From: a virus
Length of the DNA: 33,727 nucleotides
IMG/VR virus record: IMGVR_UViG_3300034066_002435
Span: 1-33,727 of that record
Reading direction: 5' to 3' (one strand)
The position numbers were made by a program, and so were the translations under genes. Each line of letters starts with the position of its first letter. Positions within the stretch are counted from its first letter, which is position 1. Positions 1-33,727 of the stretch are shown one piece after another. The notes beneath the pieces are model-generated. The model was not told where the DNA came from. It was given only the letters and a program-made list of their open reading frames with translations, and did no database searches.

Positions 1-95
1 TCATTGGGAGACAGCATCCCATAGTTTTCATAGTACATCGCAGGCTCCTTTGCCCACATATTTTGTTGCCCGTGTTCATTAGTCGTTACAGTCAT
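1..95 (-). CDS. hli: High-light-inducible protein, N-terminal part (runs off the left edge)
   Basis: Only the first 31 codons are in the window, starting at the ATG at 95-93. The peptide begins MTVTTNEHGQQNMWAKEP and continues to YYENYGMLSPN. This Asn-Glu-(His/Tyr)-Gly-Gln opening followed by an AKEP stretch is typical of cyanophage high-light-inducible (Hli) proteins. The chlorophyll-binding helix that would confirm it lies outside the window. Family knowledge: Hli proteins are one-helix thylakoid proteins that bind chlorophyll and carotenoid and protect photosystem II during infection. A strong host-type promoter lies 27-55 bases upstream, with its -35 box in the loop of the porin terminator. 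No clear Shine-Dalgarno is visible. The assignment is likely but rests on the N-terminus alone. Confidence 0.65.
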   Translation of the reverse strand, partial: MTVTTNEHGQQNMWAKEPAMYYENYGMLSPN

Positions 96-121
96 TATGA
101 TTTGTAAAGATTTACAACAAT

Positions 122-150
122 AGTATATATGAAAAAAGAGGGTCTGTCAA
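122..150 (-). promoter_or_regulatory. Host-type sigma-70 promoter of hli
   Basis: TTGACA (150-145), 17-base spacer, TATACT (127-122) on the minus strand, reading toward the hli start at 95. The -35 hexamer is exactly the six-base loop of the porin terminator hairpin, so terminator and promoter share the same bases. Confidence 0.75.
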
Positions 151-159
151 GACCCTCTT
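132..159 (-). terminator. Rho-independent terminator of the porin gene
   Basis: Nine-base-pair perfect stem (151-159 with 136-144 on the minus strand: AAGAGGGTC / GACCCTCTT), six-base loop TTGACA, then a U run at 137-132. It lies 27 bases after the porin stop codon. The reverse orientation has no U run, so it should work only for minus-strand transcripts. Confidence 0.85.
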
Positions 160-186
160 AATGTTTTGTTTAGATTTGCTAACTTA

Positions 187-1653
187 TCAGAACTTAAAGG
201 TAGTCTGGATTACACCACCCCAGTTAGAAGAGTTATCAGCAAGACGCTGATTATCGCTAGCATAGAAGATAGCGGGAGTGATGCTGATGTTGTCAGATAC
301 TTGATACTTATAGAAGATTTCAAGCATCGTTGATTTTTCTAGATCTTCACCAGTAGGTGCTTGACCGATAGCAACACCAGCAGAGTTACCATCAACAAAT
401 ACATCTTCCCACTGAAGACCAGCAAACCAAGACTGACTGTTGGTAGCATCGCTAGGAGTACCACTTACAGTATTCCAACCATAACCAGCAGAGATGGAAG
501 GTGCCCAACCAGATTGAGTGGGTTGCCAGTATGCGTTGATAGCATAACCGTTAGAGGTTTGACCAGGAACCAGAGTACCAGAAGCACCGTTCAGACCGTT
601 ATAGGTACGGACACGGGTGCCTTCAGTACCATAACGGTAACCAAATGCAGCACCCCAGTTAGTACCACGATAACCGATTTGTGCCAGGGTGTTGAGAGCA
701 CCAGAACGATCAAATTCCCCAGTTGCACTATCGCTACCATTTTGGGCAACATAGTTTACACCAGCAACAAGACCTTTTTTGCCGTACTGAACACCGAAAC
801 CAGAACCAGTTGCCTTGTTATAAACACCAGGAGTACCAGCAACTTGGAAGAAGTCAAGAATGTTGGACTTGTAAGCAGTAGGCAACCAAGCAATCTCAGT
901 ATTACGAACAAGAGCACCAGCAGTAAGAGTGGTGGTGTTATTGAACGCAGGGAACTGATAGAACAGACGGTCGATAACTACGTTGTTACCAACTTCACTT
1001 ACAGTGTTGTCTGCTTTGTCCAGTTTGAATACTGAAGAACTAGAACCAAAAGGATTGCTGCTGAAGTTAGATGAACGCAGACGAGTACGAAGAAGATCCT
1101 TACCAGTAAACGAAGTATCCAGATTCAGACGCAGATCATAGTTGAATGCAGTACGAGTTGCATCACCATCTTTGGTTTGATAATCATCAACACCACCGAT
1201 CACAAAGTTTGCTTCACCACGCAGTTTAGTAGTGGTGGAGAATTGTTGTGCCTCAAGTGTAGTAACTTGTGCTTCCAGTTTATCTACACGACCACGAAGA
1301 ACAGCAAGTTCTTGTGCAAATTCTGCCTGAAGACGCTTCAGTTCATCAGTAACTTCGGTCACACGATCAAGGCAAGCATTCAGAAGTGCTGCTGCCTCAT
1401 AACGGGTCATCGCTTTACCACCACCAAAGGTGCCGTTAGGATAACCAGCAACGCAACCATAACGCTCTACGAGGTTGCTGAGTGCCTGATATGCCCAATC
1501 GGTAGGTTGAACATCAGAGAATTGAGTAACGCTTGTAACCTGCTCAGAAGAGTATTGGTTGACTGCTGCCATATTCAGATCTGCGGCATTCGCAGCAACA
1601 GGAGCAACCATTCCCAGAGCAACAGGTGCAAGCATCAGTTGTTTGAGTTTCAT
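187..1653 (-). CDS. Cyanobacterial SLH-domain outer-membrane porin (Som/OprB-like)
   Basis: 488 residues. A signal peptide ending at ANAAD (residues about 1-24) is followed by an SLH domain at about 45-95 (FSDVQPTDWAYQAL, then VAGYPNGTFGGGKAMTRYEA), a coiled coil at about 96-137 and a long beta-barrel ending in Phe (TFKF), as in outer-membrane proteins. This is the architecture of the major outer-membrane porins of marine Synechococcus: the SLH domain anchors to peptidoglycan and the barrel spans the outer membrane for solute or ion uptake. Length is normal for the family and the reading frame is intact. The gene is monocistronic, with a composite promoter upstream (1725-1759) and a strong terminator downstream. 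Capture from a host is the likely origin. Its role, whether sustaining nutrient or iron uptake or changing the host surface, is inference. Confidence 0.9.
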   Translation of the reverse strand: MKLKQLMLAPVALGMVAPVAANAADLNMAAVNQYSSEQVTSVTQFSDVQPTDWAYQALSNLVERYGCVAGYPNGTFGGGKAMTRYEAAALLNACLDRVTEVTDELKRLQAEFAQELAVLRGRVDKLEAQVTTLEAQQFSTTTKLRGEANFVIGGVDDYQTKDGDATRTAFNYDLRLNLDTSFTGKDLLRTRLRSSNFSSNPFGSSSSVFKLDKADNTVSEVGNNVVIDRLFYQFPAFNNTTTLTAGALVRNTEIAWLPTAYKSNILDFFQVAGTPGVYNKATGSGFGVQYGKKGLVAGVNYVAQNGSDSATGEFDRSGALNTLAQIGYRGTNWGAAFGYRYGTEGTRVRTYNGLNGASGTLVPGQTSNGYAINAYWQPTQSGWAPSISAGYGWNTVSGTPSDATNSQSWFAGLQWEDVFVDGNSAGVAIGQAPTGEDLEKSTMLEIFYKYQVSDNISITPAIFYASDNQRLADNSSNWGGVIQTTFKF

Positions 1654-1724
1654 AAAAATTTGTTTTTAGTACTAAACGACAATTGTGTAACTTTGCAAAT
1701 AGTTGCGGCATCGTCACATCACGG

Positions 1725-1759
1725 TATTTATCTTAACAGTTTCTTTGGGATTGTGTCAA
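1725..1759 (-). promoter_or_regulatory. Composite early/late promoter of the porin gene
   Basis: TTGACA at 1759-1754, 18-base spacer and TAAGAT at 1735-1730 form a host-type promoter. Overlapping the -10 box is GATAAATA (1732-1725), matching the NATAAATA late-promoter consensus of T4-like cyanophages. The porin ATG is at 1653. The -35 box overlaps the stop codon of the preceding glycosyltransferase gene. Dual use in early and late infection is inferred. Confidence 0.6.
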
Positions 1760-2556
1760 GTATTTTGATGTACCGAAGAGTTTTCAGTTATTCTACCAAG
1801 ATAAGGATCATAATTCATATAATCTTTAATATCAATTTGAGCACCTTGCTGTTGCCAATAATTAAGCAATGCATCATGAGGTGCTTTATGAAAGATTCCA
1901 AGGTGTTCCGGATGAATTGCAGAACCCATTTCAAGATTGTAAAGGAAAAGAGGAATAGTGTAAGTTTTACCAGTTTCTAGGATAGTATCTTCTGATACTG
2001 CTCGCGGTTTTACACCGTTATCAAGTTTATACTTGTCTCCACGAATATGGTGTTTCATCATTTTTGCGGCATGATGGCGACTAATCAAATAAATTGCTGC
2101 AGAAAAATCATTAATAAACTTTAAATGCAATTTAACATGAATATCCCCAGTGCATATTGTGGTTAATTGAACACAATCCCAGTCATAAGGAACTTCAGCA
2201 AAAAATTCTGTCCAAGTAAAATTCCAATATTTTACAATATTAAAATTAACATCATCCTCAAGAATCAGACAATAATCATCCGTACTGTTCTCATAAAAAT
2301 GTTTAATTGCTTTAAGATGTGACATGCAACATCCCAATTCATTTTGAGAAACATTATCCGGAATCCTTCCCTTAAGATGAAGAGATACATCATCATCTCT
2401 CCCATCATACCCAGAGATACGAATATGATTTTCAATTTCCCAATACTTAAATTGATTTTCCATATACTCCCGACGATGAGTATCTGCATCCAGATTAATC
2501 CAGTAAATATATGGAATACCTTTAAGTTTATATACTGATTTGTTTTTGTCCATCAT
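1756..2556 (-). CDS. Family 25 glycosyltransferase (LPS-type)
   Basis: 266 residues. The N-terminus carries IYWINLDADTHRR (about 16-28). NELGCCMSHLKAI (about 76-88) and LILEDDV (about 98-104) are the GC-SH and EDD signatures of the GT25 family, the LPS galactosyltransferase/procollagen galactosyltransferase-like group. These enzymes add a sugar, often galactose, from a nucleotide sugar to an LPS or glycan acceptor in the cytoplasm. The acidic EDD motif probably binds the metal. It is the last gene of the glycan operon: its ATG overlaps the stop of the preceding gene, and its own stop overlaps the -35 box of the porin promoter. Donor and acceptor cannot be deduced. Confidence 0.8.
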   Translation of the reverse strand: MMDKNKSVYKLKGIPYIYWINLDADTHRREYMENQFKYWEIENHIRISGYDGRDDDVSLHLKGRIPDNVSQNELGCCMSHLKAIKHFYENSTDDYCLILEDDVNFNIVKYWNFTWTEFFAEVPYDWDCVQLTTICTGDIHVKLHLKFINDFSAAIYLISRHHAAKMMKHHIRGDKYKLDNGVKPRAVSEDTILETGKTYTIPLFLYNLEMGSAIHPEHLGIFHKAPHDALLNYWQQQGAQIDIKDYMNYDPYLGRITENSSVHQNT

Positions 2557-4100
2557 TCAAAATACTTCACTAGTTTTTCCCTATCACCTTTAATATAAGA
2601 AATACATTCTTTCAAATCTTCAGGAAGACTATTCCAAAGATTTGCCATCTCTTGTCCAGCAGTTTCTTTGTTATAATTTGTTCCTTTTGCATGTTGAATT
2701 TGATGACGATAATCTCTAATTACAGGTCTACTCATAATAAATGAAATTCCATTCATCACAAGATCCCATCCCCATCCCATTTTCATTGTTTCTGGTGTCA
2801 TAATTTTCAGAAGATCTCTCTTATAAAAATCATTAATTACATCTTTATGAATAAACCAAACTGTTTCATCAGTGCAAGCAACCATTTTAATATTAGAATC
2901 TTCTGATTGCAATCCATCAATATCTGTTTGATCTGGAGTATACCAAACATTAGTTACATCTGGAGCATAAACACCCCACTCATAAAGATTATAATACTTT
3001 CTTGCATCATTTACTAGATCTTTCCAGTCGGCATATTCAGTATCTCCTTGAATATGAAGAAGAACTTTTTTATCATCCTTAAAGAGTTTAAGTGCTTCAG
3101 TAAACTGAGAAGTGAAATATGCAGAATCTCCCAAATCAATCCAACCTTCTCTAGTGTTATTATCATCACTATTGATGACCGTAACATCTTCAAAAATTTC
3201 TTTAAGTGCATCTTCAATTGCGCAAGTTTTTTCAAACTGACGATTCCAATTGAAGATAAAGGGTTGAATATCCTTTACTCTGATCTGAGGAAATCTTTCC
3301 AAATACCCTCTACTATTAAAATCTGCATGATCTCCATGATCATTTTTACTATGCAGATCCTGATATAGAATTTCTACATAAGGATTTAAAATGCGTGAAT
3401 AGTTGGTAATATTAGAAGACTTTCCGATGATAGTTTTGCACATTGACAAAGTAGTTGCATCAACCAAAACTTCATCTCCAGCCAAAATTCTCTCTGGACT
3501 ATTTGGTTGTGCTTGAATAGAATAATGCAACCCAGCAGTACTCATTGTACGCTGATGATCATAATAATGAATTGTAATATCTGGAAAATAATTTTTAAAT
3601 TCATCAATCACATTTGTTTGGTCTGTAGTCAAAAAGATGCAATCATAACTTCCAGACTCAAATTCTTTTTTTGTTGCGTTCAAATAATTTTCAATTGCAA
3701 CGAACTCAGTATGTCCAACACCATCAGTTCCCCGATAATGGACACCTAAAGCGTTTGCATATTTCTCTGAAGAAATTGAATCAACAATTGATTGCATTCT
3801 ATTGTTATATGGAATATATTTCATATACTTACTCAGATCAAAATCCCTAAACGATGCCCAAGGATAATCACAATCCCATCCATCTTGTGCATTAAATTGT
3901 TTTAATGAGTCATCAGAAACCCTCGATTCGTCAAACCAATTAGAGGGATTTCCATAAAGCATGAACATAGATGGAGAAACACAAACTTGATTTAGATCAA
4001 CTCCTTTCTTTTCTAGAGTTCTAAAACTAGTCAATATAGTAAGATAATTTGAAAGAAATCCTCTATGCATTCCCTCCATCAATCGAATTTCAAAACTCAT
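2553..4100 (-). CDS. Two-domain glycosyltransferase with fucosyltransferase-like N-terminal domain
   Basis: 515 residues. The N-terminal half (about 1-265) contains LGVHYRGTDGVGH (about 119-131) and FLTTDQTNVI (about 155-164). These resemble the H-x-R-x-TD sugar-nucleotide motif of alpha-1,6/O-fucosyltransferase-type GT-B enzymes (NodZ/FUT8). The same two motifs recur in the gene at 8643-9503, so the two are probably paralogues. From about residue 270 the sequence changes character (FNWNRQFEKTC, HIQGDTEYADW, GWGWDLVMNGISFIMSR) and looks like a separate enzymatic domain, perhaps a GT-A-type transferase that I cannot name. The gene overlaps the next one by ATGA and starts one base after the cupin stop. 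It is much longer than its single-domain paralogue, so a fusion is likely. Confidence 0.6.
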   Translation of the reverse strand: MSFEIRLMEGMHRGFLSNYLTILTSFRTLEKKGVDLNQVCVSPSMFMLYGNPSNWFDESRVSDDSLKQFNAQDGWDCDYPWASFRDFDLSKYMKYIPYNNRMQSIVDSISSEKYANALGVHYRGTDGVGHTEFVAIENYLNATKKEFESGSYDCIFLTTDQTNVIDEFKNYFPDITIHYYDHQRTMSTAGLHYSIQAQPNSPERILAGDEVLVDATTLSMCKTIIGKSSNITNYSRILNPYVEILYQDLHSKNDHGDHADFNSRGYLERFPQIRVKDIQPFIFNWNRQFEKTCAIEDALKEIFEDVTVINSDDNNTREGWIDLGDSAYFTSQFTEALKLFKDDKKVLLHIQGDTEYADWKDLVNDARKYYNLYEWGVYAPDVTNVWYTPDQTDIDGLQSEDSNIKMVACTDETVWFIHKDVINDFYKRDLLKIMTPETMKMGWGWDLVMNGISFIMSRPVIRDYRHQIQHAKGTNYNKETAGQEMANLWNSLPEDLKECISYIKGDREKLVKYFE

Positions 4101-4101
4101 T

Positions 4102-4452
4102 TCAATCTCCCTTAATTATACGATAACTATCTTCATCAAAATGCTCTGTAGAAAACTCAAAAAGTTCAGTATCTTGAAGAGCGATCATTTGATGCCTAAG
4201 ACCACGATATACATGAAAACTATCTCCAGGTAGAAGAATTTTTTCAAACATAGGATCATCAGACTCCGAATACTTTAAGAGTATTTTACCACTTTGCACA
4301 TAAAATGTCTCATCCTTTAAGATATGGTAATGCCAAGAACATTTCTTATCTTTTATAAGGTATAAAAGTTTACCACAATATTCACGGTTATTCACTATCC
4401 ATTTTTCAAATCCCCAACCTTTAGGGACAAATTTAATTTCCGAAGAAGTCAT
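4102..4452 (-). CDS. Small cupin-fold protein (sugar-phosphate isomerase/epimerase-like)
   Basis: 116 residues, essentially one cupin barrel. The metal-binding pattern is visible as HYHILKDETFYVQSG (about 43-57: His-x-His and Glu), with a second histidine in GLRHQMIAL (about 86-94). This matches the single-domain cupins related to the C-terminal part of type II mannose-6-phosphate isomerase/GDP-mannose pyrophosphorylase and to sugar isomerases in LPS clusters. The substrate is unknown. A role in mannose or heptose phosphate metabolism would fit the GDP-mannose epimerase and heptose genes upstream. The ATG lies inside the end of the HAD gene (20-base overlap), suggesting translational coupling. 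Confidence 0.65.
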   Translation of the reverse strand: MTSSEIKFVPKGWGFEKWIVNNREYCGKLLYLIKDKKCSWHYHILKDETFYVQSGKILLKYSESDDPMFEKILLPGDSFHVYRGLRHQMIALQDTELFEFSTEHFDEDSYRIIKGD

Positions 4453-4753
4453 CAGAGTTAATTCCTTTATCGTCTATGTAATAATCCCCTGAGGGTTTTC
4501 CAAGATGAAGTTCATGAAATTTACATCCCCAAGATTTTAATTGAGAATGAGTGATATCATAAAAATGCTTATACGTAAGAAGTCTTGAGTTCTTGAATCT
4601 ACCCATACCTCTTGCAGTTAAGTAAATTATATGGTTCCCTTCATCATACAGTTTATTTATTTTTTCAATTCTAGTCTCAATTGGAATGGCAAATTCATAA
4701 TTACCATCAGTAATACTACATATTGTCCCATCAATATCAATTACATATTTCAT
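4433..4753 (-). CDS. Minimal HAD-family hydrolase (capsule/LPS type)
   Basis: 106 residues. HAD motif I is DIDGT (residues 6-10, nucleophile Asp6 and acid/base Asp8), motif II is YLTARG (about 44-49), motif III includes GKPSGDYYIDDK (about 85-96). There is no obvious cap domain, so it belongs to the small C0-type HAD proteins often annotated as capsular-biosynthesis phosphatases. It sits between a heptose-type kinase/nucleotidyltransferase pair and a cupin. A role as the heptose-bisphosphate phosphatase (the GmhB step) is plausible but inferred, since it lacks the zinc-binding Cys residues and length of GmhB. It overlaps the kinase stop by 17 bases and the cupin start by 20. Confidence 0.7.
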   Translation of the reverse strand: MKYVIDIDGTICSITDGNYEFAIPIETRIEKINKLYDEGNHIIYLTARGMGRFKNSRLLTYKHFYDITHSQLKSWGCKFHELHLGKPSGDYYIDDKGINSDDFFGN

Positions 4754-5486
4754 TTATATCTTCCTGAGTTAAAACATAAGTTCCAAAATTCTGAACAGCG
4801 ACAGATGCTGCTTTATTTGCTAAAGGAATTGCTTTTTCTATTGTACCATGGACTAGATAAAAATAAACAAGTGATGCAAGAAAAGTATCTCCTGCGCCAA
4901 CTACATCAAAAACACTAACCTTTTCTCCAGGATAAGTTACTCCATCAAATTCTGCTCCACCAGATCCCTTTGTAACAATAAGATTGTCATGTTTGCTTTT
5001 TAGAAGTTTTGATTCACTTTCATTTATCTTTATAAAACAATTTGATTCGGGTAAATATGTTTTCTTACTATCAACAAAAACAGGTATTCTTGAATTAAGA
5101 ACTAGATGAAATAATTTATCTTGGGTTATAAATCCTTTATCGTAATCAGATATTACAAGTGCGTCAAATTTTTCATCGGGTAAATCATAATTCATAGGGT
5201 TTAATGGATATTCAGTATCAACTCTCAAAATTTGATGATTATATCTTTCATCAATATATCTTGTTTTTACAATATTTTCTTGATTAGTAATCATATAGAC
5301 TTCCAATCCAAACGCTTTGAGATTTTCTCTCACGTTCCATGCCATACCTTTACGGGTTTCTTTTCTTCCATATTTTAGAATAGGAACAGGTGCTTCTGGA
5401 TTTAGTCTTTCACAAGATCCATAAACATATTCATCTATACAACTATCTCCTATCAATAATGTCTTGTATGATTTTTGTTGTGGCAT
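4737..5486 (-). CDS. PfkB-type sugar kinase, HldE kinase-domain homologue
   Basis: About 249 residues from the ATG at 5486; an in-frame GTG at 5492 is possible. LLIGDSCIDEYVYG and NPEAPVPIL near the N-terminus correspond to the conserved opening of the RfaE/HldE kinase domain, which phosphorylates D-glycero-manno-heptose 7-phosphate at C1. The C-terminal DVVGAGDTFLASL holds the PfkB anion hole and catalytic Asp (GAGD). It is shorter than the usual kinase domain of about 310 residues, with the region after GMAWNV compressed. In most bacteria this domain is fused in front of the nucleotidyltransferase. Here it is a separate gene placed after it, overlapping by 44-50 bases. Specificity for heptose is inferred. 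Confidence 0.75.
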   Translation of the reverse strand: MPQQKSYKTLLIGDSCIDEYVYGSCERLNPEAPVPILKYGRKETRKGMAWNVRENLKAFGLEVYMITNQENIVKTRYIDERYNHQILRVDTEYPLNPMNYDLPDEKFDALVISDYDKGFITQDKLFHLVLNSRIPVFVDSKKTYLPESNCFIKINESESKLLKSKHDNLIVTKGSGGAEFDGVTYPGEKVSVFDVVGAGDTFLASLVYFYLVHGTIEKAIPLANKAASVAVQNFGTYVLTQEDINEICN

Positions 5487-5841
5487 AGTCACCTATCCTA
5501 TCAAAAAATATAAGTTTAGAAGCATAATAAGATCCTATAACTGATTTTCCTTTCCAATCAGATCCTACAACCATTATATCAGGTTGAAAAGATTTTATCA
5601 ATTCCTCTAGTTCTTGATCACTAGAAAAGAATTTTACTTCATCCACTGATTTTAAATTTTCAAGAAAAAATTTTCTTTCTTCTTGATTATGTATTGGTCT
5701 TGTAGTACCTTTCTTTTCCTTTACTCTATCATCAGTATCAATACCAACCATTAAAAAATCTCCTAAACCTCTTGCAAAGTTTAGAAGTTCAAGATGTCCG
5801 CGATGAAGAATATCAAATGTTCCGTTGACAAAAATTTTCAT
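5443..5841 (-). CDS. HldE C-terminal-type nucleotidyltransferase
   Basis: 132 residues. NGTFDILHRGHLELL (about 6-20) contains the nucleotidyltransferase HxGH motif. DIMVVGSDWKGKSVIG and YATTKIIQDI match the RfaE/HldE cytidylyltransferase-like domain, which joins heptose 1-phosphate to ATP to give ADP-heptose. It is a single stand-alone domain. The kinase gene follows and overlaps its 3' end, the HAD phosphatase comes next, and together they could form a compact heptose-activation module. No GmhA-type isomerase is seen in the window, so the host would have to supply sedoheptulose-7-phosphate isomerisation. Glycerol-3-phosphate cytidylyltransferase is a less likely alternative. Confidence 0.78.
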   Translation of the reverse strand: MKIFVNGTFDILHRGHLELLNFARGLGDFLMVGIDTDDRVKEKKGTTRPIHNQEERKFFLENLKSVDEVKFFSSDQELEELIKSFQPDIMVVGSDWKGKSVIGSYYASKLIFFDRIGDYATTKIIQDIIDRR

Positions 5842-5842
5842 A

Positions 5843-6400
5843 TCAATGTTTAAAAATAACTAATAATCCTCTATGGCACCTTTCATAAGATAATGTAGAT
5901 TTATTAAAAAGTTTATGATGAATATTTTTTTCTTTACAATTATCTAAAATCTCTACAAGATTTGGGAAACTACCTTCAATTTCAGGAAATACATTTACAT
6001 CATGATAAATCAACACGCCTTCAGGAAGAAGTAATTCACTATAAACATATTCAAACCATTCATTTGTATGATGATGATCGGCATCTGACATTATAAAATC
6101 ATACTTATCTTTTGTAGAAAAGATAAATTCCTTTTCGTCAGATGTTACTATATTAATTTTATTAGAATATTTTTGCTTTACTTCATTTGGCATACAAAAT
6201 CCAAAATCATACCAATTGTCAACAAGAGTATAATTTGGATTATTTTCATTAAATTCTATAGAGTTTAAAATTTGATCAGTAACTCTTCCTCCACCTATTC
6301 CAAGTTCAAGAATATTTTGTGGTTTAAGAGATGCAACTAATCCACCAATAAAATGGGCATGAACCAAATCAATCTTTACGCTTTCATTTTGACCAAACAT
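5843..6400 (-). CDS. Class I SAM-dependent methyltransferase
   Basis: 185 residues. The SAM-binding motif I is ILELGIGGGRV (about 35-45), and DFIMSDADHHHTNEWF (about 100-115) is the motif IV region with an acidic SD-AD element, as in Methyltransf_24-type enzymes. The C-terminus holds LLLPEGVLIYHDV (about 126-138), the post-motif strand. It probably methylates a sugar or phosphate of the glycan. One base separates it from the preceding gene and one from the next. The acceptor cannot be predicted. Confidence 0.7.
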   Translation of the reverse strand: MFGQNESVKIDLVHAHFIGGLVASLKPQNILELGIGGGRVTDQILNSIEFNENNPNYTLVDNWYDFGFCMPNEVKQKYSNKINIVTSDEKEFIFSTKDKYDFIMSDADHHHTNEWFEYVYSELLLPEGVLIYHDVNVFPEIEGSFPNLVEILDNCKEKNIHHKLFNKSTLSYERCHRGLLVIFKH

Positions 6401-6401
6401 A

Positions 6402-7280
6402 TCAATCCCCTACAATAGATTTAATATAATCAGAAACTTCTTCAGGAACAATATTATATATCCATTGATATTGATCTCCCATTGGTTTAATTGTTTCCAT
6501 AGTTCCAACACCAGCACCATGAAGAATACTAGTTCTCAGTGGTTGTCCAGTAATTGGATGATCAATGAAAATCTGATCATCTTTTACATATAGTTTTTTC
6601 CAACTCTCGCAATGATCATTTTCACCCCAGGTATTAATTATACCATAAGTGACTCCACTTCCTTCTCTATCAATAATTTCGCTAGTGTACTTGTTTTTAG
6701 CATGAAAAATATGATTCCAAGTATCTTGCTCGTTTCTAATTAAAGGCCAGGGTTTAAAAGTAAAAGTTCTACAATCACTTTGCTCTGCTATGAATTTATT
6801 AAAATCTCTCCATTCATACCAAAACTTTTTATCATTTGATGCTACAAATCCAGCATTTACAAAATCATCACCACCAATCATTCCACCATCACCATATGGT
6901 TCATAGAAAGGGACAACACATGGTTGAGAAGATCCAGCTTTACCAAAGAAATTATTATTTCTAACTCCAATAAGTTCTTTATCAGATTCAATAACCTTAT
7001 CAAGACTTCCAGTACAAATACAATCAGCATCTAATAAAATAATCATATCATAATCTTCAATATAAGGAAGACATGTAATTACTTTTATCCAATCTTGATA
7101 TTTGACTTTTTCCGACAACAACCAAGGATTTTCTTTTTTTATTTTTTCAGTTTGTTTAGAATCCACAATATAAAAATCAATTTCTGGATGAAAATGATTG
7201 ATTGATTTTTTTAATTTTTCTGGTTTTAAATATACTGCATAATCATCAGTACACCAAGTTACAGCTGCTACTTTTTTCAT
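6402..7280 (-). CDS. GT-A-type glycosyltransferase (DxD motif)
   Basis: 292 residues. The start MKKVAAVTWCTDDYAVYLKP, followed by IILLDADCICTGSLDKVI (about 80-97), is a GT8/GT-A-like nucleotide-sugar domain with the metal-binding DxD as DADC. GGMIGGDDFVNAGFVAS (about 132-148) and an AVGT-like TSILHGAG element near the C-terminus fit the same fold. The protein should transfer a sugar from UDP- or GDP-sugar to the growing glycan in the cytosol. The 5' end overlaps the preceding gene by ATGA. It could also belong to an uncharacterised marine-virus transferase family. Substrate unknown. Confidence 0.65.
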   Translation of the reverse strand: MKKVAAVTWCTDDYAVYLKPEKLKKSINHFHPEIDFYIVDSKQTEKIKKENPWLLSEKVKYQDWIKVITCLPYIEDYDMIILLDADCICTGSLDKVIESDKELIGVRNNNFFGKAGSSQPCVVPFYEPYGDGGMIGGDDFVNAGFVASNDKKFWYEWRDFNKFIAEQSDCRTFTFKPWPLIRNEQDTWNHIFHAKNKYTSEIIDREGSGVTYGIINTWGENDHCESWKKLYVKDDQIFIDHPITGQPLRTSILHGAGVGTMETIKPMGDQYQWIYNIVPEEVSDYIKSIVGD

Positions 7281-8071
7281 TTTTTAAACGGATATTCAAC
7301 AATGGTCCAACGATTACCATTCGATTCACAATTTGTTTGAGTAATATTATTCATACGAATGTCGTGATAAAAAAGTTTTGGTTTAATCCTCTTAGCGACA
7401 CTATCGACTAAACAAAAGAAACTACTGTTTAGACAATGAATCTCTTTTGCATTTTCAATAAGTCTCATATATGACAACATATTTGTTGTCTGTCCCATTT
7501 CAATTTTTATAATTTTAGTGTCAGGGATTGTGCCTATTTGATTTCTTCTCCAAGTCCAAAGATCAATCGGATAATCTCCTTCTGCACTGGAATTTTTATG
7601 CACTATGATATAGTTTTTTTCACCTTCTGTTAACTTATCATAAACTTCATCTACTCCTGGTATTTCTTTTGGTAAAATAAATTTTTCATATCTTTCTTTA
7701 AAAAGAATTCCTGCTTGTTCATAAAATTGCCTATCAAAATTGACAGCAAAATATTCCGGTGGAGAATTTTCTCTTTGAAGACGACGATAATAAACCTTCT
7801 CAAATCCAATTCTTGTTACAGGCCACCCCTTTTGTTGTGCCCAAGGAAACATTTCTTTTTCTAATGTTGCCCAATCATCATGAAAAGGATGCACAATAAT
7901 ATTATCGAAATCTTGATATAAACAACTTACTGTCTCATAATACCTATGATGACAAGGAAGATGAAGTCTTTCGCAGAGTTGTTCAGCATAGGTATGAACA
8001 ATTGCATTGCAAATAAAATTATCCCCGAGTGAAGTATGATGATGAAAAACTAAGTCTGGTATTTTATTCAT
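7277..8071 (-). CDS. Putative GT-B glycosyltransferase, heptosyltransferase-like
   Basis: About 264 residues from the ATG at 8071, which overlaps the upstream TGA; a TTG at 8083 is possible. HHHTSLGDNFICNAIV (about 10-25) resembles the N-terminal loop of GT9/ADP-heptose:LPS heptosyltransferases, which bears a similar -LGD- element. IHCLNSSFFCLVDSVA (about 209-224) resembles their C-terminal donor-binding strand, where a Ser/Thr-rich motif precedes a helix. The match is weak and the chain is shorter than typical (about 350). Presence in a cluster with heptose-activating genes supports the idea. The call is an inference from fold-level likeness. Confidence 0.45.
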   Translation of the reverse strand: MNKIPDLVFHHHTSLGDNFICNAIVHTYAEQLCERLHLPCHHRYYETVSCLYQDFDNIIVHPFHDDWATLEKEMFPWAQQKGWPVTRIGFEKVYYRRLQRENSPPEYFAVNFDRQFYEQAGILFKERYEKFILPKEIPGVDEVYDKLTEGEKNYIIVHKNSSAEGDYPIDLWTWRRNQIGTIPDTKIIKIEMGQTTNMLSYMRLIENAKEIHCLNSSFFCLVDSVAKRIKPKLFYHDIRMNNITQTNCESNGNRWTIVEYPFKK

Positions 8072-8646
8072 TTTACTATACAAGTTGCCTGTTCATAATC
8101 TGTTCTAGTAATCCATTCATATGATATTTTTGTTTTACTAGAAAATTCTAACCATGCTTTAATTTCATGATCTCTATATTCTGGATAATTTCTAATTTCA
8201 TCAAACGAAATAACAGTTCCAGAAACAATTCTTTTTTTAAGTTTGTCTAGAACAAATTTAGTTGATGAATATAAGTCCGCATCTAAGTGTAAATATGCTA
8301 CTGGTTCTTCATGTTCTTTTAGAAAATCATCCAAAGTATCTTGAAATAATCCTACAACTAACTCTACATTATTATTAACTACTGGAAGATTTCCATTTCT
8401 ATTGTAAGTTCCTTTTGGTTGATGATTTCCCCAATCTTCAGGAAGACCTAAAAAACTATCAAAACCATAAACTTTATTTTTAGTTTTTGATGAAATTATA
8501 TTGATGGTATTTCCAGAGCAAACACCAAATTCTAACCATAAACCATCATTCTTTACATAAGAAATTGTATTTTCAAAATATCCTGATGGCCAGGATGAAG
8601 GTGTTAAATTTTCAATAAGACTAATTTGAGAATCTATTTTATTCAT
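8068..8646 (-). CDS. TylF-type O-methyltransferase
   Basis: 192 residues. WLEFGVCSGNTINII (about 37-51) is a SAM-binding motif I. VYGFDSFLGLPEDWG (about 59-73) and YLHLDADLYSST (about 117-128) are hallmarks of the TylF/macrocin O-methyltransferase family, whose acidic residues bind a metal. FDEIRNYPEYRDHEIKAW follows as in the family. These enzymes methylate sugar hydroxyls, so this one probably O-methylates a sugar of the surface glycan. Both ends overlap neighbours by a few bases. Confidence 0.8.
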   Translation of the reverse strand: MNKIDSQISLIENLTPSSWPSGYFENTISYVKNDGLWLEFGVCSGNTINIISSKTKNKVYGFDSFLGLPEDWGNHQPKGTYNRNGNLPVVNNNVELVVGLFQDTLDDFLKEHEEPVAYLHLDADLYSSTKFVLDKLKKRIVSGTVISFDEIRNYPEYRDHEIKAWLEFSSKTKISYEWITRTDYEQATCIVK

Positions 8647-9503
8647 GACAAAACTCCATTTTCATTAAATTGATATACTCCTTTTAGATTCCCTCTATAC
8701 AAATTCATAAACATACCAACATTTCCAGTGTGATTAATAACATATTTGCATTCAGAAACACATCTTAATGCCGCATCAAACCATTGAGACCAATCAATTG
8801 AATTGGCACCGTTTTTTTCCATAAGACTCCATATAACACTATTAGAAGTAGTAGATGGTGTTTCTTCAAAAGTTATTAATTTATCTTGAAGTTCAGAATA
8901 AAAATATTCAATTACTTGAGTTTGATCCGTTTGAATTAATACTTTAAAATCCGGATTTTCTTTTAAAATCTTTTTTACTTCATTTAAGTATTCTTCAGGA
9001 TTAGCAATAATTAATTCTGTTCCCTTATCAGTTCCTCTATACAGTACAGCAATTGTTTTTGAAGTATCTATTTGATATTTTTCTATAAGAAATTGTTTTC
9101 TCTCTTTAATTATTCCATTAGGACCAAAAAATCGATTAATAATTTGATTATAAATTGAAAAATCATAAAGATCAAATTGTTTTTTATTTGAATCTGGAAG
9201 AATTATTCTACGATAAAGATCCAATTCACATCTTTCATTTATTTCATGAAATAATGGATAAATGTCTTGTTCTGGATCTTTTTTAAAATGCCTAAATCCA
9301 AAAGAGTAATTAATTTTCTCTGGGATTATTCCATGACTCAAAAGAATAATGAGTGAATTAAAAACTTGAAATTCATTGGAATAAAATCCACAATTCCACA
9401 AGCAGTAGAGTTCATTCATTTCCGGATGAGCAAGAAGATCGCATCCCGCATATCTCCCAGTTGTTCCAGATGCAACAACATACTTACAATTTTGCAATCT
9501 CAT
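8643..9503 (-). CDS. Fucosyltransferase-like glycosyltransferase
   Basis: 286 residues. VLYRGTDKGTEL (about 153-164) is the Arg-Gly-Thr-Asp element seen in alpha-1,6/O-fucosyltransferase-type GT-B enzymes. LIQTDQTQVIEYFYSEL (about 194-210) is a second conserved patch that is nearly repeated in the two-domain transferase at 2553-4100. The C-terminal VINHTGNVGMFMNLYRG would be the nucleotide-sugar side. GDP-linked sugars are the usual donors in this group, and the GDP-mannose 3,5-epimerase encoded two genes earlier would supply GDP-L-galactose or a related sugar. That donor link is inference. Start overlaps the previous stop as TAATG. Confidence 0.6.
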   Translation of the reverse strand: MRLQNCKYVVASGTTGRYAGCDLLAHPEMNELYCLWNCGFYSNEFQVFNSLIILLSHGIIPEKINYSFGFRHFKKDPEQDIYPLFHEINERCELDLYRRIILPDSNKKQFDLYDFSIYNQIINRFFGPNGIIKERKQFLIEKYQIDTSKTIAVLYRGTDKGTELIIANPEEYLNEVKKILKENPDFKVLIQTDQTQVIEYFYSELQDKLITFEETPSTTSNSVIWSLMEKNGANSIDWSQWFDAALRCVSECKYVINHTGNVGMFMNLYRGNLKGVYQFNENGVLS

Positions 9504-10162
9504 TAAGCACCCACAATATAATTACGAAGTTTATCTTCTTCAGCGATAATAGGGAAACAAATCAAATATCCTTCCTGAAGATATGATTCAACAATAATAT
9601 GCGTTTCATCAAGAAGTTCATAAACAAAATCTAGATTCTCTCCACCATGAAGTGCTTTATTTTCAAAGTTACCATTTTCATATGGACCTTCTTTATAGAT
9701 GCGAATGTCATCAATAACAATTACATCTTTACTCACATCACGCTTCTGGCACAGAATACGTAGTTCTCCTTCAAGAGGAATTTTAATGTAATCGGGGTCA
9801 TCACGAATAACTTCACGATGATACTCATCCCTATAAGAATCTGGGAAATGGGCATCAAGGAAAAACAGAGCAGGATTTTCATCTAGTTCATCAAGAACCT
9901 TTGGAAGTTCATCGTGACTATTACCAAGATGCATACAGACTTTGGAATTATCTTTAAAATAATCCACCGCTTCATTATAAATTCGATCAAGAATTTCAAT
10001 CGAATGCATAGTCAAATCTGGTTTTTGAAGTTGTGAAACTTGAAGGAGAGAATTCTGACCGTATGAATCTAAAATTCCACCAGTTCCAGTTTCAACATAG
10101 TGCTGAATATTAAAGTCCTCAAATGTAGGACGAAGATGAATTGCGTTTTGCAGTTTTGCCAT
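9503..10162 (-). CDS. SAM-methyltransferase-fold protein of a glycan cluster
   Basis: About 219 residues from the ATG at 10162; a GTG at 10171 would add three. HYVETGTGGILDSYGQNS (about 21-38) has the position and Gly pattern of a SAM-binding loop. MHSIEILDRIYNEAV (about 52-66) carries the acidic residue after strand 2, and ALFFLDAHFPDSY (about 97-109) has a metal-type Asp-x-His. Proteins of this type are common in phage and host glycan clusters. Catalytic activity is not demonstrated by motifs alone. The next gene overlaps its stop by one base, and its own start region overlaps the end of the epimerase gene. Confidence 0.55.
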   Translation of the reverse strand: MAKLQNAIHLRPTFEDFNIQHYVETGTGGILDSYGQNSLLQVSQLQKPDLTMHSIEILDRIYNEAVDYFKDNSKVCMHLGNSHDELPKVLDELDENPALFFLDAHFPDSYRDEYHREVIRDDPDYIKIPLEGELRILCQKRDVSKDVIVIDDIRIYKEGPYENGNFENKALHGGENLDFVYELLDETHIIVESYLQEGYLICFPIIAEEDKLRNYIVGA

Positions 10163-10167
10163 TTTTA

Positions 10168-11226
10168 TCACTTACAGTTTTTATTAGAAATTTGTTGGGA
10201 AATCCATTCGTAGGTCTTACGAATTCCTTCCTCTAAAGTTTGAGAATAATTCCAACCAAGTTTATCGCGGATAAGTTCATTATTCGAATTACGTCCACGA
10301 ACTCCAAGAGGAGCGTCAAGAATATGTTCTTTTTCTACATTCTTTCCAGAAACTTTAGCAGCAGTATCTACAAGTTGATTAATAGTAACCATTTCTTCTG
10401 AACCAATATTTACTGGTCCGATGAAATCAGATTCCATCATTCTACGAGTTGCCTCAATACACTCGTCGATATACAGGAAGGAACGAGTTTGTAGTCCATC
10501 TCCCCACACCTCGATGGTTCCACCTTCCTCAGGAAGATAGGCAACTTTACGGCAGATTGCTGCTGGCGCCTTTTCTCTTCCCCCTTCCCAAGTTCCTTCT
10601 GGTCCAAAGATATTATGATACCTAGCAACCCGAACAGGGATCCCATAATTACGAGAATAAGCGAAAAACAACCGCTCTGAGAACAATTTCTCCCAACCAT
10701 ATTCAGAATCTGGGTTAGCTGGGTATGCTGATTCTTCACGACAATCTGGGTTATCAGGGTCTAGTTGATTATGCTCTGGATACATACAAGCAGATCCAGA
10801 GTAGAAAATCTTGGTTTTATTTGTACCCTTAAAGTCATTCAGTTGTCGTTGTGCCTCAAGAATATTCAGATTAATAGTTGCAGAATTATGCATAATATCT
10901 GCATCATTCTCACCACTAAACACAAATCCTGCTCCACCCATATCAGCAGCAAACTGATAAATTTCATCAAAGGTATCAATATACCTTGATGGGACAAAAT
11001 TATAAAAATTGCGATAAGGACCTTTATACTGAAGAACCCTCTCAACAAAAGTTGGATCCCTCAGGTCACCTTGAATAAATTCATGTGCTTCTGTTTCAGA
11101 AAATTCTGGATGCTTTAGATCAACACCACGAACCCAATATCCTTCCGATCGTAGTCGTTTAATCATGTGACTTCCTATAAAACCACCAGCACCAAGAACC
11201 AGTGCTGTTTTTTTATAATCACTCAT
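10168..11226 (-). CDS. gme: GDP-mannose 3,5-epimerase-like NAD-dependent epimerase
   Basis: 352 residues, extended SDR fold. The NAD-binding GAGGFIGSHMIKRL is at about 13-26. DMGGAGFVFSGENDADIMHN, FYSGSACMYPEHNQL and the catalytic SEYGWEKLFSERL (YxxxK) follow in the order and spacing of plant and bacterial GDP-mannose 3,5-epimerases, with ARYHNIFGPEGTWEGGREKAP as the substrate-binding region. The enzyme converts GDP-D-mannose to GDP-L-galactose/GDP-L-gulose. Length matches the family (about 350-370). A good Shine-Dalgarno (AAGGAG) lies 7 bases before ATG. Its gene follows the sugar dehydrogenase after a 38-base gap, the largest in the operon. Confidence 0.85.
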   Translation of the reverse strand: MSDYKKTALVLGAGGFIGSHMIKRLRSEGYWVRGVDLKHPEFSETEAHEFIQGDLRDPTFVERVLQYKGPYRNFYNFVPSRYIDTFDEIYQFAADMGGAGFVFSGENDADIMHNSATINLNILEAQRQLNDFKGTNKTKIFYSGSACMYPEHNQLDPDNPDCREESAYPANPDSEYGWEKLFSERLFFAYSRNYGIPVRVARYHNIFGPEGTWEGGREKAPAAICRKVAYLPEEGGTIEVWGDGLQTRSFLYIDECIEATRRMMESDFIGPVNIGSEEMVTINQLVDTAAKVSGKNVEKEHILDAPLGVRGRNSNNELIRDKLGWNYSQTLEEGIRKTYEWISQQISNKNCK

Positions 11227-11264
11227 TTAAGTTCTCCTTTTATTTACAAAATATAATAATATTT

Positions 11265-12431
11265 TTACAGATTTACAATAAATACGGGGTCAATAATATA
11301 TTTTATATCGTCTACAAATCTAACCCTGTCACCATATTTATCAATCAAATAATCACATACTTGAGGAATAATCTTTTTATCATTGAGAATATAGACAATA
11401 TTTCCTCTATCCAATAAATCAGTACAAAGACGATATTGTTGACTTTCAGTAATAATATCTGTGCCTTTTTTATAAGTTATATATTCAAAATAAAAAGGTT
11501 TATTGTCTCTATTGATTTTTTCATAATAATCACAAATAAAGGTTGCGTGCTGTTTATTAATCTCATCAGTGACTGTTCCCAGATTATATTCTAAACCAAC
11601 TTTCTTTGCAAAAGCAGCAAATGACCTATTATCTCTCGGAAGACAGGGACCACCATAACCAAATCCATATTTAAGATATTTTCTTCCAATTCTACTATCA
11701 GTTCCAATAGAATTTAATACTGATGTGACTTCATCACCACATCCAGAATGATGTAGAATATCTCCCAACATATTTGCATAACTAATTTTTGTTGTTAAGA
11801 AGCAATTAATTGCTATTTTAGTAATTTCTGCTGCAGTTGTTGACATTGTACATACAATTGCACGAGTTGTCTGAATTTTTTCATACAACTTTCTCATATT
11901 AGAAACAATTAGATCTGTCTGATCAGAATGGTCTATTCCCAATAGAACCATATCAGCAGTACGTAAATCATTAATTATAGATCCCTGAGCAATAAATTCT
12001 GGATTATAAAGAACTTTTATTTTTGATGGAAGATGCTTTTTAAATTTATCACAATCTCCAGGGTTTACAGTGCATCCAACTACAAAATACTTTTTTGTTG
12101 AAATATTTTCAACTTCTTTTTTAATATCTTCTATAACATCCCATACATAAGAAACATCATAAGATCCATCTTCGAGAGAAGGAGTTGATACTAATGTATA
12201 AATTAAATCACATTCACGAATAACTTCTTTGTTGTCAGTAGTTGCTCTAAAATTTTTAGCAGTCCTAAGAATATTTTCTACCTCAGGTTCATTTGTAATA
12301 ATTTTACGATTGTTTAGATCATTAATATAATCTTCTCTAATATCAGAGACTAAGACATCGTATCCTGCCGATTCACACAAAAGTGCGAAACAAATTCCAA
12401 GTCTACCTGCGCCAATTACTCCTATTTTCAT
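11265..12431 (-). CDS. Nucleotide-sugar 6-dehydrogenase (UDP-glucose dehydrogenase family)
   Basis: 388 residues. The N-terminal Rossmann motif is GVIGAGRLGICFALL (about 4-18). VSTPSLEDGSYD (about 82-93) and YNPEFIAQGSIINDL (about 141-155) are the conserved NAD/substrate loops, the central linker has CFLTTKISYANMLGD, and the catalytic cysteine lies in GGPCLPRDN (about 254-262). These enzymes oxidise UDP-glucose or related sugars twice to the uronic acid with NAD. The chain is slightly shorter than the usual 400-450. UDP-glucose is the likeliest substrate, with GDP-mannose an alternative because the next gene makes GDP-mannose derivatives. Shine-Dalgarno AAGGAA precedes the ATG. Confidence 0.85.
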   Translation of the reverse strand: MKIGVIGAGRLGICFALLCESAGYDVLVSDIREDYINDLNNRKIITNEPEVENILRTAKNFRATTDNKEVIRECDLIYTLVSTPSLEDGSYDVSYVWDVIEDIKKEVENISTKKYFVVGCTVNPGDCDKFKKHLPSKIKVLYNPEFIAQGSIINDLRTADMVLLGIDHSDQTDLIVSNMRKLYEKIQTTRAIVCTMSTTAAEITKIAINCFLTTKISYANMLGDILHHSGCGDEVTSVLNSIGTDSRIGRKYLKYGFGYGGPCLPRDNRSFAAFAKKVGLEYNLGTVTDEINKQHATFICDYYEKINRDNKPFYFEYITYKKGTDIITESQQYRLCTDLLDRGNIVYILNDKKIIPQVCDYLIDKYGDRVRFVDDIKYIIDPVFIVNL

Positions 12432-12433
12432 AA

Positions 12434-13216
12434 TTATTCCTTTTTAATTTTAGATGTAATCAATAAATGCCATCCAAGTTTTTTTTCAAGAATTTTAAAC
12501 ATTTCATCAGGCATTACTTCAAACCAAGGTTGTTTTATATATTCCCCTCTTTTATATGGTTCAATTTGATATGGAAAAATATGGTCTTTTTGAATGCTTA
12601 TAATTTCAAAGTCATCACCTAAAAGATCTTTAATTTCATCTTCAGTGTATGTATATGCAATAGGGCATCCATATTGTGCTTCTGGTTGATCCAATCCAGC
12701 ACCAATCATATAATTTTTCCATGAATTAGAAGAATAAAGCATCATTTTAAATACTCCATTCTTATGAAGATATTTTTTTACTTCATTTATTACTTTTTGT
12801 GGATTGGGAGTATGATGAATTACTCCCCAAGAATAAATTAAATCAAATTTTTCTTTTGGAAGAAACTCAGATAAATTTTCGGCATTCCCTTCGTAAAAAT
12901 TTCCGTTCAAATTATAAACTTCAAATCTTTTTTTTGCAAGTTCTAAACTTTCTTTAGACAATTCAATGCCAGTATAATCTGCACCATTACGAGCAAAATT
13001 AATTCCTGCAGTTGCCAAACCACATCCTATTTCGAGAACTTTTTTTCCATTCCAAAGATTAAATTCGGAAAAAGATTTAATATGAGGTTCTACGAAAAAT
13101 TTCTTTTTTTCTACCTCATCAAAATATTCTTTAGTTCCAACTTCTCTTTTAGAATGTCTTATGTTACAAGGGCGATTATCCCAGAACTCTTTTACTTCAG
13201 TTATTGATATTGTCAT
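12434..13216 (-). CDS. Class I SAM-dependent methyltransferase
   Basis: 260 residues. The classical order is clear: motif I VLEIGCGLATAGINFARNG (about 60-78), acidic loop YTGIELSKESLELAKKRF (about 80-97), motif III EGNAENLSEFLP, motif IV FDLIYSWGVIHHTPN (about 124-138). The VIHHTP motif is typical of Methyltransf_11/25 enzymes. It probably methylates a sugar or small molecule in the glycan pathway. The ATG overlaps the stop of the NadE gene. The N-terminal FWDNRPCNIRHSKREVGTKE looks like a substrate-binding lid seen in related LPS-cluster enzymes. Confidence 0.8.
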   Translation of the reverse strand: MTISITEVKEFWDNRPCNIRHSKREVGTKEYFDEVEKKKFFVEPHIKSFSEFNLWNGKKVLEIGCGLATAGINFARNGADYTGIELSKESLELAKKRFEVYNLNGNFYEGNAENLSEFLPKEKFDLIYSWGVIHHTPNPQKVINEVKKYLHKNGVFKMMLYSSNSWKNYMIGAGLDQPEAQYGCPIAYTYTEDEIKDLLGDDFEIISIQKDHIFPYQIEPYKRGEYIKQPWFEVMPDEMFKILEKKLGWHLLITSKIKKE

Positions 13217-13986
13217 AGTTTAAATGTAGGAATAGAAATCATTTTATGTTTATTTTGTTTGTTAAATTTTTTGTAAATTTGAATGGCGTTAGTCTGATTC
13301 TCATTCAAGAACATTGAATCTTCATTTAATCCCCTTTCCATAACCCACTCAAGCATTTCGTATGAAGTTCCTATTTGGTCTTCATCTGTTCTTCCATCAT
13401 CCCAAAGACCATCAGTTGGGTTTGCTTCAATAATCTGTTGATCTATTTCTAAAGATTTACCAAGTTCCCACACCTCAGTCTTATAGAGGTCTGCAATAGG
13501 AGCAATATCTACACCACCATCGCCATATTTAGTATAAAATCCTATACCATAATCTTCAACTTTATTTCCAGTACCAACAACAATACCACCAACTGAAGTA
13601 GCAACTTGATAGAGGGTTACCATTCTAAGACGAGAACGAGTATTAGCAAGAGCATGAGAATTTATACCAAATTCACCCATCTCATTTTTAAAAGATTGAA
13701 ATACTTCCGAAAGATTATACTTCTGAACTATTACATTGCTAAAATTTTTTTGTAGATATTCTAAATGCAAATCAGAAAGATTTTCCTGTTCTTCTTTCTG
13801 ATGGATAGGCATACCTAATGCATAAACAGGCAATCCTGTTTTAGCAGAAAGTACTGAAGAAACAGCAGAATCAATTCCTCCAGAAACACCAATTACAAAT
13901 GCATTTATGCTGTTATTATTAGCATAATTATACATCCAATCAATAATATCTATAGATAATTTTTTATAATCAGAAATCCTGTTCAT
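13213..13986 (-). CDS. nadE: Ammonia-dependent NAD synthetase (NadE-type)
   Basis: 257 residues. The N-type ATP pyrophosphatase P-loop is GVSGGIDSAV (about 33-42). GTGNKVEDYGIGFYTKYGDG (about 139-158) and DIAPIADLYKTEVWELGK (about 160-177) are NadE signatures. The family amidates deamido-NAD to NAD with ATP and ammonia, and no glutaminase domain is present. Its place between a carbamoyltransferase and a methyltransferase in a glycan operon is odd. It could raise NAD for the two NAD-dependent sugar enzymes downstream, or it could be a specialised amidase of a sugar or uronate, as some NadE-like proteins in LPS clusters may be. The ends overlap both neighbours by ATGA. Confidence 0.85.
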   Translation of the reverse strand: MNRISDYKKLSIDIIDWMYNYANNNSINAFVIGVSGGIDSAVSSVLSAKTGLPVYALGMPIHQKEEQENLSDLHLEYLQKNFSNVIVQKYNLSEVFQSFKNEMGEFGINSHALANTRSRLRMVTLYQVATSVGGIVVGTGNKVEDYGIGFYTKYGDGGVDIAPIADLYKTEVWELGKSLEIDQQIIEANPTDGLWDDGRTDEDQIGTSYEMLEWVMERGLNEDSMFLNENQTNAIQIYKKFNKQNKHKMISIPTFKL

Positions 13987-15686
13987 TTTTTAATGAATAA
14001 TAAATTTTCAACAACAATAAAGTCTAATTCAGTATTTTCCAACACATAAAATGCATCTTCGACTGTAGTTAGTATGGGTTTTCCTCTAATATTAAAAGAA
14101 GTATTCATAATCATAGCAGGATATTGCCTATTAGACAACTCTTCTAGGATTTCATAAAACAGAGAATGTTGTTCTTTAGTTACTGTTTGAAGTCTTGCAG
14201 TTCCATCCTCGTGAGTAATTGAGGGAAATACACTTTTATATTCTTCTTTTACTGTTGGAGCAAAACTCATATATTCGGATGAATATGCATTATCAAAGTA
14301 TAAATCTTTATCCTCTTCCCTACAAACCGGCGCAAATGGTCTAAACCATTCTCTAAATTTTACTTTAGAATTAATAATATCTTTCATATCTGGAATAGAA
14401 GGATCGCAAATAATACTTCTATTCCCCAACGCTCTAGGACCAACTTCAGAATACCCTGCAATTATTCCACCAATCTTTCCATTTTTAATTAAATCAACTA
14501 TTCTAGGAATTGTAGTATATTCAACTCTATCTTGATATTGTTGATAATAATATGGTATTTTATCTCTATCTAAAATATCAAATCCACAATAAGGAGATAA
14601 ATTAATTTCCAAAGTTTGATAATAAGTAAAGTGCCCCAGAGATAAACCACAATCATTTGGGTTTGGTGGAACATACAACTTCAATCCCTTTGATTCTAAG
14701 TATTCTTTCAACTTTTGATTGAAGATAACATTTAAAGCACATCCACCAGAAAATACCAAATCCAAATTATACTTTTCAATATATGGTTTTATAAGCGAGA
14801 AACATAAATTCTCAAACACATATTGATTTGTTGCAGCCAAATCATAAGAATCTTGTCCACTGAAACAATCAGTAAAAAGTTCTACTCCCATTTCTTTAGA
14901 CATTTGTTCTACAGCGGGTCCTTGATACGACCAATGAACTAATGGATGCTGCCTATAAAATTTTTCTATTGGGGAAACCCATTCTGGTCTAACTTTACCA
15001 TAAGCAGAAAGACCCATTATTTTACCTGCATATGCTAAAGAAGATTTTTGATCTGGATCACCATTATTTCCCTTGGTTATTTCTTTAACAAAGTGCCCAA
15101 AATATCCATAAATTCCAGGATCAAATATAAACGGATTATTTCCAAAATTTACATGCCCTAAAGTAATAAACTCTTCTTTAGAGAAAAAATATACACTATA
15201 ACTTCTCAATGACATTTCACTAAGAGTTTGATAATCCATCCCCCCAGCATCAAGTGACATTACAAGACATTCTTTACCAAATCCACTCTGGAAATATGCT
15301 CCAGCACAATGAGACATATGATGTCCCATTCTAAAAAATCTTGCTTTGGGAAAATATTTTAAAAGGAAAGTTACATCATAATCATCCAATTCACTATACA
15401 ATATAATTTCTGGTTCTTCATTTAAATGAATTTTCAAATAAGTTAAAAATTCATGTCTACATTTATCGTCTATAGAGTGATTTGCTCCATCAAGTTCTGC
15501 CTGCTTTTTAAAAGCAGCATATCTTTTTTTACAAAATCGTTCTAATTCAAATATTCTTATATCTCCATTTTTATCTATAAAAGTGAAAGAAGAATCATGG
15601 CATCCATTAACTGCTAAAACTTTTTTACTGGATAAAAAGTTTTTTAATTCTTTTGATTTCAAAAATAGATCGCTATGGGCATTCAT
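13983..15686 (-). CDS. NodU/TobZ-family O-carbamoyltransferase
   Basis: 567 residues. N-terminal half: LAVNGCHDSSFTFIDKNG (about 25-42) and RMGHHMSHCAGAYFQSGF (about 118-135, metal-binding His cluster), then GLSAYGK and SGGCALNVIFNQKL of the YrdC/Kae1-like fold. C-terminal half: EVGPRALGNRSIICDP (about 415-430), FREWFRPFAPV and MNTSFNIRGKPI. This is the complete signature of carbamoyltransferases that use carbamoyl phosphate and ATP to carbamoylate a sugar hydroxyl, as in Nod factors and antibiotics. It is the first gene of the long glycan operon, starting after a terminator. I saw no convincing promoter in the 35 bases before it. Confidence 0.9.
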   Translation of the reverse strand: MNAHSDLFLKSKELKNFLSSKKVLAVNGCHDSSFTFIDKNGDIRIFELERFCKKRYAAFKKQAELDGANHSIDDKCRHEFLTYLKIHLNEEPEIILYSELDDYDVTFLLKYFPKARFFRMGHHMSHCAGAYFQSGFGKECLVMSLDAGGMDYQTLSEMSLRSYSVYFFSKEEFITLGHVNFGNNPFIFDPGIYGYFGHFVKEITKGNNGDPDQKSSLAYAGKIMGLSAYGKVRPEWVSPIEKFYRQHPLVHWSYQGPAVEQMSKEMGVELFTDCFSGQDSYDLAATNQYVFENLCFSLIKPYIEKYNLDLVFSGGCALNVIFNQKLKEYLESKGLKLYVPPNPNDCGLSLGHFTYYQTLEINLSPYCGFDILDRDKIPYYYQQYQDRVEYTTIPRIVDLIKNGKIGGIIAGYSEVGPRALGNRSIICDPSIPDMKDIINSKVKFREWFRPFAPVCREEDKDLYFDNAYSSEYMSFAPTVKEEYKSVFPSITHEDGTARLQTVTKEQHSLFYEILEELSNRQYPAMIMNTSFNIRGKPILTTVEDAFYVLENTELDFIVVENLLFIKK

Positions 15687-15723
15687 TAGATTAAATAAGA
15701 CAATATTTTTTATGTATATAAAA

Positions 15724-15754
15724 AAAAATATGAGTTATTTAAACTCATATTTTT
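15724..15754 (-). terminator. Rho-independent terminator between the small-gene block and the glycan operon
   Basis: Perfect 13-base-pair stem (15724-15736 with 15742-15754), five-base loop, and U runs on both sides. The minus-strand U run lies at 15728-15721. It follows the stop of the membrane-protein gene at 15791 and is symmetrical enough to act on either strand. Confidence 0.8.
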
Positions 15755-15790
15755 ACAATTAGGATTTTTGTAAGATGAGGGATCAAGAAA

Positions 15791-16009
15791 CTAAAAAAGT
15801 TGCATGAGTTTTGATATTTCACTAAACCCAAAAAATGCACATAAAAATAACACATCCCAAAGCTTAAGTTTAATAGCAAAAGGAATTGTGAGTAATCCTC
15901 CAATAACTTTTATCATCAAACCATATTTTAAATCTCCCCATAACATAGTTTGATAACCAATAATGAGGAGAATATTTCCAATCCAACGAAGAAGATCCGA
16001 TTTATGCAT
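15791..16009 (-). CDS. Small membrane protein of unknown function
   Basis: 72 residues from the ATG at 16009; a TTG six codons earlier is less likely. A GGGGGA Shine-Dalgarno-like stretch precedes it. Two to three hydrophobic segments are visible: IGNILLIIGYQTMLWG (about 9-24), YGLMIKVIGGLLTIPFAI (about 28-45) and LWDVLFLCAFFGFSEI (about 49-64). Charge distribution suggests short loops, so it should sit in the host inner membrane. Not recognised as a named family. It is the last gene before the terminator at 15724. Confidence 0.6.
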   Translation of the reverse strand: MHKSDLLRWIGNILLIIGYQTMLWGDLKYGLMIKVIGGLLTIPFAIKLKLWDVLFLCAFFGFSEISKLMQLF

Positions 16010-16061
16010 AATTGGATCCCCCACCAATTAGTACTGTTTAAGTCTATCCGTGACTATTTAA

Positions 16062-16277
16062 TCATGCAACTTCAACTGATTCAAGATCTTGATATACATA
16101 TTCCATAAGCATTTCATAGTCATCCAAAGGATCACCAGAAAATACTACACCTTCACTTTCGTAGTAACGACGAACCTTTTTATAAAGTTTTGGATTCTTT
16201 ACATCAAGGTAGAAATCACCATTTGCTGCACCACGAAGGGTTTGAACGTCTTTCTTGAATTTTGCTGTGAGAGTCAT
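16062..16277 (-). CDS. Small protein of unknown function, early-promoter driven
   Basis: 71 residues from the ATG at 16277. The longer frame to 16328 uses a non-ATG start and would run through the promoter, so the short start is preferred. The protein begins MTLTAKFKKDVQTLRG and is mixed alpha/beta and acidic toward the end (DYEMLMEYVYQDLESVEVA). A very good host-type promoter (16300-16328) ends 23 bases upstream. The type of promoter suggests early expression. I do not recognise the family; it looks like other small conserved cyanophage proteins with FYLDVKNPKLYKKVRRYY segments. Confidence 0.65.
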   Translation of the reverse strand: MTLTAKFKKDVQTLRGAANGDFYLDVKNPKLYKKVRRYYESEGVVFSGDPLDDYEMLMEYVYQDLESVEVA

Positions 16278-16299
16278 TGTTTTGAATGTTGACCTTAGT

Positions 16300-16328
16300 A
16301 TTATAAGGGATTGGATGTGAGAAGTCAA
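16300..16328 (-). promoter_or_regulatory. Host-type promoter of the 16062-16277 gene
   Basis: TTGACT (16328-16323), 17-base spacer, TATAAT (16305-16300), with the ATG at 16277. Consensus -10 and optimal spacing. It lies in the short gap after the Phd-like gene. Confidence 0.85.
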
Positions 16329-16338
16329 GGTGGACAGT

Positions 16339-16569
16339 TCAAGAACCTTCTTCGTGGTCAGTGTATATATGAATCAATTCATCACCCAATGTTGATTCTA
16401 TTGTATACTTGATAGTTTCGTTATATGGAACTATCACTGCATTTTTTGCACCATCAGCAATAATAAATGATTCGCCATTTTCTACTCTATTCATCAGAGT
16501 ATCAAAATTCGATTGAAATTCTTCGACTGTAAATTTTTGGAGATCTGAAAGTTCTGGATACATTTTCAT
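16339..16569 (-). CDS. Phd/YefM-like antitoxin without a visible toxin
   Basis: 76 residues. FTVEEFQSNFDTLMNRVENG (about 13-32), followed by ESFIIADGAKNAVIVPYNE, matches the N-terminal Phd/YefM fold: a TxxEF opening, a helix with a xVxxGExxxI turn, and a beta strand ending in a V(I/L)VP-type element. Family knowledge: such proteins are DNA-binding antitoxins that repress their own operon and neutralise RelE/Doc-type toxins through a C-terminal tail. No toxin gene is adjacent, so a solo antitoxin that could neutralise a host toxin is possible. It follows tRNA-Pro and probably shares its promoter. Start choice between Met1 and Met3 is open. Confidence 0.65.
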   Translation of the reverse strand: MKMYPELSDLQKFTVEEFQSNFDTLMNRVENGESFIIADGAKNAVIVPYNETIKYTIESTLGDELIHIYTDHEEGS

Positions 16570-16587
16570 AAAGTAAGATTTTATGAG

Positions 16588-16661
16588 TCGGGCATAAAGG
16601 ATTTGAACCTTTGACCTTTCCGCCCCAAACGGAACGCGCTACCAAACTGCGCTAATGCCCG
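16588..16661 (-). tRNA. tRNA-Pro (anticodon UGG), copy 1
   Basis: Cloverleaf with acceptor CGGGCAT/ATGCCCG, discriminator A, anticodon loop TTTGGGG and T loop TTCAAAT. CCA is not encoded. A consensus promoter lies 25 bases upstream. A second tRNA-Pro with the same anticodon is at 21027. Its U8-A9-G10 forms the stop codon of a small gene overlapping its 5' end. Confidence 0.95.
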
Positions 16662-16777
16662 ATGTTTTTATTTTGATGCACAATCATTATACCCATTGCA
16701 GGTCCAAGTGTCAAGAGACAACCAATAACAAACAATGACCATTGATGGGTCAAAAGATATTCTACAATTTTTATCAT
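16652..16777 (-). CDS. Small putative membrane protein overlapping tRNA-Pro
   Basis: 41 residues, ATG at 16777 overlapping the TGA of the preceding gene (ATGA). It starts MIKIVEYLLTHQWSLF and carries one strong hydrophobic segment (SLFVIGCLLTLGPAMGIMIV). The stop is the TAG formed by U8-A9-G10 of tRNA-Pro. The reading frame runs through the tRNA-Pro promoter, which could be chance. Coupling and the clean transmembrane segment favour a real gene, but the evidence is limited. Confidence 0.45.
   Translation of the reverse strand: MIKIVEYLLTHQWSLFVIGCLLTLGPAMGIMIVHQNKNIGH
16686..16714 (-). promoter_or_regulatory. Consensus host-type promoter for tRNA-Pro and the Phd-like gene
   Basis: TTGACA (16714-16709), 17-base spacer, TATAAT (16691-16686): both hexamers are perfect matches to the sigma-70 consensus. 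It ends 25 bases before the tRNA. Confidence 0.9.
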
Positions 16778-17262
16778 ACAACAGAAACTGTTAATGTTCC
16801 ACCTTTAGATAATGCAAAAACATTCCTTGAGGAGTAATCATAAATTAGACTCCATTTTCCTGGGTTTAACGAATAAGTAGATCCATTACCTATTTGTGCC
16901 CAAGTTTTAGAACTATACATAATATCATTATAAAATTGATAACTCCATATATCTAAACTTTTTCCCGAAGCGGGAAATTGTCCATTCCTTAAAATAGATC
17001 TCCAAGTTACATAACTATTTGCTCCAGAATCTGCTAGAGAAGAAGGAGTTCCTCCATTAGTATCAGAATGACTAGAATATCCATTAACTACTTGACTTAT
17101 ATTTGCAGTACTTGGAACAGAGAAATTACCTTCAGTATTAGTAGGACAAGTAATTGCAAAATTAACTATACTTTTTATTGCTGTTGCATCATCAGCAGAA
17201 AAATTTACATTCCAAGCAAATCCTTCAGCGGGAGAAGACACAGATAAAGTTATAGTTGCCAT
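16774..17262 (-). CDS. Unknown phage protein, probably late and beta-rich
   Basis: 162 residues, start MATITLSVSSPAEGFAWNV. It is rich in Ser, Thr, Asn and Gly, with alternating beta-strand patterns and no signal peptide or transmembrane segment. The C-terminus KGGTLTVSVV ends in a strand. A perfect TATAAATA late promoter lies 27 bases before the ATG, suggesting late expression and perhaps a virion or tail-associated role. The composition resembles phage tail or head decoration proteins, but I recognise no family. The stop overlaps a following small gene by ATGA. Confidence 0.7.
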   Translation of the reverse strand: MATITLSVSSPAEGFAWNVNFSADDATAIKSIVNFAITCPTNTEGNFSVPSTANISQVVNGYSSHSDTNGGTPSSLADSGANSYVTWRSILRNGQFPASGKSLDIWSYQFYNDIMYSSKTWAQIGNGSTYSLNPGKWSLIYDYSSRNVFALSKGGTLTVSVV

Positions 17263-17287
17263 AATATTTCAATTAATTTATTTTTGT

Positions 17288-17377
17288 TTATTTATAATAA
17301 GAGTGAGTAAGTCCCCAGAAAATAAAAAAACCAATAGTACTAAAAATAATTATAGCGTTATATATTGTTTTAGTCAT
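17288..17377 (-). CDS. Very small putative single-span membrane protein
   Basis: 29 residues, ATG at 17377, four bases after the stop of the preceding gene. MTKTIYNAIIIFSTIGFF followed by IFWGLTHSYYK is a short positively charged head, one membrane helix and a polar tail. The end of the gene (TATTATAAATAA) overlaps the late promoter of the next gene. Short length limits certainty. Confidence 0.45.
   Translation of the reverse strand: MTKTIYNAIIIFSTIGFFIFWGLTHSYYK
17289..17296 (-). promoter_or_regulatory. Late promoter TATAAATA
   Basis: Perfect TATAAATA on the minus strand, 27 bases before the ATG of the gene at 16774-17262. It matches the T4/cyanophage late consensus NATAAATA. Confidence 0.75.
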
Positions 17378-17381
17378 TTTT

Positions 17382-17585
17382 TCAATTTAATGTTATTTTC
17401 ATCCAAGAAAATAGTGGAGGAATAACTCCAACTAATCTCAAAAGTCCCTCAGCAAATAAAGCAAGAACCACCCAACCGACGCACATACTAATGATAGAAG
17501 CATTACGGTTGTGTCGTCGTATTGCTGCATCAATCATCTCCTGAACTTCTGTACGACTCACAAATTCATCATAAGAATCCATCAT
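17382..17585 (-). CDS. Small membrane protein of unknown function
   Basis: 67 residues. The N-terminal part is charged and helical (SRTEVQEMIDAAIRRHNRNA), followed by one long hydrophobic stretch from about 29 to 61 (IISMCVGWVVLALFAEGL, then LRLVGVIPPLF). The ATG overlaps the upstream TGA (ATGATGG), so it is coupled to the 49-residue gene before it. A holin-like or regulatory membrane role cannot be decided. No family recognised. Confidence 0.6.
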   Translation of the reverse strand: MMDSYDEFVSRTEVQEMIDAAIRRHNRNASIISMCVGWVVLALFAEGLLRLVGVIPPLFSWMKITLN

Positions 17586-17731
17586 TTTTCATCGCCAAGA
17601 AACTTTGCAAGAGGATCTCTTCTAGTTTTAACAATTTCAACTGCTCTCTTATAGAACATATTATCAGTATTACCAGAGGATTCAAAAGTCTCCTTGATCT
17701 TCACCCAATTATTATAGGTGTGCTGATCCAT
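17582..17731 (-). CDS. Small basic protein of unknown function
   Basis: 49 residues, start MDQHTYNNWVKIKETFE, end KTRRDPLAKFLGDEK. It is predicted mostly helical and slightly basic. The pattern of NNWVKIKETFE followed by FYKRAVEIV reads like a conserved cyanophage small protein, but I have no name for it. It couples to the next gene by an ATGA overlap, which supports its being translated. No clear Shine-Dalgarno. Confidence 0.6.
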   Translation of the reverse strand: MDQHTYNNWVKIKETFESSGNTDNMFYKRAVEIVKTRRDPLAKFLGDEK

Positions 17732-17855
17732 TTTTTTCTATTCGTAGTACTACTATATACTAATCATAGAATTTTAAACGTCATCTAAATGTCAGTGTTT
17801 TGTAACACTAATATACAGAAACCGAAAGAAAGTATTAAATTTGTATTCTATGTAA

Positions 17856-17939
17856 CGGAAAGGGTGGGATTCGAACCCACGGTGCTACTAACACGCTTGT
17901 TTTCAAGACAAGTTCCTTAAACCACTCGGACACCTTTCC
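17856..17939 (-). tRNA. tRNA-Ser (anticodon UGA)
   Basis: Class II cloverleaf with acceptor GGAAAGG/CCTTTCC, anticodon stem CTTGT/ACAAG around loop CTTGAAA, a long variable arm, T loop TTCGAAT and discriminator G. CCA is not encoded. Confidence 0.95.
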
Positions 17940-17950
17940 AAATTAAGTCC

Positions 17951-18202
17951 TTAGCGGACTTCAAAATCAAGTCGTCTTACTTTACGTTGACGACGTGCTT
18001 CTTGCCAAGCAATATCTTGAGAAGTCAGCACACTTTTGTTTTGATTTTCTTTTAGAGAGTTTAGCATAACAATTCGAGATAAGTCAAGTGCCGAAATCTT
18101 GTCTCCACGAATTGTTGCCATATTGGGACATCCACACGTTACCGTTTTTGATGGATGTCCTAGTAATTCTTTATTACAATCTTTGCATCTTATTGACAAC
18201 AT
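17951..18202 (-). CDS. Small zinc-ribbon-like protein
   Basis: 83 residues. CKDC (residues 6-9) and CGCP (about 23-26) give a four-Cys zinc-ribbon-like site in the first 30 residues. The rest is helical and basic, ending RRQRKVRRLDFEVR. Such proteins bind nucleic acid or act as protein adaptors; no specific function can be assigned. An AATAAATA late-type box lies 36-43 bases before the ATG, at the 3' edge of tRNA-Val. The gene sits between tRNA-Val and tRNA-Ser. Confidence 0.65.
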   Translation of the reverse strand: MLSIRCKDCNKELLGHPSKTVTCGCPNMATIRGDKISALDLSRIVMLNSLKENQNKSVLTSQDIAWQEARRQRKVRRLDFEVR

Positions 18203-18237
18203 TATTTTAAACCCTATTCATTCTCATCAATATAATT

Positions 18238-18245
18238 TATTTATT
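18238..18245 (-). promoter_or_regulatory. Probable late promoter AATAAATA
   Basis: AATAAATA on the minus strand immediately after tRNA-Val and 36 bases before the zinc-ribbon gene start. It fits the NATAAATA consensus. The AT-rich context makes chance occurrence possible. Confidence 0.5.
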
Positions 18246-18246
18246 A

Positions 18247-18318
18247 TGGGCAATATCGGATTCGAACCAATGACTTACTGCTTGTAAGGCAGCCACTCTA
18301 CCGCTGAGTTAATCGCCC
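18247..18318 (-). tRNA. tRNA-Val (anticodon UAC)
   Basis: Acceptor GGGCGAT/ATTGCCC, D stem ACTC/GAGT, anticodon loop CTTACAA in stem GCTGC/GCAGT, T loop TTCGAAT, discriminator A. Confidence 0.93.
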
Positions 18319-18321
18319 TTG

Positions 18322-18443
18322 ATGAGTAGTGAGTGCCCACCACTCGCGGAAGACACTCTCCGCAACGAGCGGGGGTGATCAAGTCCCCGACCTAAGAAAA
18401 CTTAGGATTTAGAGGAAGTCCCAGACATTTCCAGACCTTCCAA
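18322..18443 (-). ncRNA. Structured spacer of unknown function between tRNA-Asn and tRNA-Val
   Basis: About 120 bases without a credible gene but full of local hairpins on the minus strand: GGAAG/CTTCC, CCTAAG-TTTT-CTTAGG, GGGG/CCCC around ACTTGATCA, GCGGA/TCCGC around GAGTGTCT, and a near-perfect GAGTGGT/ACTACTC. It has no tRNA T-arm signature and no known motif that I recognise. It could be a structured small RNA or an array of processing hairpins. Confidence 0.4.
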
Positions 18444-18516
18444 CTGGGGCGGCAGGGATCGAACCTGCGACCTAGATGTTAACAGCATCCCGCTACTACC
18501 GCTGAGCTACACCCCA
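18444..18516 (-). tRNA. tRNA-Asn (anticodon GUU)
   Basis: Acceptor TGGGGTG/CGCCCCA with one T-G pair, anticodon loop CTGTTAA, T loop TTCGATC, discriminator G. The 5' ten bases overlap the end of the HNH gene, whose stop TAG is U8-A9-G10 of this tRNA. Confidence 0.93.
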
Positions 18517-18809
18517 TTACGTTGTTCATCGTGTATTTCTCGATGGCAGTTAGCACATACAAGAATACATTTATCTGCTTCTACTTTTTGTTTTTCTATG
18601 GCAACAGTGGTTCCAAGGTTTTTGGATTCCTTGGTAGTGGGATCGAGATGGTGGAACTCTAAGGCAGCGATACACTTATCGTATCCACAACGTTCACACT
18701 TACCACCTTTATATTCTACTAGAAGAAGTTTGTTTTGCTTACGTCTTTTGATGACGCTTGCTTTATTTGCTTCTCTACGATCAGCATACGTTCTAGTTTC
18801 TTTTGTCAT
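18507..18809 (-). CDS. HNH endonuclease, tRNA-array associated
   Basis: 100 residues. CERCGYD (about 38-44) and VCANCHREIH (about 84-93) provide the four zinc-binding Cys residues. ALEFHHLDP (about 49-57) carries the catalytic His of the HNH motif. The N-terminus is basic (ADRREANKASVIKRRKQNK). The family nicks or cleaves DNA, and free-standing copies in phages often act as homing endonucleases. It has its own TATAAATA late promoter 28 bases before the ATG. The stop codon lies inside tRNA-Asn. Confidence 0.85.
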   Translation of the reverse strand: MTKETRTYADRREANKASVIKRRKQNKLLLVEYKGGKCERCGYDKCIAALEFHHLDPTTKESKNLGTTVAIEKQKVEADKCILVCANCHREIHDEQRNGV

Positions 18810-18836
18810 TTGGTAGAAGTTTTATTGTTCTACCAC

Positions 18837-18844
18837 TATTTATA
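18837..18844 (-). promoter_or_regulatory. Late promoter of the first HNH gene
   Basis: Perfect TATAAATA on the minus strand, 28 bases before the HNH ATG at 18809, in the short spacer after tRNA-Gly. Confidence 0.75.
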
Positions 18845-18860
18845 GAACCCGAAGGTTCAG

Positions 18861-18932
18861 AGCGGAATACCGGATTCGAACCGGTGACATCCAACTTGGA
18901 AGGATGGCGTTCTACCACTGAACTAATTCCGC
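18861..18932 (-). tRNA. tRNA-Gly (anticodon UCC)
   Basis: Acceptor GCGGAAT/ATTCCGC, D stem GTTC/GAAC, anticodon loop CTTCCAA, T loop TTCGAAT, discriminator U as in bacterial tRNA-Gly. One T-T mismatch in the anticodon stem (CCATC/GTTGG). Confidence 0.92.
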
Positions 18933-18942
18933 AGTTGAGACA

Positions 18943-18971
18943 ATCATAAACTATTTAAGTTTGATTGTCAA
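18943..18971 (-). promoter_or_regulatory. Host-type promoter for tRNA-Gly
   Basis: TTGACA (18971-18966), 17-base spacer, TATGAT (18948-18943). The start point would fall about 4 bases before tRNA-Gly. The -35 box begins one base after the 3' end of tRNA-Leu. Confidence 0.85.
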
Positions 18972-18972
18972 G

Positions 18973-19054
18973 TGCGAGAGAAGGGACTCGAACCCTTATA
19001 CCTTTCGGCATTGCTTTCTAAGAGCAACGTGGATACCAATTACACCACTCTCGC
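18973..19054 (-). tRNA. tRNA-Leu (anticodon UAG)
   Basis: Class II cloverleaf with acceptor GCGAGAG/CTCTCGC, anticodon stem TTGCT/AGCAA around CTTAGAA, a long variable arm, T loop TTCGAGT and discriminator A. Its first 15 bases are also the 3' end of the second HNH gene. Confidence 0.94.
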
Positions 19055-19507
19055 TAATGATTGTTTTGATGAGAATGTTTCTGTTTGTGAATGACAATTT
19101 GGACAAAGTAATCTCAAATTGCAGGGTCTATTATCATAACATTCTCCATTAATATGGTCAACTTGTAATCTTAATGGTTTATTATTCCAAGTAGAAGAAA
19201 CCCCACATTCAGAACAAAAATCACCTCTCTCTTCAACAAGTAATCTATGTAAAATACCTCTCTTACATTTCTTATCTTTATGAAGATAATATTTCTCTAA
19301 TGAAAGATGTTTATTTTGACCCCCACAAGTTCTTATCTTTGAAGTGTAGTCTGGTTTATAATTTGGAATCCACTCCTTAGTTCGAACACGAAGAGTATCA
19401 TATTTACAATTAAACTCAACACAAATATCTGTTGGAGATTTTTCTCCACTCAACAAAGATTTTATAATATATTCTTTGTTATTATCTAAATCTGTTCTTT
19501 TTCTCAT
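19040..19507 (-). CDS. HNH homing-type endonuclease overlapping tRNA-Leu
   Basis: 155 residues from the ATG at 19507; a TTG start at 19549 would extend it through the late promoter and is less likely. The N-terminal half is helix-rich (PTDICVEFNCKYDTLRVRTK looks like a helix-turn-helix). The zinc/HNH core is CSECG (about 102-106), LQVDHINGE with the catalytic Asp-His, and NLRLLCPNCHSQT. This is the arrangement of free-standing phage HNH homing endonucleases. A perfect TATAAATA box lies 21 bases upstream. The reading frame ends 15 bases inside tRNA-Leu, so the tRNA D-arm provides the stop. Confidence 0.85.
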   Translation of the reverse strand: MRKRTDLDNNKEYIIKSLLSGEKSPTDICVEFNCKYDTLRVRTKEWIPNYKPDYTSKIRTCGGQNKHLSLEKYYLHKDKKCKRGILHRLLVEERGDFCSECGVSSTWNNKPLRLQVDHINGECYDNRPCNLRLLCPNCHSQTETFSSKQSLARVV

Positions 19508-19527
19508 AATGGTAAACTTGCTAGTAT

Positions 19528-19535
19528 TATTTATA
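19528..19535 (-). promoter_or_regulatory. Late promoter of the second HNH gene
   Basis: Perfect TATAAATA on the minus strand, 21 bases before the ATG at 19507. Confidence 0.75.
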
Positions 19536-19560
19536 AGCGTATCTACCAATATTTGTGGTG

Positions 19561-19701
19561 GTAGGAGGGATCTCTATGTGCGGACAGAATCACCTTTTCC
19601 TTCATCTAGCGTAACCAGAGAGAGGGATTGCACTTCCTACGTTTTGATGGATTAAGTGTGATACACCTCATAAGGATGTAACAGTGACTTAACCTCTATC
19701 C
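19561..19701 (-). ncRNA. Candidate structured RNA downstream of a strong promoter
   Basis: About 140 bases, no convincing gene, immediately downstream of a near-consensus promoter (19708-19736). Two modules fold on the minus strand. The first is closed by eight pairs, GGTTAAGT/ACTTAATC (19694-19687 with 19657-19650), with an inner hairpin. The second is closed by GTAGGA/TCCTAC (19640-19635 with 19566-19561). Inside the second, GTGC/GCAC and TCTCT/AGAGA pairings cross each other, which would make a pseudoknot. Riboswitch-like or structured RNAs are known from cyanophages (for example the manA and wcaG motifs), but I cannot match this one by eye. It could also be the 5' leader of the second HNH gene. 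Confidence 0.4.
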
Positions 19702-19707
19702 TTTTAT

Positions 19708-19736
19708 ATAGTAACAAATTCAGAAGAATTTGTCAA
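19708..19736 (-). promoter_or_regulatory. Host-type promoter inside the tRNA array
   Basis: TTGACA (19736-19731), 17-base spacer, TACTAT (19713-19708), two bases after the tRNA-Trp 3' end and reading into the structured stretch at 19561-19701. Confidence 0.8.
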
Positions 19737-19737
19737 G

Positions 19738-19809
19738 CATTGGGATAGGGACTTGAACCCTAACTAAAAGTTTTGGAGACTCTCGTGCTACCAATTACAC
19801 CATCCCAAT
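19738..19809 (-). tRNA. tRNA-Trp (anticodon CCA)
   Basis: Acceptor ATTGGGA/TCCCAAT, anticodon loop CTCCAAA in stem AGAGT/ACTTT, T loop TTCAAGT, discriminator G as in bacterial tRNA-Trp. Confidence 0.85.
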
Positions 19810-19827
19810 AAAATTGGTTATAACCAA

Positions 19828-19901
19828 TACCGAAGGTGGGATTTGAACCCACAACATCCTGATTTTGAGTCAGGCACCTCTACCAGTTGGATTACTTCGG
19901 C
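19828..19901 (-). tRNA. tRNA with CAA anticodon, class I shape (nominally Leu)
   Basis: Acceptor GCCGAAG/CTTCGGT (G-T at the end), D stem ATCC/GAGGT-like, anticodon stem CCTGA/TCAGG around CTCAAAA, T loop TTCAAAT, discriminator A. The anticodon reads CAA (Leu UUG codon), but the variable loop has only about five bases, whereas bacterial tRNA-Leu is class II. The cloverleaf is sound; the identity is uncertain. Confidence 0.75.
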
Positions 19902-19904
19902 AAG

Positions 19905-19988
19905 TAGGAGTAGGGAGACTTGAACTCCCACGGGATTGCTCCCAGCAGATTTTAAGTCTGATGTGTCTACCGATTCCACCATACTCCC
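19905..19988 (-). tRNA. tRNA-Leu (anticodon UAA)
   Basis: Class II cloverleaf with acceptor GGGAGTA/TACTCCT, anticodon stem CAGA/TCTG around CTTAAAA, long variable arm, T loop TTCAAGT, discriminator A. Confidence 0.94.
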
Positions 19989-20012
19989 ATAAGGTAATCA
20001 AAGATTACCAAG

Positions 20013-20085
20013 TGCTCCTTGCGTGGATCGAACACGCCTCAGGCGAATTATGAGTTCGCTGCATTCACCAGATTGCTAAAGGAGC
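20013..20085 (-). tRNA. tRNA-Met (anticodon CAU), elongator-like
   Basis: Acceptor GCTCCTT/AAGGAGC, anticodon stem GCGAA/TTCGC around CTCATAA, T loop TTCGATC, discriminator A. It lacks the initiator features (C1-A72 mismatch, three G-C pairs in the anticodon stem). A lysidine-modified Ile tRNA cannot be excluded. Confidence 0.9.
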
Positions 20086-20089
20086 AAGG

Positions 20090-20161
20090 TAGGACTGCAG
20101 AGAATTGAACTCTGTTCACACCGTTATAAGCAGTGGGCCTTAACCAATAGGCGACAGTCCC
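20090..20161 (-). tRNA. tRNA-Ile (anticodon UAU)
   Basis: Acceptor GGGACTG/CAGTCCT, anticodon stem CACTG/CGGTG around CTTATAA, T loop TTCAATT, discriminator A. It reads AUA directly, a codon rare in hosts but useful for an AT-rich phage. Confidence 0.9.
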
Positions 20162-20179
20162 TTAACCCTTGACTCAATC

Positions 20180-20208
20180 ATCATAAGGCATCTGACCAAG
20201 AAAGTCAA
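20180..20208 (-). promoter_or_regulatory. Host-type promoter inside the tRNA array
   Basis: TTGACT (20208-20203), 17-base spacer, TATGAT (20185-20180), ending 19 bases before tRNA-Ile(UAU). Confidence 0.85.
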
Positions 20209-20237
20209 GTGCCTTGTGCCAGTTTGAAGACTGGCAG

Positions 20238-20311
20238 CGTCCTTTGAGAGATTCGAACTCCCGACACATAGGTTCGTAGCCTATTGCTCTGTTCCACTGA
20301 GCTAAAAGGAC
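20238..20311 (-). tRNA. tRNA-Arg (anticodon ACG)
   Basis: Acceptor GTCCTTT/AAAGGAC, D stem GCTC/GAGC, anticodon stem ATAGG/CCTAT around CTACGAA, T loop TTCGAAT, discriminator G. A34 would need conversion to inosine by the host TadA. Confidence 0.93.
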
Positions 20312-20317
20312 AAGAAA

Positions 20318-20489
20318 GGGGATTACTCCCCAGTTCGCTCAAAGTGCTATTGCTCAAACGGCAACAGCAGTTCTGCGGAAAGATACGATGTTGTTGAGAT
20401 TTATTCTCGGAACCCTCTGCCCAGTCGAATACCAGTTCATCCCCGAGAATGGAGATGTGGGGAGTCGAACCCCAGTGTTGGACAGATTG
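20318..20489 (-). ncRNA. ssrA: Circularly permuted (two-piece type) tmRNA
   Basis: On the minus strand the acceptor piece comes first: P2 strand TCTGTCCA (20486-20479), T arm TGGGG-TTCGACT-CCCCA, acceptor strand CATCTCC (20457-20451) and discriminator A. A five-base linker (TTCTC) leads to the coding piece, starting GGGGATG (20444-20438), then CTGGTATTCGACTGGGCAGA. GGGGATG pairs with CATCTCC over seven bases, and TGGGCAGA pairs with TCTGTCCA over eight (P2). A tag reading frame follows: NNIVSFRRTAVAV and stop TGA (20395-20354), optionally preceded by Leu (CTC). The stop lies in the loop of an eight-base-pair P5-like helix, GCTGTTGC/GCAATAGC. The tag resembles the cyanobacterial tags beginning ANNIV. 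tmRNA with SmpB frees stalled ribosomes. The 5' and 3' ends given are approximate; a hairpin (20490-20508) separates it from tRNA-Gln. Confidence 0.88.
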
Positions 20490-20508
20490 TTGCCCCTAGT
20501 AGGAGCAA

Positions 20509-20580
20509 TTCCAGAACTAGGATTCGAACCTAGACGTACACCTTCAAAGGGTGCTGACCTGCCAGTTAGTCGATTCTGGA
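20509..20580 (-). tRNA. tRNA-Gln (anticodon UUG)
   Basis: Acceptor TCCAGAA/TTCTGGA, anticodon stem GCACC/GGTGT around CTTTGAA, T loop TTCGAAT, discriminator A. Confidence 0.92.
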
Positions 20581-20615
20581 TTGTATGAACTATCTGGAAG
20601 TTCCGGATAGTTGAG

Positions 20616-20686
20616 AGCCCAATAACAGAATTGAACTGTTCTCTGCAGTTTACTAAACTGCTGCATCACCACAATGCTTATCGGGC
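20616..20686 (-). tRNA. Atypical tRNA with AGU anticodon (nominally Thr)
   Basis: Acceptor GCCCGAT/ATTGGGC, D stem GCAT/ATGC, anticodon stem GCAGT/ACTGC around TTAGTAA, T loop TTCAATT, discriminator U. Position 8 is A instead of the nearly invariant U, and AGU is a rare bacterial anticodon. It could be a degenerating gene or one with altered identity. Confidence 0.65.
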
Positions 20687-20688
20687 GG

Positions 20689-20761
20689 GGTGTACGATCG
20701 GATTTGAACCGACATAAACCAGTTCCACAAACTGGAGCATTAACCATTATGCTACGTACAC
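20689..20761 (-). tRNA. tRNA-His (anticodon GUG)
   Basis: Acceptor GTGTACG/CGTACAC, anticodon stem CCAGT/ACTGG around TTGTGGA, T loop TTCAAAT, discriminator C. The base before G1 is T, so the extra G-1 usual in bacterial tRNA-His is not encoded. Confidence 0.92.
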
Positions 20762-20762
20762 A

Positions 20763-20834
20763 AGGCAGTGGGTAGAATTGAACTACCGACATAGAGGGTA
20801 TGAATCTCTTGTTCTACCACTGAACTACACTGCC
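20763..20834 (-). tRNA. Second tRNA with CAU anticodon (Met or Ile2)
   Basis: Acceptor GGCAGTG/CACTGCC, D stem GTTC/GAAC, anticodon loop TTCATAC in a stem with an A-C mismatch next to the loop, T loop TTCAATT, discriminator U. Discriminator and D arm resemble tRNA-Gly. The amino-acid identity (Met, or Ile after lysidine modification) is unclear. Confidence 0.8.
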
Positions 20835-20838
20835 GAGG

Positions 20839-20927
20839 CGGAAGTGGTTGGATTCGAACCAACGGTGCCTATTACTAGACACGGAATCTTAGCAGGATTC
20901 TGCGATAAGCCTCTCTGCCACACTTCC
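20839..20927 (-). tRNA. tRNA-Ser (anticodon GCU)
   Basis: Class II cloverleaf with acceptor GGAAGTG/CACTTCC, anticodon stem GAATC/GATTC around CTGCTAA, long variable arm, T loop TTCGAAT, discriminator G. Confidence 0.94.
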
Positions 20928-20931
20928 TTAA

Positions 20932-20949
20932 TGTTACCTTAAGGTAACA
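20932..20949. repeat. Perfect inverted repeat between tRNA-Ile(GAU) and tRNA-Ser(GCU)
   Basis: TGTTACCTTAAGGTAACA is an 18-base perfect palindrome filling the tRNA spacer. Comparable short hairpins fill other spacers: 19813-19828, 19993-20009, 20217-20236, 20490-20508, 20588-20612 and 21401-21420. Confidence 0.7.
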
Positions 20950-20950
20950 A

Positions 20951-21023
20951 TGGAAACAACTGGACTCGAACCAGTGCTCTTTCGATTATCAGTCGAATGC
21001 TTTACCAACTAAGCTATGTTTCC
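20951..21023 (-). tRNA. tRNA-Ile (anticodon GAU)
   Basis: Acceptor GGAAACA/TGTTTCC, anticodon stem TTCGA/TCGAA around CTGATAA, T loop TTCGAGT, discriminator A. Confidence 0.94.
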
Positions 21024-21026
21024 TGG

Positions 21027-21100
21027 TCGGAATGACAGGATTCGAACCTGCGACCCTCTGTTCCCAAAACAGATGCGCTACCAAACTGCGCTACATTCCG
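21027..21100 (-). tRNA. tRNA-Pro (anticodon UGG), copy 2
   Basis: Acceptor CGGAATG/CATTCCG, anticodon stem TCTGT/ACAGA around TTTGGGA, T loop TTCGAAT, discriminator A. Same anticodon as the copy at 16588 but a different acceptor and anticodon stem, so it is not a recent duplicate. Confidence 0.94.
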
Positions 21101-21103
21101 TGG

Positions 21104-21175
21104 TAGTCCTAACGGGATTTGAACCCGTGTCTTCACTGTGAAAGAGTGATGTCCTCACCACTAGACGATAGGACC
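21104..21175 (-). tRNA. tRNA-Glu (anticodon UUC)
   Basis: Acceptor GGTCCTA/TAGGACT, anticodon stem TCACT/AGTGA around CTTTCAC, T loop TTCAAAT, discriminator A. Confidence 0.94.
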
Positions 21176-21223
21176 ATGATGCTACAACCACCAAGGAGGA
21201 ATACTCCACAGGCAGCGTAGCAA

Positions 21224-21297
21224 CGACCCATACGGGATTTGAACCCGTGTTCTCCACCGTGACAGGGTGGCGTGATTGACCGCTACACTAATGGGTC
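21224..21297 (-). tRNA. tRNA-Asp (anticodon GUC)
   Basis: Acceptor GACCCAT/ATGGGTC, anticodon stem CCACC/GGTGG around CTGTCAC, T loop TTCAAAT, discriminator G. Confidence 0.94.
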
Positions 21298-21301
21298 AAG
21301 G

Positions 21302-21383
21302 TGGGCAGGGAGGGATTTGAACCCCCGTAGGCAGAGCCAGTGGATTTACAGTCCACCTCCATTAACCACTCGGACACCTACCC
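21302..21383 (-). tRNA. tRNA-Tyr (anticodon GUA)
   Basis: Class II cloverleaf with acceptor GGGTAGG/CCTGCCC, anticodon stem GTGGA/TCCAC around CTGTAAA, variable arm, T loop TTCAAAT, discriminator A. Confidence 0.94.
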
Positions 21384-21421
21384 GAACAGTTTATGTTTAA
21401 TGACCGAACTGTAGCGGTCAA

Positions 21422-21494
21422 TGGGTCTGGTGGGACTCGAACCCACGATATACTGGTTAAAAGCCAGGTGCATTAGCCGCTATGCAACAGACCC
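21422..21494 (-). tRNA. tRNA-Lys (anticodon UUU)
   Basis: Acceptor GGGTCTG/CAGACCC, anticodon stem CTGG/CCAG around CTTTTAA, T loop TTCGAGT, discriminator A. First tRNA of the array in transcription order. Confidence 0.94.
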
Positions 21495-21569
21495 ATTAAA
21501 GGTTTAGATTGTCAAGGTGCTGGTGGTCTCTCAACCACCCTTTAAGAATACCACAGAACCCGTTGGGAA

Positions 21570-21704
21570 TCAAGTGGTTTGTGCCAGTTCCAGAAGTGGT
21601 CCTAGGCACTTGGGGTCTCGTTCCCCCACCAACTCAAGTAATATACCAGGGTTTGGACCCCAATGGCAAATGATACGACCAGTTGAACAAGTGGCACAAA
21701 GCAT
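21570..21704 (-). CDS. Small Cys-containing protein of unknown function
   Basis: 44 residues, ATG at 21704 directly after the U run of a terminator. The peptide begins MLCATCSTGRIICHWGPN and ends CLGPLLELAQTT. A CxxC pair with later Cys and His residues could bind a metal. The peptide reads like a folded protein, but there is no Shine-Dalgarno and a candidate promoter lies inside the frame, so the call is tentative. The remaining 75 bases up to tRNA-Lys hold only a hairpin (GGTGGT/ACCACC, 21523-21540). Confidence 0.4.
   Translation of the reverse strand: MLCATCSTGRIICHWGPNPGILLELVGERDPKCLGPLLELAQTT
21640..21669 (-). promoter_or_regulatory. Candidate promoter of the tRNA array
   Basis: TTGCCA (21669-21664), 18-base spacer, TATATT (21645-21640) preceded by TGG (extended -10). 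It lies after a terminator and before tRNA-Lys, where an array promoter is expected. Weaker than the internal promoters. Confidence 0.45.
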
Positions 21705-21737
21705 AAAAAAAGGGAGGAAACTTTTGGTTTCTCTCCC
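21705..21737 (-). terminator. Rho-independent terminator upstream of the tRNA array
   Basis: Stem GGGAG-A-GAAAC/GTTTC-CTCCC with one bulged base, loop CAAAA, then seven U (21711-21705) on the minus strand. It separates the 21.8-22.5 kb genes from the array. Confidence 0.85.
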
Positions 21738-21763
21738 CTGTATTTTGCTTTATGGATTACATC

Positions 21764-21865
21764 TTACATATGTCTTTCCATATCCGCAAACAGGGGAGTA
21801 CCCTCAATATGCCAATATTGGCAATCAAGAATACTAATCTGTTTAATGGGTAATGGAAAAGACAT
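21764..21865 (-). CDS. Very small putative late protein
   Basis: 33 residues, starting MSFPLPIKQISILDCQYW. A perfect TATAAATA box (21887-21894) lies 22 bases before the ATG, and a terminator follows the stop, so it looks like a self-contained transcription unit. No family recognised and no hydrophobic segment. Confidence 0.4.
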   Translation of the reverse strand: MSFPLPIKQISILDCQYWHIEGTPLFADMERHM

Positions 21866-21886
21866 TGTTTTCGACCTAAGTGTTTT

Positions 21887-21894
21887 TATTTATA
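21887..21894 (-). promoter_or_regulatory. Late promoter TATAAATA
   Basis: Perfect late box on the minus strand, 22 bases before the ATG at 21865 and just after the Hc1-like gene. Confidence 0.65.
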
Positions 21895-21913
21895 AGAGTT
21901 TGCTTATCAATTT

Positions 21914-22102
21914 TCAACCCTTTGCTTCTTTACGGGAATTTTTTTCCTCTGTAATTTCTGCCCTACGGGATTTAACTAATTTAGCAATTTCCTGAAGTGC
22001 TTTACGAGCACGAGTTCCTGCAGAATTGTTTCCTTTAGAAAATTTCTCATCTTCTACTTTCCACAGTTCAACAGCATTTAAGAGATCTTGTGATACAGAC
22101 AT
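21914..22102 (-). CDS. Small basic protein resembling histone H1-like Hc1
   Basis: 62 residues from the ATG at 22102 (MSVSQDLLNAVELWKVEDEK); the longer frame is rejected because the late promoter and a Shine-Dalgarno (AAAGG) lie before this ATG. SAGTRARKALQEIAKLVKSR (about 32-51) resembles the core of the Hc1/histone-H1-like family (RARKALQEI, Lys-rich helix), with a charged tail ending NSRKEAKG. Hc1-type proteins bind and condense DNA. A role in late genome condensation or packaging is inferred. Confidence 0.65.
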   Translation of the reverse strand: MSVSQDLLNAVELWKVEDEKFSKGNNSAGTRARKALQEIAKLVKSRRAEITEEKNSRKEAKG

Positions 22103-22131
22103 AATAACCTTTAATAAAAATAAGGATGAGT

Positions 22132-22139
22132 TATTTATA
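22132..22139 (-). promoter_or_regulatory. Late promoter of the Hc1-like gene
   Basis: Perfect TATAAATA on the minus strand, 30 bases before the ATG at 22102. Confidence 0.75.
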
Positions 22140-22143
22140 CATT

Positions 22144-22548
22144 TTAGATACAGTCTTCTTTCCAAGGAGCACAAAGTCTCATTTCTCCACCTAAAGACTT
22201 ACATTCTTCAGTATAACACTTAGAAGTATCTAGATCTTTCTCTATCAACCTGGGCAAAGGTACTCTAGGTGGTTCTGAGTCTCTTGTCAAGCGTTCATAT
22301 TCTCTGATTGCTTTATCTACATCTCTTTCAACTCTTCTCTTTACAACAGAAGGGTCTTGAAGAAGCACATCGTTGATTATGGTCTGAGGGAACAGGGTCC
22401 TCTGAACCTCGTCTAGAAGGTCCCAGAGACGCTCTGAAGGAACTCCTGAGCATTGGGAGAGGGTTGCTACGATACCACTGAGTATGACGCTTATAAGGAT
22501 TATCTGCTTCTTATCTGGTTTCTTTTTACCGAAGTTAAAATTAAACAT
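22144..22548 (-). CDS. Membrane-anchored or lipoprotein-like protein of unknown function
   Basis: 134 residues. A basic head (GKKKPDKKQ) is followed by a hydrophobic segment IILISVILSGIVATLSQC (about 16-33) ending in a Cys that could be a lipobox. The rest is soluble and charged, with three more Cys near the end (KCYTEEC, LCAPWKEDC). It should face the periplasm and could form disulfides. A spanin or other lysis accessory is conceivable, but there is no direct evidence. The ATG directly follows the U run of a hairpin. Confidence 0.65.
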   Translation of the reverse strand: MFNFNFGKKKPDKKQIILISVILSGIVATLSQCSGVPSERLWDLLDEVQRTLFPQTIINDVLLQDPSVVKRRVERDVDKAIREYERLTRDSEPPRVPLPRLIEKDLDTSKCYTEECKSLGGEMRLCAPWKEDCI

Positions 22549-22586
22549 AAAAAAAGAGGAGTAGCAACCGCTCTCCTCTATTTATT
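22549..22586 (-). promoter_or_regulatory. Late promoter overlapping a terminator hairpin
   Basis: AATAAATA (22586-22579) adjoins the hairpin AGAGGAG/CTCCTCT (22579-22573 with 22561-22555), followed by seven U (22555-22549) that abut the ATG at 22548. Read-through RNA from the rlpA-like gene would form the full terminator, whereas a late transcript starting about 22573 would lack the 5' arm. Confidence 0.6.
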
Positions 22587-22603
22587 ATTTAGTTTTTAGT
22601 CAC

Positions 22604-22966
22604 TTATGCCCGCGAGTAGCAAATTGTAGCAACACCTTGACTTGGTGAAGCAATAGTAGAGAATGCACCATAAGACAGGTCAAGGTCTCTACCCGCGATA
22701 TAAGGACCGCGATCATTTACACGCACAATTACCGATCTTCCATTAGATTGATTTGTAACTCTTAGTTTTGTTCCAAATGGAAGCCAACGATGTGCTACTG
22801 ATTTTCCGTAAGCATTATACCGTTCGCCATTGGCAGTTGTCTGCCCGTGATATCCATCACCGATTCCATAATGTGATGCGAGGGAACATCCGCTCGCTGC
22901 TTTTGCTTGAAGGGGTGCCAATCCTACAGTAGCAATAGCAAAAATTGAAAGTGTTTTAAAAAGCAT
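22604..22966 (-). CDS. RlpA-like double-psi beta-barrel protein (secreted)
   Basis: 120 residues. Signal peptide MLFKTLSIFAIATVGLAP...AKAAS (cleavage near residue 24). The mature part is one RlpA-type double-psi beta-barrel: GCSLASHYGIGDGYHGQTTA, NGERYNAYG, AHRWLPFGTKLRVTN, and VRVNDRGPYIAGRDLDLSYGA (the NDRGP and DLS elements with the conserved Asp). Bacterial RlpA proteins are peptidoglycan glycosylases that act on denuded strands. Here a secreted version might assist lysis or wall remodelling. Promoter at 23095-23123. The leader of about 120 bases holds a short hairpin (GAGAAG/CTTCTC, 23003-23019). Confidence 0.85.
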   Translation of the reverse strand: MLFKTLSIFAIATVGLAPLQAKAASGCSLASHYGIGDGYHGQTTANGERYNAYGKSVAHRWLPFGTKLRVTNQSNGRSVIVRVNDRGPYIAGRDLDLSYGAFSTIASPSQGVATICYSRA

Positions 22967-23064
22967 TAATTTTAATAGAACTCTACATCCGTATAGGTAA
23001 AGGAGAAGTTCCCCTTCTCAGGGGCAGCACCCACGGCTCTAAATCGCACTCAAAATCTCATAAC

Positions 23065-23092
23065 AAAAAACCCTACTCATAACAGGGATTTT
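23065..23092 (-). terminator. Terminator-like hairpin after the 57-residue gene
   Basis: AAAATCCCT (23092-23084) pairs with AGGG plus the start of a U run (23074-23065), with one mismatch and a nine-base loop. It follows the stop at 23120, and its 5' arm contains the predicted start point of the next promoter. Confidence 0.55.
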
Positions 23093-23094
23093 AC

Positions 23095-23123
23095 ATAATA
23101 AGTTAATATTTAGGATTTGTCAA
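23095..23123 (-). promoter_or_regulatory. Host-type promoter of the rlpA-like gene
   Basis: TTGACA (23123-23118), 17-base spacer, TATTAT (23100-23095). The -35 box overlaps the stop codon of the preceding gene. Predicted start near 23088. Confidence 0.85.
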
Positions 23124-23293
23124 GATTCAGGTTCCAGGGAAACAATCTCAAGTTCATCTCCTTCAGGTTCAATCCATTCATAAAACTCCGCAAGAATAGC
23201 ACGAGCATCCTCTTTATTGATATTCATATCTGCTGCACGATCAAGAGACCAAGTTCTTACGTGCGCCACAATATCTTCAGTCGTTGTTTCCAT
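23120..23293 (-). CDS. Small acidic protein of unknown function
   Basis: 57 residues from the ATG at 23293, starting METTTEDIVAHVRTWSLDRA and ending in a very acidic tail (EWIEPEGDELEIVSLEPES). A longer frame exists up to 23509 but its extra part is a shadow of the endonuclease gene, so the short start is preferred. It overlaps the end of the GIY-YIG gene by 17 bases. No family recognised. Confidence 0.55.
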   Translation of the reverse strand: METTTEDIVAHVRTWSLDRAADMNINKEDARAILAEFYEWIEPEGDELEIVSLEPES

Positions 23294-23720
23294 AATAATC
23301 TTTTCGGAAGTACCTGTTGAGGATGTTGCTATTGTAGAACGCTGGTTCTCCGCAGTCAAGGGATTCGGTGAGGACATTATTGGTGAAGAGTCGTCTGGTC
23401 TCCTCAAAGTTTGTTTTGCCCTTTGTTTTATGTAATGATAAGATAGTTCGACTAAAATTTTCTCTGCCAAATTTAGCAATGTCTTCTTTAAGTTCCGGAC
23501 AAGACCCATAGTATTCCTTCCAATTGGACTCTGATTTTACTTTGCGTTTTTTACCTTTTGGTGTTCTAAACTGCCAGAGGTACTTTCTTCCTATGTATTT
23601 TCTACCGTTTTGTTTATTTTCTATTAAATAAACAAAACCAAAGTAGTCTCCTATATCAGCACTAGTAAAAGGATTTCCATTATAACTCCATGGATTTTCA
23701 TAGTCAATATCTGTACTCAT
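23277..23720 (-). CDS. GIY-YIG endonuclease (Seg/homing type)
   Basis: 147 residues from the ATG at 23720. FGFVYLIENKQNGRKYIGRK (about 27-46) is the GIY-YIG core (here VYL and YIG), with downstream WKEYYGSCPELKEDIAKFG and ENFSRTILSL containing the expected catalytic Arg/Glu region. Phage free-standing enzymes of this type cut DNA near intron or intergenic sites and spread themselves. A CATAAATA late-type box lies 27 bases before the ATG within the previous gene. Both ends overlap small genes, consistent with insertion into a compact locus. Confidence 0.8.
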   Translation of the reverse strand: MSTDIDYENPWSYNGNPFTSADIGDYFGFVYLIENKQNGRKYIGRKYLWQFRTPKGKKRKVKSESNWKEYYGSCPELKEDIAKFGRENFSRTILSLHKTKGKTNFEETRRLFTNNVLTESLDCGEPAFYNSNILNRYFRKDYYGNND

Positions 23721-23865
23721 CAATTATATCAAGAACTTCGTTCAGATATTTATGAGCAAGTCCTTTCATATCCATTTCTGGACGAATATGATCTTTATAA
23801 AGTTTGTCTTTTAATTTTAATACCCGAACTTTAAGTTCGTCTTTATTGAGTTGATTTTTAGGCAT
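23704..23865 (-). CDS. Small charged protein of unknown function
   Basis: 53 residues, beginning MPKNQLNKDELKVRVLKLKD and ending LNEVLDIIDEYRY. Strongly charged and probably a helical hairpin. The start directly follows a U run of a terminator hairpin, and the last 17 bases overlap the endonuclease start. The composition looks like real cyanophage protein. Function unknown. Confidence 0.6.
   Translation of the reverse strand: MPKNQLNKDELKVRVLKLKDKLYKDHIRPEMDMKGLAHKYLNEVLDIIDEYRY
23747..23754 (-). promoter_or_regulatory. Late-type promoter box inside the 53-residue gene
   Basis: CATAAATA on the minus strand, 27 bases before the ATG of the GIY-YIG gene. Fits NATAAATA, like the boxes before the two HNH genes. 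Confidence 0.5.
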
Positions 23866-23891
23866 AAAAAAATGGGAGATTACTCTCCCAT
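23866..23891 (-). terminator. Rho-independent terminator after the nrdB block
   Basis: Stem ATGGGAGA/TCTCCCAT (23891-23884 with 23879-23872), loop GTAA, then U run 23872-23866 abutting the ATG at 23865. A TATAGATA box (23898-23891), one base from the late consensus, sits just before it. Confidence 0.8.
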
Positions 23892-23903
23892 ATCTATAAT
23901 ATT

Positions 23904-24053
23904 TTAAGCAATTATATCAATCCACTCTTTACAATAATCATAATCTCCAAACAAATATTCATCACATTCCGCTGCTTCTTTGTATGCGTTCAGGATTTCC
24001 TGCTCGCACCATTCGTCATAATTGGAATCCTGCGAAAGTATTTTTGGTAACAT
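23904..24053 (-). CDS. Small acidic protein overlapping the end of nrdB
   Basis: 49 residues, start MLPKILSQDSNYDEWCEQE, rich in Asp, Glu and Tyr with three Cys (EWCE, AECD, YCKE). The ATG lies 35 bases inside the nrdB frame, so translation would be coupled. The composition is plausible for a small soluble phage protein but I recognise no family. It is the last reading frame before the terminator at 23866. Confidence 0.45.
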   Translation of the reverse strand: MLPKILSQDSNYDEWCEQEILNAYKEAAECDEYLFGDYDYCKEWIDIIA

Positions 24054-25206
24054 CTTGCTTAATACCCCCCACTACATAGGACTCAACTTCCGTTTCTTGT
24101 GGAGCAACTTGAAGTCCTTTAGAAGAAATCCAATGTTGAGTCCAAGGAAGAGGATTATTATTTGCTGCAATATCATATTGTGGTTTTAGACCAATTGCCT
24201 TAATCCTACGATTTGCAATCCATTCAACATATTGCTGAAGAAGTTTGTCATTAAGACCAATCATGCTTCCATCTTTGAACAGATAATCCGCCCATTTCTT
24301 TTCTTCATTTACAGCACGATCAAACATAGCGTATGTCCATTCCTCCTCTTCTTTCATAATCTGTTTCATTTCTGGATCATCACCATCTCTCCACTTATTC
24401 AGAATATTCTGAGTAATGGCTAGATGTTGGTTTTCGTCTCTTGCAATGAGACTAATGATTTTAGCGGATCCTTCCATAAGCTTAAGTTCGCCAAAGGCGA
24501 AACTACAAGCAAAACTAACGTAGAAGCGAATACCTTCAAGAATATTAACGTTTGCGATTGCTCTGTACAATTTTCGTTTAACATCATTGATTGTTTCCTT
24601 TGCGTATGATACTCCTTCAAGATTATGCATCCAAGTATCGGATGCACCATATTGATGGGACGATTGAATGAAATCATCATAAGACTCTGTAACGCTCTTA
24701 GCACGCTCCAGAATACGCTCATCGGTCACAATTTTATCAAACACCTCACTTGGATCAGAATACACATTTTTAATAATATATGTGTATGAACGTGAGTGAA
24801 TCATTTCCATGAATCCCCACACTTCCATACATGCTTCCAATTCAGGAAGTGAGCAGTATGGAATGAACGCCATACCAGGTCCACGTCCTTGAATAGAATC
24901 AAGCATAATCTGATACTTTAAATTAGAAGTATAGATGTGCTTTTGCTCTGGACGAAGTGTTTGATAATCTCCACGATCCTTCTGGAGAGACACCTCTTCG
25001 GGTCTCCAGAAGTATCCTAGTTGCTGAGTGGTTAGTTTGTCGAATATTGGATATTTGTATGAATCATATCTCTGAACTCCTAAAGGTTTACCAAAAAACA
25101 TTGGTTGTTTTTTGGTATTCACTTGATCAGTATTAAAAACAGTCATACCTTTAATATTTGTTTGTGGTTCTTCTGTGGAAGAAATTTTAAACTGCACAGG
25201 ATTCAC
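24016..25206 (-). CDS. nrdB: Class Ia ribonucleotide reductase, small subunit
   Basis: 396 residues. The iron-binding and radical region is recognisable: CSLPELEACMEVWGFMEMIHSRSYTY (Glu and His ligands) and SFAFGELKLMEGSAKIISLIARDENQHLAI (second Glu set and the DENQH ligand motif). The subunit holds the di-iron tyrosyl radical that starts reduction of ribonucleotides by NrdA. The start is a GTG preceded by AGGAGAG, a good Shine-Dalgarno. A separate host-type promoter lies just upstream, so the gene is expressed from it as well as by read-through from nrdA. It supplies dNTPs for phage replication. Confidence 0.96.
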   Translation of the reverse strand: MNPVQFKISSTEEPQTNIKGMTVFNTDQVNTKKQPMFFGKPLGVQRYDSYKYPIFDKLTTQQLGYFWRPEEVSLQKDRGDYQTLRPEQKHIYTSNLKYQIMLDSIQGRGPGMAFIPYCSLPELEACMEVWGFMEMIHSRSYTYIIKNVYSDPSEVFDKIVTDERILERAKSVTESYDDFIQSSHQYGASDTWMHNLEGVSYAKETINDVKRKLYRAIANVNILEGIRFYVSFACSFAFGELKLMEGSAKIISLIARDENQHLAITQNILNKWRDGDDPEMKQIMKEEEEWTYAMFDRAVNEEKKWADYLFKDGSMIGLNDKLLQQYVEWIANRRIKAIGLKPQYDIAANNNPLPWTQHWISSKGLQVAPQETEVESYVVGGIKQDVTKNTFAGFQL

Positions 25207-25271
25207 ACTTTCTCTCCTCTACTGAAATTAACTCACACATTCTATTTAACTCTCCAGAATATTTGAGTTTC

Positions 25272-25300
25272 ATCATAATCTAGGTTTATGAATTTGTCAA
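25272..25300 (-). promoter_or_regulatory. Host-type promoter of nrdB
   Basis: TTGACA (25300-25295), 17-base spacer, TATGAT (25277-25272). The -35 box overlaps the stop of nrdA. Confidence 0.85.
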
Positions 25301-27597
25301 ATTTTACAACTTTCGCAATCTTCCTCTTCGGCACCAGAAAGTTCTTGAAGGAGTGATTGCAGGTCTTGTTTTGGTTCTTCTACTACCTCATCAGTCTTAA
25401 TATCATAAGTGTTTTGGTAATAAGAAGTTTTCCACCCGTACTTATACGTAGTCAAAAAGTCATTTGCCATAACCGACGTAGGAACTTCATTATTATCATA
25501 ATTTTCTGGATTATAAGACCAGTTACCAGAAATTGCTTGGTCAAAAAACTTTTGCATCACAGCAACAATATTAATATAACCAGTATTACTAGGCATTTCC
25601 CAAAGAAGAGTATAGTTGTTCTTGAGAGAATGATATTGAGGAACAATTTGCTTGAGCGGACCTTTTTTTGATTTCTTAACGGACAAGTAATCTCTAGGTG
25701 GTTCAATTCCATTAGTTGCGTTTGACACAACGGAACTGCTCTCCGATGGCATCTGTGCGGACAGTGTTGAGTGCCTGAGACCATATTCCAAGATAGATGC
25801 TCTAAGAGTTTCCCAATCATGTTCTAACGGAATAGAAGAAATTTCATCTACATCTTTTTTATAAGTATCAATTGGAAGAATTCCATCAGAATATTTAGTA
25901 CGTCCAAAGTATTCGCAATGACCCTTTTCTTTAGCAAGTTGATTAGATGCTTTCAGTAGATAATATTGGAAAGATTCCGCAAGTCCATGAACAGCATCCC
26001 ATGCTTCTTGATCACCATAATTAAACCCAAGTTTTGCCAAATAGTGCGCAAGACCAATAAACCCTATACCAAGAGAACGACGCGCCTTGGTGGCGATTTC
26101 TGCCGCCTTTACGGGGTATTTTTGATAGTCAACCAATTCATCTAAACCACGAACTGAAAGGTCACAAAGTTCTTCCAGTTCCTCATCAGACTTAACTTTA
26201 CCGACATTAATTGCGGAAAGAATACAAAGTGCAATTTCCCCATGTTCGTCGTCAATGTGCTGAATTGGATACGTTGGTAGAGTAATTTCTTGACATAGAT
26301 TGCTCATCTCAACTTTATCTTTAAAGGAAGAGTGAGAGTTGCAATGGTCAATATTCATAATGTAGATACGACCCGTTTCAGCGCGTTCTTTAAGGAGACT
26401 AAGAATGAGTTCCTGTGCCTTAATAGTTTTCGACGGAATGGACGAATTATTCTCATATTCAACGTATAAATCGTCAAACTTGTCTGTTCCAAAAGAATCA
26501 TAAAGTCCAGGTACATCATGCGGGGAGAAAAGCGTGATTTCACCGTCCTGAATGAACCTCTCATAAAAGAGTTTGCTGATTTGAATACTGTAATCAAGTT
26601 TGCGAACACGATTATCCTCCGTACCTTTGTTATTTTTAAGAACTAGGATGTCTTCGATTTCTTGGTGCCAGATGGGGAAGTGGACTGTCGCGGATCCACC
26701 TCGTATGCCATTTTGCGTGCAACATCTGACAGTCGCTTCAAACTTCTTGAGAAATGGTACAACACCTGTGTGTTGAACTTCTCCCCCTCTGATTTTACTG
26801 TTGATGCCACGGATGCGACCAGCGTTGATACCGATTCCCGCCCTCTGTGCAACGTATCTGCCAATAGCCATATCGCTACTAAAGATACTATCGAGGGTGT
26901 CATCAACGTCAACAAGGACACAGCTAGCAAATTGTCTAAGCGGAGTTCGCACTCCCGCCATGATTGGTGTTGGGATGTTGATTTTGTGTTTTGAGATTGC
27001 GTCATAATATCTCTTTACATAGGAAAGACGTGTTTCTTTTGGATACTCTGCAAAAATAGTCAGAGCAATCATCATGTACATAAATTGTGGAGTCTCATAT
27101 ACACCACCACTACTTCTATCTTGTACAAGGTACTTATCAACTACTTGACGCAATCCTGCGTAAGTAAAGTTCATATCCCGTTCGTGAACAATATACGAAT
27201 CTGCTTTTGCAATTTCTTCTTTAGAGTATTTGGTATAAATGTCTCCATCGTAAACTTCTGCATTTACGCAATTGTAAATATGTTGCTCAAGATTGGGAAG
27301 TTCCTTTATTTTTCCATAAAGTTGTTTGCGAACAGAAAAGAGAAGAAGACGAGCAGCAACATATTGATAATTTGGATGATCCAAATCAATTAAATCTGAG
27401 GCGGAACGAATTAAAATTTCTTGAATTTCTTCAGTAGAAATTCCATCATAAAATTGAATACCAGATTTCATCTCTACTTGACTAGCAGAAACTCCTGCAA
27501 GATTTTTACATGCTTCTTCGACCATCAAATGCATTTTATCTAAATCAAGAGATTCAACTCTTCCATCACGTTTTTGTACTTTTGTTCCGTTACTCAT
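25297..27597 (-). CDS. nrdA: Class Ia ribonucleotide reductase, large subunit
   Basis: 766 residues. An N-terminal ATP-cone is visible (VQKRDGRVESLDLDKMHLMV). The catalytic barrel has FASCVLVDVDDTLDSIF (active-site Cys region), MSNLCQEITLP (Asn/Cys/Glu active-site motif) and AQMPSESSSVVSNATNGIEP. The C-terminus ends CESCKI, the mobile redox Cys pair that relays reducing equivalents. It reduces ribonucleoside diphosphates with NrdB. The ATG overlaps the primase stop (ATGA), so primase and reductase are co-transcribed. Length is normal. Confidence 0.97.
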   Translation of the reverse strand: MSNGTKVQKRDGRVESLDLDKMHLMVEEACKNLAGVSASQVEMKSGIQFYDGISTEEIQEILIRSASDLIDLDHPNYQYVAARLLLFSVRKQLYGKIKELPNLEQHIYNCVNAEVYDGDIYTKYSKEEIAKADSYIVHERDMNFTYAGLRQVVDKYLVQDRSSGGVYETPQFMYMMIALTIFAEYPKETRLSYVKRYYDAISKHKINIPTPIMAGVRTPLRQFASCVLVDVDDTLDSIFSSDMAIGRYVAQRAGIGINAGRIRGINSKIRGGEVQHTGVVPFLKKFEATVRCCTQNGIRGGSATVHFPIWHQEIEDILVLKNNKGTEDNRVRKLDYSIQISKLFYERFIQDGEITLFSPHDVPGLYDSFGTDKFDDLYVEYENNSSIPSKTIKAQELILSLLKERAETGRIYIMNIDHCNSHSSFKDKVEMSNLCQEITLPTYPIQHIDDEHGEIALCILSAINVGKVKSDEELEELCDLSVRGLDELVDYQKYPVKAAEIATKARRSLGIGFIGLAHYLAKLGFNYGDQEAWDAVHGLAESFQYYLLKASNQLAKEKGHCEYFGRTKYSDGILPIDTYKKDVDEISSIPLEHDWETLRASILEYGLRHSTLSAQMPSESSSVVSNATNGIEPPRDYLSVKKSKKGPLKQIVPQYHSLKNNYTLLWEMPSNTGYINIVAVMQKFFDQAISGNWSYNPENYDNNEVPTSVMANDFLTTYKYGWKTSYYQNTYDIKTDEVVEEPKQDLQSLLQELSGAEEEDCESCKI

Positions 27598-28562
27598 ATT
27601 TTTTTCCAGGTAGTAAATTTAAGTTTTGCTTCTAATCCAGAGTAAGTATTTGATTCTATCACAGATTGAACATCAAGTCCAGACAAAATCATATCATTAA
27701 TATCCTTTTCTTTTATTGATGTTGGCCAGATGACAACTTTTTGTCCATCACTAATGGCACGGGATATTCTTGAGTGGATTTCTGCATTACGTGGTTCGTT
27801 ATCATAGATCCAAACACAATCGTTAATACCCCACTTACTAACATCACCATCAGCTCCACAAAGAGCAATTGAGTTGCGAATGAAAGTTGAGTCGAATGGT
27901 CCTTCTGTGATGTAGACAGTTTTACTTTTTTCAATTTCATCGAGACCGTAGATTTTTGGTGCGTCATCATTAAGCATTACTGTAATGTATTTAATCTTGC
28001 TTGGACCAAGTGCTCTACCTTGAAATCCAACTAAGTTATTTTGATAGAACAATGGGATAATAATCCTAGGTTCATCTTTAATTATATCATCGAAGACTTT
28101 CTTTAAAGAATTTGTCCACGATTTGAATTTATCTGCGTAATAAAATTTATAAGGGTTTAATTTTCTATTTTCTAGATATGTTTTAGAAATTTCAATTTCA
28201 GATGCTTTTGGTAAATTTAGTTTTGGTTTAAATTTTGGAGTCTCAAATTCAAATTTAGGTTCTTCTGTAGTAAAGTTTTTCCCAGTGTGTCCCTCTTTAA
28301 ACTTTTCAAATTGATATTGTTTATATACAAATGGATCAAAGTCTTTTAAAAAATTATTAAATGATGTATTTGCTCCACAATTATGGCATTTAAAATTTGT
28401 ATTATTCTTTACTTGATAGAAATAACCTCTTGCTTTATTTTTGTTTTTCTTAGAATCTCCGCAAATTGGGCAACGGCAATTATAAAGATTATTTTTTATT
28501 TTTTTAAACTTTAACAATTTAGCGGATATCAAATTGAGATATTTAATATCGACAAAATCCAT
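27594..28562 (-). CDS. T4 gp61-type DNA primase
   Basis: 322 residues. Zinc-binding N-terminus CRCPICGDSK (about 29-38) and FKCHNCGAN (about 57-65) recognises template. The TOPRIM-type core contains VYITEGPFDSTFIRN (Glu) and VWIYDNEPRNAEI (DxD-like). This matches gp61 of T4-like phages, which makes RNA primers on the gp41 helicase. It is slightly shorter than or similar to T4 gp61 (342). A host-type promoter (28586-28613) lies 24 bases upstream. Its stop overlaps the nrdA ATG. Confidence 0.88.
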   Translation of the reverse strand: MDFVDIKYLNLISAKLLKFKKIKNNLYNCRCPICGDSKKNKNKARGYFYQVKNNTNFKCHNCGANTSFNNFLKDFDPFVYKQYQFEKFKEGHTGKNFTTEEPKFEFETPKFKPKLNLPKASEIEISKTYLENRKLNPYKFYYADKFKSWTNSLKKVFDDIIKDEPRIIIPLFYQNNLVGFQGRALGPSKIKYITVMLNDDAPKIYGLDEIEKSKTVYITEGPFDSTFIRNSIALCGADGDVSKWGINDCVWIYDNEPRNAEIHSRISRAISDGQKVVIWPTSIKEKDINDMILSGLDVQSVIESNTYSGLEAKLKFTTWKKI

Positions 28563-28585
28563 GACAACACATTTAACGTCTATGT

Positions 28586-28613
28586 ATCATACCAGAATAT
28601 TTGGTTTTGTCAA
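28586..28613 (-). promoter_or_regulatory. Host-type promoter of the primase/nrd operon
   Basis: TTGACA (28613-28608), 16-base spacer, TATGAT (28591-28586). Start predicted just before the primase ATG at 28562. Confidence 0.8.
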
Positions 28614-28655
28614 TGCGCGTATCCATATTATACAATGGGGGATGATTGTTATTAC

Positions 28656-29084
28656 TTATTTTATCTTTTCGTTAACTATTCTATTGTGAGTTTCCATTCC
28701 AGCAGGAGTCCACCACCCAGAAGCAAGAGTAGATATTGAAGCAGCAACAACTGCAAGTACTACCCCACTTCCAACAGTAATCCACTTTATTTTATCAATT
28801 TCTGTTATCTTTTCTTCCATATGCTCTATTTTTTTATCAATATGCAAACGATGTTCTTTATTTTCTTCTTTTAGTTCCCCAATAAGACCACCTATCAAAT
28901 CATCTGATTTAACACACTGTTCGATTTTTTCTTCATGAACAGCAAGCATTTTACTAATACTTTGACTTGTTTTACCCATAATCTGAATTGCTTCATCTAT
29001 CTTCTTTAATAAAAGTTCGTAAGAAGATAAACGTTCCTCTAAAACAGCAATTTTAGTATCTGTAGTTGTGTTTTGGTTGAACAT
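28656..29084 (-). CDS. Coiled-coil protein with a C-terminal membrane helix
   Basis: 142 residues. About 1-100 is a long coiled coil (KIAVLEERLSSYELLLKKID, then EENKEHRLHIDKKIEHMEEK), followed by a hydrophobic helix WITVGSGVVLAVVAASIS (about 103-120) and a short polar tail. This shape occurs in phage membrane proteins, possibly holin-associated or host-membrane targeted, but no family is identified. An AATAAATA late box lies 68 bases upstream in an AT-rich stretch, so late expression is probable. Confidence 0.65.
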   Translation of the reverse strand: MFNQNTTTDTKIAVLEERLSSYELLLKKIDEAIQIMGKTSQSISKMLAVHEEKIEQCVKSDDLIGGLIGELKEENKEHRLHIDKKIEHMEEKITEIDKIKWITVGSGVVLAVVAASISTLASGWWTPAGMETHNRIVNEKIK

Positions 29085-29151
29085 TTTTTTAAGGATTTAT
29101 TTTTTTTATATACTACAAAAATAAAAAATAAACCCAAAGTAGTACTACAGA

Positions 29152-29159
29152 TATTTATT
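29152..29159 (-). promoter_or_regulatory. Late promoter AATAAATA
   Basis: On the minus strand, 68 bases before the ATG at 29084. Fits NATAAATA, but the surrounding run of A and T lowers the specificity. Confidence 0.5.
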
Positions 29160-29164
29160 TTTTT

Positions 29165-29368
29165 TTATTTTTTTCTTCTATACATTTTTACAAGATTCTT
29201 AAAGAAAGGATTCCAGGTTCTCATTTTTCCTTTCCTCAAATCTACAGGAGGTTCATCACCGGATTCTTTTGTTCCTGCAATTTGCCCATGACTCAATGCC
29301 ATAGTAGGTTCTTCATTTAAATGCGATCGAAATATTTCAAGTATTCTATTAATTTTTTTCTGATTCAT
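29165..29368 (-). CDS. Small conserved-type phage protein of unknown function
   Basis: 67 residues, start MNQKKINRILEIFRSHL. The middle holds MALSHGQIAGTKESGDEPPV, a Gly/Pro-rich turn, and the end is basic (NLVKMYRRKK). It gives the impression of a short conserved cyanomyovirus protein and may be virion-associated. The 5' end overlaps the end of the next upstream gene by 20 bases. Function unknown. Confidence 0.65.
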   Translation of the reverse strand: MNQKKINRILEIFRSHLNEEPTMALSHGQIAGTKESGDEPPVDLRKGKMRTWNPFFKNLVKMYRRKK

Positions 29369-29741
29369 TGTAGATTTTATACAACTTTGTTAAGCAATTT
29401 ATATCAACCGTAATATCATGTATTGGTGTTTTTGGATAGTCCGGTAATCTACCAAGAAAAATAATAAATGATTTTAAAGAAGACCAAAGTTCTTTCTCTA
29501 TTTTAAAAAATAACATTGGAGTTGTTGCTTCCCCAAAAATATTATAAAGAATAATAAAATGATTTAGTAGAAGGTGAGTTTTTAATTCACCTTCTCTTTT
29601 ATATCTTTTCAGTAACCTTTTAATATATTTGAAATGATTTAAATCTTTTTCAAAATCTTCTTTTGTTACTGCTTGAGGATTTTCATAATTTTTAATAGCA
29701 AATAAAATAAAATTGTCCTCATTCAATTCAGTAAAAATCAT
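29349..29741 (-). CDS. Conserved T4-like phage protein of unknown function
   Basis: 130 residues, mostly helical: MIFTELNEDNFILFAIKNYE, LNHFKYIKRLLKRYKREGEL, LLNHFIILYNIFGEATTPML. The pattern of an opening TELNEDNF, an RLL-RY segment and LLNH-I-LYN-FG recurs in a small protein common to T4-like phages of marine bacteria (cyanophages, pelagiphages), whose role is unknown. Six bases separate it from the preceding gene's stop. Confidence 0.7.
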   Translation of the reverse strand: MIFTELNEDNFILFAIKNYENPQAVTKEDFEKDLNHFKYIKRLLKRYKREGELKTHLLLNHFIILYNIFGEATTPMLFFKIEKELWSSLKSFIIFLGRLPDYPKTPIHDITVDINCLTKLYKIYNESEKN

Positions 29742-29747
29742 AAATCA

Positions 29748-30509
29748 TCAAGCAAAAGGATTGGAATCATAAAGTGGAGTATTTCCTGTCGTAATACCAG
29801 ACATTGCAACTAGAACTTCTTTTTTAACTCTCAAGTTACCTTCAGCATCTTTATAAGTTTGAATACCAACCCATCCAGAATGAGTTAATTCGTAAGTAGT
29901 AGTTGCAGCATCAGCAACTCCAGCATCAGCAACACCATAAATTGATGCTTCGTACCCACCACTTATTCTATTGAATACAACAGAAGTACCAGAAGTAATT
30001 GCGGATGCAATCGTAGAAGCAAGAGAAACCGTTGTTGATGCGATTGAAGTAACTACTCTAGAAACACTTCCACTAACTAAAGTATCTCCAACTAGAATGC
30101 CAGTTGTACTTGCAATAGCAACAATGTTGGTACCAATACCAGCAGTAGCAGATGCTGTAGTAGATACTTCAGTGGTTGTTTCTGTTGTATCAGTAAAAAT
30201 CTGTTGATATCTCTTATCTTTAATTGTATATTTTGGAAGTTCGCTAATATCAAATTGAACTCCGGAAATAGCAGCACCACTTAATCCACAAGTTCTTCCA
30301 ATTGATAATTGAGTTGTACTTGCAATACCAACAATTACAGCATCTCCATAATAAGTTCCTGTTCTATCACCGAAGCGAATCACATCTCCAGTAGCAGCAG
30401 CACCTACCTGCCCAAAAGTTGTGCCTGTTCCAGTTACAATTAAAGTATCATAGTCTAAAGATACTGTACCACCAGATCCTTTAGCATCATTATTTCCCCA
30501 GAGTGCCAT
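29748..30509 (-). CDS. Probable virion structural protein
   Basis: 253 residues, start MALWGNNDAKGSGGTVSLDY. It is Thr/Ser/Gly/Ala-rich with repeating beta-type segments (TGTGTTFGQVGAAATGD, VAIASTTGILVGDTLVSG). The start and the repeated -AST- blocks are typical of a virion structural protein conserved in cyanomyoviruses. It contains no catalytic motif. A TATAAATA late promoter lies 33 bases before the ATG, directly attached to the preceding terminator. The exact virion location is not deducible. Confidence 0.75.
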   Translation of the reverse strand: MALWGNNDAKGSGGTVSLDYDTLIVTGTGTTFGQVGAAATGDVIRFGDRTGTYYGDAVIVGIASTTQLSIGRTCGLSGAAISGVQFDISELPKYTIKDKRYQQIFTDTTETTTEVSTTASATAGIGTNIVAIASTTGILVGDTLVSGSVSRVVTSIASTTVSLASTIASAITSGTSVVFNRISGGYEASIYGVADAGVADAATTTYELTHSGWVGIQTYKDAEGNLRVKKEVLVAMSGITTGNTPLYDSNPFA

Positions 30510-30541
30510 GTCTTTTCCCGTAAAAGTTATTTGCTAAAAAT

Positions 30542-30580
30542 TATTTATAAAAAATGGAGACTGTTAAATTAAGTCTCCAT
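30542..30580 (-). promoter_or_regulatory. Terminator fused to the late promoter of the structural gene
   Basis: Stem ATGGAGACT/AGTCTCCAT (30580-30572 with 30562-30554), U run 30553-30549, continuing directly into TATAAATA (30549-30542). It ends upstream transcripts and starts the late transcript of 29748-30509. Confidence 0.75.
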
Positions 30581-30608
30581 TAATATTCTTAAGTTAAGTA
30601 TAAAAAAA

Positions 30609-30779
30609 TCAGCAACCCTTAAGAAGAGCTGATTTTACAGTTGTTGCAATTACATTATCAATATCATTATCAGTGGTATTTACATAACGCTCAAGTAGTT
30701 CAACTACAAGACGCTTGGTATGACAGGAATTCATCGCTGCGAAAAGAAGTGGTTTTACAACTTCGACTAATACTCCCAT
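30609..30779 (-). CDS. Small phage protein of unknown function
   Basis: 56 residues, start MGVLVEVVKPLLFAAMNS, end KSALLKGC. Predicted helical, with ELLERYVNTTDNDIDNVIAT in the middle. An excellent Shine-Dalgarno (GGAGGT) lies four bases before the ATG, the best ribosome site in the region, so it is probably highly translated. A terminator follows its stop by about 30 bases. Confidence 0.75.
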   Translation of the reverse strand: MGVLVEVVKPLLFAAMNSCHTKRLVVELLERYVNTTDNDIDNVIATTVKSALLKGC

Positions 30780-30837
30780 GATAACCTCCGGATAAATGGA
30801 TTCAAAACTATTTAGGAATTTTACCTAAATTTAATAA

Positions 30838-33246
30838 TCAACTAATATCAGGAGAAACTCCAGAAGAAACCGCTCTTTTTGCTGCCGTCAATTGCATCGT
30901 CTTACTCTGTACTAACTTAGAAAGAGCAGACTTTTGTTTAGGATTTAATTCATTTGAAGATGGTTGATTAACCTGTGAAGTATTTTGTTGTTGAGTATTT
31001 ATATCAAGTGCTTCACTTCTCATACCACGTTTTGCAGTTTTTCTTCTACGTTGAGTTTCTTTAGTAGAGGATGAAGGTGAGGTATTCTTTCTTATACCAA
31101 TATTAGTATCACTTAAATTCTTTTCCTTACCAACTCTTACCGGAACAATATCTCCAGTCTTAACCTTACCTTTTGCCTTTGTCGCTGGTTTTGATTGATA
31201 TGCTCTAACTTTTGCTTTAGGTGCAGTTTCAGATGCTGCAGCAGCCATATGCCTTACATTTTGAAGATGATCGTCTGTTGCAATTACTTTTTTAGCATCA
31301 GGTTTCACAATCTTTTTAACTACTTCTGCCTTTTTCTCAGGACCAGAACCTGTACGCATTCCACCAGTAAAATGAACATTCTTTCTCTCAAGATTTTTTA
31401 CCCCAATTCTGGATTTTAAATCTTTAGCAAACTCTCCTGGTTTATCCATAGGAGTACTTGGTTTTTTACTTCCAAATTCAGATCCGCCGCGAGCAGTCAC
31501 CACAGATTTTTGAGCAGGTCTTCTTGAACTATCTCCCAACCTTACTACTGGTTTGTTTGGTTTGGTCGTTTCTTTAAACTTTTTAGTACTTCTAAATTGA
31601 TCAAATCCATATTTATCACCAGGGTCATCTTTTTCTTCCTTTACAGGTTCTCCTGGTTTTCTGAGTTTATGATGGGCAAACTGGCTAGGTGTTAATGATT
31701 GCACCTTCTCCCACTTACCCGATTTCTTTCTCATCACATCAATCTTAGCAGCATCAGGATGTCTTTGATCTGCAAGATTATCATCAACATCATGTATTAC
31801 TTGAGTTTTGCTCTCAAGTTTTTTTTTACCTTTTTTCATTGAACTTGGAAGTTTTGCTTCATCTACGCAAATCTCACTTTGTTCTTCAATTTTATTAATC
31901 ATTCTAGCAATAAGTTGTTGTCTTATTACTTCTTCTTTTGTTTCGACTTTGTGGGGAAGTCCTTCGTGCTTTGTTTTAGCAAACTTACGAATTTCCTTTT
32001 CGCCCATTCCATCAACAATTTTAAGAACTCTATCACTTACTTCAGATCTTGGGGTTTGACCTCTTTTCACTGAAAGAGCAAGACCAAAAATCTTTTGCTG
32101 CTGCTCACTTTCTGCTTTTTCAGTTAATTGATATTCTTCTTTATATGAATTAGCGGCAGAGATCCAATAATCTTCTTTTACGTTACGAATAACTCTTTGA
32201 AGATCTTCTGGAGATATGTTTATATTTCTACGTTGCGCTCTTACAGCTGCTGCCTTTTGTTTAGCACTCAATCCTGGTTCTGAAGTTTTTGCAGGAACTT
32301 TAGTTGTCTTTGCCTGAGGTTTTGGTGTTGATTTTTTTGAAGGAGTAGTTGCAGGTCCCCAAGGATCAGCAACTGGAGATGATGCTTTTCTTTGTTCTGG
32401 TTTTGGTGATGGTTTTGGTGCTTCTGGTTTTGGTGCTTCTGGTTTTGGGGCAGAATAAGATCCACTACTTACTCTTTCTCTTTGTCCAACTCCAGCACCA
32501 CGGTAAGTTGATGCAGTTCTTGTTTTAGTATGTGCTGTACTTGGTTTTTTATCACCTTCCATTTTACGAGCAACACCTAATGCACCTCTAGCAACTTGTC
32601 TTGCACCAGAAGCAATAGCACCGGAAGCAGCACTTTTAACTCCACGAACTTTACTGGAAAGTTTTTGTCTTGCAAGTCTTCCAACTGCTTTTAATAGATT
32701 ACCTTTTTTCTTTTGTCCTGTTGGAGTATCGTGCCCAAAAGTAACTGTTGCTTCAGTTAATGCATACTCAAGGGCTTCTTCAATTTCGTCATCGTCATAC
32801 CCTTCATCAAGAAGTTCATTATAAACACTCTCAACAATATAATCAACTTCATCAATCTCGATCATTTCAATAAGAGTTCCACCAAGATTTTCTAGTGCTT
32901 CCCCCAATTCAAGTTTTGGATTAATCTTAATTTTATTATTAACTTCTTTTTCTGTTATTTTTTCTTCTTTTTCCTTTTTTGCCGGAATTTTATCTTCAAT
33001 TTCAATCAGGTCTTCTCTCCAATTTGAATATCCCTCTTTGGTGAGTTTCTTTTTTGATTTTCTAAGACGTTTAAAATCTGCAGAAGTTAATTTCCCATAA
33101 GGAGCAGCAACATCAATTTTAGTTTGACCGCCAATCAACCCTTCTTTAACAGATTTTGTTTTCTTATCTTTCAAAGCTTTTTTCATTGATTCTCTAGTAT
33201 TTCCATCACTATCAAAATCAAGATAATCGGGTTTTGCTTTAGTCAT
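30838..33246 (-). CDS. Large low-complexity protein, probably virion-associated
   Basis: 802 residues, start MTKAKPDYLDFDSDGNTRES. An acidic helical region (about 110-165: EALENLGGTLIEMIEIDEVDY) is followed by a basic Lys/Pro/Ala-rich stretch with KPEAPKPEAPKPSPKPE repeats (about 265-285) and other disordered segments. A more folded-looking part around 335-440 (ISPEDLQRVIRNVKEDYWIS and KIVDGMGEKEIRKFAKT) is followed by a basic, disordered C-terminus. No catalytic motif is seen. The composition suggests an injected, scaffold or capsid-core protein. A TATAAATA box lies 34-41 bases upstream inside the preceding gene. Confidence 0.6.
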   Translation of the reverse strand: MTKAKPDYLDFDSDGNTRESMKKALKDKKTKSVKEGLIGGQTKIDVAAPYGKLTSADFKRLRKSKKKLTKEGYSNWREDLIEIEDKIPAKKEKEEKITEKEVNNKIKINPKLELGEALENLGGTLIEMIEIDEVDYIVESVYNELLDEGYDDDEIEEALEYALTEATVTFGHDTPTGQKKKGNLLKAVGRLARQKLSSKVRGVKSAASGAIASGARQVARGALGVARKMEGDKKPSTAHTKTRTASTYRGAGVGQRERVSSGSYSAPKPEAPKPEAPKPSPKPEQRKASSPVADPWGPATTPSKKSTPKPQAKTTKVPAKTSEPGLSAKQKAAAVRAQRRNINISPEDLQRVIRNVKEDYWISAANSYKEEYQLTEKAESEQQQKIFGLALSVKRGQTPRSEVSDRVLKIVDGMGEKEIRKFAKTKHEGLPHKVETKEEVIRQQLIARMINKIEEQSEICVDEAKLPSSMKKGKKKLESKTQVIHDVDDNLADQRHPDAAKIDVMRKKSGKWEKVQSLTPSQFAHHKLRKPGEPVKEEKDDPGDKYGFDQFRSTKKFKETTKPNKPVVRLGDSSRRPAQKSVVTARGGSEFGSKKPSTPMDKPGEFAKDLKSRIGVKNLERKNVHFTGGMRTGSGPEKKAEVVKKIVKPDAKKVIATDDHLQNVRHMAAAASETAPKAKVRAYQSKPATKAKGKVKTGDIVPVRVGKEKNLSDTNIGIRKNTSPSSSTKETQRRRKTAKRGMRSEALDINTQQQNTSQVNQPSSNELNPKQKSALSKLVQSKTMQLTAAKRAVSSGVSPDIS

Positions 33247-33247
33247 C

Positions 33248-33727
33248 TTAAAAAGTACTTGCTTTTTTTGCCTTATATTTATTTATAAAATTTACTCCAT
33301 ATGCTTTACCCCCATACTGAAGATTTTTCTTATTAGTTCCAATTGCACCTGGAGTCATTTTTGCGTGATATTTAAATGACCCTAAAGTTCCAACAAGAGT
33401 ATTTGGGTGAGTTTTATCCCTCATTAAACTATCCATTTTAACTTCATTGTACTCAACAATATCTTTTATCCAGGATTTAAACATAACATCTTCTTCAGTG
33501 ACGCAAATCAAATAATTTGTTCCTCTACGTATAACTTTACCTACCAGACCAGTATTCACATTTTCCACAATATCTCCAATTTTGTAAATTTTATTTTGGA
33601 TATAATTTTCTCTTAAATTTTTAAAGTCTAATTCTGGGGCAATTTCCCAAAGATTATAATTTTCCTTAACATTTTCTTTAAATCCCATTGCTTTCCTGAG
33701 CTCGTTAAACAATTTTCTAGCATCAAG
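33248..33727 (-). CDS. Phage protein, C-terminal part (runs off the right edge)
   Basis: At least 160 codons with no stop up to the window edge; the visible part begins LDARKLFNELRKAMGFKE. KIGDIVENVNTGLVGKVIRR looks like a small beta-barrel (KOW/SH3-like) fold, and the C-terminus ends NKYKAKKASTF. The visible MFNEL start is a TTG and not a true start, so the 5' end is missing. Probable cyanophage conserved protein, possibly virion-related. Function unknown. Confidence 0.65.
   Translation of the reverse strand, partial: LDARKLFNELRKAMGFKENVKENYNLWEIAPELDFKNLRENYIQNKIYKIGDIVENVNTGLVGKVIRRGTNYLICVTEEDVMFKSWIKDIVEYNEVKMDSLMRDKTHPNTLVGTLGSFKYHAKMTPGAIGTNKKNLQYGGKAYGVNFINKYKAKKASTF
33280..33287 (-). 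promoter_or_regulatory. Late promoter box inside the upstream gene
   Basis: TATAAATA on the minus strand, 34 bases before the ATG of the 802-residue gene, within the 3' end of the partial gene. Confidence 0.6.

Follow-up and report, generated by a model that had tools for sequence, protein, structure and literature searches.

The DNA between a porin gene and the hli gene that follows it very probably forms a nested terminator-promoter, in which one structure would end the porin transcript and start that of hli. The element lies in a virus record of 33,727 bases (the window, i.e. the whole stretch of DNA that was analysed). Its anatomy, its conservation, the covariation of its stem, the association of loop sequence with promoter class and the mutual exclusion with separate terminators were all observed directly, and together they suggest that termination and initiation both take place at the element in infected cells. 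The initial annotation of this DNA had already assigned the two functions to one stretch, and the comparisons with relatives support that assignment well. The arrangement would be advantageous in that it insulates hli from the gene upstream with as little DNA as possible. Two codes, a sigma-factor DNA site and an RNA hairpin loop, are apparently held by selection on the same few bases.

Anatomy of the porin–hli junction

The junction contains the following features.

187..1653, minus strand: upstream gene, an OprB/SLH-type porin of 488 aa (ORF; Pfam OprB 1.3e-14, SLH 1.5e-9)
136..159, minus strand: predicted GC-rich terminator stem-loop, 10 bp with loop TGAC (or 9 bp with loop TTGACA) (predicted fold; stem covariation among relatives)
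145..150, minus strand: -35 hexamer TTGACA in the hairpin loop (sequence; conserved in relatives)
132..137, minus strand: terminator T-run, doubling as part of the promoter spacer (sequence)
122..127, minus strand: -10 hexamer TATACT, spacer 17 (sequence; position conserved in relatives)
102..117, minus strand: palindrome TTGTAAATCTTTACAA at the predicted hli start site and leader, predicted start near 115 (sequence; leader conserved)
1..95, minus strand: hli gene, start codon 95-93, truncated by the window edge (DNA similarity to hli of named cyanophages; full homologue L007:977-1168)

Both gene names of the initial annotation hold: OprB and SLH domains were found in the porin, and complete homologues of hli in L007 and L014 match phrog_178 'high light inducible protein', the usual cyanophage HLIP. 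The nearest named relatives of the window are Synechococcus myoviruses (Kyanoviridae), e.g. S-SRM01 with 79% identity over 12% of the first 25 kb. Past the porin stop codon the minus strand reads ...AACATTAAGAGGGTCTTGACAGACCCTCTTTTTTCATATATACTATTGTTGTAAATCTTTACAAATCATAATG, and the transcript of the porin gene would be the one terminated at the hairpin 136..159.

From 159 to 122 the minus strand consists of AAGAGGGTC TTGACA GACCCTCTT TTTTCATA TATACT. The spacing of 17 bases that had been given for the two hexamers is borne out (150-145 and 127-122), and the hli promoter has 11/12 consensus matches. The window holds two occurrences of TTGACA-N16-18-TATAMT in its 33.7 kb against 0.08 expected, and one copy of the nested element. 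The hairpin had been described as a nine-base-pair stem with the -35 box as exactly its six-base loop. A hairpin is indeed present, but the predicted RNA fold has a 10-bp stem and a UGAC tetraloop (-15.3 kcal/mol, z -4.67), in which the first T and the last A of TTGACA pair with each other, and these outer bases of the -35 probably close the loop. The identity of box and loop was therefore put slightly too strongly: the core TTGA stays in the loop, but in many relatives the sixth base of the -35 also lies in the stem. The T-run comprises six T's at 137-132, two of them inside the stem.

As RNA, the end of the porin transcript would fold into the GC-rich hairpin followed by U's, and polymerase would be released at about 131-135. 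As duplex DNA, the loop bases would serve as the -35, the 3' arm and T-run as the 17-bp spacer and TATACT as the -10, so that a host sigma70-type holoenzyme could bind -35 and -10 and start hli near 115; the leader would measure about 20 nt. Given the short distance between end and start, a polymerase that terminates here would cover the promoter, which it might simply occlude or else feed, and termination and initiation would therefore exclude each other on one template.

The palindrome at 102-117 is perfect (TTGTAAA-TC-TTTACAA), lies between the -10 and the hli start codon and could function as an operator or as a signal for translation. Relatives show strong conservation of the 25-nt hli leader, in two or three related forms (TTGTTGTAAATCTTTACAAA, TGTAACAATTCTTAACGAATTTACA), with no evident Shine-Dalgarno sequence. 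The P-HM2 transcriptome study places phage hli among the transcribed genes (PMC5082946).

Loop sequence and promoter class on a shared stem

We found the exact hairpin GAGGGTCTTGACAGACCCTC in 20 further viral contigs, and in every one of them a T-run and an AT-rich -10 come after it. The genes behind this identical 20-base hairpin vary and include hli, small phrog_878 genes and another gene in L019. A search for the same stem with any six-base loop, pooled with the contigs of the exact-hairpin search, yielded at least 88 distinct hairpins with a T-run; among the matches listed, CTTCGG, TTGACA, TTTCGA and CGAAAG are the commonest loops. Loop identity predicts the class of the downstream promoter. 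Among the matches listed, a -10 at 16-18 bp follows 16/16 hairpins with -35-like loops (TTGACA, TTGACG, TTTACA) versus 5/72 of the others (Fisher p = 1e-13), with TTGACA rows over-represented by the exact-hairpin search and the rates within each class unaffected by it. The T4-type late element (TAAATA) shows the reverse distribution, as it follows 0/16 of the -35-like loops versus 51/72 of the others among the matches listed (p = 9e-8). In these viral contigs the combination of terminator and late promoter (GAGGGTCCTTCGGGACCCTCTTTTTTTATCTAAATA and the like) shares with the porin–hli element the same stem, the T-run and a promoter directly downstream, but it has a stable tetraloop where TTGACA would be, and no part of the late element falls within the hairpin. 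The arrangement is stereotyped in L146, L153, L160, L163 and others, with the T-run abutting the late element of GAGGGTCCTTCGGGACCCTCTTTTTTTATCTAAATA.

The nesting could have a function of its own. A polymerase stopped at the T-run would already sit over the next -35 and -10 and could restart there, coupling a transcript end to the next start. By exchange of the loop (TTGACA for early, UUCG/GAAA-type with CTAAATA for late), one stem would become a standard cassette that confers early or late timing on the gene behind it. We regard this as rather unlikely. The element offers a simple system in which restart of a terminating polymerase at an overlapping promoter could be examined.

Conservation and covariation upstream of hli

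Two scans gave 160 hli loci, which together with nine named isolates provided 114 distinct upstream regions with enough flank. A sigma70-like promoter is present in 98 of these 114, and in 66 of the 98 the -35 is nested in a terminator-like hairpin (not nested: 32/98, about a third); the hli sequences are related, and these counts and the paired changes described below are not independent events. Paired substitutions alter the stem, yet the combination of -35, 17-bp spacing and hairpin persists. Loss of the TTGACA loop from close relatives would have spoken against a shared structure; L406, L407, L498, L510, L524 and others retain it. Six further hli relatives (L414, L519, L547, L549, L554, L560) keep the -10 and a T-run hairpin (GGGTGGGTTTCCACCC) with a loop that lacks the -35, possibly reflecting a lost or alternative hli promoter.

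The stems of nested hli hairpins vary (GGGGGTG/CACCCCT, AAAGGGGC/GCCCCTTT, AAGAGGGG/CCCCTCTT, AGGGGCG/CGCCCCT, GAGGGGAG/CTCCCCTT, TGGGGGT/GCCCCCA). In the commonest register (n = 28) the pair -2/6 is TA, GC, CG, AT or TG and is paired without exception. The final -35 base occupies position 6, so pairing is held even where this costs the consensus A. The first 46 anchored sequences form 34 strong hairpins; with their 5' arms swapped they form 22 on average (maximum 28 in 500).

T-runs stand behind nearly all nested hairpins. A separate upstream terminator was found in 0/66 nested versus 7/32 non-nested hli regions (p = 0.0002), so that the nested hairpin is absent where a separate terminator exists. 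The orientation of the upstream gene showed only a trend with nesting (64:2 versus 28:4, p = 0.09). Among isolates, S-CAM1, S-PM2 and Syn1 are nested at hli and have a co-directional gene close upstream. The hli promoter occurs without a hairpin in S-WAM2 and S-RSM4, which have a divergent neighbour, and in S-IOM18 and S-RIM8, which have a tRNA gene. S-ShM2 has neither hairpin nor divergent neighbour at hli and, like the non-nested third of hli promoters, counts against the nested reading; no such promoter was found at hli of S-SRM01 and B23. S-SSM5 and S-CAM8 have an hli promoter without nested hairpin and a terminator of their own. These two represent the ordinary tandem arrangement: the gene and the position of -35 and -10 relative to the start codon are the same as in the window, but the hli promoter lies well downstream of the terminator, which is a hairpin of its own. 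Taken together, regions and isolates fit a hairpin that would end the upstream transcript and a promoter that would drive hli.

These data bear on two other explanations. In the first, the promoter is real, but the main role of the hairpin is to shield the upstream RNA at its 3' end or to slow polymerase, without termination. Terminal hairpins do also protect RNA, and the T-run is interrupted in some relatives (e.g. TTTATTTTT or TTTATATTT). We nevertheless consider this improbable in view of the near-universal T-runs and the exclusion of separate terminators, and a further argument for termination is that this stem recurs before late promoters, there with long T-runs and loops of UUCG or GAAA type. 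In the second, the element is chiefly a mobile recombination cassette whose sequence is shared through phage recombination, with the nesting irrelevant to expression; promoter-early stem-loops (PeSLs) are reportedly proposed to be such cassettes and to mediate gene shuffling. The identical hairpin before different genes would fit, as would nested elements before the manA motif RNA. However, hli stems differ widely yet stay paired, which points to selection on structure, and the window has only the one copy, so that a cassette of this kind seems very improbable.

Wider surveys and known composite elements

In a sample of IMG/VR, sites of the form TTGACA-N6-9-T5-N2-5-TATA were collected and scored as nested when a stem of 5 bp or more enclosed the hexamer in its loop. 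Nesting was found at 24/122 viral sites versus a mean of 2.9 when the left flanks were permuted (maximum 9 in 500), and at 1/116 sites of the reversed-hexamer control ACAGTT (p = 6e-7). Cellular genomes gave 4/116, which is not above permutation (1.7, maximum 6); a general bacterial habit was therefore rejected. That an ordinary terminator merely happens to have a loop reading TTGACA near an AT-rich TATACT, with hli started elsewhere, is hardly credible: the window offers a single case and AT-rich phage DNA has frequent -35/-10 matches (at a loose threshold, 9.7 promoter-like sites are expected per 3 kb), but chance is contradicted by the enrichment over permuted, reversed-hexamer and cellular controls, by conservation in 66 hli upstream regions and in cultured phages and by the coupling of loop to promoter (16/16 versus 5/72 among the matches listed).

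Several nested viral sites lie on contigs with putative T4-type replication genes (clamp loader, gp46-like, DNA polymerase and RNase H, from reading of the translations), so the design is not confined to hli. The nested pattern was found in P-SSM2, S-CAM1, S-PM2, Syn1 and S-SSM5, and a search of phi1, T4 and KVP40 gave no match. As a sequence rule for cyanophages and other T4-type phages, it could serve to locate an early promoter and a transcript end at the same time. A nested terminator-promoter also directly precedes the manA motif RNA (RF01745) at L701 1500-1734 (P-SSM2), at L707 1500-1732 (S-SSM5) and in L124.

PeSLs are said to have been described, by Arbiol et al. in 2010 and Comeau in 2014, as composite promoter-terminator motifs of T4-type phages. 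They resemble the porin–hli element in combining, within a small intergenic space, an intrinsic terminator with a strong early promoter of sigma70 type that serves the next gene; both components, the sigma70-type promoter (11/12, spacer 17) and the terminator-type stem-loop, are present here. The geometry differs. The genome of RB49, which we take to be the type PeSL phage, contains 69 terminator-like hairpins, of which 12 have TTGACA within 40 bp downstream. TTGAC was found in the loop of none of the 69, with one weak GTGACA overlap at 60571. RB49 terminators have mostly UUCG/GAAA-type loops with TTGACA downstream of the T-run, whereas at porin–hli the loop itself constitutes the -35 and the promoter spacer contains the T-run. 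The plain PeSL geometry, with the promoter downstream of the hairpin, was thus rejected for this element. By its sequence, the porin–hli element would work like a PeSL, with a different and overlapping geometry. PMC4503421 has T4-type phages carrying PeSLs as composite promoter-terminator motifs. Our literature search, which covered sources other than the original PeSL papers, found no previous account of a terminator loop containing a -35; Comeau 2014 may already mention the nested form.

Rfam detected only tRNAs in the window. There are 23 tRNA genes at 16587-21495 on the minus strand, 18 of them packed in 18860-21495, and most amino acids are covered. A perfect 12/12 sigma70 promoter, TTGACA-N17-TATAAT, lies without a hairpin at 16686-16714 on the minus strand, just upstream of the tRNA-Pro gene 16661-16587.
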